Of a stretch of DNA of 43,259 nucleotides, positions 1 through 43,259 are shown piece after piece. Positions within the stretch are counted from its first letter, which is position 1; every line of letters begins with the position of its first letter. The notes below the pieces were generated by a model. It was not told the DNA's origin. It searched no databases and saw only the letters and a program-made list of their open reading frames with translations. The stretch spans positions 1 to 43,259 of the IMG/VR virus record IMGVR_UViG_3300042934_000257; one strand, written 5' to 3'. The stretch is from a virus. The translations under genes were made by a program, and so were the position numbers.

Positions 1-71
1 TCGTTATCCGGGTAGCGCTCGTCGAATGCCCATGCCTCTGCGACATCTTCGGCAGTCCACGGCTCGCTCAT
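1..71 (-). CDS. Acidic phage protein of unknown function, 3' end cut by window edge
   Basis: These are the first 23 codons of the gene seen complete at 39789-40037. All bases present here are identical to that copy. The start ATG at 71 overlaps the TGA of the upstream 202-residue gene in an ATGA junction. The product begins MSEPWTAEDVAEAW and is acidic. No function is recognised. Confidence 0.75.
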   Translation of the reverse strand, partial: MSEPWTAEDVAEAWAFDERYPDN

Positions 72-676
72 GCTTCCCTCTCCGTCATTTCTTCGACCAA
101 CTCTTCCACAGCGTCAGCCCCAACCCATTCGGCGTCGCACGATTCGACACGACACACAGCCCGAACACTCCGGTACGGGTCTGCGTGGTCGTACAACACG
201 GCAACAGGGGATGCGCGTTGGGTGTCGTCAGGTCCGGACCAGTTGACGGCTTTGCACACGGGGCATGCGCCGGCGAGCGGGACCGTCTTCGGCGGGTCCA
301 ACAGGTCGGTGATCGTCGCAGCCCAACCCCTGAGCGTGCGCGTGTAGAAGTCTGCTTCGATGTTGCGGCCAATGAACCCCGCATACCAACGCCGCAAACT
401 CACCACAGCGTCACCACGGTCATGTCGCGCGTCAACCAGGCGGCACCAATCACCAATCTGCGACTTGATAATCAACAACTGCTGCAACGCCGCATCATTG
501 ATCACAGAACCCGTAGCAGAACCACCACCACCACCGTTGCCGATAGCGCTAGTTACAGCATCCTCGAGCTGACGGAGTAGCGGGTCATGGTGGACGACTG
601 TTACCGTGTCGCCTTGGATGACTTTCGATCGTGTCGGTTTCGTCAGAGCATCAACAGCGTCCAACAGGTCAGTCAC
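68..676 (-). CDS. Conserved actinophage-type protein of unknown function (202 aa, allele A copy)
   Basis: The product has an N-terminal helical part, a short glycine linker at about residues 50-56 (GGGGGS), a tryptophan-rich middle, and a C-terminal pair of cysteine motifs (CPVC near 143 and CRVESC near 182) that could bind zinc. The allele B copy at 40034-40642 is nearly identical and starts with ATG. Here the start is GTG at 676, overlapping the upstream stop as GTGA, with a G-rich SD just before it. Longer readings starting at 688 would overlap the upstream gene more and are not needed. From memory such proteins are common in actinophage early operons; function is unknown. Confidence 0.8.
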   Translation of the reverse strand: MTDLLDAVDALTKPTRSKVIQGDTVTVVHHDPLLRQLEDAVTSAIGNGGGGGSATGSVINDAALQQLLIIKSQIGDWCRLVDARHDRGDAVVSLRRWYAGFIGRNIEADFYTRTLRGWAATITDLLDPPKTVPLAGACPVCKAVNWSGPDDTQRASPVAVLYDHADPYRSVRAVCRVESCDAEWVGADAVEELVEEMTEREA

Positions 677-837
677 TTCGCCCCCCACTCGACGCCGTCA
701 ACGTAGACGCGGACAAGCTTCTTCTTCTCCGTCACGTAAACCTCGATGCTCCGCCCTGCAACCGGGAAGTGGTAGGTCGTTCCGCGTCCCGGCCATACTG
801 CGTACCCGATCTGATCCGGGCCTTCGTACTCACTCAT
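673..837 (-). CDS. Small hypothetical protein, allele A specific (54 aa)
   Basis: Start ATG at 837 overlaps the stop of the 43-residue gene (ATGA). The product begins MSEYEGPDQIGYAVW and is rich in beta-type residues with a basic KKK patch in the middle. At the same position allele B carries an unrelated 77-residue gene (40639-40872), so this slot is a cassette exchanged between the alleles. No family is recognised. Confidence 0.65.
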   Translation of the reverse strand: MSEYEGPDQIGYAVWPGRGTTYHFPVAGRSIEVYVTEKKKLVRVYVDGVEWGAK

Positions 838-965
838 TCGGCTTCCTTCACTTCCCACGGGTGACCGAGCACCCGAACAATCGACTCACACCACGAACGA
901 CCACCAGGAGCCGTAAACACACGCCCCGTGTCAGGACGCCACACCACCCACAGTTGTTCGGTCAT
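834..965 (-). CDS. Small hypothetical protein conserved in both alleles (43 aa)
   Basis: The product starts MTEQLWVVWRPDTGRV and ends EVKEAE. The allele B copy at 40869-41000 is almost identical. Start ATG at 965 lies just downstream, in the minus sense, of a strong UUCG hairpin at 986-1013, so that hairpin is its 5' leader. The stop is coupled to the next gene by ATGA. Function unknown. Confidence 0.65.
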   Translation of the reverse strand: MTEQLWVVWRPDTGRVFTAPGGRSWCESIVRVLGHPWEVKEAE

Positions 966-985
966 CAGCTCCCACAGACGCAGTA

Positions 986-1013
986 GGGCCGCACTCCCGA
1001 AGGAGTACGGCCC
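986..1013 (-). promoter_or_regulatory. Leader RNA hairpin, 12-bp stem with UUCG loop (allele A)
   Basis: On the minus strand twelve pairs close a C(UUCG)G tetraloop. All positions pair if one G-U wobble is allowed. On the plus strand the same position would be a C-A mismatch. No U-tract follows, so it is not a canonical terminator. It sits between the 1041-1262 gene and the 834-965 gene and is conserved in allele B at 41021-41048 with the wobble at a different pair. Confidence 0.75.
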
Positions 1014-1040
1014 GGTAACGGATACGGTCAGATCAGGTAG

Positions 1041-1262
1041 TCACGAGTCACTGTCGGCCTTCTTGACTGGCCGGCCACGCTTGACGTCTCGGACGGTGAG
1101 CGGCCGAATCGGGAACAAGTCGCCCCGCACGCAGTAGATGTTCTCCTTCTCGTGGTCACCGTTCAAGACCTTGTCGAGAGCTTCCTCGCGGGTGGAGGCG
1201 TTCACGGTGTAGAAGTGCACTGTGCGAAAAGCCTCGGCAACCTCGAACTCGTATTCAGTCAC
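1041..1262 (-). CDS. Small hypothetical protein, allele A only (73 aa)
   Basis: GTG start at 1262 is preceded by GGGAGG six bases upstream, a strong SD. The product, starting with residues TEYEFEVAEAFRTVHFY after the initiator, looks like a small alpha/beta fold with a basic C-terminal stretch (VKRGRPVKK). Allele B has no counterpart; there the SSB-like gene is followed directly by the UUCG hairpin. Function unknown. Confidence 0.6.
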   Translation of the reverse strand: MTEYEFEVAEAFRTVHFYTVNASTREEALDKVLNGDHEKENIYCVRGDLFPIRPLTVRDVKRGRPVKKADSDS

Positions 1263-1273
1263 GAGAACCCTCC

Positions 1274-1594
1274 CTAAAACGGTGTCTCATCCGCAGTGTT
1301 CCACACCGGTCCAGCATCAACCACAGGGGCCACACCGACCGCCTCGAGCACCTTCGCCTGGTTCAACGTGTGATCCACGAACCGCGCATCACGCTCGCTG
1401 ACCCGTGTGCCCAGAAACCCGGACACCTTGATGCGGTCGCCCTCGTTCACCGTCCGGTCTGCGTCCTTCGGCGGGAACACCGACCAATACGTCACACGCT
1501 CCTTGCCGTTGTACTCCTGAGCTTCACGCAGCCCCCAACCATTCCCGCGGGAATTGATGCGGCTTACAGTGCCTTCAACAGTTACATACGCCAT
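1274..1594 (-). CDS. SSB-like OB-fold protein (106 aa, allele A copy)
   Basis: The protein reads VEGTVSRINSRGNGWGL, then TYWSVFPPKDADRTVNEGDRI, then KVSGFLGTRV. This is a short beta-barrel pattern with GDRIKVSG-type strands typical of OB-fold single-strand-binding proteins. It lies two to three genes after the replication initiator, which supports a replication role. The allele B copy (41063-41377) matches closely over the first 83 residues and diverges in the C-terminal tail. ATG at 1594 overlaps the upstream TAA (TAATG). The OB-fold call is inference from pattern. Confidence 0.55.
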   Translation of the reverse strand: MAYVTVEGTVSRINSRGNGWGLREAQEYNGKERVTYWSVFPPKDADRTVNEGDRIKVSGFLGTRVSERDARFVDHTLNQAKVLEAVGVAPVVDAGPVWNTADETPF

Positions 1595-1788
1595 TACGCT
1601 GTCTCTTCCTTCTTCAACATCCCTCTGATGAGGGCCAACTTGTTATCAGTCACCCGGTCATAACGGGCAGCAAGAGCCGCCTGAATCGTTTGGATCGGGC
1701 GTTCACGTTGCACCTTGAACGGTTTTCTCGTGGCGAGAAACACGGCGAAGTCGACGTCTGATTGGGTCATGTGGTCGTCATCCGTCAT
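1594..1788 (-). CDS. Small hypothetical protein (64 aa), allele A
   Basis: The product starts MTDDDHMTQSDVDFAVFLATRK and is a charged, helical protein. At the same position allele B has an unrelated 68-residue protein (41377-41583). The ATG at 1788 follows the previous stop by three bases; an internal ATG at 1770 is an alternative start. Both alleles place this gene immediately before the SSB-like gene. Function unknown. Confidence 0.6.
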   Translation of the reverse strand: MTDDDHMTQSDVDFAVFLATRKPFKVQRERPIQTIQAALAARYDRVTDNKLALIRGMLKKEETA

Positions 1789-1791
1789 GGG

Positions 1792-2028
1792 TCATCTCGT
1801 CTTGTACGCCCGCCAACCGATGCCCCGAGGCACATCCGGTGCCTCCGTGACATACAGGTCAAGCCGGAAGCCGCGCTCGTCAAGGTCGCGGATATGCACC
1901 TGGTCATCGCCGCTGGGATCGGTCAGCCAACACGAGACCGAGGGGACCTTCTCGAACGGGGACGAGAACTCGACCACCAAGTAGTCCTCAAACTTGGTCG
2001 TCGTGACCGTCGTCTGCGTGATGTTCAT
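1792..2028 (-). CDS. Small hypothetical protein (78 aa), allele A only
   Basis: ATG at 2028 overlaps the preceding stop as ATGA. The product begins MNITQTTVTTTKFEDYLVVEF, looks beta-rich, and contains the acidic patch DPSGDDQVHIRDLDERG. Nothing comparable is present in allele B. Function unknown. Confidence 0.6.
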   Translation of the reverse strand: MNITQTTVTTTKFEDYLVVEFSSPFEKVPSVSCWLTDPSGDDQVHIRDLDERGFRLDLYVTEAPDVPRGIGWRAYKTR

Positions 2029-2291
2029 TCGTCGCCCTCCTCATCGAACTCGAACGTGTAGCCAGCGATGACCTCGCGGAGAATGCGGGCCACGGCATGC
2101 TCGGGCGCGGGCTCTTCGAAAATGATCCGCAGAACTCCGACGAGTTCGTTCGCGTCGAAGTCATCGACACGGCCGTCCGACTGCCGCGCGGCCAACCAGC
2201 CCTCGACCAGCGACTTCGCGATATTCGCTTCCCGCCTGCGGTCGGTCCATGTCTCCACCACTGCTGCGAACGGGACAACCTCGATAGCCAT
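2025..2291 (-). CDS. Small acidic hypothetical protein (88 aa), allele A only
   Basis: ATG at 2291 shares its first base with the stop of the replication initiator (TGATG). The product is helical and ends in a strongly acidic tail (EFDEEGDE). Its position directly after the initiator is the slot often used by helicase-loader or initiator partners, but no motif supports that. Function unknown. Confidence 0.6.
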   Translation of the reverse strand: MAIEVVPFAAVVETWTDRRREANIAKSLVEGWLAARQSDGRVDDFDANELVGVLRIIFEEPAPEHAVARILREVIAGYTFEFDEEGDE

Positions 2292-3097
2292 CAGAACTCA
2301 CTTCCCATTGATTCGATACGTTCTTGCGTGCACCGCCGACACTCCTGGAGCGACCAATGCACACTCGGATTACCAATCGGATAGCCCGCATGCACCGGGC
2401 ACTCCCGCTCCTCGCCCTTGCGCGGCGGAACGGGAACAGACGACTTCACCCCAGTCGGGATCGCATCATCAAGCCAACGACCATCCCGCAACCACCCAGC
2501 AGGCAACTTGAGAAACTGTTTCTCCCGCCCAGCGTTCAACAGCAGATACGCGCGCAGCCCCGTCAGCAGCGTTTCAAGGTCGACCGTCTTCCGGGCCGTC
2601 TTGAAAGCCTTGAGGGCGTCGAGCTTCGCTTGCTTGCGCGGGTACAGTGACCACCACTCAGAGAACTCATCATCGATTGAACGAATGTCTTTATCTTCTA
2701 GATGGTGTTCCTGTTGAATAGTGTTCTTAGTGTCGGATTCACCGCTGTCGGTTGAACCGCTGTCGGTAAATCCGCCGCTGTCGGGAAATCCGTCACCCGT
2801 CGTGGGGTCGGTCAGCTCGTACTCGACCTCATTCCACCGGCCCTTGTCGCCCCGAGATTGCAGCAACCGCAGGTAGCCGGCGTCCTTCAACTCGTTCAAA
2901 GCAGACCGGATCGCATCGCGACCCTCAGTTCCAGCCTTCTGCAACGACCCGATGGTGATATGCCAACCCACGCGGTGCGTCATAATCTCAGCCAGGAGAC
3001 CCCGCGCCCGACGCGACAACCGCTCATCCCGCAACCACTCGTTCGGGATCTGAACAAACCTGCCCTCGAAGTCAAGTTTCGCCCTGCGGACACCCAT
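2291..3097 (-). CDS. Replication initiator / replisome organizer, winged-helix type (allele A, 268 aa)
   Basis: Residues 1-90 look like a winged helix (GRFVQIPNEWLRDERLS..., ITIGSLQKAGTEGRDAIRSALNEL, wing near GRWNEVEYEL). A DSG-rich linker at about 105-125 is followed by a conserved domain (EWWSLYPRKQAKLDALKAF ... QFLKLPAGWLRDGRW) and a short cysteine-containing tail. The initiator at 41741-42538 shares this second domain but has a different N-terminus. The linker DNA carries iteron-like repeats, as in lambda O. ATG 3097 overlaps a 12-codon leader cistron. Initiator role is inferred from architecture and position; helicase recruitment by the C-terminal half is likely. Confidence 0.7.
   Translation of the reverse strand: MGVRRAKLDFEGRFVQIPNEWLRDERLSRRARGLLAEIMTHRVGWHITIGSLQKAGTEGRDAIRSALNELKDAGYLRLLQSRGDKGRWNEVEYELTDPTTGDGFPDSGGFTDSGSTDSGESDTKNTIQQEHHLEDKDIRSIDDEFSEWWSLYPRKQAKLDALKAFKTARKTVDLETLLTGLRAYLLLNAGREKQFLKLPAGWLRDGRWLDDAIPTGVKSSVPVPPRKGEERECPVHAGYPIGNPSVHWSLQECRRCTQERIESMGSEF
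2686..2784. other. Putative replication origin A: iterons plus AT-rich flank
   Basis: TGTCGG recurs at 2731, 2746, 2761 and 2779. Three of the copies are part of the longer repeat CCGCTGTCGG (2742-2751, 2757-2766, 2775-2784). Immediately beside them, 2686-2730 is clearly AT-richer than the surrounding sequence. This repeat-plus-unwinding-element layout inside an initiator gene matches the lambda ori arrangement. The repeats also encode a DSG-rich linker, so a purely protein-level explanation remains possible. Confidence 0.5.
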
Positions 3098-3135
3098 CAG
3101 TCGTTCCGCTCGAAGTGCAAATCAGATACACTCAT
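3097..3135 (-). CDS. 12-codon leader cistron before the initiator gene
   Basis: The reading frame MSVSDLHFERND starts at ATG 3135, eight bases after a clean AAGGAG, and its TGA overlaps the ATG of the 268-residue initiator (TGATG). The initiator ATG has no good SD of its own, so its translation is probably coupled to this minicistron. Translation is suggested by the ribosome site only. Confidence 0.5.
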   Translation of the reverse strand: MSVSDLHFERND

Positions 3136-3176
3136 AGTGCTTGCTCCTTAGCCCTAGACAGTGACGGAGCGGGCCA

Positions 3177-3215
3177 TAACCCCGGACAGTTTCCAGCTGT
3201 CGCGGGGCTTTTCTC
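3177..3215 (+). terminator. Hairpin with plus-strand U-tract in the leader of the initiator gene
   Basis: The arms CCCCGGACAG (3180-3189) and CTGTCGCGGGG (3197-3207), with one bulged G, are followed on the plus strand by CTTTTCT. As a terminator it would stop antisense (plus) transcription; on the minus strand it forms a structured 5' leader about 45 bases after the -10. A similarly built hairpin lies at 36155-36187. Confidence 0.5.
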
Positions 3216-3234
3216 TGCCCTCTCGCACCCATCA

Positions 3235-3285
3235 GTCTAGCAGAAACGTGCGAATTATAGCGGCGGTCAGGCCGTTTACACCCGC
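3235..3285 (-). promoter_or_regulatory. Promoter for the allele A replication genes
   Basis: A perfect minus-strand TATAAT is read from 3254-3259. No strong TTGACA stands 16-18 bases upstream; the best candidate is a weak GGTGTA. The stretch between the initiator leader and the 3315 gene has no reading frame worth calling. Allele B lacks this region entirely: its initiator starts four bases after the preceding stop. Confidence 0.5.
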
Positions 3286-3314
3286 ACGTATGTTCGAACG
3301 TCGTGCACACCCGC

Positions 3315-3434
3315 TCACCTCCATATCGCTTCGTATTCCTTCGACTCGATCACGCACGCCGCACAAAACACGCGGTCGTCAGGTGTGCGCGAATCGCACA
3401 GCGGGCACAGGTCAGAACGGGACGGACTGTTCAT
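3315..3434 (-). CDS. Zinc-ribbon microprotein (39 aa, allele A)
   Basis: The product contains CPLC and CAAC pairs separated by about 13 residues, a classic small treble-clef or ribbon arrangement. ATG 3434 has a strong GGGAGG seven bases upstream. Its 5' end overlaps the HNH stop by 23 bp. The allele B homologue (42543-42659) is recognisable, with CPCC and CAAC pairs and the same ending, EYE followed by LWR or AIWR. Possible nucleic-acid-binding accessory factor; function unknown. Confidence 0.65.
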   Translation of the reverse strand: MNSPSRSDLCPLCDSRTPDDRVFCAACVIESKEYEAIWR

Positions 3435-3783
3435 CGGTTCGCCTCCCATCCCTCGTCAGAAACCACACGTCACCGTTCGGGTACTCAACCGCTGTGTTCT
3501 GGCATCGCCGCACCGTCTCCTGATTCGTCGCAGCCTTCCGAACCCTCACCCCACGGCGGACAAGCTCAGCGCGATCCCACCGCGACGTGTCTTCCTTCCA
3601 CCCGTTGCAGAGTCCACATGCGGCGATCAGGTTCCGCGGGTCAATGAGGATCTTCGATCCGCCGAACCCGCCGTTGGCTCTGTGATCCGCAACGGTCGCC
3701 TCACCCAGACACGCGGGGCCGGCGATGACACACCAGCCGTCGTCACGCTCGAGCACGAGGGTGACGAGCTTCTTCGGGATCAT
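3412..3783 (-). CDS. HNH endonuclease (123 aa, allele A)
   Basis: The motifs VLERDDGWCVI, then ADHRANGGFGGSKILIDPRNLIAACGLCNGWKED, fit the HNH fold (H near 34, N near 52, C-x2-C pairing at the end). Such small HNH nucleases in phages act in homing or in DNA processing. ATG 3783 overlaps the previous stop (ATGA). Allele B has a distantly similar nuclease of the same length at 42643-43014, so the two are alternative occupants of one slot. Confidence 0.7.
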   Translation of the reverse strand: MIPKKLVTLVLERDDGWCVIAGPACLGEATVADHRANGGFGGSKILIDPRNLIAACGLCNGWKEDTSRWDRAELVRRGVRVRKAATNQETVRRCQNTAVEYPNGDVWFLTRDGRRTDEQSVPF

Positions 3784-4364
3784 GCGGGAACCTGCCAGGT
3801 CAGATGCTTGACGATGCGAGAGACGTTCGACTGACTGGTTCCGAACTCTGCGGCGAGACGCCGACCGGTCCAGCCCTCCTCGTACATCTCGCGGATCGCG
3901 TAGACGTCGCACCAGGTGAGGCTTGCGGACGGGTTCACGTCGCCCTTGAGCGACCTGCCCCGTTCGACCTTGTCGCGTGAGTTGTCGGCGGGCGTACCGA
4001 TCTCGAGATGATCCGGATTCACGCACGGCGGGTTGTCGCACTTATGGCGAACCACCATGCCCTCCGGGATGTCACCGTGGTTCATCTCGTAGGCGACCCT
4101 GCTGGCGGTCATGTTGTGACCGTCTAGCCAGAACTGCCCGTAGCCGGCCTTGTTTCGGTGGCCCGTCCACTCGAGGCAACCCCGCTCGGTAGGTACTGCG
4201 GGGACGCGTGCAGCGAACCGTTCGGGCCATGGCTGGCGGATCGGCACGCGCTCAATCAGATCGGTGGTGCCGTACCGCCATTCCCGCTGGTGGTGCATCT
4301 TGCAGAGGCCCCGGCCGTAGTGAGCCTTAGCGCACCCATCTATAGTGCAAAGCTTCTCGGTCAC
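3780..4364 (-). CDS. HNH homing-type endonuclease with N-terminal zinc motif and C-terminal HTH (194 aa)
   Basis: The N-terminus has C-x5-C and C-x2-H spacing (CTIDGCAKAHYGRGLCKMHH). The middle is an HNH_3-type core (GCLEWTGHRNKAGYGQF, VAYEMNHGDIPEGMVVRHKCDNPPCVNPDHLEIGT). The C-terminus resembles a resolvase-like HTH (GWTGRRLAAEFGTSQSNVSRIV). The GTG start overlaps the stop of a truncated HNH gene (GTGA). This gene is absent from allele B and its junction cuts that other HNH gene, which suggests invasion. Confidence 0.75.
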   Translation of the reverse strand: MTEKLCTIDGCAKAHYGRGLCKMHHQREWRYGTTDLIERVPIRQPWPERFAARVPAVPTERGCLEWTGHRNKAGYGQFWLDGHNMTASRVAYEMNHGDIPEGMVVRHKCDNPPCVNPDHLEIGTPADNSRDKVERGRSLKGDVNPSASLTWCDVYAIREMYEEGWTGRRLAAEFGTSQSNVSRIVKHLTWQVPA

Positions 4365-4444
4365 AGTTCCCCCTCACCGCAACGGACACAACAACCCCGG
4401 TCACGAGACCACACCAGGTCGAACGTTGACGGCGTGACGGTCAC
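4361..4444 (-). pseudogene. Truncated remnant of an HNH endonuclease (27 codons)
   Basis: The frame VTVTPSTFDLVWSRDRGCC matches the first residues of the intact allele B HNH at 42643-43014, then ends after about 27 codons in a short unrelated tail (GEGEL, stop). Homology to allele B stops at about 4377, exactly where the 194-residue HNH gene begins. It therefore looks like the stub left by a recombination or invasion event. GTG 4444 overlaps the previous stop. Confidence 0.7.
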
Positions 4445-4605
4445 AGGTCCACCAGCGAGTCGGGGCAGCGCACGTTGTGGCCGCCACCGTTCCCCGTGCG
4501 AACGTGCACCATTCCGTGCGCGACCTTCGGCCCGCCGCATCGGATGCACATGTCATGCTCCGCGAGATACGGGAACATCAGTACCCAAGTTTCCCGGTCG
4601 ATCAT
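4441..4605 (-). CDS. Small zinc-ribbon-like protein (54 aa, allele A copy)
   Basis: The protein begins MIDRETWVLMFPYLAEHDMC and contains CIRCGGPK with a later C. The copy at 43011-43181 is near-identical except for the last residues. Tandem ATG codons occur at 4608 and 4605; the second sits seven bases after GGAGG and is preferred. Its stop region overlaps the HNH start. Function unknown. Confidence 0.65.
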   Translation of the reverse strand: MIDRETWVLMFPYLAEHDMCIRCGGPKVAHGMVHVRTGNGGGHNVRCPDSLVDL

Positions 4606-5255
4606 CATGCTGCCTCCTTTTTGGCGGCTTGTGTGAAGAGTGATGCGATGTCTGACCGGTTGTGTCGCCATGCGAACCGTTCGAGGTTGTCTGGTGTTTT
4701 GTTGAGTGCGCGGGCGATTTGGTTTGCTGATTCGCCGAGGCTCAACAGGTGGTCGATTTCGTGCATGAGGTCGTCGCCTTTGAGGATGCGGTCGCGTTCG
4801 GTGGTGACGGGTGACGCGTTCGGGTCGTCGATTTGGTCGTCGTCCCACGCGAACGGGGACACGTAACCCTTCGCTTTCGACTGCCTCGCCGTGCGCGGTG
4901 ATGCGCCGGCTGTGGGGGTTCGCAACAGGGCCTTGTGTGCGGCGGTGATGCGGTCGCGGGTGCGCGCCTCGACGGTGTCTTCGTTGAGGACACGCCACAC
5001 GGTGTTGCGGTTGAACCCTGCTGCTGCGCCGATTTGATCGAACGTGAACCCGAGCACCTGTAGCCCCTGGATGCGACGCTGTGTGCCGATTGCGGGGATG
5101 AGCCCCTCCCACCTTCCGTACGCTTTGAGGCGTCGACGCTGGCGGGTGCGGGTGCTGTTTCCGGTGCGGCATGGGGTGCAACGGCATTTGCCGATGTCAT
5201 AGCAGTTCGCCCCGCCGTGCTTGTGCGTGTGGTTGAGGTTGCACAGTTGCGTCAT
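4605..5255 (-). CDS. Actinophage HTH DNA-binding protein (216 aa)
   Basis: An N-terminal cysteine/histidine cluster (CNLNHTHKHGG, CRCTPCR) is followed by basic residues, a helix-turn-helix (FTFDQIGAAAGFNRNTVWRVL near 75-95), the motif GYVSPFAWDDDQIDDPNA near 130-147, and a second helical HTH-like segment (ESANQIARALNKTPDNLERFA). From memory, AWDDD-IDDP proteins are widespread in actinophages as DNA-binding proteins of unknown target. ATG 5255 overlaps the HNH stop. By eye the base usage of this gene differs from its neighbours: its plus strand is unusually G/T-rich. Confidence 0.65.
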   Translation of the reverse strand: MTQLCNLNHTHKHGGANCYDIGKCRCTPCRTGNSTRTRQRRRLKAYGRWEGLIPAIGTQRRIQGLQVLGFTFDQIGAAAGFNRNTVWRVLNEDTVEARTRDRITAAHKALLRTPTAGASPRTARQSKAKGYVSPFAWDDDQIDDPNASPVTTERDRILKGDDLMHEIDHLLSLGESANQIARALNKTPDNLERFAWRHNRSDIASLFTQAAKKEAA

Positions 5256-5731
5256 GCGGCCTTCTTCTTCCTCCGAAGCTTTGCCGCCCGCTGGTAATGC
5301 GCGTTGCACATCCCAAGCGTCTTGGCGGGCTTTCCGCATTCACAGAACCGGCCGCGGTTCGCAGCACGCTTGAGTTCGTGACCGATCGCAAGCCCGCTGA
5401 GATTCAGCCGCCCCTTTGCAAGGGCGTCGCGCATGTTGTCGGCCTGTGTGCCCTGCGAGAGATGCGCGGGGTTCACGCACTTCGGGTTGTCGCACGCATG
5501 GAGAACCACCAATGATTCATCCAGTCGGCCGATTGAGCGGAGTGCGTACCGGTGGGCGTAATGCTTGGTTTCTCGGTTGCCTTGGTAGGTGATGAATCTG
5601 CCGTAGCCCATGTTGTTGACCCTGCCCAGCCACTCCCAGCACTCGTCACCAGGGCGGATGTCTACACGGAGCCAGAACCGCGCGGATTCAGGCAGCGCCT
5701 TCCACTGCTGTGCAGTGAGGTCGGGGATCAT
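5252..5731 (-). CDS. HNH endonuclease with C-terminal zinc motif (159 aa)
   Basis: The core (CWEWLGRVNNMGYGRF, HYAHRYALRSIGRLDESLVVLHACDNPKCVNPAHLSQGTQADNM) is typical of HNH_3 nucleases. The C-terminal CECGKPAKTLGMCNAHYQR resembles the zinc motif found at the N-terminus of the HNH protein at 3780-4364. ATG 5731 overlaps the WhiB stop. Probably a homing endonuclease sitting between regulators in the early operon. Confidence 0.75.
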   Translation of the reverse strand: MIPDLTAQQWKALPESARFWLRVDIRPGDECWEWLGRVNNMGYGRFITYQGNRETKHYAHRYALRSIGRLDESLVVLHACDNPKCVNPAHLSQGTQADNMRDALAKGRLNLSGLAIGHELKRAANRGRFCECGKPAKTLGMCNAHYQRAAKLRRKKKAA

Positions 5732-5955
5732 CGCGCCCTCCTCCGAATGCGGGAGCGTTGTTCTGGGGTCGTGTTTCCCCACACCCCTTCGCGTTCCTCG
5801 TTCACGATCGCGAACTCTAGGCACTGTTGGACCACCGGGCAGGAGGCGCAAATCCTCTTCGCCTTATCCGCTCCGTGACGGTCGCCCTTGTCAGGCCAGA
5901 AGAGGTCCGGATCAGTGGTCGCACAGACAGCGTCGAGGTGCCAGTCCTGAGTCAT
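5728..5955 (-). CDS. whiB: WhiB-family iron-sulfur transcription regulator (75 aa)
   Basis: Cysteines at positions 11, 36, 39 and 45, arranged C-x24-C-x2-C-x5-C, match the [4Fe-4S] ligand set, followed by the GVWG turn and a basic C-terminus (RSRIRRRAR). WhiB proteins bind host sigma factor and redirect transcription or sense redox state. Phage versions are known from actinophages such as TM4. It starts at ATG 5955, overlapping the 175-residue gene (ATGA). Confidence 0.9.
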   Translation of the reverse strand: MTQDWHLDAVCATTDPDLFWPDKGDRHGADKAKRICASCPVVQQCLEFAIVNEEREGVWGNTTPEQRSRIRRRAR

Positions 5956-6479
5956 GCGCCGCCCTTCGCGTTTTCGTATGCCTTGCGGATGACGTCGAGC
6001 ACGTCGGGTTGCGCGCCGACTGCTTTCGCGGCCTTCCCGAGTGCGCCGATCCGGTTGACGTCGCCGGCCATGTCGCCCAGCTCGGCGATCCAGTCGCGGG
6101 CGGGTTCGACGGTGAACGGTGCACGCTTGCCCCTGGTGACCGTCAGTGCCACCGTGAGGGGCTTGTCGATGTGTGACAGGTGGGAGATGCGGATACCGCC
6201 GACCGCCTGCCCGCCGAAGCGAACTTCGGGGTCGCCGTACAGAGTCAGCCGGCGTCCGACGTAGACGCTTGAGTCGGTGCCCCACGCGGCGACGAGTACG
6301 CGCCGCATTGACTTGGACGGTTTGAACGGGCGGCCGGGGAACTCCACAAGGTGGACTTCAACGGGCTGCTCTGCGTTCCCGGCCTCCACCTCACTGACCG
6401 TGACCGTCTTGGGTCCGCCAATGTAGTCGTCGAAGTTCTGTTGGTCGCTCCGTGGAGCTGTCGTCTCTGAAATGTCCAT
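5952..6479 (-). CDS. Conserved phage protein next to exonuclease, candidate recombination partner (175 aa)
   Basis: The protein has a beta-rich core (KTVTVSEVEAGNAEQPVEVHLVEFPGRPFKPSKSMRRVL, then SSVYVGRRLTLYGDPEVRFGGQAVGGIRISHL) and a helical C-terminal half. It overlaps the exonuclease gene by one base (TGATG), so the two are probably co-translated. In many phages that slot holds a RecT- or Beta-type annealase or an SSB, but I see no diagnostic motif and do not assign it. Function unknown, recombination link inferred. Confidence 0.6.
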   Translation of the reverse strand: MDISETTAPRSDQQNFDDYIGGPKTVTVSEVEAGNAEQPVEVHLVEFPGRPFKPSKSMRRVLVAAWGTDSSVYVGRRLTLYGDPEVRFGGQAVGGIRISHLSHIDKPLTVALTVTRGKRAPFTVEPARDWIAELGDMAGDVNRIGALGKAAKAVGAQPDVLDVIRKAYENAKGGA

Positions 6480-7333
6480 CAGAACTGGATCTCCTGGTTC
6501 TCGTATCGCGCTTCGTGCTCGAACACCAGCCACGTCGGCGGGTCGAGGAACTGAATGGCCGTGTCGTATCCGGGCCACTCCCCCGTCTCGACACACTCCC
6601 GGTAGATGCGGCGCGCCTCAGCGGCCTTCGCCTTGCCCATTTCCGTCCAGATGACGGGTAGCCGGTGCACGCCCACTTCGTACGGCCCGGACTTCTCAAC
6701 TGCGATGAAGAAGAACGCGTCGATGGGTCGCCCCTCGGACGCCGCGTAGGTGTCGTCGTAGTGCGCCTCTTGGACGTCGTAACCCCACTTCGCGACGGAC
6801 TTCTCAAAGCCCGCCTTCGTGGCGTCGTCACCCGTTTTCAGGTCGGCGGCGTAGATACCATTCGGGGTTTCACCGGACAGCGCATCGAACCTCGCACGGA
6901 CCGGGACGCCGTCGATTTCGGAGAACACGGACACTTCGCGGTGTTCGGCTACCTCGAAGATGGGGCGGGCTGTGGGGTGGGACAGGACAGCCTCAGCCAT
7001 CGCGTTCACCTTCTGCGCCTCCCACGGGCCAATCGGAACCAGCCCCGCCGCCCGCTGCTCTTCCTCCCACGCGACCGTTGCCGCTTTCGTGGACACGTTG
7101 CCGCTGGGGGTCAGGTGCTCGTCCGGGTAGGCGATTACACCCGCGCCCACGCCGAGCACCTTCGCGTGCACCGCATGACCGATGTCAAACGCCTTCGACG
7201 TTCGGCGGTGCTTCTCGGCCCACCGGAACTTCTTGGGCGACCCTTTGTACTCGGGGAGAATGAGTCGCGCCCCGGTGCTCGAAAGCTCGGGGCGCGAATG
7301 GTAGACAGCGTCTGGCATGTCGTGGACGATCAC
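6479..7333 (-). CDS. PD-(D/E)XK exonuclease, RecE/Cas4-like (284 aa)
   Basis: Features of RecE-type (DUF3799-like) nucleases are visible: an early YHSRPELSSTGARLIL segment, FDIGHAVHAKVLG, a RFDAL strand, the catalytic D-x-K in IYAADLKTGDD, and a following YDVQEAHYDD helix equivalent to the QxxxY motif. The enzyme would resect double-stranded ends for recombination. The GTG start at 7333 overlaps the upstream stop. The 175-residue gene downstream is its likely partner and RusA lies nearby. Confidence 0.75.
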   Translation of the reverse strand: MIVHDMPDAVYHSRPELSSTGARLILPEYKGSPKKFRWAEKHRRTSKAFDIGHAVHAKVLGVGAGVIAYPDEHLTPSGNVSTKAATVAWEEEQRAAGLVPIGPWEAQKVNAMAEAVLSHPTARPIFEVAEHREVSVFSEIDGVPVRARFDALSGETPNGIYAADLKTGDDATKAGFEKSVAKWGYDVQEAHYDDTYAASEGRPIDAFFFIAVEKSGPYEVGVHRLPVIWTEMGKAKAAEARRIYRECVETGEWPGYDTAIQFLDPPTWLVFEHEARYENQEIQF

Positions 7334-7506
7334 AGTTCCCAGTCACCCGCTTCGACCACGGCCCAGCCGGCGCGCTTCCACGTTGTCGTGTACCAGGTGG
7401 TGGTGTTGACCGTGATTGTGTCGGGTTCGTCGGACGCCGCAGTCATGTGCTGAACGCCACGGTGGTGGTCGCCGTACTCGTCCTCTAGGACAACGTTGCG
7501 ATGCAT
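7330..7506 (-). CDS. Small hypothetical protein (58 aa)
   Basis: ATG 7506 has AAGGAG five bases upstream and overlaps the previous stop (TGATG). The N-terminus is charged; the second half (ITVNTTTWYTTTWKRAGWAVVEAGDW) is rich in threonine and tryptophan and probably beta. Function unknown. Confidence 0.6.
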   Translation of the reverse strand: MHRNVVLEDEYGDHHRGVQHMTAASDEPDTITVNTTTWYTTTWKRAGWAVVEAGDWEL

Positions 7507-7727
7507 CACGACTCCTTCAAGCGGGCGCGCAGCCGAAGAACGCGGACAGCGTGGTCGATCATGTCCTGACTCGGCCGCTCGGGCAGATCGGCGTAGTAGA
7601 TGTTCGCGCCTGGCGCGAGCCGTGCGGCTTGCAGGATCAAATTCACAGGGTTGGTAAGCCCGACGTGGATAGGAAGCCCACGGGGCGTAATACGGTCTGG
7701 GTACTTGCCGCTGCTGAACTGACTCAT
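7506..7727 (-). CDS. Small hypothetical protein (73 aa)
   Basis: ATG 7727 overlaps the RusA stop (ATGA). The product begins MSQFSSGKYPDRITPRGLP and ends in a basic helix (VRVLRLRARLKES). Co-transcribed with the resolvase. Function unknown. Confidence 0.6.
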   Translation of the reverse strand: MSQFSSGKYPDRITPRGLPIHVGLTNPVNLILQAARLAPGANIYYADLPERPSQDMIDHAVRVLRLRARLKES

Positions 7728-8107
7728 GACTCCCCCTTGTAGATCGCGAATGAAACTTCGATGCGCGCGTCATCCCCTGCGTGCTCGAACCCCTCAACAT
7801 CAAGCTTCCGAACCTGCCTGTCATCAACCCACGCATAACCGTTGAGCGCGTCAGACACGAGCTTTGCGATGTTGTCCAGATCCGCTACACGCCCGTACTG
7901 GAAGTGAGCGTGAACCGTCAACCGGACATCTTCGATGGTGGGTTCCCAGAGTGGGCATGCCAGCTCGAACAAGTCGATGACGTTCTGTTCCGCTTTTCTG
8001 GTGGTGTCGGGTGTGTATGCGTGACCTTGGCGGGTGAACCTCGGCCGGCCCTTGGGTTTGGGTCTGCCGGGGATTACGAATGTGGTGATGTGTTCCCATC
8101 GGTCCAT
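7724..8107 (-). CDS. rusA: RusA-type Holliday junction resolvase (127 aa)
   Basis: The N-terminal PGRPKPKGRPRFTRQGHAYTP loop and the acidic cluster VADLDNIAKLVSDALNGYAWVDDRQV are diagnostic of RusA, whose catalytic aspartates lie in D-x-D-N and DD-x-Q-V. The enzyme cuts branched recombination or replication intermediates before packaging. Length is usual for the family. ATG 8107 lies within the upstream gene, overlapping it by 34 bp. Confidence 0.85.
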   Translation of the reverse strand: MDRWEHITTFVIPGRPKPKGRPRFTRQGHAYTPDTTRKAEQNVIDLFELACPLWEPTIEDVRLTVHAHFQYGRVADLDNIAKLVSDALNGYAWVDDRQVRKLDVEGFEHAGDDARIEVSFAIYKGES

Positions 8108-8259
8108 GCGCGATACCCCTTACAGAGTGGGCACGCACAGTCCTTGAGGAACCGGGTATACGCGCCGTTGCAGTTGTGTTCGAATGGCCGCACGTTGAAC
8201 GCACGGCAGGTGCAGACGTAGTAGGTGACACGTCCGCTGGTGTAGGTGTGGAACGTCAA
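8074..8259 (-). CDS. Small cysteine-rich protein, probable zinc finger (61 aa)
   Basis: CTC, then C, then CACPLC give a plausible zinc site near the C-terminus. The TTG start at 8259 overlaps the previous TGA (TTGA) and no ATG is available upstream of the conserved part. This start is uncertain. It overlaps rusA by 34 bp at its 3' end. Function unknown. Confidence 0.5.
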   Translation of the reverse strand: MTFHTYTSGRVTYYVCTCRAFNVRPFEHNCNGAYTRFLKDCACPLCKGYRAWTDGNTSPHS

Positions 8260-8480
8260 GAGTCAGTCGGCTCCGTTTCGGAAGTTTCAGGAACGATCTC
8301 CCATGCGGCCTGTATCGGACGGCGCAGGACAACGATGTCGCGGCCATCTGGGTCTGCGGCGATCAGGTCGAGCGCTTGCTTGACGGTGGTCGCCCCGCTG
8401 TTGAGTCCGTTGTGGTGCCAGACATCCCAGATCGTGCCATCCGGTTCGCGCAGTGCGGTCGCGTACTCGTACACGTTCAT
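8256..8480 (-). CDS. Small hypothetical protein (74 aa)
   Basis: ATG 8480 overlaps the upstream stop (ATGA). The protein MNVYEYATALREPDGTIWDVW continues with a segment (TTVKQALDLIAADPDGRDIVVLRR) resembling small alpha/beta host-modulation proteins, and ends acidic. Function unknown. Confidence 0.6.
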   Translation of the reverse strand: MNVYEYATALREPDGTIWDVWHHNGLNSGATTVKQALDLIAADPDGRDIVVLRRPIQAAWEIVPETSETEPTDS

Positions 8481-8659
8481 GACTTCACCTTTTCTTCGAT
8501 GAGTAGTTCGACAGCCCGCCCAACAGCGAGCACACCCAACCCCGCAGCCCACACCAACACCCAACCGGCGTCACCAGCACGAGCCGACATGATGATGGCC
8601 ACGATCAGAACGAACGCGGCCACCAGGGAAAGAGCGGAGAAGAATCGCGGCCACGTCAT
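8477..8659 (-). CDS. Small membrane protein with two TM segments (60 aa)
   Basis: Two hydrophobic stretches are seen, at about residues 6-25 (FFSALSLVAAFVLIVAIIM) and 32-48 (GWVLVWAAGLGVLAVG), followed by a charged tail (ELLIEEKVKS). It sits in the early operon rather than in the lysis cassette, so a role in superinfection exclusion or host membrane modulation is possible but unproven. ATGA overlaps on both sides. Confidence 0.6.
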   Translation of the reverse strand: MTWPRFFSALSLVAAFVLIVAIIMSARAGDAGWVLVWAAGLGVLAVGRAVELLIEEKVKS

Positions 8660-8850
8660 GACGGCCCCCCAGAAACATGCGATTCAGAGTTTCCGAACCT
8701 GAGCCCATCGGTCGGCCAAACCTGCGCCCCCATCTGGAAGCGGCCCCGCTCGATGCCCGCCTCTTCCCCGCGCTGCCACCCGGCGAAGTAGATGCGGCCG
8801 AGCGGCCAGATACGGGTCCACCACGGGTAGGGGCGTCGGTAGTCGGTCAT
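8656..8850 (-). CDS. Small hypothetical protein (64 aa)
   Basis: ATG 8850 follows AGAGGA by six bases and is preferred over ATG 8874, which has no SD. The product begins MTDYRRPYPWWTRIWPLGRIYFAGWQRG, rich in aromatic and basic residues. Function unknown. Confidence 0.55.
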   Translation of the reverse strand: MTDYRRPYPWWTRIWPLGRIYFAGWQRGEEAGIERGRFQMGAQVWPTDGLRFGNSESHVSGGPS

Positions 8851-8870
8851 CGTTCGTCCTCTCGCGCGGC

Positions 8871-8972
8871 TCATGCGGCGCACGACGGACAGACGCGGAG
8901 CCCGTCCTCGGTCGTGGCGTGCTCGCCGCCGATCGGTGGGCGCCTGTGGCAGTAGTCGCATCGCTCGTTCAT
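8871..8972 (-). CDS. Zinc-ribbon microprotein (33 aa)
   Basis: MNERCDYCHRR with a second CPSC pair gives a two-knuckle zinc site in only 33 residues. It is preceded by GGAAGG seven to eight bases before ATG 8972. Similar mini zinc ribbons occur at 3315 and 42543. Function unknown. Confidence 0.6.
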   Translation of the reverse strand: MNERCDYCHRRPPIGGEHATTEDGLRVCPSCAA

Positions 8973-8974
8973 CG

Positions 8975-9010
8975 TTAGTCCTTCCCTGAACCTGCGGTTA
9001 TCGGGTTCAT
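8975..9010 (-). CDS. Possible 11-codon linking cistron
   Basis: The frame MNPITAGSGKD begins at ATG 9010, with GGGAG five bases upstream, and overlaps the previous stop (ATGA). It ends two bases before the next ATG (8972), and that gene's SD lies inside it. The layout suggests a coupling minicistron like the one at 3097-3135. Translation is not demonstrated. Confidence 0.35.
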   Translation of the reverse strand: MNPITAGSGKD

Positions 9011-9192
9011 GACGACTCCCCCATTGCGACCATCAGCGCCGCTTCCGCACCCTTGACCTGTTCACGCCACTTCACAACTTCGGCTTGTGCTTTGAGCGCT
9101 TCGCCTGCGTGGTAGTCGTGGTTTTGTTTCGCCCACAACAGTTCGGTTGCCTTGTAGTCGAGGTCTTCCCGAAGCTCCTCAATGGTCTTCAT
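9007..9192 (-). CDS. Small helical coiled-coil-like protein (61 aa)
   Basis: The protein MKTIEELREDLDYKATELLW is almost wholly helical with regular charged heptads (EALKAQAEVVKWREQVKGAEAAL). Start choice is among TTG 9201, GTG 9195 and ATG 9192; ATG 9192 is taken. It lies partly inside the HNH gene's 3' end. Function unknown. Confidence 0.55.
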   Translation of the reverse strand: MKTIEELREDLDYKATELLWAKQNHDYHAGEALKAQAEVVKWREQVKGAEAALMVAMGESS

Positions 9193-9655
9193 CACGTTCA
9201 AGTTCCCTATCGAGTTCGTTGTGGGTAAAGAGGCGCAGGCGGAGAAGCCTCGCTGCCTCTGCCGCCTCTTCGACCGTGGAGTGCTCGCCTGCTTGGTACT
9301 TCTCGCCGTTATGGCCGACCTGGGCCCTCCACATGTTGGTGAAGGGGTTCCACGTCACTCCGCGAGCGCCGGACGTGTTGTTCCGAGCAGCCCCCCGGTT
9401 CTCTTGGTTCTGCTTGACTGTCACCGCCCGCAGATGGTCCGGGTTCACGCAGGCCCTGTTGCGACAGATGTGGTCGACCTGCATTGCGCCCAATTCCCCT
9501 ATCGCTAAGCGGTAGGCGACGCGGTGCGCCACGGTCATCTGCCCGTCCAAGTAGAAGTGCCCGTATCCGTCACGGTTGCGACTCGCTGTCCATTCCCAAC
9601 ACCCGTCGGCCTTCGCGACCTTCTCCCAAAAGCGGGTCTCAAGCGTCCTCGTCAT
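9179..9655 (-). CDS. HNH endonuclease with AP2-like DNA-binding domain (158 aa)
   Basis: The HNH_3 core (CWEWTASRNRDGYGHF, AHRVAYRLAIGELGAMQVDHICRNRACVNPDHLRAVT) is followed by the AP2-like segment NTSGARGVTWNPFTNMWRAQVGHNGEKYQAGEHST. This is the standard build of phage homing endonucleases. The gene at 35564-36127 is a close relative. The start at ATG 9655 overlaps the upstream gene by 17 bp. Confidence 0.85.
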   Translation of the reverse strand: MTRTLETRFWEKVAKADGCWEWTASRNRDGYGHFYLDGQMTVAHRVAYRLAIGELGAMQVDHICRNRACVNPDHLRAVTVKQNQENRGAARNNTSGARGVTWNPFTNMWRAQVGHNGEKYQAGEHSTVEEAAEAARLLRLRLFTHNELDRELERDEDH

Positions 9656-9815
9656 GGCCCAAGTCCATTTCTTCTTCGTGTCCGCATCCGCCGCAGACCC
9701 ACGTCAACGACATGCGTTCGTAATCCTCAACAGCAGGGACGAACCCCTCCCACCAGCACAGGTCGCATGTGATGAGCAGGTCGCCGGATGCTTGGTAGAA
9801 ACCCGACGTGCTCAT
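9639..9815 (-). CDS. Small zinc-ribbon protein (58 aa)
   Basis: CDLC and CGGC pairs spaced about 22 residues apart form a rubredoxin-like zinc ribbon, and the C-terminus is acidic (HEEEMDLGHDEDA). ATG 9815 overlaps the previous stop (ATGA). Function unknown. Confidence 0.6.
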   Translation of the reverse strand: MSTSGFYQASGDLLITCDLCWWEGFVPAVEDYERMSLTWVCGGCGHEEEMDLGHDEDA

Positions 9816-10159
9816 ATGGGCACCACACGCCAGTGGGACTTGATCGTCTCGCCACAGTCCCCGCATCTGTCCCCGTAGGCCCCAGACCGTGCGGCCTCGA
9901 CGTATCCCGCGGTTGCCGTGCAAACGGGAATCCCGTGGGGCTTGTGGGCGAAGAGCCGGTGCGTCACCTCGACCGTGCATTCGGGCACCCAGTGGTCGTG
10001 CTTCTTCTCGCACTTGACGTCACCCTCGAGCATGCGTTCCAGCTCGAGCAGTTCGAATCGTGCTGCGAGCGCATCCGTTTCGACGGGTTGTGCGGCAGAC
10101 CAGGTGCGGGTTTGGAAATCACGCAGACGAGACACGAACGCCTCGAAGTTCTCAGTCAC
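9812..10159 (-). CDS. Hypothetical protein with C-terminal cysteine pairs (115 aa)
   Basis: The N-terminal half is helical (ENFEAFVSRLRDFQTRTW); the C-terminal half holds CTVEVTH, CTATAG and CGDCGE, which may bind zinc. GTG 10159 lies eight bases inside the upstream gene with GGAGGG just before it. The GTG is chosen over an upstream-extended frame because of this spacing. Function unknown. Confidence 0.6.
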   Translation of the reverse strand: MTENFEAFVSRLRDFQTRTWSAAQPVETDALAARFELLELERMLEGDVKCEKKHDHWVPECTVEVTHRLFAHKPHGIPVCTATAGYVEAARSGAYGDRCGDCGETIKSHWRVVPI

Positions 10160-10361
10160 GGTCCCTCCAATGGTTCTGTACCGTCTCAGCGATACGGACG
10201 ACGACGGCTTCGACAACCTCACGGTCATGAGCGGTCAACCAGCGGTCGAACTCCGCCAGTCCCGCGTCGAACTCTGCGGTCCAAACAGATCCCCCAGTCG
10301 GGATCTGGAAATGCGCGTAGTCGCCGCGGACTTCCTCGGTCGTCGGCGTGTACTCGCCCAT
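10152..10361 (-). CDS. Small hypothetical protein (69 aa)
   Basis: ATG 10361 overlaps the preceding TGA by one base (TGATG). The product MGEYTPTTEEVRGDYAHFQ ends in a helical region (REVVEAVVVRIAETVQNHWRDRD). From memory, proteins beginning YTPTTEEVR are common in actinophage early operons without known function. Confidence 0.6.
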   Translation of the reverse strand: MGEYTPTTEEVRGDYAHFQIPTGGSVWTAEFDAGLAEFDRWLTAHDREVVEAVVVRIAETVQNHWRDRD

Positions 10362-10528
10362 CAGCCGGCCAGTTCGAGCATTGCGACCAACTCACCAAAC
10401 GACGCCACATCCGCGTGACGTGCGACAACCCGCAACGCCGCCGCCCGCTGCTCAGGTGTGTTCAGATACACGCCCTCCTCATCAGCGAGAGGGTCACGAC
10501 CCGACCAAGTGCCCATGTGCTTGCTCAC
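10361..10528 (-). CDS. Small hypothetical protein (55 aa)
   Basis: GTG 10528 is preceded by GGGAG with seven bases spacing and overlaps the previous stop (GTGA). The protein, read from GTG as MSKHMGTWSGRDPLADEEG, has a helical C-terminus (TPEQRAAALRVVARHADVAS). Function unknown. Confidence 0.55.
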   Translation of the reverse strand: MSKHMGTWSGRDPLADEEGVYLNTPEQRAAALRVVARHADVASFGELVAMLELAG

Positions 10529-10698
10529 AGTTCTTCTCCCTTTGCTATGGCCGGCATCTTCCGAAGCCGCACCAGGTCATTCACCAACACCGCCGACACC
10601 TCATGACCGTCAGGCAGAAACACCCGCACAGCGAAGTCCTCGGCAGCCTCCAACGCGTTCGACCACACACGACCGTGGAACTCCCGAAAGTCATCCAT
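10525..10698 (-). CDS. Small hypothetical protein (57 aa)
   Basis: ATG 10698 lies inside the 3' end of the membrane microprotein gene, an eight-base overlap. The product MDDFREFHGRVWSNALEAAE looks like a small alpha/beta fold (FAVRVFLPDGHEVSAVLV). Function unknown. Confidence 0.55.
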   Translation of the reverse strand: MDDFREFHGRVWSNALEAAEDFAVRVFLPDGHEVSAVLVNDLVRLRKMPAIAKGEEL

Positions 10699-10810
10699 GA
10701 GAAGCAATCCACATCATCAGCACCGCGAACCCACCCCAGAACGGCAAGCAGATCAGCAGACCGGCTAGGATGCCGCGGACAGCGTTCGTGCCCTCTTCGT
10801 AATCACGCAT
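10691..10810 (-). CDS. Single-span membrane microprotein (39 aa)
   Basis: A charged N-terminus (MRDYEEGTNAVRG) is followed by one long hydrophobic helix at about residues 14-35 (ILAGLLICLPFWGGFAVLMM). It is among the first genes of the early operon. Function unknown. Confidence 0.55.
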   Translation of the reverse strand: MRDYEEGTNAVRGILAGLLICLPFWGGFAVLMMWIASHG

Positions 10811-10815
10811 GACCG

Positions 10816-10995
10816 TCAGCCCAGCACTCGCGGGTCCGTGGAATGGGTCTGCCAGCGGATCGTCACCTCACGGGTAACGGTGCCCTTGCTGCTACCGTTC
10901 TCTTCGGTCTTCACCGTCACGTCAGCGCCGATCATGTCGATGGCCTGAACGTGCTCGAGGATCGTCTGATCCCCCGTCCTTGCGAAGCTGAGCAT
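10816..10995 (-). CDS. First gene of the early operon, hypothetical (59 aa)
   Basis: ATG 10995 follows an AGAAGGGA SD. The product MLSFARTGDQTILEHVQAID has a beta-rich second half (ADVTVKTEENGSSKGTVTREVTIRW). No minus gene can be supported within about 280 bases upstream, so this appears to head the long early transcript. Function unknown. Confidence 0.6.
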   Translation of the reverse strand: MLSFARTGDQTILEHVQAIDMIGADVTVKTEENGSSKGTVTREVTIRWQTHSTDPRVLG

Positions 10996-11274
10996 GACCG
11001 TTTCCCTTCTCTAACCCAAGGCACCGACGAATGCCGGTGCCTCCCGTACGCTTGAACGGCTCGAACGTCCATGCCTGCCAGCAGCGCAACCAAACCTTTC
11101 GGGGAGACCCCTCCCCTTCGCGCTTTCAGTGATGGGGCACAACCTCTACCCGCTAACACACTCCCTCAGCGCTTCACGTCCGTTCCTAACCACTCAGTGG
11201 TCGTCGAGGCGTTGCCTCTGTAGCTCCGTGGTTCTCACCTCTGTGGTGATCACATATCCCCGGCCGCGTCCGCC
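10996..11274 (-). promoter_or_regulatory. Early-operon control region with palindromic operator
   Basis: No convincing gene is seen here. The palindrome ACCACTCAGTGGT (11189-11201) shares its ACT-S-AGT core with sites at 12181, 12245, 12861 and 14951. A 7-bp stem (GGCACCG with CGGTGCC, about 11021-11042) lies in the presumed leader. A clear -35/-10 pair could not be picked. Promoter function is inferred from position at the head of the early operon. Confidence 0.45.
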
Positions 11275-11414
11275 TTAGCGCCGACCCTTGGGTTTTCCGC
11301 CTTCCCCTGTTCGGCCCCCATCGTGCATGAGCCGTGGTAGCAGGTTGGACTTAGCTGCTGTGGAGTTGTGTTTGTGCGTGCCGCCGCGACAGTGAGCGCA
11401 CGGCAAGCGGGAAA

Positions 11415-11720
11415 TCAGGTCGGGTAAGCCCAGACCGCTTCTTCGCCGAAATGGATGTCGCCGTCCATGACAATCCCGTCGAAGCCGCCGTCGAACCACT
11501 CGCGACCATTCACACGAGTGCCCCACCGCTCCGCGATCTCGAGCAGCTCGGCTTCCGCCTGGACCGGGTCATCAACACGGGCATGCCAGACCTCGTTGAC
11601 CTCAGCGCCGTAGCACGCGGCCTGACGCCGGTACTCACTGAGCCGGCGAACGAAGCTGCTCGCGCGGCCCACCTTCACGGTTCCCGTGGAGAGTTCGATT
11701 GCGTACACCCAACCGGTCAT
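11415..11720 (-). CDS. T5orf172 / GIY-YIG-like nuclease domain protein (101 aa)
   Basis: The start GWVYAIELSTGTVKVGRASSFVRRLSEYRR has the two-strand plus arginine-helix layout of the T5orf172 (MUG113) branch of GIY-YIG domains. The active-site equivalents would be the Y, the K-V-G-R strand and the R of the helix; an E in the C-terminal half could be the metal ligand. ATG 11720 overlaps the excisionase-like stop (ATGA). Role unknown; nuclease activity is not certain. Confidence 0.65.
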   Translation of the reverse strand: MTGWVYAIELSTGTVKVGRASSFVRRLSEYRRQAACYGAEVNEVWHARVDDPVQAEAELLEIAERWGTRVNGREWFDGGFDGIVMDGDIHFGEEAVWAYPT

Positions 11721-11926
11721 CACGCCACCCGCCGCTTCGATCGGGGTGCAGCCCACGGGTCGGAAGAGTCGTTCAGTGCCGCGTCGATCTGCGACAGGTA
11801 GAACCGCCACGCGCGGCCCACACGAAAGCCGGGGATCTGACCTGACGCGGCGTGAGCGTAAACCGTCTGCGGATGTACCCCAAGATGGGCTGCGACGGCG
11901 GCGACGTTCACCGCGGCCTCGGTCAC
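11720..11926 (-). CDS. xis: Excisionase-like MerR-type HTH protein (68 aa)
   Basis: The sequence NVAAVAAHLGVHPQTVYAHAASGQIPGFRVGRAWRFYLSQIDAAL is a textbook short winged helix of the excisionase/HTH_17 type. Such proteins bend attachment-site DNA and steer the integrase to excision. Its position next to the Cro-like gene on the lytic transcript fits an excisionase. It could instead be a plain regulator. Confidence 0.7.
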   Translation of the reverse strand: MTEAAVNVAAVAAHLGVHPQTVYAHAASGQIPGFRVGRAWRFYLSQIDAALNDSSDPWAAPRSKRRVA

Positions 11927-12162
11927 GCCGGCACCTTGTACAGTTGCTCGGTGCGGACGCCGAGCACTTCCGCGATGTCCATGAGGAGCGCGTACGGGAG
12001 GAGTTCAGTGAACCCCTTGAGGAGCGTGTCAACGGTGACACCGACCTCGTCGGCCAACCACTCGAGGGTGTGACCCTGGGAGCGAAGCTCCTGTTGGATG
12101 GTGCTTCCTGCTGCTCGTGCCACCTCTTCGGAGGTGGTGAGTGAGGGGGGTGTGTTGTTCAT
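11923..12162 (-). CDS. Cro-like HTH regulator (79 aa)
   Basis: Residues around HTLEWLADEVGVTVDTLLKGF form an XRE-type helix-turn-helix. It diverges from the plus-strand repressor candidate and heads the transcript to the excisionase-like gene, the position of Cro. ATG 12162 lies seven bases from a -10 (TAGTGT, 12170-12175) with a -35 TAGACA (12193-12198) and a 17-base spacer. The mRNA is therefore probably leaderless, which agrees with the missing SD. Confidence 0.65.
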   Translation of the reverse strand: MNNTPPSLTTSEEVARAAGSTIQQELRSQGHTLEWLADEVGVTVDTLLKGFTELLPYALLMDIAEVLGVRTEQLYKVPA

Positions 12163-12306
12163 GAGAGCAACACTAAGGGGTAGCACTGAGGCTGTCTAGT
12201 TCTATAGAGCAATGAAATGCGCTGAAATCACATCATTGTGATTTCCTCAGTGCTAACCCTTATCTTGCTGTGGACAACTACAACGTCCCCCCAAAGGAGG
12301 ACTATG
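12163..12306. promoter_or_regulatory. Divergent lysis-lysogeny switch with inverted operator-promoter modules
   Basis: Minus promoter: TAGACA (12193-12198), 17 bases, TAGTGT (12170-12175). Plus promoter: TTGTGA (12236-12241), 18 bases, TTATCT (12260-12265). Each spacer holds the same operator in mirror orientation: TAGCACTGAGG at 12181-12191 and CCTCAGTGCTA at 12245-12255. A separate palindrome with 9-base arms (GAAATCACA, 12224-12232, and its complement 12237-12245) overlaps the plus -35. Confidence 0.65.
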
Positions 12307-12585
12307 ATGGCTCTCATGAACAAGCAAGCGGCACAGATGCAAGCTGCTAGGGAAATCCTGTACACCCTCGTGCAGGACAGCGGCTACACGTTCAAGGCCG
12401 TAGCCGAGCACGTCGGAGAATTGCCGACGACCTTCTCAAAGCGGTTGAAGGGCAAGCAGGCCGGATACCAGCAGCTAGACACCGCGCTCGTAGTGAACGT
12501 GCTAGGACTTCTCGGCGTCAGCTTCGCAGAGTTCGGTCTTCGAGTTGAGGCGCGCACGACGGAACTAATGCGTTCGGACCAGTGA
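12307..12585 (+). CDS. HTH repressor candidate (92 aa)
   Basis: An XRE-like domain is visible at about 15-55 (YTFKAVAEHVGELPTTFSKRLKG). ATG 12307 sits six bases after AAGGAGG; ATG 12304 would be too close. It is transcribed plus, away from the Cro-like gene, which is the place of a CI-type repressor, though at 92 residues it has no separate dimerisation domain. Its last 68 bp overlap a convergent minus frame (12518-12691). The second HTH protein at 12954 may instead be the main repressor. Confidence 0.6.
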   Translation: MALMNKQAAQMQAAREILYTLVQDSGYTFKAVAEHVGELPTTFSKRLKGKQAGYQQLDTALVVNVLGLLGVSFAEFGLRVEARTTELMRSDQ

Positions 12586-12691
12586 TCTCATCGAGGAAGT
12601 CGGTCAGACCAGGGCAGGTGCGCCCGAGCGCCATCACCGGGCAGAACTGCTCACAGGGCCGGCCTGTACCGCAGATCATCTCGTCGTACAT
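12518..12691 (-). CDS. Possible cysteine-rich small protein, convergent with the repressor gene (57 aa)
   Basis: The frame MYDEMICGTGRPCEQFCPVM contains four cysteines in 22 residues (C7, C13, C17, C26), which could form a metal site. ATG 12691 has GAGGGAG a few bases upstream. Its 3' end overlaps the plus repressor gene by 68 bp. An extension to 12925 is open but crosses the regulatory region. Support is moderate. Confidence 0.4.
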   Translation of the reverse strand: MYDEMICGTGRPCEQFCPVMALGRTCPGLTDFLDEITGPNALVPSCAPQLEDRTLRS

Positions 12692-12953
12692 TCGTTGCTC
12701 CCTCGTAGGGTTTCGGGTATCGCCTCCCGTAGGTGCCGCACTTTGGATCATCGGTGTTCCGTCGTGTGTTGCACCGTACATGTCGGTTACGTGCTGAATG
12801 TAGACGATGCCGCCGACGTTTGATGTGTCAAGGGGGTGGGTTGTGCGCTTTCCGGACGCTAAACTCAGTTGAACCCCGCAGTTTCCGCAGACTGTCCCCC
12901 AAAGTGCGGACCATAATTGGTCCATACCGTGTGTACCCAGAAGGGGGGCAACG
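12692..12953 (+). promoter_or_regulatory. Promoter-operator region of the int-side HTH gene
   Basis: GGACCA-TAAT-TGGTCC (12908-12923) is a perfect 6-base inverted repeat overlapping a CATAAT that could be the -10; no good -35 is seen. Upstream, AACTCAGTT (12862-12870) repeats the ACT-S-AGT operator core. A GGGGGG run at 12943-12948 serves as SD for ATG 12954. Autoregulation by the 122-residue HTH protein is likely but inferred. Confidence 0.5.
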
Positions 12954-13322
12954 ATGCCTTACGCCAGGCGTTGGAAGTGGGTTCAGAACACAACCGGTGA
13001 GAAAACGATCGGTGCTGCGGCGCAACAGCTCGGAGTGCCGCGGGCGACCCTGTCGCGGTGGCTCAAGTCCGGAATGCCGATAGGCAGCCTAGTGCCGTTG
13101 ATCGTCCGGTTCGAGTGCGACCCGATCGAAGCGTCAGTGGTGTGGGGTCACCTGCAGGACCAGGACGTCGCCCGGTTGAACTATGAAGCGTTGGTGCGGT
13201 ACATCCCCATCGCCACACTCACGGCGGAACTCGAGCGGCGGGTGGCCGTCTACTCTGCGACCCGCCCCGACTCGGAGCGGAAGACATCGGCGGGGATGCT
13301 TAGGCGTGTCCCGGACGTGTAG
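12954..13322 (+). CDS. Immunity repressor-type HTH protein upstream of integrase (122 aa)
   Basis: The N-terminal RRWKWVQNTTGEKTIGAAAQQLGVPRATLSRWLKSG is an HTH of the kind seen in actinophage immunity repressors; the rest is helical. It is read in the same direction as the integrase 237 bases downstream, an order also seen in phages with integration-dependent immunity. An 18-bp palindrome covers its stop codon. It may be the main repressor, with the 92-residue protein as a second regulator. Confidence 0.6.
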   Translation: MPYARRWKWVQNTTGEKTIGAAAQQLGVPRATLSRWLKSGMPIGSLVPLIVRFECDPIEASVVWGHLQDQDVARLNYEALVRYIPIATLTAELERRVAVYSATRPDSERKTSAGMLRRVPDV

Positions 13323-13558
13323 TGCGCACTACACATTGGCATTGAAACCAGCTGAAATAGACTGCAAACGAGTGCCCGGCGACACGGCGTTTCCCGCCCG
13401 AACTTCCGCGCAATTGTTGGGATGCGCGGGTCATCCCGTAGTTCTAGAGTCACACATTCAAGCCCCGTTACTCACCCCATGTAGAATAAGGGCTGTAGGC
13501 CCATTCGGAGTACGAAAACTACACTCCGCACTACATCGGGTCTCACTCGGAGGTCACG
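13317..13558. promoter_or_regulatory. Region between HTH gene and integrase: palindrome and candidate attP zone
   Basis: GTGTAGTGCGCACTACAC (13317-13334) is a perfect 18-bp palindrome containing the HTH gene stop. The half-site GCACTACA recurs at about 13529-13536, close to the integrase start. The rest holds no convincing gene. A tyrosine integrase usually has attP beside it, so the site may be here, but no tRNA 3' end or core repeat is identifiable. Confidence 0.4.
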
Positions 13559-14707
13559 ATGCCCAGAGCGAACCCGCACAAGCTCAAGTCCGGAGAGGTC
13601 GTCTGGCGCGTCCAGTACCGCGTAGGCGGGAAGGTCGTCACCGACCAGTTCAACACCCAGAAAGCGGGCGACGACTACGGCCGGCTGGTCGAACGCGTCG
13701 GCGGTTCAGCAGCCCGCGAAGTGCTCCGCAAACGCCGTAGCAGCGCCGTGGACGTCGTCACGCTCAGCGAGTGGACAGCGACCTACCTCGACCCGGCTTC
13801 GGGCATCCTGACCGGTATTCAACCAGGCACCCGCAAAGGGTACGAACGCATGACCAGGGCGTTCCTGCCCATGCTCGGAGAACACCCGATCGACACGATC
13901 ACCAGCGACGACATCGGCCGGTGGGTTCAGTGGCAGGAGGCTCAACCTTCGGGTGCGCGTGCCGGGCAGAAGGTGGCAGCGAAGACGGTTGCAAACTACC
14001 GCGCCCTTCTGTCAAACATCTTCACCGCGGCGAAGAAGCGGAAGCTCATCACGGACAACCCTGTCGACGGTGTGCGCATCACGAAGGGGCAATCACGCGA
14101 AGGCGTGTTCCTCACCCGTGACGAGTTCGACCGCATCCTCGAGCACACACCCGACCACTACAAACCGCTGCTCGTGTTCATGGTCTACACCGGCACGAGG
14201 TGGGGTGAGGCGACCGCACTCACATGGGGTGATGTGGACATGACGAAGCGAACCCCGACAGCGTCAATCAACAAAGCGTGGAAGAAGGGCGTAGACGGCG
14301 TCCCCGTGTTGGGTGTGCCGAAGTCACAGAAGGGGCGGCGGTCCATCCCGCTCCCCCAGTTGGTTCGCGACTACCTGCCCGCTCGTCGCGCATCCGATCA
14401 GCTCGTGTTCCACGGCGTCGAGGGCGGTCGCCTCTGGTACGGCATGTTCAACACGAGGATCTGGAAGCGTGCGGTTGAACGGTCGCGCATCGGCAAGTCC
14501 CCCAACATCCACGACCTGCGGCACACGTATGCGTCATGGTTGCTCGCGGCAGGCGCACCCCTCAACGTCGTACAAGCGAAACTGGGGCACGAGAAGATCG
14601 ACACAACGGTGGGCGTGTACGGGCACCTTGCGCCAGGCGCTGACGAAGACATCGTGCGGGCGCTCGACGCAATCGGGGGAACACCCAAGCTCGAGCTTGA
14701 AGCGTAA
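13559..14707 (+). CDS. int: Tyrosine-type site-specific integrase (382 aa)
   Basis: An N-terminal arm-binding region (VVWRVQYRVGGKVVTDQF) is followed by a core-binding SAM-like domain (about 68-160) and a catalytic domain with R214 (TGTRWGEA), H318 and R321 (HDLRHTY), H344 (LGHEK) and nucleophile Y354 (GVYGHL). All catalytic residues are present and the length is normal. ATG 13559 follows GGAGG. It inserts the phage into the host chromosome; the excisionase-like gene at 11720 is the presumed partner. Confidence 0.95.
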   Translation: MPRANPHKLKSGEVVWRVQYRVGGKVVTDQFNTQKAGDDYGRLVERVGGSAAREVLRKRRSSAVDVVTLSEWTATYLDPASGILTGIQPGTRKGYERMTRAFLPMLGEHPIDTITSDDIGRWVQWQEAQPSGARAGQKVAAKTVANYRALLSNIFTAAKKRKLITDNPVDGVRITKGQSREGVFLTRDEFDRILEHTPDHYKPLLVFMVYTGTRWGEATALTWGDVDMTKRTPTASINKAWKKGVDGVPVLGVPKSQKGRRSIPLPQLVRDYLPARRASDQLVFHGVEGGRLWYGMFNTRIWKRAVERSRIGKSPNIHDLRHTYASWLLAAGAPLNVVQAKLGHEKIDTTVGVYGHLAPGADEDIVRALDAIGGTPKLELEA

Positions 14708-14724
14708 GGCTTGATCCGCCCGAA

Positions 14725-14919
14725 TCAACCCTGTGGCTTACCACGTTCCCGCCACGCCGTGTCAGCCTTGATCAAACCCTGCTGGGTCATGTCGAGAATC
14801 TTCGCTATCTCGCGCCAGGTCATCCCCTCTCGGCGTGCCCGATCGACTAGCGCGGCCCTGCGATCGGGTAGTGCGCGTTGCAGTTCTGCCAGCGCACGAA
14901 GCTCGTCCCTTATCCCCAC
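14725..14919 (-). CDS. Small HTH protein convergent with integrase (64 aa)
   Basis: The helix-turn-helix reads REGMTWREIAKILDMTQQGLIKADTAWRERG, resembling sigma-region-4-like or small regulator HTHs. It is divergent from the plus 45-residue gene, and a palindromic operator lies between them. A minus TAAAAT adjoins that operator. Role unknown; it may regulate its own divergent promoter. Confidence 0.65.
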   Translation of the reverse strand: MGIRDELRALAELQRALPDRRAALVDRARREGMTWREIAKILDMTQQGLIKADTAWRERGKPQG

Positions 14920-14940
14920 GAAGGGTCAGCCTATTGTGGG

Positions 14941-15061
14941 ACTCGATTTTAACAACTGAGTTGTTATACTCCGTTTAGTGCGAGTAGTTCAGGGGTAACC
15001 CTGATACCCGCATTCTTGGCGGCGAATACGTTTGGCAGTACCGAATCAGGGGGGAATCAAA
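14941..15061. promoter_or_regulatory. Divergent promoter with AACAACTGAGTTGTT operator and leader hairpin
   Basis: A perfect 15-bp palindrome (14951-14965) is flanked directly by a plus TATACT (14965-14970) and a minus TAAAAT. The plus leader contains TCAGGG-GTAA-CCCTGA (14989-15004), a 6-bp stem with a GNRA-type loop. Recognisable -35 boxes are lacking. The operator shares the ACT-S-AGT core with other immunity-region sites. Confidence 0.55.
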
Positions 15062-15199
15062 ATGGTCCAGACCACGTGGTACGTTCAGTACTCGGACGGC
15101 AGCTCAACCCGAGTCGAAGCTTCGAACGAGGCGCAGGCCCGGAACCGCGGATACAAGTACAACCGCTCCGGAGTCATCGTCACCGTTCACCCGGTGTGA
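15062..15199 (+). CDS. Small plus-strand protein (45 aa)
   Basis: The product MVQTTWYVQYSDGSSTRVEA continues NEAQARNRGYKYNRSGVIVTVHPV and looks like a single small alpha/beta unit. ATG 15062 follows a GGGGGG SD and the gene ends at a strong terminator, so it forms a complete monocistronic unit with its own operator. It is likely expressed in the lysogen or early. Function unknown. Confidence 0.6.
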   Translation: MVQTTWYVQYSDGSSTRVEASNEAQARNRGYKYNRSGVIVTVHPV

Positions 15200-15222
15200 C
15201 CCAATTCCTTCGGGTTCACAAA

Positions 15223-15275
15223 CAAAGAAAGGCCCCCCGACCTCGCGGGCACGAGGTACGGGGGGCATCTTTTTG
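15223..15275. terminator. Bidirectional intrinsic terminator ending late operon and plus 45-aa gene
   Basis: A GC-rich stem (GCCCCCCGACCTCG with CGAGGTACGGGGGGC, one mismatch, 15232-15266) is followed on the plus strand by ATCTTTTTG and on the minus strand by CTTTCTTTG. It stops the plus unit at 15062-15199 and the long minus late transcript. Confidence 0.85.
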
Positions 15276-15281
15276 TGCGGT

Positions 15282-15353
15282 TCAGTTGCAGTAGATTCCG
15301 AAGAGCCAGCAGCCGGGCCGGAACCAGTCCCAAGGGCCGAATCGAACGAACAT
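15282..15353 (-). CDS. Aromatic 23-residue microprotein, last gene of the late operon
   Basis: The peptide starts MFVRFGPWDWFRPGCWLFG and ends IYCN: four F, three W, two C, two P. ATG 15353 has GGGAGGT five bases upstream, one of the best SDs in the window, and the stop lies directly before the terminator. It could insert in or lie on the membrane and may act in lysis. Unknown, but the ribosome site makes translation likely. Confidence 0.55.
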   Translation of the reverse strand: MFVRFGPWDWFRPGCWLFGIYCN

Positions 15354-15377
15354 GAGGCACCTCCCTTCGTGGGGTTC

Positions 15378-15476
15378 TCAATCGGGCAGTCGGTATCGGG
15401 GTTTACGGTTCGCGTAGGCGTTCACCGTGAGGTACGCGCAGAGCGTGAAAAGAGGCCATGTGAGAGAACCCCACAT
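15378..15476 (-). CDS. Single-span membrane microprotein (32 aa), lysis cassette
   Basis: MWGSLTWPLFTLCAYLTVNAY is one hydrophobic span followed by a basic tail (ANRKPRYRLPD). ATG 15476 has GAGGGG shortly upstream; a GTG at 15557 would give 59 residues with a basic N-terminal extension. The place after the holin suggests a lysis accessory protein. Inference from position. Confidence 0.5.
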   Translation of the reverse strand: MWGSLTWPLFTLCAYLTVNAYANRKPRYRLPD

Positions 15477-15537
15477 GACCCCTCGAGCGGTGTGGATGTA
15501 CACCGCGTGACGTCGGTTGCCGCGCAACCCGAAACGG

Positions 15538-15756
15538 TTACTCCGCGGCGTGCTCACCCGCGGGCCTGTTCGATACAGCCCAGGTGAACCCGAACGACGC
15601 ACCAAACGACGACAGCACAGAGATACCCACAGCAACCCACTGGCCCTGCGTCAACTCCGACAACGTCATGTCCCCAACGAGGACAACCAGCAACGACGAC
15701 AGGCCCGCGAACGCGGCACCAGTGATCGCAGCAACCCAAGCCTTAGCGCTAGTCAT
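15538..15756 (-). CDS. Holin-like membrane protein with two TM segments (72 aa)
   Basis: Spans are seen at about 6-27 (AWVAAITGAAFAGLSSLLVVLV) and 38-58 (GQWVAVGISVLSSFGASFGFTW), with a short charged C-terminus. ATG 15756 is preceded by GGAG and overlaps the upstream gene. Located after the two lysins, it is the best holin candidate: it would permeabilise the membrane to release or activate the endolysins. Confidence 0.7.
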   Translation of the reverse strand: MTSAKAWVAAITGAAFAGLSSLLVVLVGDMTLSELTQGQWVAVGISVLSSFGASFGFTWAVSNRPAGEHAAE

Positions 15757-16219
15757 GATGCTTCTCCTCTTCATTGCGGGTGTCTTCCACCGCGCGCCGT
15801 TCTTCTAGGTCCCGCCGGATGCGCCCGTCTGACAGGGTCAGCGATTCCTTCGCCTGTGCCAGCTCAGACGCGATCGTTGCGACCTCTACGTGTAGGCCGG
15901 CCAAACCGGTTTCGACGCGCTGCACACCGTCTTTCACGGACGACCCGTTGTTGAAGTGCACTTCGTGGTGGATGTCCGCGATCTGCTTGTTCTGCGCCTC
16001 GAGCGACCGATCGGTGCGTTCGATGAAGTCAGGCAACCCCTGCACCGCATCAACAACACGCGCGAACGTGAGCACTGCACGGGCGGTGCCCAGAATCCAC
16101 GGCCAACCCTTCTTCCGCATGAACACGATGAAGCCGATGAACGCGATAGCGCTGGCTGACCAGCCGACCAACTGCCAGAGCGAAACCGACTCTGCCCACT
16201 CTTGAAATCCAGGTGGCAT
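15749..16219 (-). CDS. Membrane-anchored coiled-coil protein of the lysis cassette (156 aa)
   Basis: One TM helix at about 15-36 (LVGWSASAIAFIGFIVFM) is followed by a long helical, charged domain (FIERTDRSLEAQNKQIADIHHE ... DGRIRRDLEERRAVED). This resembles DUF2746-type proteins found beside actinophage holins. GAGGAGGG precedes ATG 16219. It may be a second holin or a regulator of the first. Confidence 0.6.
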   Translation of the reverse strand: MPPGFQEWAESVSLWQLVGWSASAIAFIGFIVFMRKKGWPWILGTARAVLTFARVVDAVQGLPDFIERTDRSLEAQNKQIADIHHEVHFNNGSSVKDGVQRVETGLAGLHVEVATIASELAQAKESLTLSDGRIRRDLEERRAVEDTRNEEEKHHD

Positions 16220-16249
16220 GATCCCTCCTCGGGGGAACGAGGGGGACGG

Positions 16250-16930
16250 TTACTTGAAGCAGTCCAACGTGCCAGCGTCCCACTGCTGACCGGTCAGAAC
16301 GACCGTCACGTGGGTCTTGCTGTCAGACTGGAAAGCGGCAATGATCTTCTCCGCGCCGATGCGAGCGTGCTCGTTCGTCGGGACGTAACAGACGCCAGAG
16401 CCGCGGCCGACCACTGCGAACAGCGGCTTGTCATCGCGGGTGACCAAGACGTGAGACTGCATTTCTTCCTCCTCGGGAATGATGATCGGAATGCCCGGCC
16501 CGGAGGCTAGAGCTGATCCTGAGAAGTAGTCCCAGGGGTTACGTCGAGCACCGGACGGGTCGACCAAATGCCAATGCAAGTGCGGGTCCACGCCGCCACT
16601 GATGCCCGTGTAAGCGACGACCTCGCCCGCGTTGAAGTGCTGCCCGGACACGCCCACGTAACGGCTCAGGTGGGAGAACACGTCGCGCCAGCCGGGGTTA
16701 GCGTCGTGCTGGAAACGGCACGAGTTGCCCGCCGTCCCATCGTTCGGAACGTGCAACATCACACCCGACGTGCGGGCGTACACGGGCGTACCGATCGGTG
16801 CGACAATGTCGACGCCGCCGCGCAGACCAGACGTGCGCGCAAGGTGGTTCTGCCACGACACATACGGGTCACGGTTGTCAGCAGCGATCACCTGCGACGG
16901 GGCGTACAGCCGGTAGTTGTTCAGAGCCAT
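16250..16930 (-). CDS. M23-family peptidase lysin (226 aa)
   Basis: A LytM-type beta core is visible: GGVDIVAPIGTPVYARTSGV, then SRYVGVSGQHFNAGEVVAYTG, then HLHWHL. The second zinc motif H-x-H is present. In the first motif (usual H-x-G-x-D) the histidine position reads R (RGGVD), so one ligand is missing or supplied elsewhere. The C-terminal 80 residues after PEEEEM form another domain, probably wall-binding. It likely cuts peptidoglycan cross-links together with the GH25 enzyme. Confidence 0.75.
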   Translation of the reverse strand: MALNNYRLYAPSQVIAADNRDPYVSWQNHLARTSGLRGGVDIVAPIGTPVYARTSGVMLHVPNDGTAGNSCRFQHDANPGWRDVFSHLSRYVGVSGQHFNAGEVVAYTGISGGVDPHLHWHLVDPSGARRNPWDYFSGSALASGPGIPIIIPEEEEMQSHVLVTRDDKPLFAVVGRGSGVCYVPTNEHARIGAEKIIAAFQSDSKTHVTVVLTGQQWDAGTLDCFK

Positions 16931-17826
16931 CAGCCGAACGATCCCCTGAACTCAACAGCCTGCTGGGCGAACATGCTGCGGAACGACTTGTACTTCTTGT
17001 CACCCACACGCAGCTCAGGCACCTCAGCCTCAGCGATGCCACGGTTCAACGCCACCGCAGCCTTGTACGCCTCGAGCGCATCACCGTCAGGGATCACCAA
17101 CCAGCGGCCCGACTCGATAACACCAAACTCATTGGTGTCGATGTTGACGAAAAGCATTCCCTCGAGAGATCCCATGTCTGTCTCCTCTTGGTCGTAGTCG
17201 AATGCGGTGTCAACAAACACGTTCGTGTCTGTGATGACACCGCCGATCGCGCGACCGCCGTACTGGTGGCCGACGATCCGTTCACGCGGGATAGACGGGA
17301 TGTCAGGGAATCCCATAGGCGGCTGTGAACCCGCCCGGTAGTCGGCGACGATGAAGTTCGTTCCGGTCGCGAGGGTGGCCTGCCACGCGATGCCCGCACC
17401 GTCGTACCAGCCCGTGTACGTCAACACCTGGCAGCCGGGAATCTTGAGGCGCGACTTCACCCGTTCGATGAACTCCGCAGCCTGCACGTCAGAGAACCGG
17501 AATGCACCGTCCAGCGACTCGTTATCCAGAACGATGAAGTCGGAGGGTCGCCAGTCATGCAACCGGTCGATCATCCAGTCGGCTTGCTGCGTGGGGGTGT
17601 CGACCGTGTCAGGGTCGTTAGGGTTCGCGTCCGGCACCCAGTAGTGCCCGACGTCCGCGAAGCCCGCAGCTCGGGCGCGGTCGATCTGTCGCGTGTACCA
17701 GGGGGCAACGTACGTGTCGACGTTGTCGCCGCCCATCTTCACGTAGACGGCGCGGAACCCCTCAGCGTAAGCAACCGCGAAATCAAGGTTCCATTGGCTC
17801 GAGGCGGTATCGATTACGTGAATCAT
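16930..17826 (-). CDS. GH25 lysozyme-type endolysin (298 aa)
   Basis: The N-terminal MIHVIDTASSQWNLDFAVAYAEGFRAVYVKMG and the catalytic-type acidic strand FIVLDNES are GH25 (muramidase) features; the TIM barrel covers about 1-200 and ends near VFVDTAFDYDQEE. The C-terminal 90 residues (from MGSLEGMLF) share their placement with the tail of the M23 protein and may bind cell wall or regulate. ATG 17826 with GAGG at seven bases is preferred to GTG 17829. Confidence 0.8.
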   Translation of the reverse strand: MIHVIDTASSQWNLDFAVAYAEGFRAVYVKMGGDNVDTYVAPWYTRQIDRARAAGFADVGHYWVPDANPNDPDTVDTPTQQADWMIDRLHDWRPSDFIVLDNESLDGAFRFSDVQAAEFIERVKSRLKIPGCQVLTYTGWYDGAGIAWQATLATGTNFIVADYRAGSQPPMGFPDIPSIPRERIVGHQYGGRAIGGVITDTNVFVDTAFDYDQEETDMGSLEGMLFVNIDTNEFGVIESGRWLVIPDGDALEAYKAAVALNRGIAEAEVPELRVGDKKYKSFRSMFAQQAVEFRGSFG

Positions 17827-18554
17827 CACGCAACCTCAATGACACCTGTGATGTGGAGGTTTGAACCGTTCGTGAACGTGTACGAACCAGGCACCGCAGG
17901 GACACCCAACCCGACACCGTTCGTCGCGTCCGTGTTCCGCACCGGCTGCATCGCGGACGTGGTCGAATCGATCGGCAACACCGCGCGGACAATCGTCGTC
18001 GCACTCTCGATGTACGCCGTACCCACATAGTCGACCGCTTCGACATCGATATGCGCCTTGCACACCATCAACTGCTCACCGATCGGCGCGGACGTGAACC
18101 CGGACGGCAGACCGAACGTCCAAACCCCGGACCCGCCGTTCGTGGTCGAACCCCACACCAACTGCAACCGCCACGCGATCGTGTTCGAGCTGAGCGGCTG
18201 CCACCAACCATTGATCGAGCCGTTGCCGATGGTTGGGTTCGTGGATGCACCCAACCATGCGGGGGTGTAGTTCGACCATTCCCCGATACGGCCGATCATC
18301 TCGAACGTTGCAGGCATCGTCGTAAGGAGACGCAACGACTGGTCTTCCTCAACGTAAATGCGCCGGCCCAACCAGTTCCCCGTGATCGGCAACGCCGCGA
18401 CCGTAGCCACCGTGTCGTCGTCCTTGTCGGCCTGGGCGGCGTCGTCCAACGCCTCACCCAGCGCCGCGCCCAACGTATTCGCGTAAACATCCCAATCGGG
18501 CATCGCGTCCGCGTCCGTATAGACAGGGAACCCGTGGTCATCAACAGTCGGCAT
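17826..18554 (-). CDS. Minor tail / tail-tip protein (242 aa)
   Basis: The protein begins MPTVDDHGFPVYTDADAMPDW, has an alanine-rich helix, then a beta-rich body ending LHITGVIEVA. It resembles receptor-side structural proteins with a C1q-like or jelly-roll C-terminus. GGAGG precedes ATG 18554. It lies between the tail proteins and the lysins. Structural role inferred from position. Confidence 0.55.
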   Translation of the reverse strand: MPTVDDHGFPVYTDADAMPDWDVYANTLGAALGEALDDAAQADKDDDTVATVAALPITGNWLGRRIYVEEDQSLRLLTTMPATFEMIGRIGEWSNYTPAWLGASTNPTIGNGSINGWWQPLSSNTIAWRLQLVWGSTTNGGSGVWTFGLPSGFTSAPIGEQLMVCKAHIDVEAVDYVGTAYIESATTIVRAVLPIDSTTSAMQPVRNTDATNGVGLGVPAVPGSYTFTNGSNLHITGVIEVA

Positions 18555-18572
18555 TAGTCCTCCGGGCATCAA

Positions 18573-18597
18573 AAAAGCCGCCCGAAAGCGGCAACGA
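18573..18597 (-). terminator. Intrinsic terminator after the 393-aa tail gene
   Basis: On the minus strand GCCGC-TTTCGG-GCGGC is followed by TTTTTTG. The next gene's SD begins about 20 bases on. It would reduce transcription into the 242-residue tail protein and the lysis genes. Confidence 0.75.
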
Positions 18598-18614
18598 CAA
18601 AAACAGTGGAACGG

Positions 18615-19796
18615 CTAACCGACCCACACTTGAACAGTCAAATTAGACCCGGCAACCGTCGAACCAACAGCGGTCACATCCACGGTCAACCACTCCCCAG
18701 GGTTCACCATCGAATACTCGATACCCGACGCAGTAACCGCCGTGTGCTCGCCCGCAGGAATCGTGACCGTCTCCAACACCTCAGTGGTCGACTCGTCATA
18801 ATGAAGCACCACATCAACGGTGATCGCAGCCCCGGTAGGGGCAGTCCCAACCGACGCGCGAATCCGACCAACCGCGACCGCAGCCGCCTTGTCGTTGTAG
18901 AACCGCAACGCACCAGTCGAAGTCGTCAACGAACCCGAATACGGGAACGTGAAACAGTGCGACAAGAACCGCACGTTGTCGTCGAACCAGACGTCCGACG
19001 TGTTCCGGTCAGAGTCGCCCGAGTTCAACGGCACACAAGCGGTGCCCCAGTTCTGCGCCTGCAACACATGCCACGCACCCTGATACATGCCCGGCAACGT
19101 CCACACACCGTCGTCACCGTTCACCGCAACGTTCGTGCCCGCGTAATACAGGCGCGTCCCCTCAATGTTCACGACCGCTTCAAACCCGGTCGCGTTCACC
19201 AGGTTGAACGTGTAGAACGGTGCCACTGTCACCGGGTAGCTGCTGAACTGCGGCAGACTCACCGTGAACTCTTCCCCATCCACAGACGGGTGCAACTCAA
19301 CGAACAGATGGAACGGGCCAACAGCCTCAACGCCGGAAGTCCAACCCTCGAACCCGCCCACGTTGATGGGATTCAGCGTCTTGCCGCCATCGCTGAACGT
19401 CACAGGAGGCAGCAACGGTTTCGTAGCCGCCCGATCCGCAGCAGACCCGTCACCCAACCCCGTGACGTAATACGACGCACCGTCAGGGTCCAACGTCACC
19501 CAATACTCAGGCAACAACCCCTGCCGCTCAAACGACCACGCAGCGGCACCCTCAGCCGGCGAGATTTTCCGCACCACAGACGACGTGACACCGCCAGCAG
19601 GAAGACCGGAACCGCCCGTCTGCGTCTTGTTGTTGACAATCGTCGTCTGCCGCGCACCCGCCGAAACCGACTTGTCAGCGCGCGCCATGAACCGGCGCAC
19701 TTCCTCGTTGAACGCCAACTGCTCGACCGCACGCTTCTCCAACCAACGCGCATGCTCGACACCCTCAACAGGAAGGTTGATCTTCGGAATGTACAA
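18615..19796 (-). CDS. Minor tail protein (393 aa)
   Basis: The N-terminal part (KINLPVEGVEHARWLEKRAVEQLAFNEEVRRFMARAD) is helical; the rest is beta-rich with a mid segment SYYVTGLGDGS and a C-terminal beta-sandwich-like region (TVTIPAGEHTAVTASGIEYS, LTVQVWVG). This fits a tail-tip or baseplate protein. Structural assignment rests on position after the fibre gene and composition. Confidence 0.6.
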   Translation of the reverse strand: MYIPKINLPVEGVEHARWLEKRAVEQLAFNEEVRRFMARADKSVSAGARQTTIVNNKTQTGGSGLPAGGVTSSVVRKISPAEGAAAWSFERQGLLPEYWVTLDPDGASYYVTGLGDGSAADRAATKPLLPPVTFSDGGKTLNPINVGGFEGWTSGVEAVGPFHLFVELHPSVDGEEFTVSLPQFSSYPVTVAPFYTFNLVNATGFEAVVNIEGTRLYYAGTNVAVNGDDGVWTLPGMYQGAWHVLQAQNWGTACVPLNSGDSDRNTSDVWFDDNVRFLSHCFTFPYSGSLTTSTGALRFYNDKAAAVAVGRIRASVGTAPTGAAITVDVVLHYDESTTEVLETVTIPAGEHTAVTASGIEYSMVNPGEWLTVDVTAVGSTVAGSNLTVQVWVG

Positions 19797-19805
19797 CGCG
19801 ACCCC

Positions 19806-20756
19806 CTACGGGTGGTGGACGACACGAAGCAGGGTTCGGGATCGCAACCCGCCCTGAATTTGCACACTCGAACCGGTGCTGGCGTTAAGGGTCACAACGT
19901 CGCCTGCGGTCAACTTGTCGACGGCCGTCGCCACCATGTCGAACGTGGAAGCCGAAACCTGGTGGCTCGCGAACGAGTTGGCCCCGTTGACCAGCACTGA
20001 GATGAAATTGAATCCCGTGGCGGAGGCGTTGAGCCGGACCTTCGCGGTGATCGTGTACCAGCCCGTTGTTGGTACAGTCAACTCGCCGGTCGTCGTGTTG
20101 TAGGAGAATCCCGTATCGGCGAACTCGACGGTGTCCAAAAGCACGGTGCGGGCACCGGACGCCGAGGCCAGGGTCGCCGCGTTCAAATACACCATCGCAC
20201 CAGTCGCACCACTGCCGCCGCCAGCAGGCGTCGCCCACGTCTGATCCCCCCGGAGGAACGTCGACGAACTCGCAGTGCCCGACCCGAGCCGCGCCGTCGC
20301 CATCGTGCCCGCACCGATCGTGGATGCGTTCTGCGTGCCAGTGTGGTTCGCGCGATCCAACAGCGTCGCATCCGACGAGTTCGCCGTAGCACCCGTGGCG
20401 ATGCCCGCGAGCTTCGTCTTCTCCGTGCCGCTGTACTGCTTATACGTGGTGCCGTCCCCGATGTCGTCCTGGTCAAGCGTGACAGACGGCCCAGAGTCGC
20501 CATTCACCGACGAGACACCGCCGCCACCGCCGCCCGCCGGGGTAGCCCAAGTGTTGTCACCACGCAGGAACGTGGTAGACGACGGGGTGCCCGTAGCGGT
20601 CAGGTCGCTGACACCGTGCGTGTGCGACGTGTTCGCCTTACCCGCAATGGCAGTCTCGTTGTCGTTGACCGCGTCGACAATCTCGTCAAGCGCAGCGTTC
20701 AGCGGCACATCCCAATCAGACTGACCATCCGAGGGCAAAGTAGGGCTAATAGGCAC
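19806..20756 (-). CDS. Tail fibre protein with internal repeats (316 aa)
   Basis: Two near-identical segments, TFLRGDNTWATPAGG and TFLRGDQTWATPAGG, each flanked by glycine-rich linkers, are typical of collar repeats in phage fibres. HTHG and NHTGTQNASTIG are fibre-shaft motifs. The C-terminal 130 residues (YLNAATLASASGARTVLLDT ... GGLRSRTLLRVVHHP) look like a C1q/TNF-type jelly roll, likely the receptor-binding head. ATG 20756 starts two bases after the stop of the hub gene. Confidence 0.75.
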   Translation of the reverse strand: MPISPTLPSDGQSDWDVPLNAALDEIVDAVNDNETAIAGKANTSHTHGVSDLTATGTPSSTTFLRGDNTWATPAGGGGGGVSSVNGDSGPSVTLDQDDIGDGTTYKQYSGTEKTKLAGIATGATANSSDATLLDRANHTGTQNASTIGAGTMATARLGSGTASSSTFLRGDQTWATPAGGGSGATGAMVYLNAATLASASGARTVLLDTVEFADTGFSYNTTTGELTVPTTGWYTITAKVRLNASATGFNFISVLVNGANSFASHQVSASTFDMVATAVDKLTAGDVVTLNASTGSSVQIQGGLRSRTLLRVVHHP

Positions 20757-20758
20757 AG

Positions 20759-22255
20759 CTAACCTCCATAAGTCGGCAAACCGCCGTAGACACCAGAGCC
20801 GTAGCCCTCTTCAACCGGATCAACCCCGCCAGCACCAATAGGTGTCAGCGGGCGCAGGTTGTATTCGCTGATCGGACGGCCCGACCACAGTTCGTTCCAC
20901 TCCGCGATAGTGAACCCCGCGTTGACCGCGTTCGTGTCCGCGAAGGTCGTATCAACCTCAGCCTCATACGACACGCCGGACGCAGACAACGACGCCGCAC
21001 GAACCCTGTAAACCGCGTAATCATCGAAGATGCGGGCACCCGCAACGTTCCCGTACGCCTGCCCCTCAAACGCAGCATCCGGCAACACATGCCAAGCCGA
21101 ACCCGAAATGCGACGCGACACCGAACCATGCCGGCGAGCCGTGTGCAACATCACCAGGTGCGCGTGACCCCACGACGTCAAGAAGTCGTTATCGATCTCC
21201 GCGCCAACCTCTTCCGTCGCACGCTCATCAGTGCACGCAGGGAGGATGTACTTCTTGCGACCCAACGACACACCAGTGCCGATGACCCTGAGCGACGAAT
21301 ACTCCGAACCATTCGGGGCGATACCAACCAGCCGGTACGGGGCACGAGCGAGGTTCTGAGACCCAACAACAGTCACCAGCAACGAACGGGTGTCCGGCCC
21401 AATCTCGACCAGCACACGCCCGCCCCACGCCTCCCACTCAGCAGCAGCAACCGGCACATCGTACTGATCCAACACCGCGTACACCGACGCGTCAGCAGAG
21501 TCATACGCGACCGTGTCAGCACACACCGGCTGCACCACAGACGACAGCGACGCATCCAAATCAATGGTGAACTCGTGCACCTCGCCAGCGTCCAGATTCG
21601 ACACCGGGTTCAGCTCGTTACCCACCACCAACGCGTCAGTGATCTCCGCAACCGGGTAATACCACGCCTCAACCGTCTGCGACAGTTGCGAATCATCCAA
21701 CGCCCACGAAAACGACGACTCACGAATACGATTCGCCGTCACAGTCCGCGGCGGACGAACCACAATATCCGCACCAACAACCGACACCTCGAACTGGTAC
21801 GCAGCCGTCAACTTCTTGACGTACTCCCACACGTTCCCGTACCAACCAGGCGCAACAACCTCAACAGCACCAACAGTCTCGTCAATGACAATGCCGTCAG
21901 TGACCGAGCACAACCCGAAGTAGTACAGCAACAACGACTCGAGGGTGCCCACATGCGGGTCCGCGGTACGGTCACACACGAGAGCTGACAGGCGGGTGAG
22001 GGCGTCCGCTTTCACGTTCGCCCGGTCACCCGTCAACGCCTTCACAACACCCTGCGTCGTACCCCGCGCACTGTCCGTAACCGCAGCGGTCTTATTCAGC
22101 AACGACTTAGCGTCAGCACTGAACGGCACCGCAAACGACACAGCCCCGACACCACCGAAGTTGTCAGACGGGTCCAACGGGGTCGAGTCCTCGCCGACAG
22201 TGATGTCCGAAGCGTTCCACTCCGGCACACCATCAACGCGGATGTCTACTCCCAT
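20759..22255 (-). CDS. Tail hub / minor tail protein (498 aa)
   Basis: The body (SFSWALDDSQLSQTVEAWYYPVAEITDALVVGNE, beta-rich) and the position two genes after the tape measure match gp27/gp44-like hub proteins. A glycine- and tyrosine-rich C-terminus (GYGSGVYGGLPTYGG) is unusual. ATG 22255 overlaps the upstream gene by 10 bp. It probably forms the tail-tip ring through which DNA passes. Confidence 0.65.
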   Translation of the reverse strand: MGVDIRVDGVPEWNASDITVGEDSTPLDPSDNFGGVGAVSFAVPFSADAKSLLNKTAAVTDSARGTTQGVVKALTGDRANVKADALTRLSALVCDRTADPHVGTLESLLLYYFGLCSVTDGIVIDETVGAVEVVAPGWYGNVWEYVKKLTAAYQFEVSVVGADIVVRPPRTVTANRIRESSFSWALDDSQLSQTVEAWYYPVAEITDALVVGNELNPVSNLDAGEVHEFTIDLDASLSSVVQPVCADTVAYDSADASVYAVLDQYDVPVAAAEWEAWGGRVLVEIGPDTRSLLVTVVGSQNLARAPYRLVGIAPNGSEYSSLRVIGTGVSLGRKKYILPACTDERATEEVGAEIDNDFLTSWGHAHLVMLHTARRHGSVSRRISGSAWHVLPDAAFEGQAYGNVAGARIFDDYAVYRVRAASLSASGVSYEAEVDTTFADTNAVNAGFTIAEWNELWSGRPISEYNLRPLTPIGAGGVDPVEEGYGSGVYGGLPTYGG

Positions 22256-23079
22256 TCGCCAACCTCACCCAACTTCGCAGTAATGGACACCTGGTCAGGA
22301 GAGCCGACCTTGAACGCCGCCCGAGTGGGCTTCCCAATAAACCGGCAACCCGAATGGCCCTGCCCCGAAATGAACCCACCAGTCTCGGGGGTTACGCCGT
22401 CAGGGAGAACCTGAACGATCATCCCCGCCAACGTGAACGTGCCCGGTGTGGTGTTGTCCAACGACAGCTCGAGGCCCGTACCTTCGATCTCCGTGTTCAC
22501 GCGCGTGGTCGTCGCCGTTGACAGGATCGTCGGATAGACGACCGTGCCGGCCGTGGAACCGGTGTAGGGGGTTACCTTCACCATGTCCTGCGCGTCACCC
22601 GCACCGTGCACACCAACCCACGCCACATACCCGGCAGGGATCGGCACGAACACAGACCGCAACACGGAATCCTCGGTGAGCGTGTACGTTGCCAGCTCAG
22701 CCGGGTAACCCTGCGACGTCACCGAGTTCGTCGACAACGTCGGGCGCACGTCACCAGCCAAAGGCACACCGTCATACCCGCCAATCGAAGGAGTCGCCCA
22801 CGACTGCGGCAACACATTCGACCGAGCCGCAATCGGATCCAACCAATAGATCAGACCAGAACCGTAAACACCGTCCGCATAGTCAGTGACCTGACGACCC
22901 TCAGCAGCCGAAATCGCAGTCCACGAAAGGTAATACTCGTGGTGCGAGTTCGTAGACGCCGACACCCCCAAGCCACCATTCAGGTAGCTTGTCGGCTGCG
23001 ACCAACCCACCGACGAAAAGTCCGGGTCAATGTCCGGGTCGGGAACCTCCTGCATGTACGCGCGCGTCCCAAACCACAT
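22246..23079 (-). CDS. Distal tail / minor tail protein (277 aa)
   Basis: It follows the tape measure with a shared base at 23079, the usual place of the distal tail protein. The product MWFGTRAYMQEVPDPDIDPDF is beta-rich, with DSVLRSVFVPIPAGYVAWVGVHG in the middle. No catalytic motif is seen. Function from position. Confidence 0.6.
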   Translation of the reverse strand: MWFGTRAYMQEVPDPDIDPDFSSVGWSQPTSYLNGGLGVSASTNSHHEYYLSWTAISAAEGRQVTDYADGVYGSGLIYWLDPIAARSNVLPQSWATPSIGGYDGVPLAGDVRPTLSTNSVTSQGYPAELATYTLTEDSVLRSVFVPIPAGYVAWVGVHGAGDAQDMVKVTPYTGSTAGTVVYPTILSTATTTRVNTEIEGTGLELSLDNTTPGTFTLAGMIVQVLPDGVTPETGGFISGQGHSGCRFIGKPTRAAFKVGSPDQVSITAKLGEVGEWE

Positions 23080-24836
23080 CAGGCTTGCCCCCTAATCGAA
23101 ACGCCAACATTCCTCGAGGACAACGCACCCTGAACCGCCGGCACGGGGACCGTGATTCCGGCCACGTCCCGGATCTCCCGAAGGGTCTGCAACATCAACG
23201 CGAACGGGAAGTCCTGGCCCGACGATGCCTCCGAAGACGTCTCAATCTTCGGCGGCGCGACGAGGTGCGCGACTGTCGTATCAACCTTCGGTTGCATCTT
23301 CGTGATACCGCGGTTGTAGCCCTCGGCCGTCTGCATACCGATGACGGTGAACACCTTCGACGGAGACGCGATACCGAGCAGATCCTTAGCCCAGTTGACG
23401 GCCCCGCCGATCACGTCCGTGACCACACTCAGCACCCGCGACGCCATGCTCCGCACACCCGAGATGAACCCGGCGATCATGTCCGCACCGACACGGACAA
23501 GCCACGAACCAGCCCCGGCCAAACCCGACATGATCGAAGACGGAAGCCGCAGAACGAACGCAATAGCAGCGGTAATCGACGCACTAATGCTCGCGGCCAT
23601 GCTCTGGAAGAACCCGGCGACCGAAGTGACCACATTCCCAACCCCAACACCGAAGTCCGAGACGCTGCCGCCCGCATCCCCGACAACCCCCATGAATTCC
23701 GTGAACGTAGTGTCCCCAGCGAGCCAGGACAGGAACGCGTTCATGTTCGCGAACAACGACGCCGTATTGGTCGCCAAATCCACAAGCAACGGACTCAACA
23801 CAATCAGGATCGAAGCCAACGCGGGAAGCAGCTCGCCACCAGCCCGCACCAGCTCGGGCATCAGGGGAATGATCGCCGTCAGCAGGTCCGTGAACGCGGG
23901 ACCAGCCTGAGTCAGCGCCTCAGACAGAACCGGCCCGACCGCCGTCACCAGAGTGTTCAACATCGGGACCAGTGTCGTGTTTGCGAACGTCACAAGCTGC
24001 GTCATCGCCGGCAGGAGGGCCTCACCCAACGCTGCCTTCGAGTTCTCAAAGTTCGCCGCCAACGTCCGCTGCTGATTCGCCAACGAACCCGACGTGCGCT
24101 CAAAGTCACCCGACGCGATCGCAGCCTGCGACATGATCTCTGCCTGAGCGGCCAACACACGCTGCTGCGCAGTCAACGACCCGACACCGTCGAAGATGCC
24201 CATAGACATAGCGCGGGCTTTCAACGTGGCGTCGTCGAGGAGCACACCGTATTTACGCAACGGCTCCGACTCGCCACGCAACCCCGCACCGATCGCGTAA
24301 ATGGCATCCTCAGGGGAACCACCGAAGAACGAAGCCAAGTCGCCGCCGAGCGTCGCCAAGTCCGTCGAGAACGTGACTAGGTCGCCACCCGCAAGACCAG
24401 CCGCCTGACCATACACACCGAACGACTGAGCAGCCTGCAACGCAGCCAACTCGCTCTGCCCGATCGCCGTGGCGCTACCATCCGCCCAAGAGTTCAGTGC
24501 AGAAAGCGACTCCGCACCAAACACCTGCTCGATCGCCGACCGCGTCTCGGAAAGGTCCGACGCGATGCTGATACCGTCCATTGCGAAATCGACACCCGTG
24601 CGCACAGCGTCACCGATCAGGTTCCCAATACCGAGAACCGCGAGCGCACCCACAATCGACGCACCAGCACCAGCAATACCCCCGACGAGACCACCGCGGA
24701 GACCCTTGCCGGCGTCATCGCCGATGCCACCCCAAACACCCGCGAGACCGGCAGACTGCGACCGCACAGCAGCAGCAGTACCCGACATCGAAGGGACCAG
24801 CGAGTAATACGCAGTAGCCAGCTCAACACCCGCCAT
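23079..24836 (-). CDS. Tape measure protein (585 aa)
   Basis: A long, Ala/Gly/Leu-rich helical protein with hydrophobic segments at about 50-75, 335-365 and 400-435, starting MAGVELATAYYSLVPSMSGTA, a motif common in actinophage tape measures. At roughly 1.5 angstrom per residue it predicts a tail near 85-90 nm. It directly follows the frameshifted chaperone genes, as expected. ATG 24836 follows AGGGGG. Confidence 0.9.
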   Translation of the reverse strand: MAGVELATAYYSLVPSMSGTAAAVRSQSAGLAGVWGGIGDDAGKGLRGGLVGGIAGAGASIVGALAVLGIGNLIGDAVRTGVDFAMDGISIASDLSETRSAIEQVFGAESLSALNSWADGSATAIGQSELAALQAAQSFGVYGQAAGLAGGDLVTFSTDLATLGGDLASFFGGSPEDAIYAIGAGLRGESEPLRKYGVLLDDATLKARAMSMGIFDGVGSLTAQQRVLAAQAEIMSQAAIASGDFERTSGSLANQQRTLAANFENSKAALGEALLPAMTQLVTFANTTLVPMLNTLVTAVGPVLSEALTQAGPAFTDLLTAIIPLMPELVRAGGELLPALASILIVLSPLLVDLATNTASLFANMNAFLSWLAGDTTFTEFMGVVGDAGGSVSDFGVGVGNVVTSVAGFFQSMAASISASITAAIAFVLRLPSSIMSGLAGAGSWLVRVGADMIAGFISGVRSMASRVLSVVTDVIGGAVNWAKDLLGIASPSKVFTVIGMQTAEGYNRGITKMQPKVDTTVAHLVAPPKIETSSEASSGQDFPFALMLQTLREIRDVAGITVPVPAVQGALSSRNVGVSIRGQA

Positions 24837-24851
24837 AGCCGGCCCCCTAGA

Positions 24852-25223
24852 TCAGTTGTTCCACCACGACATGAACTCAGACGCAGGGATAGCCCCACTG
24901 CCGAAGCGCTGTTCCTTCTTGATGCCGGGACGCTTCACCGGCTTAGGCCGCGGGGCGTTCTTCTTACCCGCCCGCTGCCAGTTCGCCGCGTGCAACGCAT
25001 CCACCGTCGTCGCCAACAGGTGCTCAACCACGCCCCACTCCGCGTACTCCGGATGCATGTCCCGATACAGTGCGGACTCACGAGGCGAATGCTGCACAAA
25101 CACCATCAGGTCAAGCCACGACAACCGCTTAGAACCAAGCTCATCAAGGTTCCGCCCCGCAACAAGCAGGTCGTACCTGATCGCCTCCCCACGCTCCCTT
25201 AGGAGTTCGAGGAGGCCGAAGAT
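24852..25223 (-). CDS. Tail assembly chaperone, -1 frameshift part (123 codons)
   Basis: The frame from 25223 reads IFGLLELLRERGEAIRYDLL, then AGRNLDELGSKRLSWLDLMVFV, a conserved second-half pattern of siphovirus chaperones. It has no credible start of its own. It is reached by a -1 slip at GGGGGAA (25229-25223) in the upstream chaperone gene, giving a fusion of about 214 residues. The chaperones guide the tape measure during tail building. Confidence 0.8.
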   Translation of the reverse strand: MFGLLELLRERGEAIRYDLLVAGRNLDELGSKRLSWLDLMVFVQHSPRESALYRDMHPEYAEWGVVEHLLATTVDALHAANWQRAGKKNAPRPKPVKRPGIKKEQRFGSGAIPASEFMSWWNN

Positions 25224-25495
25224 TCCCCCAGGCCAATACCGGAAGCCTCACGCCAAGCCGCACCGAACGCCTCGAGCTGATCGTTGGACTCGAACAACGC
25301 CCACGCGCCAGGCGCGTAGTGCTCGAGCAGCGCACGAGTACCGCGGACATCAGGAGTCTCCGCGAGAGTCACCACAATCTCGGGCTTGATGTACTTAGCC
25401 AGCGGGATACTAAACGACTTCTTCGAACCCGGCAGAGAGAACTCAAACCGGTTCTGACCAATCGAAGCCTGCGACTTCGGAACCTCGAACACCAT
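25199..25495 (-). CDS. Tail assembly chaperone, upstream product (98 aa)
   Basis: MVFEVPKSQASIGQNRFEFS, then KKSFSIPLAKYIKPEIVVTLAE, matches the short chaperone upstream of tape measure genes. It ends in a serine-rich tail (GESSASSNS). The second frame overlaps its last 25 bases. ATG 25495 follows AAGGTG. Confidence 0.8.
   Translation of the reverse strand: MVFEVPKSQASIGQNRFEFSLPGSKKSFSIPLAKYIKPEIVVTLAETPDVRGTRALLEHYAPGAWALFESNDQLEAFGAAWREASGIGLGESSASSNS
25223..25229 (-). other. Programmed -1 ribosomal frameshift site GGGGGAA
   Basis: In the zero frame the codons are CTG GGG GAA. Slipping back one base gives continuous coding into the second chaperone frame. P-site re-pairing is perfect; A-site re-pairing (GAA to GGA) is imperfect, so frequency may be modest. 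The gene layout makes the event nearly certain. Confidence 0.7.
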
Positions 25496-25537
25496 CGGAA
25501 ACACCTTTCGGAAACAACGGAAACAGAGGAGGTAAAG

Positions 25538-25569
25538 GTGGGCGGGTGTGTTTCCGGGCACCCGCCCAC
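25538..25569 (-). terminator. Strong hairpin after the major tail protein gene
   Basis: A perfect 11-bp stem (GTGGGCGGGTG with CACCCGCCCAC) encloses a 10-base loop, followed on the minus strand by CTTTACC, a weak U-tract. It probably attenuates transcription or protects the abundant tube-protein mRNA from 3' decay. Confidence 0.6.
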
Positions 25570-25578
25570 CGGTCTGAG

Positions 25579-26160
25579 TTACGCCGAGAACACGCCGTCG
25601 TCGGTGTAGATGATGACCGAGTCGCCGTTAGCGTCAGGCAGGCACGCGAGCGTCACGGGGAGCTTCACGGCGTCGTTCGTGACGAACGTGATTTCACCCT
25701 GCGTGGACACCTGCCCGCGGGGAACAACAATGCGGATCTTGCGGTCGCCGTCCTTGATCTGGAAAACCCACGACTTCTCAGGAAGGTCGTCCGCGTTCAG
25801 GACAGCCTTCACACGGGTACCCGTCGAAACGGTCGCCGCGGTAACAGTGACGTTGTCCTCACCGAAGTAGTTGTTCAACGCCTCAACGGAAAGCTCGAGG
25901 TGAACCCACGCCAGCTCCGCGGTGAACTCGTCCAGAACACGACGAACCTCAGCGCGCGACCAGTCACGAATCGACGTCGTCGACCGGTCAGGCGTCAGGG
26001 TAAGCCCGTCCTCGTCGACATACCCCGAGTCAACGAAGTCCTCGTCAAGAGCGGCCACAACGGTCGCGGGAAGTGCGGTGCCGTACGGTGCGGACAGGAT
26101 CGCGCCAGTCACGCTCTGATCGGGCGCACCGATAAACACATTTGCTGAATTGACTGCCAT
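25579..26160 (-). CDS. Major tail (tube) protein (193 aa)
   Basis: MAVNSANVFIGAPDQSVTGA, then DEDFVDSGYVDEDGLTLTPDRSTTSIRDW, fits the start of actinophage tube proteins; the rest is beta-rich (VSTGTRVKAVLNADDLPEKSWVFQ). It lies between the tail terminator and chaperone genes. GAGGGG precedes ATG 26160. It polymerises to form the tail tube. Confidence 0.85.
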   Translation of the reverse strand: MAVNSANVFIGAPDQSVTGAILSAPYGTALPATVVAALDEDFVDSGYVDEDGLTLTPDRSTTSIRDWSRAEVRRVLDEFTAELAWVHLELSVEALNNYFGEDNVTVTAATVSTGTRVKAVLNADDLPEKSWVFQIKDGDRKIRIVVPRGQVSTQGEITFVTNDAVKLPVTLACLPDANGDSVIIYTDDGVFSA

Positions 26161-26182
26161 TGTGTGCCCCTCTCAGGCATGA

Positions 26183-26205
26183 CAAATAACCCCACGGTCG
26201 TGAGG
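26183..26205 (-). terminator. Probable terminator upstream of the tube protein gene
   Basis: On the minus strand CCTCAC-GACC-GTGGGG is followed by TTATTTG. It lies between the tail terminator gene and the tube gene, so read-through here would set tail tube mRNA levels unless the tube gene has its own promoter, which I could not identify. Confidence 0.5.
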
Positions 26206-26222
26206 CTTGAAAACGGGATGGG

Positions 26223-26633
26223 TTACGCGGATGCCCCGCGCATAGCGACTTCAACGGTCGCCGTGTAACGGGATTGGTTGCTGTCAGGATCGGGAAGGTT
26301 CTGCGGACGAGACACCACGTTCACCGAAGTAACCGTCGTCGACCCCATCACGCCGGCACGAGCCGCGGTCACAATCTGTGCCACCGCTCGAGAGCACAAC
26401 CCCTGCGCAGCCGACTCAGTAGCACCCCAACCCTCAACCACGAACCTGGTCACCGCGGTAACCATCGTCGGATCGAACCCGCCGATGCTGTACGCCCGGA
26501 TGAACCGTGCAGGGCGGGTCGCAGGGACCTTCGTTGACGCCTTCACGCCCGCGTACGTGCCGTACACATTCTGTGCCGTCAGGAAGGCACACAGCACGCC
26601 CTCAGGGTCCGGGAAATCGACGCGCTCAGCCAC
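26223..26633 (-). CDS. Tail terminator protein (136 aa)
   Basis: The GTG-started product reads AERVDFPDPEGVLCAFLTAQ, a typical tail-terminator opening, with a hydrophobic core (TAVTRFVVEGWGATESAAQGL). It precedes the tube protein. It caps the tail tube and joins it to the head. Confidence 0.65.
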   Translation of the reverse strand: MAERVDFPDPEGVLCAFLTAQNVYGTYAGVKASTKVPATRPARFIRAYSIGGFDPTMVTAVTRFVVEGWGATESAAQGLCSRAVAQIVTAARAGVMGSTTVTSVNVVSRPQNLPDPDSNQSRYTATVEVAMRGASA

Positions 26634-26895
26634 GACCAGCGTCCAACGCCCGAGTCAACGACCGATGCTTAGCCTCATTGACCTTCGCCTCAGCAGTCTC
26701 CGTGAACACCGCAACACGAGGCGTGTTACGCGAACCAGACCGCGACTGAGACTCAACCTCAACGCCCTCGCCAGCGGCCGAAGCAATCGCCTCACCACTC
26801 GACTCGAGCGCAGCCAAAACAGCAGCCTGCCGCATGAACTCCCGATAGCCGGTCTTCACATGCCACTCCCAACGAGTGATCACCGTCCTAGCCAT
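26626..26895 (-). CDS. Head-tail joining / minor capsid protein (89 aa)
   Basis: A small basic helical protein (MARTVITRWEWHVKTGYREF) in the slot of HK97 gp10-like neck proteins. Most actinophage relatives are longer (120-150 aa), so this is a short version. It overlaps the tail terminator gene by 8 bp. Confidence 0.55.
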   Translation of the reverse strand: MARTVITRWEWHVKTGYREFMRQAAVLAALESSGEAIASAAGEGVEVESQSRSGSRNTPRVAVFTETAEAKVNEAKHRSLTRALDAGRG

Positions 26896-27226
26896 CGAAC
26901 CTCCTCAACAGGATCTCGTCATGCGCCGCCACACCCGAAGGCGAACGGAATCCCGAAGGCGCACCACCCACCTCGTACGTGTCACCGAACACAACCCGAT
27001 CCGACGCGAGCACATCCGAACCCAACGGGGCCAACAGTCGCTTCGTGACTTCCAAACCCGCCTGCCTGTGCAACAGGATCTCCTCAGACGACAACGGCTG
27101 CACCCGACACCCGGCGATGCTCAACTCGTCCGGGGCAGTCCAGTCCTCAACAAGATTCCCGTGCCCGTCGTCGACCGTAGAAGCCCGCTGCCTGGTGACG
27201 GTGTCCGTGTAGAAACTCCGTGTCAC
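26888..27226 (-). CDS. Head-tail stopper / connector (112 aa)
   Basis: The opening DTVTRQRASTVDDGHGNLVEDW is characteristic of small stopper proteins that follow the adaptor. GTG 27226 overlaps the adaptor's TGA (GTGA). It plugs the portal channel after packaging. Confidence 0.65.
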   Translation of the reverse strand: MTRSFYTDTVTRQRASTVDDGHGNLVEDWTAPDELSIAGCRVQPLSSEEILLHRQAGLEVTKRLLAPLGSDVLASDRVVFGDTYEVGGAPSGFRSPSGVAAHDEILLRRFDG

Positions 27227-27750
27227 GGACGCATCACCACCACACCCGGCCGGCGCGGGAACAACTTGTCCAACGCACGCTTCTCACCAGTGGTCAGCTC
27301 CGAAATGGCGTTATACGAATCGAACCCGAACGTCACCGACTCGGAACCGCCCGTCTCCTGCTGAACACCAGCAGCAGCCGCAGGATCAACCGTGTCCAAC
27401 CGGGAAGCGATCGTGCACACCAACTCCACCAACGCATCCGGCAGAACCGTGTAACCGGCGTCGTACTCAATGGTCAGATTCTCCGAACAATCCGTGTTCA
27501 GAACACCGCCAGCACGCAACGTCCAATCGACGTCGTTGCCGTCATCATCGACCACCGAAGTGACCGCGATGACCGGCCGTTGAGGCAACTGCACAATCTG
27601 CCCGCGGGCAGTGATCTCGTACGTGTCCTCAGTCAAATTGAGACCCGTGTAACCGCGCACGCGAGCCGAAGCCCGCGCGAACGCACCGGCACTGATCGTC
27701 CCCATGCCGAACGCGGTCGCGTCATCCTGGGTAGCCAAAGGATCAAGCAT
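27223..27750 (-). CDS. Head-tail adaptor (gp6-like, 175 aa)
   Basis: The opening MLDPLATQDDATAFGMG and the core YTGLNLTEDTYEITARGQIVQLPQRPVIAVTSVVDD match head-tail adaptors downstream of coat genes. ATG 27750 is preferred over GTG 27753 for SD spacing (GGAGG). It sits beneath the portal and begins the neck. Confidence 0.7.
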   Translation of the reverse strand: MLDPLATQDDATAFGMGTISAGAFARASARVRGYTGLNLTEDTYEITARGQIVQLPQRPVIAVTSVVDDDGNDVDWTLRAGGVLNTDCSENLTIEYDAGYTVLPDALVELVCTIASRLDTVDPAAAAGVQQETGGSESVTFGFDSYNAISELTTGEKRALDKLFPRRPGVVVMRP

Positions 27751-27770
27751 CACGCCTCCTTCAATGGGGG

Positions 27771-27799
27771 CGGTGGGGGCACCCGGAATGCCCCCACCG
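27771..27799 (-). terminator. Hairpin after the major capsid gene
   Basis: A perfect 11-bp stem (CGGTGGGGGCA with TGCCCCCACCG) and 7-base loop begin six bases after the coat gene stop. No U-tract follows, so RNA stabilisation or attenuation is more likely than full termination. Confidence 0.55.
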
Positions 27800-27804
27800 T
27801 TGGA

Positions 27805-28620
27805 TTAGGCCGAGACGTAGTGCTGAACAGCGGTGGCGCGGAGGACCTTGGCACCGTAGACGTGGAGACCGTCGATCTGGTCACCGAACGCGTCCAGCGC
27901 CGGGTTGGCGCGCTGCTGAACAAGCTGCTCAGCGAACGCAACCGCACGACCCCAGTAGCCGATGAAGACCGGCTTGGAGGTGTTGGTCAGCGACGCGGAA
28001 GGCGTCTCAATGACGGTGAAGCCGCGGTAACGACCGATGACACCGTTGCGGAGCGTCTCGTCCGAACCCGACTCGTTCGCCTTGAACAGCGAAGTCGACG
28101 AGTCCATGAGGAACGCAGCAGCCTCAGGGTTGACCGCAAGGTAACGGTCGCTCGAAGGAACCTTCGCCTTGACGAGAGCGGTGCGGATGTTCCGCACTGC
28201 CGTGTCAGCAAGGGCCGCGGTCGTGACAGCAGTCGTGCCAGCCGAGGTGCCGCCCGAGATCATCGCGGTGAGAATGTAGTCCTCAGCGGTGTCCGCGAGG
28301 CCAGCGCCAGCGTCACGCTGGAACGCGTCGAACGAACCAGCAGCCTGCACCTTGTTCACGTCGTCAACGAGGTAGGCGTAGTAACGCTTCTGGTCGATGA
28401 GGAGCGACTGGCTCGAGTCGGTGAGCGCCTGACGGGTGATCGAACCCGCGTATGTGCCGATCGTCGGCTGGGTGAAGCCGGTGATCTTCACCGTCTCACC
28501 ACCGTTGACGATGTCGCCCTCGTATTCGCGGTTCAGCGTCGGGATGACAAAGGTGTTCTGGTGCAGGTTCTCAAGAAGAGAAGAGTGCCAGATCGTAGGA
28601 ATGTAGTTGGTAATAGCCAT
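27805..28620 (-). CDS. Major capsid protein, P22 coat-like (271 aa)
   Basis: MAITNYIPTIWHSSLLENLH, then YEGDIVNGGETVKITGFTQPTIG and RYYAYLVDDVNKVQAAGSFDAFQRDAG, are hallmarks of the P22-coat-like HK97-fold group in siphoviruses. The length is in the family's lower range. It follows the scaffold gene and assembles the head shell. Confidence 0.85.
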   Translation of the reverse strand: MAITNYIPTIWHSSLLENLHQNTFVIPTLNREYEGDIVNGGETVKITGFTQPTIGTYAGSITRQALTDSSQSLLIDQKRYYAYLVDDVNKVQAAGSFDAFQRDAGAGLADTAEDYILTAMISGGTSAGTTAVTTAALADTAVRNIRTALVKAKVPSSDRYLAVNPEAAAFLMDSSTSLFKANESGSDETLRNGVIGRYRGFTVIETPSASLTNTSKPVFIGYWGRAVAFAEQLVQQRANPALDAFGDQIDGLHVYGAKVLRATAVQHYVSA

Positions 28621-28635
28621 TAGCGGCTACTCCTT

Positions 28636-29175
28636 TCAGGAAATGCCGAGAAGCTTGTCCAGCCGGCCTTCACGGCGGGCGGCGTTCACTTCCGCGGGAG
28701 AGAGTTTGTTGAGTTCATCGATTGACGTGATCTGCTTGACCTGGTTACTGATCGGGTCGCCCTGCTTGCCCTGACCATCCGAAGACGGGGCAGCCGGCGG
28801 GGTTCCCTTGAACGCCAAAAGCGCGGTGGCGGCCTCTTCAAGCGCTTCCTCCGTCGAACCGGAGAGAAGCGCCTCAGGCACACCATGCTTCGCGGCGATA
28901 GATGCACGAAGACGACCAACCTCGGCGGCAGCAAGAGCCTGCTCAGCCTTCTCAGCACGCTCAATGAGCTTCTGCTGCTCGGTCTTCTGGGCTTCCTCGA
29001 ACTCGTCAAAGCGTTTCGCTTTTTCCGCGTTCTCCTTCGCCCGCTGTTCGTTCTTCCGCGCGATTGCCTTCCACTTCTCCGCTTCCGCGGCGATGTCAGG
29101 CGTGTCAGTCGGGGCGTCCGTGGCGACCGTTTCGGCCGGCGTAACTTCCTCGACAGTTTCAGTGGTGTCAGTCAT
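28636..29175 (-). CDS. Capsid scaffolding protein (179 aa)
   Basis: A charged, coiled-coil-rich protein: an acidic N-terminus (TDTTETVEEVTPAETVATD), then EKWKAIARKNEQRAKENAEK and AEKAEQALAAAEVGRLRASI, typical of actinophage scaffolds. ATG 29175 is chosen: the frame further upstream runs through the terminator. It shapes the procapsid with the coat protein next door. Confidence 0.8.
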   Translation of the reverse strand: MTDTTETVEEVTPAETVATDAPTDTPDIAAEAEKWKAIARKNEQRAKENAEKAKRFDEFEEAQKTEQQKLIERAEKAEQALAAAEVGRLRASIAAKHGVPEALLSGSTEEALEEAATALLAFKGTPPAAPSSDGQGKQGDPISNQVKQITSIDELNKLSPAEVNAARREGRLDKLLGIS

Positions 29176-29182
29176 TGCAGAT

Positions 29183-29226
29183 CCCCGTTTCGGGCATAGA
29201 AAAAGCCCCACCGTTTCGGTGAGGCT
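29183..29226 (-). terminator. Terminator plus second hairpin in the scaffold leader
   Basis: On the minus strand AGCCTCACCG-AAA-CGGTGGGGCT is followed by TTTTTC, then CCCG-AAA-CGGG just before the scaffold start. The same two-hairpin arrangement with the shared linker TTTTTCTATG occurs at 33495-33537 before the small terminase gene. Confidence 0.75.
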
Positions 29227-29248
29227 CATCCCACTTAGGTGGGAAGTA

Positions 29249-29956
29249 TTAGTTCAGGTCACTAGGACCAGTGAAATGTTCGCCAGCCCAACCCAAAGTC
29301 GGACCCAGCTCGCCATGCATGTTCACTACGACCGTTTCGGCGCGCGGATCAGGTTCAGGGTCGAACTCGACCAACGGTTCAACACCGCAGTCGCAACCAG
29401 GGTGAATGGGCATCAGGTCAGCCTTGCGATACCGGTTCGTTGAAGCGATACGGCACTTGTCACAGTCCTCTTTGCCCGACAAAACACGCCGGTAGAACTG
29501 AAACCCAGACGACCCAACCGAACGTGACGCCTGTCGGTTCCGAGCCTGCTGCAAATCCGTCGAAACGATCGACGTCAACCGGTTCAGACCCTCGCCGACA
29601 GCGTCCGTGTACGCCGTACCGTTCGCCAACGCCGTATAAATCGAGACGGCAGGTCTGCGGTACACCTCAGACGCCGCCACACCCCGATACGCGACCACAG
29701 AACGATCAAGCGACGCAGTGTACGACACGCCAGCAAGCGACGCCATACGGCCCACATACGCGTCCGTCAACGCCGCGAGCTGCAACTGCCCAGCCTGCAC
29801 AGCCGGAACAATCTGCGCCACAATCCGCTCAACATCCGCATCACGGAACGACGAAGCCGCCCCCCACACCGCCAACGCATACGCAAGCACACGTTCACGA
29901 ATCTGAGAATTAGCGGACTCGTACGCACGGATCAGCGCATCACTCTCCGCCGACAT
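29249..29956 (-). CDS. MuF-like capsid/minor head protein (235 aa)
   Basis: A helical N-terminal half is followed by the MuF-type C-terminus: FQFYRRVLSGKEDCDKCRIA, then LMPIHPGCDCGVEPLV, with paired cysteines and histidine. These proteins sit inside the head near the portal, which is the upstream gene (17 bp overlap). Length is normal. Confidence 0.75.
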   Translation of the reverse strand: MSAESDALIRAYESANSQIRERVLAYALAVWGAASSFRDADVERIVAQIVPAVQAGQLQLAALTDAYVGRMASLAGVSYTASLDRSVVAYRGVAASEVYRRPAVSIYTALANGTAYTDAVGEGLNRLTSIVSTDLQQARNRQASRSVGSSGFQFYRRVLSGKEDCDKCRIASTNRYRKADLMPIHPGCDCGVEPLVEFDPEPDPRAETVVVNMHGELGPTLGWAGEHFTGPSDLN

Positions 29957-31310
29957 TCACGTCACCAGGATTCTGCGCCGGCTGCTGCGGGAACAAAGCC
30001 GCCAACTGCAACTGCTCAGCGGCACGCTCAACCTCCATGCGGTCAACCTGCTCCGCCGAGTAACCCAGAATCGTGGTCATGATCGTCCGCCACGGAACAC
30101 CCGAAGCCTTCGCCTGCGTCGCAGCCGCATACTTCTCCTGCAACGACACATGCTCAGGCGGCATCCACAGCAGAGTCACGCTGTCCTGCACGTCAGGGTG
30201 CTCAATGCGAAGCGCCGTCTCCAAAGCCGCCTCGAGCGGCGGCGTGAACCGTGCAATACGGTCACGAACCTTGAAGATCAACCCTTCCTTGTTGTACGCG
30301 GCACCCTCAGCAGACTGATTCGCGGCATCCTGCAACATCGGCCCCAGAGGAACCGACAACGTGCCAGAGAACTCCCGAAGGTCATCCTTCACGGCCTCGA
30401 GCATCGCCCGAATACCCTGCGACCCGTCCTGAGACTCCCAAATGTCGACACCCTCAGGGAGATCCCACACCGCACCAGGAGCAGGCTCGAACAACGCCGC
30501 ATAGTCGATCGGGTTGTCGTTCTCGTCCGTGGGAGGAAGCCCGCCCTTGAGCGCGCGCTGACGGAACGCCTGAATCGCGACCGTCGACAACCGCTGCAAA
30601 ATGCCGACGTTGATCCGGTCAATCAGGTCCGTGTGCTCCTCGAACTCACCCGTACCGCCGTGGTTCTCGAGCGCGAACACCGGGATCGGGCCTTTGAACT
30701 TTTCAGGCTCGCCAACAGCAACCCAGTCGCCCTCTTCCGCATTCTTCCACGGACGCTTCGACTTGTCGTCGGTCGCCGGGCGCGCGAACTTCTGACGCTC
30801 CCCCGGAACCCACACATACGCGTAGTCCAAAGCTTCGTCGTTGTCGCGCCACACCTTCAACGCCGCACGCGACACCCAAGGCTGCAAAGGATCCGTCGCC
30901 GCATACATGAACTCAGGCTGCTCAGCCGTCACAACAGCATTGCCGGCCGAATCCTGCCCAACAACGATGTACGCCGCCGACGTCGTCAACGTATCCCGAA
31001 TCGCATCCGGCACAGCCACATCAAGACGATTCCGACGCCAAATCAGACGAACCCGGTCATCATCCTGGTTAGCCTGACCAACCTGAACACCATTCGGAAC
31101 CATCCGATTCGCAGGAGCCTCAACAGCCAACCCGCCAAGGTTCGCACGAGCCTTCTTCTGAAAACGCGTCCACGAAGCCCGAACATTCTGGCCCATCTCC
31201 GGAACCGGCGCGTCACCATTCGCATAGCTCCGCAACCGGTCAATCCGGGGTCGCCTCTCATCCAAACGCTTCGCGAGAATCGGAAGCCACTCCTCAGGCG
31301 TTCGAGCCAT
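29940..31310 (-). CDS. Portal protein, SPP1 gp6-like (456 aa)
   Basis: MARTPEEWLPILAKRLDERR, then IDRLRSYANGDAPVPEMG, is a standard actinophage portal start. The body has NLGGLAVEAPANRMVPNGVQ and a stem/crown region with FSGTLSVPLGPML and NQSAEGAAYNKEGL. GGGGGG precedes ATG 31310. It forms the DNA channel at the vertex and docks the terminase. Confidence 0.9.
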   Translation of the reverse strand: MARTPEEWLPILAKRLDERRPRIDRLRSYANGDAPVPEMGQNVRASWTRFQKKARANLGGLAVEAPANRMVPNGVQVGQANQDDDRVRLIWRRNRLDVAVPDAIRDTLTTSAAYIVVGQDSAGNAVVTAEQPEFMYAATDPLQPWVSRAALKVWRDNDEALDYAYVWVPGERQKFARPATDDKSKRPWKNAEEGDWVAVGEPEKFKGPIPVFALENHGGTGEFEEHTDLIDRINVGILQRLSTVAIQAFRQRALKGGLPPTDENDNPIDYAALFEPAPGAVWDLPEGVDIWESQDGSQGIRAMLEAVKDDLREFSGTLSVPLGPMLQDAANQSAEGAAYNKEGLIFKVRDRIARFTPPLEAALETALRIEHPDVQDSVTLLWMPPEHVSLQEKYAAATQAKASGVPWRTIMTTILGYSAEQVDRMEVERAAEQLQLAALFPQQPAQNPGDVNVGGE

Positions 31311-31319
31311 TCCAACCCC

Positions 31320-33032
31320 CTAGTTGATGCGCCGCGGAACCCCCCGGCTACGCAAGCCGATGCCCTTAGCGAGCGCGTCCTGCCGCGCCGTGTAAGCCAA
31401 CACCGCAGCAACCGCGGCATCGATTTTGTTCAGGGAGTCCGGATTCTCCTTGTGGATCTGCACGCCCTGCGCGCCAAGACGACGCCGAGCGTTCAAAACA
31501 TGAGCAGTCAACGACTTCTCACCCAAATGACGGATCTGCTTCTCAGCAATCGCCTCATACATGCGGTTCAAAGCGTCAGCAACAGCAACACCACGCCGGC
31601 CAGACATCCACCAATACATCGGATGCCCCGCCACATGCCCGCGAACCTTCAACCTCGACGCGTACTTGCCCTCCCACGCATCAATACGACCCGACCACTT
31701 CGCAGCCGGATCGCAATACATGGCAACCACCTGATACGTCTTGAACGTGTCCGCGACCGTAGCCTCAATCTGCTCAATCGGAGCCGACCAGCCCTCACCC
31801 GAAGGCCCGTCAGGCTGCTCCCACACACCCAGCTCAAACAGCAACCCGTCAGAGACGCGGCAGCCGATCAGAGCGGTAGCGTCAGCCTTCCCACGTGCGC
31901 GACCCTCAGAACCGTCAAACCCGACCGTGATCAGCTCGCCACGAGCCGGCGGAGTAGGAACATCATCAGGCAACGGACCAATAGCACGCCACTGAACCTG
32001 CGACACCCACGCATCCTGCGCCGAGTTCGCCTGGTTGAAGAAGTATCGCCTCGAATCAGCCGGATCGTTGCGCGGATCGAAAATCTCATCCAAGATGCGC
32101 TGCAAATCCATCACATCAGCGAACGGACCATACGCTTCCTTCAACCCCGCCAACACGGCAGCCTCATCAGACAAATCCGGAGTCGGATCCGCCTCACGAT
32201 GATCGAACAGCAGGCGCGCACGTTTCGTCTTACCCGCCTGAATCAGCCGCGCCAACTCATGCGTGCCCTCAGCAACCGAACCCTGCCCATCCATGTACAT
32301 GGTGGACGTCTCGAGCGACCACGGCGTAGCAGCCTTACGCTTGCCGAGATTACGACGAACCGTCTTATACATGCGGTGCAAGCCCGGCAGCACATAAAGG
32401 TGCGTCTCGTCAAAAACGACGAACGTCTCTTTACCGCCATCCTTCGCGGAATCCGAAGCGGTCGACGGGATGATCTCCCCACCATTCGGCAGAAACACAC
32501 GCGTCAAACCAGCACCATCACGAGGCATGCCCGCAGCGAGCGGTCCCTCGCTCAAGTTGAAGTAGATGTTGTCGTAAGTGTTGCCCGCCTGGCCCTCTTC
32601 CGTCGCCAAACACCGAATCACCGGGTACGTGACAACATGCCCGACCGGTTCGCCCTCTTCGAAGTCGTACCGGAACTTGCAACCCGTCAGCAGGCAGCCG
32701 GCGTCCTCGCACGAGAACACCTCGCCCTGTTCCGCCCAGTGATCGAACCTGACCGGAGCCAAAGCCTCACCCAACGCGATAAACGCCGCCAGCTCAGACT
32801 TCGCGCGACCCTTCGCCCTCGAAATGAACACCGAGTCATACTGACGACGCCCGGACTCGTCTAACGCGTAACAGTCGACGACAAACCCGGCGAACTCGCC
32901 ATCCAACTCGATATCAGTACCAACAACATCACCAGGACCGTGGACGCAATGCCACTCGATCCAATCGCACAGGAAGTGGCCTAGCGAACGAGAACGGTCA
33001 TGATCGGGCGCGCGAACCAGCTCACGCATCAT
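31320..33032 (-). CDS. Terminase large subunit (570 aa)
   Basis: The ATPase has a Walker A-like SRAKGRAKSE at about 71-80 and a Walker B plus catalytic glutamate VVFDETH at about 205-211. The nuclease domain starts near VGFDGSEGRARGKADATAL and continues to AMYCDPAAKW. The start overlaps the small terminase gene by 11 bp; two tandem ATGs make the exact start uncertain by one codon. It cuts and translocates DNA into the head. Confidence 0.9.
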   Translation of the reverse strand: MMRELVRAPDHDRSRSLGHFLCDWIEWHCVHGPGDVVGTDIELDGEFAGFVVDCYALDESGRRQYDSVFISRAKGRAKSELAAFIALGEALAPVRFDHWAEQGEVFSCEDAGCLLTGCKFRYDFEEGEPVGHVVTYPVIRCLATEEGQAGNTYDNIYFNLSEGPLAAGMPRDGAGLTRVFLPNGGEIIPSTASDSAKDGGKETFVVFDETHLYVLPGLHRMYKTVRRNLGKRKAATPWSLETSTMYMDGQGSVAEGTHELARLIQAGKTKRARLLFDHREADPTPDLSDEAAVLAGLKEAYGPFADVMDLQRILDEIFDPRNDPADSRRYFFNQANSAQDAWVSQVQWRAIGPLPDDVPTPPARGELITVGFDGSEGRARGKADATALIGCRVSDGLLFELGVWEQPDGPSGEGWSAPIEQIEATVADTFKTYQVVAMYCDPAAKWSGRIDAWEGKYASRLKVRGHVAGHPMYWWMSGRRGVAVADALNRMYEAIAEKQIRHLGEKSLTAHVLNARRRLGAQGVQIHKENPDSLNKIDAAVAAVLAYTARQDALAKGIGLRSRGVPRRIN

Positions 33033-33486
33033 CCAACTTGCGACGACTACGCGATGACATATCAGTCACAACCGCGCCAGACTCAACAGCCTCGAGCTTC
33101 ACCGGCACATACCGAATCCGCAACTTACGACGAGACTCAACAGTCGTCCCCAAATAGCCGTCCTCACGCTGCCGCAACTCCGACGCAGCCGAAGCCACAC
33201 CACAGAACGCCGCATCCGCCGTATGCACCGCAGTGTGCAAAGCGAACATCCAATCAGACTCACGCCACAACTTACAATGCGGCATCGACGACACCACAGC
33301 CCACCAATCGTGAGTCATCTGCTGCAACACGACTTCCTCTTGGCCGGCGCGCGTAATCACAGTCCGCGTAGCAGGAAGTTCAGGCTTCGGACCCGCATAC
33401 GGGACGTCCTCAACCTCAGTCCAATCCAAACGAGGAGCACCCTTATTCAGAGACTTCTCATTCGGTTGACGGCCAGGAACAGCCAT
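33022..33486 (-). CDS. Terminase small subunit (154 aa)
   Basis: MAVPGRQPNEKSLNKGAPRLDW, then TEVEDVPYAGPKPELPATR, is an actinophage small-terminase opening; the C-terminal half is helical and basic. ATG 33486 follows GGGAGG; the open frame further upstream passes through the terminator and is rejected. It recognises the packaging site for the large subunit. Confidence 0.7.
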   Translation of the reverse strand: MAVPGRQPNEKSLNKGAPRLDWTEVEDVPYAGPKPELPATRTVITRAGQEEVVLQQMTHDWWAVVSSMPHCKLWRESDWMFALHTAVHTADAAFCGVASAASELRQREDGYLGTTVESRRKLRIRYVPVKLEAVESGAVVTDMSSRSRRKLDDA

Positions 33487-33494
33487 GATTTGCC

Positions 33495-33537
33495 TCCCGT
33501 TTCGGGACATAGAAAAAAGCCCCCCGTTTCGGGAAGC
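33495..33537 (-). terminator. Terminator plus second hairpin in the small terminase leader
   Basis: On the minus strand GCTTCCCG-AAA-CGGGGGGC is followed by TTTTTT, then TCCCG-AAA-CGGGA directly before the SD. It separates the HNH gene from the terminase genes and matches the element before the scaffold gene at 29183-29226. Confidence 0.75.
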
Positions 33538-33642
33538 CATACGCGCGCGCGTGAGAAAGGTTTCTAATTCATTCGCACAGCGATCCACAGCACCTTCCCG
33601 CGCTCCGACCGGGTGGGGAGGGGGTGGGTGGCCCCCGGTTGG
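33538..33642 (+). other. Intergenic stretch with G-quadruplex motif near terminase
   Basis: GGGTGGGGAGGGGGTGGG (33611-33628) has four G-runs separated by single bases, a strong quadruplex motif on the plus strand. The alternating ACGCGCGCGCGT lies at about 33541-33552. No gene is seen. Position between HNH and small terminase is where cos sites lie in many phages, but no cos overhang can be named. Confidence 0.45.
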
Positions 33643-33948
33643 TCAGTTGAGTCCGGGGTGTTTCTCTGTTGGTCGTCGTGTGCTTCGTGGTGTTCGTGCT
33701 GCTCGTGCTTGTTGTTGTGTTTCTTTGTTGTGATGCCATGCGCAGAGCATGACGACGTCGTCTACCCCTACTTGCTTGCCCTCATACCAGCGTGTGGTTT
33801 CGTGTGCCTCGAGCTTGGTTGTCTCGGTGCAGCGTGTGCCGTCTCGCATGGTGGCTGTGCACCTACCCCCGTCCCTCAGTAGGGCTGCCCTGCGTATTGG
33901 GGTGGGGACGTGTGTGGGGCGGGAGTGTTCCCAGTGGTGGGGGGTCAT
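33643..33948 (-). CDS. Terminase-adjacent HNH endonuclease (101 aa)
   Basis: RRAALLRDGGRCTATMRDGTRCTETTKLEAHETTRWYEGKQVGVDDVVMLCAWHHNKET shows the DGGRC, EAH and LCAWHHN blocks of HNH nucleases. In HK97-like phages such a nuclease beside the terminase is needed for specific cleavage of packaging DNA. GGAGA precedes ATG 33948. Its coding strand is A/C-rich, unlike the late genes. Confidence 0.75.
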   Translation of the reverse strand: MTPHHWEHSRPTHVPTPIRRAALLRDGGRCTATMRDGTRCTETTKLEAHETTRWYEGKQVGVDDVVMLCAWHHNKETQQQARAARTPRSTRRPTEKHPGLN

Positions 33949-34021
33949 GTCTCCTGCCGGGGGTGTTGTCCCTCAGGGTGGGCACTGTTTGGGTGGGGTC
34001 TGTTTGAGGTAGGTTGCGTTC

Positions 34022-34285
34022 ATGAGTGGTGTGCAGGTTGTGTATGTTCGTCAGCCGAAGAGTCTTGTTGGGACTTATCTGTTGTGGTTCTTCCTCGGCG
34101 GGTTTGGTGTGCATCACTTCTACACTGGCAACCCCGGTGCTGGGATTGCCATGCTGTTGCTGAACGTGGTTGGTTGGGCGTTGACCGTCTTTCTGGTCGG
34201 GTGGCTCATCCTCGCGGTGGTCGTCATCTGGTGGATCATTGATGCGTTCCTGATCCCCGGATATGTGAGAGCCGCTAACACCTAG
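34022..34285 (+). CDS. TM2-domain membrane protein on the plus strand (87 aa)
   Basis: KSLVGTYLLWFFLGGFGVHHFYTGNPGAGIAMLLLNVVGW is a clear TM2 signature (LGxxGxHxFYxG), followed by a second span (FLVGWLILAVVVIWWIIDAFLIPGY). TM2 proteins are common in bacteria and occasional in phages; their role is unclear. It diverges from the terminase-side HNH gene and converges tail to tail with a small minus gene. It could be expressed in the prophage. Confidence 0.8.
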   Translation: MSGVQVVYVRQPKSLVGTYLLWFFLGGFGVHHFYTGNPGAGIAMLLLNVVGWALTVFLVGWLILAVVVIWWIIDAFLIPGYVRAANT

Positions 34286-34359
34286 TCTTTGCGGTGTGGG
34301 TTGAAGTTCGCCCATAACTCTTTGATTGCCGCCCAGTATTCGGGTGTGACCTCAGCCAC
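34282..34359 (-). CDS. NPHRKD microprotein 1 (25 aa)
   Basis: The GTG-started peptide reads AEVTPEYWAAIKELWANFNPHRKD. It overlaps the upstream gene by eight bases (GTGGCTGA). The last six residues, NPHRKD, are the same as those of the 44-residue protein at 34626-34760. Its stop shares CTAG with the convergent TM2 gene. Translation not proven; the shared tail argues for it. Confidence 0.45.
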   Translation of the reverse strand: MAEVTPEYWAAIKELWANFNPHRKD

Positions 34360-34615
34360 GGGCAGCCTCGGCCTGCTTGTGCCAGTCCATGTGACCTTGC
34401 CAAAGCGCCGCCGCGGCAGGCAGCGCCGCGAAACATACCGAACAGGTCGGGGCCACAAACACCTGAAAGTCCTCGTCCGACTTCACAAGCCTGATACCCA
34501 GGTCGACCGCGCGCTGTTCGATTTCTGCCTGTTGGGCGGCCAACGCCTGCAACCGCAGGGCGTGGTCCACGTAAGCGGCCGTCATCGCCTGGACTCTCTT
34601 CTCGCCGATCATCAT
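34352..34615 (-). CDS. Small protein with C2H2-type zinc motif (87 aa)
   Basis: A helical N-terminus (RVQAMTAAYVDHALRLQALAAQQAEIEQRA) is followed by CSVCFAALPAAAALWQGHMDWH, a C-x2-C ... H-x3-H zinc-finger spacing. ATG 34615 follows GAGGA by seven bases. Function unknown; possibly nucleic-acid binding. Confidence 0.6.
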   Translation of the reverse strand: MMIGEKRVQAMTAAYVDHALRLQALAAQQAEIEQRAVDLGIRLVKSDEDFQVFVAPTCSVCFAALPAAAALWQGHMDWHKQAEAARG

Positions 34616-34625
34616 TTCTTCGTCC

Positions 34626-34760
34626 TCAGTCCTTGCGGTGTGGGTTGTACTTCGCGTACCAACCCCGTGTGTTCTGGTCTTCGGCCATGTCTTGTTCAGC
34701 GCATTGCCCGGCAGCCCACGATGACGTGTACTCGGAAGCGCACTCACTACAGGGATGCAT
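34626..34760 (-). CDS. NPHRKD microprotein 2, cysteine-containing (44 aa)
   Basis: The frame MHPCSECASEYTSSWAAGQC ends in WYAKYNPHRKD. CSEC and a later C could bind a metal. The C-terminal NPHRKD matches the neighbouring 25-residue product. ATG 34760 overlaps the DUF2283 stop (TGATG). Function unknown. Confidence 0.55.
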   Translation of the reverse strand: MHPCSECASEYTSSWAAGQCAEQDMAEDQNTRGWYAKYNPHRKD

Positions 34761-34921
34761 CAAACAAGCACCTCGACGCCGACAACGGACCCGGACTCGT
34801 CGAAGTCGATGTTCACGGTTCCGAAGTTGCCGCCGAACGACTGGGTCATGGTGACCCTGGCTGACTCCTCGGTTAGATAGACGTATGCAACCCCTTCGCC
34901 GGGGTCATGCCGGATCAGCAT
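34760..34921 (-). CDS. DUF2283-family protein (53 aa)
   Basis: The motif AYVYLTEE ... VNIDFDESGSVVGVEVL is the DUF2283 pattern. The family is small and of unknown function, seen in bacteria and phages. ATG 34921 overlaps the 29-residue gene's stop (TGATG). Length fits the family. Confidence 0.75.
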   Translation of the reverse strand: MLIRHDPGEGVAYVYLTEESARVTMTQSFGGNFGTVNIDFDESGSVVGVEVLV

Positions 34922-35010
34922 CAGTGCTCCATCTTCGCGGTGTCTTCGACGGCGGTCACGAGTTCGTCTAACGCAGCCTCAAGCTCAGCGAACAACTCAT
35001 CCCTGGTCAT
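34921..35010 (-). CDS. Acidic helical microprotein (29 aa)
   Basis: MTRDELFAELEAALDELVTA continues VEDTAKMEH: one amphipathic acidic helix. It overlaps the upstream gene by 14 bp and is coupled to the DUF2283 gene. No strong SD is seen. Function unknown. Confidence 0.45.
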   Translation of the reverse strand: MTRDELFAELEAALDELVTAVEDTAKMEH

Positions 35011-35320
35011 CTGCGTGCCACCTCAACGTCTGCTCGTAGCATTCGATGTCGCCGCAATAGTGCGTAGCGATGATCACGCGCCCGGTGATCGTCCACCCGA
35101 TGACGATGGTTTCGCGGGAGTATTCGTCGTGCCCTCGGTAGAAGGGGAGAAGTGTGGCCCACCCAAACCAGCGCCATTGTGGCTTCCAGAACCACACGCG
35201 GCCACCAGCAAACGACTTGATCTCATTCTTCAAGCGCGCCTTGAACGCCGCGCGACGCTGAGCCTTCCGAAGCGCACGGTCACGAACGAACTCGTATCGC
35301 TCATCCCTGGTCGTCATCAT
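34997..35320 (-). CDS. Hypothetical protein (107 aa)
   Basis: A basic N-terminus (RDRALRKAQRRAAFKARLKNE) is followed by an aromatic, beta-type domain (VWFWKPQWRWFGWATLLPFYRG) and a C-terminal beta pair with two cysteines. ATG 35320 has GGGG five bases upstream; a GTG at 35326 is also possible. It overlaps the upstream gene by 20 bp. Function unknown. Confidence 0.55.
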   Translation of the reverse strand: MMTTRDERYEFVRDRALRKAQRRAAFKARLKNEIKSFAGGRVWFWKPQWRWFGWATLLPFYRGHDEYSRETIVIGWTITGRVIIATHYCGDIECYEQTLRWHADDQG

Positions 35321-35558
35321 CCGCACCCCACGCGAGCATGTCGTTCGTTGTGACCTTCATGTACGAGATCAGACCCATCGTGGTCACAATGTTCTGCGTG
35401 TCCGGAACCTCACGGAGAGTGCGCACGCCGGCTTCCTGGATGTCCTCAACGTTGCTCCCGAACATCTGGATGACGTAGCCCGACATGAGCGCACCTGAAC
35501 ACTCAGCAGCGAAGTGCGCCTGAATGGCGTCCTCCATCGCAGCCTTGGTGTCGGTCAC
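35301..35558 (-). CDS. Hypothetical acidic protein (85 aa)
   Basis: GTG 35558 is preceded by AGGG. Read from GTG the protein is MTDTKAAMEDAIQAHFAAEC, helical, with an acidic end (WGADDDDQG). Function unknown. Confidence 0.55.
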   Translation of the reverse strand: MTDTKAAMEDAIQAHFAAECSGALMSGYVIQMFGSNVEDIQEAGVRTLREVPDTQNIVTTMGLISYMKVTTNDMLAWGADDDDQG

Positions 35559-35563
35559 AGTGA

Positions 35564-36127
35564 CTACCCTTCGACGTTGTGCGTGTAGAGCTTCGACCGC
35601 ATCGCGCTAGCCGCGCCGGCTGCTTCATCGACAGTCGCGTAGTACCCGCAGTGATATTGGCGTCCGTTGTGCCTCACCTGAGCCAACCAAGTACTACTGC
35701 GCTTGTCCCATGTGACACCGCGCGCCCCGGACGTGTTGTCCTTGCGCAGCCCCACGTTCTCCAAGTTCTGCTTGTTAGTCGCGAGTCGCAGATGTTCGGG
35801 GTTCACGCAGCTCGTGTTCCGGCAAATGTGGTCGATGAACAGGCCCTCGGGGATCTCGCCGTTCGCGATCTCGTAGGCGACACGGTGCGCGGGGCGGACC
35901 TTCCCGCGCCATCCGAAGCTGCCGTAGCCTCGATGGTTCGTCGCACCGGTCCACTTCCAGCAACCGTCGCGCTTTTCAACCTTGTCCCAGAATCGCTCTT
36001 CCGGGGTGGGTTCGTACCGGCCGTCGAAGCTTCCGTAGCGCCGCAGGCGGTAGTAGTGGGGGCGGCAGTGCTGGCGGTTGATCGTCTCGGTGTAGCAACC
36101 AGGGACGATGCAGGTAGACTTGTTCAC
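35564..36127 (-). CDS. HNH endonuclease with AP2-like domain and N-terminal zinc motif (187 aa)
   Basis: The order is CIVPGCYTETINRQHCRPHYYR (zinc), then CWKWTGATNHRGYGSFGW ... VAYEIANGEIPEGLFIDHICRNTSCVNPEHLRLAT (HNH_3), then NTSGARGVTWDKRSSTWLAQVRHNGRQYHCGYYATV (AP2). It is close to the 9179-9655 protein over the last two parts. GTG 36127 follows GAGGAG by six bases. Probable homing endonuclease. Confidence 0.85.
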   Translation of the reverse strand: MNKSTCIVPGCYTETINRQHCRPHYYRLRRYGSFDGRYEPTPEERFWDKVEKRDGCWKWTGATNHRGYGSFGWRGKVRPAHRVAYEIANGEIPEGLFIDHICRNTSCVNPEHLRLATNKQNLENVGLRKDNTSGARGVTWDKRSSTWLAQVRHNGRQYHCGYYATVDEAAGAASAMRSKLYTHNVEG

Positions 36128-36154
36128 AGCGAACTCCTCAATAGTTCGTTCGTG

Positions 36155-36187
36155 CCCCCGGAGGATGCCAGTCCTCGCGGGGGTTTT
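36155..36187 (+). terminator. Hairpin with plus-strand U-tract in the HNH leader
   Basis: CCCCCG and GAGGA pair with TCCTC and CGGGGG around a bulged G, followed on the plus strand by TTTTGT. The design (two stems, bulged G, TTTT) is the same as at 3177-3215. It may stop plus-strand transcripts that arise from the TM2 region, or act as a leader structure of the minus HNH mRNA. Confidence 0.5.
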
Positions 36188-36232
36188 GTACGCTCTATTG
36201 TCTCACGGCCCTATGACAGTTCCGGGGGCAGC

Positions 36233-36469
36233 TCACACCGCCTGTTCCGTCAGGATGTGCAGCCACAACCACAGCCCACCGCCGAGTGCGAACACAGACC
36301 ATGCGATCTTCCCCGCCGTGGTCTTGATGTGAAACCACGAAACCAGGTGGTCGGAGAGCGTGTCACGGTCGCTGTCATCGCCTGCCCGGTTCTTGCGGAT
36401 GATCGCGGGAATCTCAACGACCGCGAACACGAGAATCCAGACGATCCACGCCCACGTCCAACCGTTCAT
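36233..36469 (-). CDS. Membrane protein with two TM segments (78 aa)
   Basis: Spans are at about 5-24 (TWAWIVWILVFAVVEIPAII) and 54-72 (KIAWSVFALGGGLWLWLHIL), with a charged loop between. ATG 36469 overlaps the upstream stop (ATGA). Function unknown; it is away from the lysis genes. Confidence 0.6.
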   Translation of the reverse strand: MNGWTWAWIVWILVFAVVEIPAIIRKNRAGDDSDRDTLSDHLVSWFHIKTTAGKIAWSVFALGGGLWLWLHILTEQAV

Positions 36470-36618
36470 TCAGTGTCCTCACCCGCGTGACAGTCATCAG
36501 TGGTCGGAAGCATCAGCTCCGTGTCAAGAGGCAACTCCGTGGGCGCATACATGATCTCGGCTCTCTGCTCGAACAGGAAACGAATGTAACGACGGGTGAC
36601 GCTGATACCGGAGAACAT
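36466..36618 (-). CDS. Small hypothetical protein (50 aa)
   Basis: ATG 36618 follows GGAGGG. The product MFSGISVTRRYIRFLFEQRA has a basic helix then an acidic tail (DDCHAGEDTE). It diverges from the plus gene pair at 36693 and may share its control region. Function unknown. Confidence 0.55.
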   Translation of the reverse strand: MFSGISVTRRYIRFLFEQRAEIMYAPTELPLDTELMLPTTDDCHAGEDTE

Positions 36619-36657
36619 TGGCCCTCCAGAATCTTTGGAGAAACTTCGTCAGGGGTA

Positions 36658-36692
36658 TTGACAGGTGTATACACACCCCGTAGATTTGACAC
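36658..36692 (+). promoter_or_regulatory. Strong plus promoter with palindromic operator, leaderless transcript
   Basis: TTGACA (36658-36663), a 17-base spacer and TAGATT (36681-36686) form a near-consensus promoter. Six bases separate the -10 from ATG 36693, so transcription should start at or next to the A of ATG. The spacer holds the palindrome GTGTATACAC, a likely operator for the ribbon-helix-helix protein encoded two genes on. Confidence 0.75.
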
Positions 36693-36956
36693 ATGAACAC
36701 CAACCAGAGCACCGCCGCCCAGATCAACGCCGAAGCCGCCCGCTTCCAGACCGAGGTCGGCCAGGCGTACACCGTGGCACCGAACAGCTACGGCGTCCGC
36801 ATCGAATGCAACGCCTGCCGCGAGTCGGCGACGCACGACCGGGCTTACCGGTTCCCCAACCTCCACCGCTGCCCCAAGGTTGCTCGCGTGGCCGACTTCG
36901 AAGAGCGCACTGTCAACGCCGACGGCACCGTAAACCGCGTGCTGTACTTCGTCTGA
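36693..36956 (+). CDS. Plus-strand hypothetical protein (87 aa)
   Basis: MNTNQSTAAQINAEAARFQT, then RIECNACRESATHDRAYRFPNLHRC, contains C, C, H and C residues that may bind zinc. It has a consensus promoter and no SD, consistent with leaderless translation. It is followed after four bases by the ribbon-helix-helix gene. Function unknown. Confidence 0.65.
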   Translation: MNTNQSTAAQINAEAARFQTEVGQAYTVAPNSYGVRIECNACRESATHDRAYRFPNLHRCPKVARVADFEERTVNADGTVNRVLYFV

Positions 36957-36960
36957 TCCG

Positions 36961-37125
36961 ATGCCGAACCAGCCGAAGACCCCCATCCGCACAGTCCGGG
37001 TGGGGGATTCGCTTTGGGCCGCAGCCCGCGAAGCCGCAGCGGACAATGGCGAGACCGTCTCGGACGTAGTCAGGCGCGCCCTTGAAGAGTACGTGGCTCA
37101 GACGGCCCACGACTCATCAATGTGA
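36961..37125 (+). CDS. Ribbon-helix-helix regulator (54 aa)
   Basis: IRTVRVGDSLWAAAREAAADNGETVSDVVRRALEEYV is a typical Arc/MetJ ribbon-helix-helix: one beta strand, then two helices with G-E-T-V-S-D at the turn. It probably dimerises and binds the GTGTATACAC palindrome in its own promoter. Its last 28 bp overlap a convergent minus gene. Confidence 0.75.
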   Translation: MPNQPKTPIRTVRVGDSLWAAAREAAADNGETVSDVVRRALEEYVAQTAHDSSM

Positions 37126-37298
37126 TAGACGGCCTTCTCGAGCATCCCCTGAGGTGCCGCGTCAAAATGGTGGCAGCAGTAGTCGAGCGCACCAACCGAG
37201 AAGATCACCCGGTGATACGCGGCTGCACCACAACGGCCAACATCGCAACGGTCGGCGGCCTTCAAGATCCGACGTGGGACCTCAGCCGGCGCGACCAT
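37098..37298 (-). CDS. Small zinc-binding actinophage protein, DUF7455-like (66 aa)
   Basis: ADRCDVGRCGAAAYHRVIFSVGALDYCCHHFDAA has the C-x4-C ... C-x-H-H pattern remembered from small actinobacterial proteins with a CGAxA-x-RV core. ATG 37298 follows AAGG and overlaps the upstream gene by 17 bp. The 3' end overlaps the plus regulator gene. Family name is from memory and moderate confidence; function unknown. Confidence 0.55.
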   Translation of the reverse strand: MVAPAEVPRRILKAADRCDVGRCGAAAYHRVIFSVGALDYCCHHFDAAPQGMLEKAVYHIDESWAV

Positions 37299-37500
37299 CA
37301 GCCTTCGACCATTCAGCCAACGCCGCCTCCGGAGTCGACGGGACCTCCCGAACTGACAGGCCCCTGCCTCTTGATGGCGCAAACGCCAGAGCAGGAACCG
37401 CCAGCACGACACCCACGAGACCCCCGGCACCGAGCAACCAGACCATGACCACACTCGCCGCAGCGAGCACACTCACCCGAATCAACGTTCGCGTTGTCAT
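37282..37500 (-). CDS. Small membrane protein (72 aa)
   Basis: MTTRTLIRVSVLAAASVVMV, then WLLGAGGLVGVVLAVPALAF, gives two spans or a signal-anchor hairpin, followed by a charged tail. It follows the metallophosphoesterase by 15 bases. Function unknown. Confidence 0.55.
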   Translation of the reverse strand: MTTRTLIRVSVLAAASVVMVWLLGAGGLVGVVLAVPALAFAPSRGRGLSVREVPSTPEAALAEWSKADGRAG

Positions 37501-37515
37501 GAGTCATCGCACCCC

Positions 37516-38847
37516 CTACAGGATCTCCTCGAAGCGGGTCCGCTTACCCTCGAACACAAACGCATTCATGCCCGAAGACGACCGCTCACCCTTCAAATTC
37601 GAGAACCACGACGAACCAGGATCAGACGCCGGCCCAACAATCACCCACCGCTTATCACCCGACTGATACTTGCGGTACGAATGCCAATGCCCAACAAGCA
37701 GGTAGTCGGCATCCCACGTCGGCATGCGCCCGTGATCCTGCTTCGACCACCAGTCGCCCATCCGGTCAGCGCCCGAAGACTGGTGACCATGCACCAGACC
37801 AACCGATACCGTCTCGAGCTTGACTGTCATCGACTCCATCAGCGCGGCCGGGAACTCAAACCGCACATTCGGGAGCACATCAAGGATGCGTTGCGTGTCC
37901 TCGAGCTGACGGCCCACAGCGATACCGAAGTCAGCGTGCGGGTTGCCCGCGTCCGCTTTCAACCCGGTACGCCAACGCCCATGATTCGACGTCACACGCG
38001 CGTCAACAACCTCACCCACAAGGGGTGCGATCATCTTGAGCGACTGCAAATCCATCTTGAACGACTGCACCAACATGTGCGGCACATCGAGGTCGTTCGT
38101 GTCGCGCTGCGAGTTCGTCGAACAGGTGTTCTCGATACCGTCACCCGTGCGTGCCAACAACACCTGACGGGGGCGGTACTCGCGAATGTAGTCAGCGAAC
38201 TTCGCGTACGAGTTCAACACCCGCTCTTCGGTCTGAGGCGTGCCACCATCGAAGTCTGTCTTGCCCCACTGCTCATCAGTAGGTTGCAGAACAGCCGAGT
38301 CCACCAGGAACTCGCGCTTCGCGGGCACATACGTGAAGCCCTCAACGAACTTCGACGCCGCATCCCAATCAATCGCAGCAACAGCATCCGACGCGGCAAG
38401 AGGGCGAACATTGTTCAGCTTGTTCCAAAACCCACCAAGCGGATTCGACGTCCAACCCCACGTAAACGAAACCTCATCCGGGTTCTGACCACGCGAACGA
38501 ATAAACGCGCAATAGTCCTCGAAACCCCACGGCTCATCCGAATACCGGATATACGACGCCGAACCATCAGCGTTATGCAGCTCCGACTCGCCGGCCGAAA
38601 TGACAGAGTCAGACGCCTGCCGCGGCAACTCCACACCAGACGCCGCACGACGACGCCACTTGTTCACCGCAGACTTAGCAATCCCCCACTTACGGGAAAT
38701 CTCACCACCAGTGATCAGAAGATTCTCAAGATCGGCCACAAACGCCGGATCGTCGAACAAGGGGGAACGGTTGTTACTCACGACGGCACCCCTAACAGGC
38801 TCCGGAAGTTCGCGGCACTTTGAAGTTGTAAGGGCCGGCCTCACCAT
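37516..38847 (-). CDS. Calcineurin-like metallophosphoesterase with N-terminal HTH (443 aa)
   Basis: The N-terminal FVADLENLLITGGEISRKWGIAKSAVNKWRRRA is HTH-like. The rest shows phosphoesterase blocks: ARTGDGIEN (GD motif), VTSNHGR (GNH motif), GLVHGHQS and LLVGHWHS (GH-x-H). Such enzymes act on DNA ends (Mre11/SbcD type) or nucleotides; no ATPase partner is nearby. ATG 38847 overlaps the upstream stop (TAATG); GTG 38781 is an alternative start. Confidence 0.7.
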   Translation of the reverse strand: MVRPALTTSKCRELPEPVRGAVVSNNRSPLFDDPAFVADLENLLITGGEISRKWGIAKSAVNKWRRRAASGVELPRQASDSVISAGESELHNADGSASYIRYSDEPWGFEDYCAFIRSRGQNPDEVSFTWGWTSNPLGGFWNKLNNVRPLAASDAVAAIDWDAASKFVEGFTYVPAKREFLVDSAVLQPTDEQWGKTDFDGGTPQTEERVLNSYAKFADYIREYRPRQVLLARTGDGIENTCSTNSQRDTNDLDVPHMLVQSFKMDLQSLKMIAPLVGEVVDARVTSNHGRWRTGLKADAGNPHADFGIAVGRQLEDTQRILDVLPNVRFEFPAALMESMTVKLETVSVGLVHGHQSSGADRMGDWWSKQDHGRMPTWDADYLLVGHWHSYRKYQSGDKRWVIVGPASDPGSSWFSNLKGERSSSGMNAFVFEGKRTRFEEIL

Positions 38848-38972
38848 TACGTGGCTCCGGTGTGTGAAGTTGTGACGCCTAGGCGGGCATCGTTCGTTGT
38901 CGTGTCTCTTACAGCCGTCCGTTTCGTGACGGTGCCTAGGTCTTCTGCGAGGGTTGCAACTTCATCACGCAC
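38847..38972 (-). CDS. Possible small protein before the phosphoesterase (41 aa)
   Basis: The frame VRDEVATLAEDLGTVTKRTA ends in a TAA that overlaps the phosphoesterase ATG (TAATG), as real neighbours do in this genome. The GTG 38972 start has only a weak SD and the frame stays open into the tRNA, so the start is uncertain. Confidence 0.4.
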   Translation of the reverse strand: MRDEVATLAEDLGTVTKRTAVRDTTTNDARLGVTTSHTGAT

Positions 38973-39006
38973 CGCTTCTAGCGGTAACGCCGATGACCTC
39001 GCATTG

Positions 39007-39090
39007 TGCCCATCCCCCGACTTGAACGGGGACACCCTCACGGGTACTCGATTTTGAGTCGAGCGCGTCTGCCAATTCCGCCAGACGGGC
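39007..39090 (-). tRNA. tRNA-Leu(CAA)
   Basis: On the minus strand the acceptor GCCCGTC pairs with GATGGGC (one G-U), discriminator A. The anticodon arm CTCGA-CTCAAAA-TCGAG gives anticodon CAA (codon UUG). A long variable arm and T-arm CCCCG-TTCAAGT-CGGGG follow. CCA is not encoded. UUG is a rare codon in GC-rich hosts, so the phage may supplement it. Confidence 0.9.
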
Positions 39091-39565
39091 GAACTCGGAA
39101 CAGCCGGGCTGCCATTCCGAGAGTGGAGGCCAGCGGTAACGATCCGCTATCCCGGTTCAGAGGGCACGAGATTCCATTCCCGCATCTTGACCGGCTCGAC
39201 CAAATCGGCCCCCGAACGGCTGTTGGCGGTCCGCCGTGGACACAAGAGGGGTGGTTGCCCTCGCCGTCACCCACCACCCTCATGGGATGGCAGGGAGCAC
39301 AAAAGACGGTCGACTCGCGGAGATCACATCCGCTAAGCGCCGACCGTCGACCCACCGTGGCCACAGTGGTGATCTGGTCTAAGTAGTTCCCTAGGTCACA
39401 GCCACACGTTCAGAAAGGGCTCAGCCACCATATGCCGGCCATGAGTTGAGCGATTGTGCGTGCCTTGGGAAGACGAAAGCAGCCCTTGACTCGACCGTTT
39501 TCGGGCGCGAGAGGACTGCTTGCTAAAATTGTAGCGGGTTTTGTGTTACACCGCAACATGTGCTA
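39091..39565 (-). other. Structured non-coding stretch at the end of the early operon
   Basis: No credible gene in 475 bases. Minus-strand structures: GACGGTCG with CGACCGTC (39305-39348) enclosing GCGGA/TCCGC, followed by TTTTGTG, a probable terminator; and AAGCAG ... CTGCTT (39477-39521) with an inner stem capped by AAAA. AGCGG-N7-CCGCT near 39130-39150 mimics an anticodon arm but lacks the other tRNA arms. Confidence 0.5.
39301..39348 (-). terminator. Probable early-operon terminator
   Basis: On the minus strand an 8-bp outer stem (GACGGTCG/CGACCGTC) with an inner 5-bp hairpin is followed by TTTTGTG. It lies 218 bases past the last early gene and before the tRNA. Confidence 0.5.
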
Positions 39566-39796
39566 TTAAGCGGGCACCACTCCTGTTGCCACGAGGACGA
39601 ACGCGATTCCCTCGGCCACTGCGATGAACCCCACGAACGCGAAGCGGCCTTTCCATGTCGTCGCTACCCACTCGACCGTCTCGAACAGCATCGCCTTTAG
39701 CTTCCGCTCGGCAATCAGCCCTCGCGCCTGCACGCGAGCTGCGGCAACCCGCTTCGGGTCGCCGTAGAGGAAGTCGTGAAACGTGCGCTCAGCCAC
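39566..39796 (-). CDS. Small membrane-anchored protein, last gene of the early operon (76 aa)
   Basis: The start chosen is GTG 39796, overlapping the upstream stop by eight bases (GTGGCTGA) with GGGGCG before it; ATG 39838 is possible. The basic helical part (RVAAARVQARGLIAERKLKAM) leads to one C-terminal TM span (FAFVGFIAVAEGIAFVLVATG). Function unknown. Confidence 0.55.
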   Translation of the reverse strand: MAERTFHDFLYGDPKRVAAARVQARGLIAERKLKAMLFETVEWVATTWKGRFAFVGFIAVAEGIAFVLVATGVVPA

Positions 39797-40037
39797 GTTC
39801 GCCCCACTCTCGGTACGGATTGGGGATACATGGCTCATCGAATGTCGCGTGATTCTCCATTACGTCGCGTTCGCCTTCGTCGAAACCTTCATCCCATGCT
39901 TCGGCTCTGACGCCACGTTCGTAGGTGGCGAGCCAGGTGAGGAATTCCTGGCGTGCGCCGGGCCTCTCGTTATCCGGGTAGCGCTCGTCGAATGCCCATG
40001 CCTCTGCGACATCTTCGGCAGTCCACGGCTCGCTCAT
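39789..40037 (-). CDS. Acidic hypothetical protein (82 aa)
   Basis: MSEPWTAEDVAEAWAFDERY, then EEGERDVMENHATFDEPCIP-like acidic stretches (EGFDEGERDVMENHATF). It is present intact here and as a cut copy at 1-71. ATG 40037 overlaps the 202-residue gene's stop (ATGA). Function unknown. Confidence 0.65.
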   Translation of the reverse strand: MSEPWTAEDVAEAWAFDERYPDNERPGARQEFLTWLATYERGVRAEAWDEGFDEGERDVMENHATFDEPCIPNPYREWGERG

Positions 40038-40642
40038 GCTTCCCTCTCCGTCATTTCTTCGACCAACTCTTCCACAGCGTCCGCCCCAACCCATTCGGCG
40101 TCGCACGATTCGACACGACACACAGCCCTAACACTCCTGTACGGGTCTGCGTGGTCGTACAACACTGCGACAGGGGATGCGCGTTGGGTGTCGTCAGTTC
40201 CGGACCAGTTGACTGCTTTGCACACAGGGCATGCGCCGGCCAACGGGACAGTCTTCGGCGGGTCCAACAGGTCCGTGATCGTCGCCGCCCAACCCCGCAA
40301 CGCTCTGGTGTAGTAGTCGGCTTCGATGTTGCGGCCAATGAACCCCGCATACCAACGCCGCAAACTCACAACCGAATCACTGCGGTCATGTTTCGCGTCA
40401 ACCAGGCGGCACCAATCACCAATCTGCGACTTGATAATCAACAACTGCTGCAACGCCGCATCATTGATCACAGAACCCGTAGCAGACCCACCACCACCAC
40501 CGTTGCCGATAGCGCTAGTGACAGCATCCTCGAGCTGACGCAACAGGGGGTCATGGTTGACGACTGTCACGACGTCGCCTTGGATGACTTTCGATCGTGT
40601 CGGTTTCGTCAGAGCATCAACAGCGTCCAACAGGTCAGTCAT
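40034..40642 (-). CDS. Conserved actinophage-type protein (202 aa, allele B copy)
   Basis: Nearly identical to the product of 68-676, with the same poly-Gly linker and cysteine pairs; a few conservative changes (for example R to K near residue 90). ATG 40642 overlaps the previous stop (ATGA), which confirms the GTG chosen for the allele A copy. Confidence 0.8.
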   Translation of the reverse strand: MTDLLDAVDALTKPTRSKVIQGDVVTVVNHDPLLRQLEDAVTSAIGNGGGGGSATGSVINDAALQQLLIIKSQIGDWCRLVDAKHDRSDSVVSLRRWYAGFIGRNIEADYYTRALRGWAATITDLLDPPKTVPLAGACPVCKAVNWSGTDDTQRASPVAVLYDHADPYRSVRAVCRVESCDAEWVGADAVEELVEEMTEREA

Positions 40643-40872
40643 TCGGCTTCCTCCATGCGCTTGCGGAGTTCTTCGATGTCGAGTTCGTCACCGTCGCTCA
40701 CGCCGATACGTGCGGCGTCGGCCGGGCTGAGGAACAGTCGGCGTCGCTCACCGCGCATCATCGTCATGTACGCCTCACCCGTTTCGGCGAGACCCGTAAC
40801 GCAGATGAGCGGCGGCTTCTCCATCTCTGCGAGACCCTCGATCGCGCGCCTGACCTCTTCGAGCATGCTCAT
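40639..40872 (-). CDS. Small hypothetical protein, allele B specific (77 aa)
   Basis: MSMLEEVRRAIEGLAEMEKP, then RGERRRLFLSPADAARIGVSDGDELDIEELRKRM. The second half resembles an AbrB/MazE-like or GyrI-type surface (SPADAARIGVSDGDEL), only a hint. It replaces the unrelated 54-residue gene of allele A. ATGA overlaps on both sides. Confidence 0.6.
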   Translation of the reverse strand: MSMLEEVRRAIEGLAEMEKPPLICVTGLAETGEAYMTMMRGERRRLFLSPADAARIGVSDGDELDIEELRKRMEEAE

Positions 40873-41000
40873 TCGGCTTCCTTCACTTCCCACGGCTCCC
40901 CCAAAACACGGACAATCGACTCACACCACGAACGACCACCAGGAGCCGTAAACACACGACCCGTGTCAGGACGCCACACCACCCACAGTTGTTCGGTCAT
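40869..41000 (-). CDS. Small hypothetical protein (43 aa, allele B copy)
   Basis: Near-identical to 834-965, including the leader hairpin. ATG 41000 is the start; the open frame further upstream runs through the hairpin. Function unknown. Confidence 0.65.
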   Translation of the reverse strand: MTEQLWVVWRPDTGRVFTAPGGRSWCESIVRVLGEPWEVKEAE

Positions 41001-41020
41001 CAGCTCCCACAGACGCAGTA

Positions 41021-41048
41021 GGGCCGTACCCCCGAAGGAGTACGGCCC
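41021..41048 (-). promoter_or_regulatory. Leader RNA hairpin with UUCG loop (allele B)
   Basis: Same 12-bp stem and loop as 986-1013. Here the single G-U wobble lies near the loop instead of mid-stem, so all pairs hold on the minus strand in both alleles. Confidence 0.75.
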
Positions 41049-41062
41049 GGTAACGGATACGG

Positions 41063-41377
41063 TCAGAAAGGCGTGGACGAATCCCACTGAGGCTCAGCCT
41101 GCGCAGACACCACAGCCGCAGCAGTCTCGAGCACCTTCGCCTGGTTCAACGTGTGATCCACAAACCGCGCATCACGCTCGCTGACCCGCGTGCCAAGGAA
41201 CCCGGAAATCTTCACCCGATCCCCCTCGTTCACCGTCCGGTCTGCGTCCTTCGGCGGGAACACCGACCAATACGTCACACGCTCCTTGTCCCCAAACGAA
41301 TTGACCTCCTTGAGACCGAACCCGTTGCCGCGCGAATTGATCCGCGAAACCGTACCCTCAACAACTACCTGTGCCAC
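41063..41377 (-). CDS. SSB-like OB-fold protein (104 aa, allele B copy)
   Basis: Shares VEGTVSRINSRGNG, TYWSVFPPKDADRTVNEGDR and SGFLGTRVSERDARFVDHTL with 1274-1594, then diverges. ATG 41377 overlaps the upstream stop (TGATG). Probable single-strand binding in replication; fold inferred. Confidence 0.55.
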   Translation of the reverse strand: MAQVVVEGTVSRINSRGNGFGLKEVNSFGDKERVTYWSVFPPKDADRTVNEGDRVKISGFLGTRVSERDARFVDHTLNQAKVLETAAAVVSAQAEPQWDSSTPF

Positions 41378-41583
41378 TAGCTGGCCTTCCTTTCCATTCG
41401 ACTATCGATGAACGCGCGAAGCTGTTCCGTCTCCGCGTCATAACGTCTAAGCCACGACTGCGCGGGCGTCTCCAAGTGCCGGTTGCGTGACAACCAACGG
41501 TTCGACGTGCCCATCCGAAACCGCCACTGCACACGGTCGATGAACGCGGTGAAGTCATCCTCAGGATCTGACTTGTCGCTCAT
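41377..41583 (-). CDS. Small hypothetical protein, allele B (68 aa)
   Basis: MSDKSDPEDDFTAFIDRVQW, then FRMGTSNRWLSRNRHLETPA: acidic start, basic helical remainder. AAGGGA precedes ATG 41583. It occupies the position of the unrelated 64-residue gene of allele A. Function unknown. Confidence 0.6.
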   Translation of the reverse strand: MSDKSDPEDDFTAFIDRVQWRFRMGTSNRWLSRNRHLETPAQSWLRRYDAETEQLRAFIDSRMERKAS

Positions 41584-41741
41584 GTCGGTTCCCTTTCTGA
41601 ACACTCAGCACACCAACGACATTCGGGATCTCGCGAGAAGTTCGCATGCTGTGTGGTCTGCCCCGGCGAATGCCAGCCGCACGACGCACACCACGAACCG
41701 CCGTAATAAACGTGCTCCGTCTCACCACATTCAGGACACAT
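41580..41741 (-). CDS. Cysteine-rich zinc protein, allele B only (53 aa)
   Basis: CPEC, CASC and CRWCAEC make a double zinc-ribbon arrangement in 53 residues. ATG 41741 overlaps the initiator stop (TGATG). Likely nucleic-acid binding; function unknown. Confidence 0.65.
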   Translation of the reverse strand: MCPECGETEHVYYGGSWCASCGWHSPGQTTQHANFSRDPECRWCAECSEREPT

Positions 41742-42538
41742 CAGTACGGCCTCTCTTCGCACCTGAGACACGGCAACGGATAACCCAAATGGTCGGCACA
41801 CATCGCACCCTCAGCACCCAACGCAGGCGCAGGAGGCGGACCAGACCTGGACGTCGAGTAGTCGTCCTCCCACTTGCGGTCGTTCAACCACCCAGCCGGC
41901 AACTTCACGAACTGCTTCTCCTTGCCGAGACACATGAGCGTGTACGCCTGAGTGGCCTTCGCCAACGTGTCCGGGTCGACGAGCTTCCGCGCCTTCTCCC
42001 AAGCCCTCAGCGCAGCACCCTTCGATTCCTTCCGCGGGTACAGCAACCACCACTCTTCGAAAGCCTTCGGGTAGCCCGATTGGACTACTCTCTTCTCTTT
42101 AACTGGTCGGGTCGGGTCGGGTCGGGTCGGGGTGTTGTCCACCACCGTCGCACTCCGGTCAGGTCCCATTGGGACAGGCTCGGGACTTTCCCCCTTAGTT
42201 CCGCCCTTCCTCGCCCGGTACGCCTCCTTCCGCCTGCGTTCACTCTCACGAGTCGCAACCACATCACGCTTCATCGGCTGGTACTCTTCCCAGTCGTTGA
42301 ACCGGTAATCGTCGCCGTCCCGCACCCACAGCCCGGAGTCCGCGAGCATGTCCCCGTGGGACAGATTCGCGCCCAACTCCTCGAGCATGTACGCCGGCAC
42401 TCTGCCGTCAGTGAGGTGCCTTGCACACCACGCGCCAGAGCTGACCCACAGCCCCAGACACTCCAAGCGCTGTGCGCGCGGGATAGACAGCACTTTGGGG
42501 TTCGTCATGAACCCGTCATCGACCTTGAACCAGGTCAC
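41741..42538 (-). CDS. Replication initiator / replisome organizer, alternative N-terminus (allele B, 265 aa)
   Basis: Residues 1-95 (TWFKVDDGFMTNPKVLSIPRAQRL ... YRFNDWEEYQPMKRDV) match phage replisome-organizer N-termini. A basic, proline-rich linker (TPTRPDPTRP) is followed by the same second domain as in allele A (FEEWWLLYPRKESKGAALRAW ... KQFVKLPAGWLNDRKW) and a cysteine tail. GTG 42538 has GGAGG upstream. It should bind origin repeats and recruit helicase. Confidence 0.75.
   Translation of the reverse strand: MTWFKVDDGFMTNPKVLSIPRAQRLECLGLWVSSGAWCARHLTDGRVPAYMLEELGANLSHGDMLADSGLWVRDGDDYRFNDWEEYQPMKRDVVATRESERRRKEAYRARKGGTKGESPEPVPMGPDRSATVVDNTPTRPDPTRPVKEKRVVQSGYPKAFEEWWLLYPRKESKGAALRAWEKARKLVDPDTLAKATQAYTLMCLGKEKQFVKLPAGWLNDRKWEDDYSTSRSGPPPAPALGAEGAMCADHLGYPLPCLRCEERPY
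42105..42132 (+). repeat. Putative origin B: five GGTCG tandem repeats
   Basis: GGTCG is repeated five times without spacer, followed by GGGG, giving five G-runs on the plus strand and thus a quadruplex motif. It lies in the linker-coding part of the initiator gene, the same relative place as the allele A iterons, next to a pyrimidine-rich TCTCTTCTCTTTAA segment. Origin role is inferred. Confidence 0.5.
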
Positions 42539-42542
42539 CCGC

Positions 42543-42659
42543 TCACCTCCATAGTTGTTCGTACTCGGCTGCTTCGACCGTGCAGGCGGCGCAGAAGACT
42601 TGATCGTCTGGTGTTGCCCGTTGCGTGCAGCAAGGGCACAGGTCAGAACGGGTGGTCAT
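42543..42659 (-). CDS. Zinc-ribbon microprotein (38 aa, allele B)
   Basis: MTTRSDLCPCCTQRATPDDQ, then VFCAACTVEAAEYEQLWR: homologue of 3315-3434. It overlaps the HNH stop by 17 bp and ends four bases before the initiator GTG, with GGAGG inside its last codons serving that start. Confidence 0.65.
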   Translation of the reverse strand: MTTRSDLCPCCTQRATPDDQVFCAACTVEAAEYEQLWR

Positions 42660-43014
42660 TGTTCGTCCAGCCCCCTAGGTCATCAAGGATCACCAGCCCG
42701 TGTATTGAGTGGTGTATGGGTACTTCGACGGGTTTGCGTTGCCCGTTCGCGGACACCAGGAACCCGGAAGCTCGAGCGAAGGCGCGGTGTGATTCGCAGT
42801 AGCCGTGACAGCCGGTCGTTCCCGACCCGCATAGCAGGATCAGGTTTCCGGGCTTATCCACCCACGGAAGCTTCGAACCCCCCATGCTCCGGGGTCGGCG
42901 GTGATGCACAGACCACGACAAGCCACGCGCACCCACAAGAGCGGCACCGCAACGGACACAACAACCCCGGTCACGCGACCACACCAGGTCGAACGTTGCT
43001 GGCGTGACTGTCAC
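42643..43014 (-). CDS. HNH endonuclease (123 aa, allele B)
   Basis: The frame TFDLVWSRDRGCCVRCGAAL, then SWSVHHRRPRSMGGSKLPWVDKPGNLILLCGSGTTGCHGYCESH, gives a complete HNH core with C-x2-C. The first 20 or so residues match the truncated copy at 4361-4444. GTG 43014 overlaps the upstream stop (GTGA). Confidence 0.8.
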   Translation of the reverse strand: MTVTPATFDLVWSRDRGCCVRCGAALVGARGLSWSVHHRRPRSMGGSKLPWVDKPGNLILLCGSGTTGCHGYCESHRAFARASGFLVSANGQRKPVEVPIHHSIHGLVILDDLGGWTNNDHPF

Positions 43015-43181
43015 GGGTCCACCCGCGAATCGCTTTCGGGGCAGCGCACGTTGTGACCGCCACCGTTCCCCGTGCGAACGTGCACCATTCCGTGCGCGAC
43101 CTTCGGCCCGCCGCATCGGATGCACATGTCATGCTCCGCGAGATACGGAAACATCAGTACCCAAGTTTCCCGGTCGATCAT
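43011..43181 (-). CDS. Small zinc-ribbon-like protein (56 aa, allele B copy)
   Basis: Same as 4441-4605 up to the final residues, where a short insertion changes the tail (PESDSRVDP instead of PDSLVDL). ATG 43181 is preferred over 43184 for SD spacing from GGAGG. Confidence 0.65.
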   Translation of the reverse strand: MIDRETWVLMFPYLAEHDMCIRCGGPKVAHGMVHVRTGNGGGHNVRCPESDSRVDP

Positions 43182-43259
43182 CATGCTGCCTCCTTTTTGG
43201 CGGCTTGTGTGAAGAGTGATGCGATGTCTGACCGGTTGTGTCGCCATGCGAACCGTTCG
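43181..43259 (-). CDS. C-terminal fragment of the HTH DNA-binding protein, cut by window end
   Basis: The last 25 codons (ERFAWRHNRSDIASLFTQ ... KKEAA) are identical to the end of the 4605-5255 gene. The rest lies beyond the window or, if the assembly is a loop, is the same gene at 4605-5255. Confidence 0.75.
   Translation of the reverse strand, partial: ERFAWRHNRSDIASLFTQAAKKEAA

Follow-up and report, generated by a model that had tools for sequence, protein, structure and literature searches.

Why does a single phage record carry two replication initiators that share their C-terminal part and differ in the rest, and what was exchanged between them? The window analysed here is the entire IMG/VR virus record IMGVR_UViG_3300042934_000257, a stretch of 43,259 bases. 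An initial annotation placed initiators at 2291-3097 and 41741-42538. It took them for two loci of one genome, between which recombination had swapped the N-terminal module while the C-terminal half was kept. We found both open reading frames there, on the minus strand, and refer to them as initiators A and B (Table 1).

Table 1. Coordinates of the two arms of the window, the initiators with their parts, and the neighbouring genes.
Feature	Position	Strand	Details
Left arm, allele A	1..4683		Exact match to right arm over 1-115 and 4574-4683
DUF7341 protein, A arm, shared flank	68..688	-	
SSB-like OB-fold protein, allele A	1274..1594	-	Weak PF01336 match, E 0.02; holds left breakpoint
Initiator A, 268 aa	2291..3097	-	phrog_270, replication initiation protein, E 1.6e-33
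A C-terminal module (EWW-LYPRK ... LPAGWL)	2453..2683	-	
A AT-rich stretch by iterons, putative unwinding element	2670..2731	-	65% AT over 60 bp
A putative in-gene iterons	2728..2792	-	CCGCTGTCGGTAAATCCG copies 2742-2759, 2757-2774, 2775-2792; partial ~2728-2744
A N-terminal helix-turn-helix module	2798..3097	-	HTH_36 E 4e-4, below Pfam cut-off
HNH endonuclease, allele A cassette	3412..4041	-	phrog_740, E 2.6e-13
Second HNH-type ORF, allele A cassette	3780..4364	-	Overlaps the 3412..4041 ORF; tblastn match to Footloose HNH genes
HNH gene remnant in allele A	4376..4549	-	First 60 codons of B's HNH gene, 92% identical, truncated at right breakpoint
Right arm, allele B	39967..43259		Up to final contig base; exact over 39967-40081 and 43150-43259
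DUF7341 protein, B arm	40034..40642	-	96% identical to A-arm copy
SSB-like protein, allele B	41063..41377	-	73% identical to allele A; breakpoint 41288/41289
Initiator B, 265 aa	41741..42538	-	phrog_2447, replication initiation protein, E 2.6e-39
B C-terminal module (EWW-LYPRK ... LPAGWL)	41843..42073	-	
B AT-richer stretch past array	42076..42105	-	57% AT over 30 bp; top 1.7% of windows, modest
B (CCCGA)5 pentamer array	42105..42131	-	C-rich coding strand; perfect tandem repeat
B putative iteron-like sites	42160..42190	-	GTCCC x2, GGGAC x1; p 0.99 alone, not significant
B N-terminal module (MTWFKVDD...)	42215..42538	-	Model pLDDT >90, winged-helix order of elements
HNH endonuclease, allele B	42643..43125	-	phrog_740, E 1.9e-26

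Initiators A and B differ in N-terminal family and share a C-terminal module

The sole part of the two proteins that aligned was the C-terminal module (45% identity over 114 aa, E 4e-27; hhalign of the C-terminal halves, 99.5%), as the initial annotation had it. The N-terminal halves were indeed unrelated: that of A falls in phrog_270 and that of B in phrog_2447, and the hhalign probability between the two profiles was 1.5%. The phrog_270 match covers residues 7-219 of A, which takes in N- and C-terminal parts. In B, the phrog_2447 match covers residues 1-153, and phrog_9474, annotated as a replication initiation protein, matches residues 1-245 (E 1.7e-26). The C-terminal half of each initiator also matches the PHROG family of the other.

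The AlphaFold model of the A N-terminal half, which is of moderate confidence, has a winged-helix-like order of elements (helix-strand-helix-two strands). Whole-protein fold searches with A and B against solved structures (PDB) returned weak winged-helix-like matches, none of them confident. The models are consistent with a DNA-binding fold for both N-terminal halves, which may have a general fold in common though not a family.

We observed that the C-terminal module pairs with many N-terminal kinds, and that most B-type N-terminal halves pair with other C-terminal parts. Among C-terminal relatives, the closest that we found to A (L212, 61%) carries a B-like N-terminal half, and the closest that we found to B (L213, 56%) carries a third N-terminal kind. 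Judging by these pairings, domain shuffling among these initiators is old, common and widespread. In L012, two B-type N-terminal domains lie next to each other (623-943 and 1073-1384), possibly as a duplicated or split initiator.

The contig ends overlap at the initiator locus

A and B sit in mutually overlapping ends of one contig and are probably not two loci of one genome. Positions 1-4683 are homologous to 39967-43259, and this homology spans from the contig's first base to its last. Of the exact runs in the overlap, the longest (115 bp) forms its left edge and the next (110 bp) its right edge; the longest internal run is 93 bp. Longest exact matches at both edges are expected of an assembler that circles a genome and enters a strain bubble via both arms, and are unexpected for two biological copies. 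The genes for TerL, portal, tape measure and integrase are present in one copy each, all beyond the overlap.

The complete Microbacterium phage Footloose has a single initiator, with an exonuclease/RusA/resolvase/WhiB/HNH group on one side and an SSB gene, a DUF7341-like gene and an MRE11-like exonuclease on the other. This gene order was recovered in the window solely on joining the contig ends. The order in Pontimonas phage phiPsal1 agrees for WhiB, the initiator and the MRE11-like gene. All named phage records that matched A had one match each (170/170), as did all those that matched B (374/374). Because complete relatives hold one initiator in this locus, the best reading, which we infer from gene order and exact matches, is that a single initiator locus is represented by two alleles, A and B, which stem from two strains and were joined during assembly. 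Phage kin suggest that the hosts are actinobacteria.

Genuine headful terminal redundancy was rejected as an account of the overlap: homologous stretches of the ends share 93-96% identity, and the middle is replaced outright. The record is classed as linear, yet it probably comprises a full circle plus a diverged overlap, with base and gene counts inflated by ~3.3 kb. We found no near-identical record with either allele alone (megablast against phages; DUF7341 protein against viral contigs). A search with TerL against viral contigs returned a 90% relative, L083, which holds late genes only and so shows neither allele; TerL had no match among genome contigs.

The breakpoints of the exchange lie outside the initiator gene

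The left breakpoint is at 1505/1506 (41288/41289 in the B arm), within the SSB-like gene, where identity drops from 93% to background. The right breakpoint is at 4374/4375 (42944/42945 in the B arm), upstream of the HNH genes, where identity is back to 95%. Everything between them differs, small genes and HNH genes included, and neither breakpoint is within rep. The C-terminal DNA of A and B is 63% identical (third codon positions, 53%) vs 94% in the flanks. Because of this difference and the lack of a breakpoint in rep, the comparison indicates that the recent event in this lineage is a replacement of the whole cassette (2.9 kb vs 1.7 kb), not of the N-terminal half. The proposal that an N-terminal module was swapped onto a kept C-terminal half was thus not borne out; the closest C-terminal relatives found for A and B are L212 and L213, not each other.

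The flanking genes had been described as nearly identical. This was correct for the DUF7341 proteins (96%) and the outer flank DNA (94-96%), but not for the SSB-like proteins (73%), the HNH proteins (33% over 86 aa) or several small genes in between, which are unrelated. Near-identical flanks suggest that the exchange in the phage lineage was fairly recent, and the HNH stub kept in strain A points to a B-like ancestor of that strain.

Smaller differences were also seen in the arms. A small segment at 681-832 / 40646-40867 is replaced or inserted, with differing small ORFs (673-858 and 40639-40893). Another, at 1068-1342, is replaced or inserted with a 73-aa ORF (1041-1262) present in arm A only. 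The phage has at least five HNH genes; two of these, at 9179-9655 and 35564-36127, share 76.5% DNA identity over 132 bp (9347-9477, 35705-35835).

The linkers carry repeats that look like in-gene origins

The linkers between the two protein halves differ in their repeats, as the initial annotation had noted: copies of CCGCTGTCGGTAAATCCG in A vs (GGTCG)5.4 in B. The A repeats have an 18-bp unit in three full copies and one partial copy, and the A linker contains the AT-richest 60 bp of the whole window (window mean 39% AT). In B, the template strand of the array holds a G-quadruplex motif at 42109-42126, and the GTCCC core of the putative sites recurs at the equivalent position in Footloose and L034. 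A TAAGAACA-like word stands just past the repeats, at 2690-2735 of the window and in the linkers of L020, L034 and L295. It is found in A-type and B-type genes and encodes Lys-Asn in every frame checked, so that its recurrence may have a DNA-level or a protein-level cause.

We scored in-gene repeats at a TRF score of at least 40, with codon-shuffled linkers of the same composition as controls. Repeats were present in 7/8 A-type genes, 80/87 B-type genes and 50/70 other genes with the shared C-terminal module; the corresponding values for codon shuffles were 0.1, 4.0 and 1.9. The best repeat periods were often not multiples of three (5, 10, 11, 16 and 22 nt were common), which argues against a protein-level cause. 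A six-base word was over-represented in the linker in 44/74 B-type genes (P < 0.05). The GTCCC sites of B in this window were not significant alone (P = 0.99).

We also mapped repeat classes, grouped by hand, onto the N-terminal tree, which has few columns and weak support. Repeat class required 23 changes against a shuffled mean of 26.9 (4/500 shuffles as low), and the two main repeat classes required 4 changes vs 7.5 when shuffled (7/500). This supports, without proving, that repeat class tracks the N-terminal tree beyond chance. An initiator gene with direct repeats lying between the parts for the two protein halves is an arrangement of the lambda O / SPP1 gp38 type, and the linker repeats of A and B look like putative in-gene origins. 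The suggestion that origin specificity was exchanged along with the protein is supported in so far as the linkers have the look of matching origins.

Many B-type genes carry a pentamer array, some with a hairpin

We defined an array as at least two CCCGA/CCCGT units plus CC. Arrays were found on the coding strand of 55/74 different B-type genes, and in none of the A-type genes (0/8) or genes of other N-terminal types (0/70); the 1.15 Mb of DNA flanking the B-type genes had 4. Their start frames in B-type genes were distributed as 28, 16 and 11, with 1 reverse-strand case. A coding repeat was rejected as the explanation of the array because all three reading frames are used. Isolated phages with the array are Schmidt, Dardanus, Footloose and GMA1, and MrSmee has a CCCATCCCATCCC variant of it.

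Directly past the array, mean GC over B-type genes drops from 0.78 to 0.51. A perfect stem of at least 8 bp was present within 60 bases past the array in 17/53 genes, compared to 0.8% of codon shuffles and 2% of other windows in the same genes. The hairpin is perfect, with an 8-11 bp stem and a TAAC- or TAGC-like loop.

In an unbiased scan of viral contigs for arrays of at least five units, 49/84 lay no more than 900 bp from a B-type N-terminal domain (4 of the 49 in antisense frame). The remaining 35/84 are scattered and not beside a B-type initiator, and the idea that the array is specific to origins everywhere was rejected. L147, L157 and L122 have two or three CCCGW arrays off any B-type initiator. 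The arrays of L147 and L157 adjoin other ORFs, and some such contigs may be mis-classed cellular DNA.

In the open-access literature, we found no phage paper with the array sequence in a phage origin or with the array peptide. The oriented (CCCGA/T)n array, with its template-strand G-quadruplex motif and in many cases a perfect hairpin behind it, could be an undescribed origin element inside the gene of one winged-helix-like initiator family, perhaps a strand-specific landing or priming site. We offer this tentatively, as a proposal that is less likely than not.

Discussion

Taken together, our data make it probable that the window holds the circular or permuted genome of a temperate ~40 kb actinobacteriophage plus the same locus of a second strain, that the alleles differ by cassette replacement, and that each rep carries its own origin. 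The assembly would have run once round the genome and then onward into the locus of the co-occurring strain. Strain A would descend from a B-like ancestor in which the initiator, the HNH genes and a part of the SSB-like gene were replaced.

The origin would sit in the linker, which joins the DNA-binding N-terminal module to the C-terminal one. In this model, the N-terminal module would bind the short linker repeats, and the adjoining AT-rich DNA would melt. The C-terminal module, a type that many phages use, may then recruit the helicase machinery; this role toward the helicase is proposed by analogy. Our guess for the pentamer array and hairpin is that, once the DNA is open, they offer primase or helicase a structured single strand at which to enter. 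Next to the initiators of the window we identified neither a helicase nor a loader gene; in the relatives Morgana, Dardanus and MrSmee, helicase genes neighbour the initiator. With its target inside the gene, a replaced initiator gene would keep protein and origin matched, and this match would explain a one-step replacement between unrelated N-terminal halves.

Other explanations were weighed. One molecule might truly hold both loci, as tandem related prophages or as a mixed-infection concatemer of an A and then a B unit. The integrase in the window makes tandem prophages possible, and the spacing of the units, ~40 kb, is one genome length. A true tandem, however, would not bound the homology at the contig ends inside the two longest exact matches, and no named phage record has two matches to either initiator. 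We regard this arrangement as unlikely. A recent swap of the N-terminal origin-binding half alone would account for unrelated N-terminal halves on shared C-terminal halves. It is very improbable given that one breakpoint falls within the SSB-like gene, the other upstream of the HNH genes and none in rep, that the C-terminal DNA is so much less similar than the flanks, and that the nearest C-terminal relatives found are other proteins.

The repeats might also lack any origin function and be a byproduct of low-complexity, proline-/serine-rich linkers. Linkers of two-domain proteins are often repetitive, and the B array encodes PTRPDPTRP. However, such repeats hardly ever arise when the linkers are codon-shuffled at constant composition, the common periods are those listed above, and the CCCGW array occurs in three frames and near-exclusively on the coding strand. 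We therefore give a byproduct little credence, and prefer two alleles exchanged as whole cassettes, each with a putative origin in its initiator gene.

If this is true, many phages, often of actinobacteria, would switch replication specificity by a single recombination step. Origin specificity, incompatibility and replication-targeted defence would be predictable from one gene, and initiators with matching origins would be at hand for use in high-GC actinobacteria. The pentamer array is a concrete candidate for a new origin element. A caution also follows for viral metagenomics: where a locus seems to be present twice, once at either end of a viral contig, the cause can be a strain bubble.

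Comparison with known systems

Lambda O is an initiator with an in-gene origin between the protein halves, in which 18-bp iterons lie by an AT-rich stretch (PMC3349717, PMC7466680). Initiator A is similar in that its 18-bp repeats adjoin the AT-richest 60 bp of the window. It differs in its N-terminal half, which matches O-like families weakly (phrog_678, E 3e-4; phrog_345, E 0.01). Further differences from lambda are a C-terminal module without a Pfam family, the lack of any P-like loader among the genes found, and the pentamer array added in B-type genes.

SPP1 gp38 binds oriL repeats inside gene 38, where direct repeats are accompanied by an AT-rich unwinding element (PMC6316719). Direct repeats within the initiator gene are also what we observed here, with an AT-rich stretch that is clear in A and modest in B, a likeness in layout. 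SPP1 has its own loader (gp39) and helicase (gp40), whereas none were identified by the initiators of the window.

In a lambda-P22 hybrid, O-P is replaced by P22 18-12 (PMC3349717). The exchange described here resembles such lambdoid mosaicism in that whole replication cassettes are exchanged between otherwise similar phages. Unlike the lambdoid hybrids, the two alleles occur in one metagenomic actinobacteriophage assembly, with HNH genes at one breakpoint. The modular build of these initiators is already present in public families (PHROG 270, 2447 and 9474), whose descriptions mention neither in-gene origins nor the pentamer array. Overall, replication-cassette replacement is a known kind of event, and lambda and SPP1 already provide examples of an in-gene origin; what is new is the broad spread of in-gene repeats over this initiator group, together with the pentamer-hairpin element.
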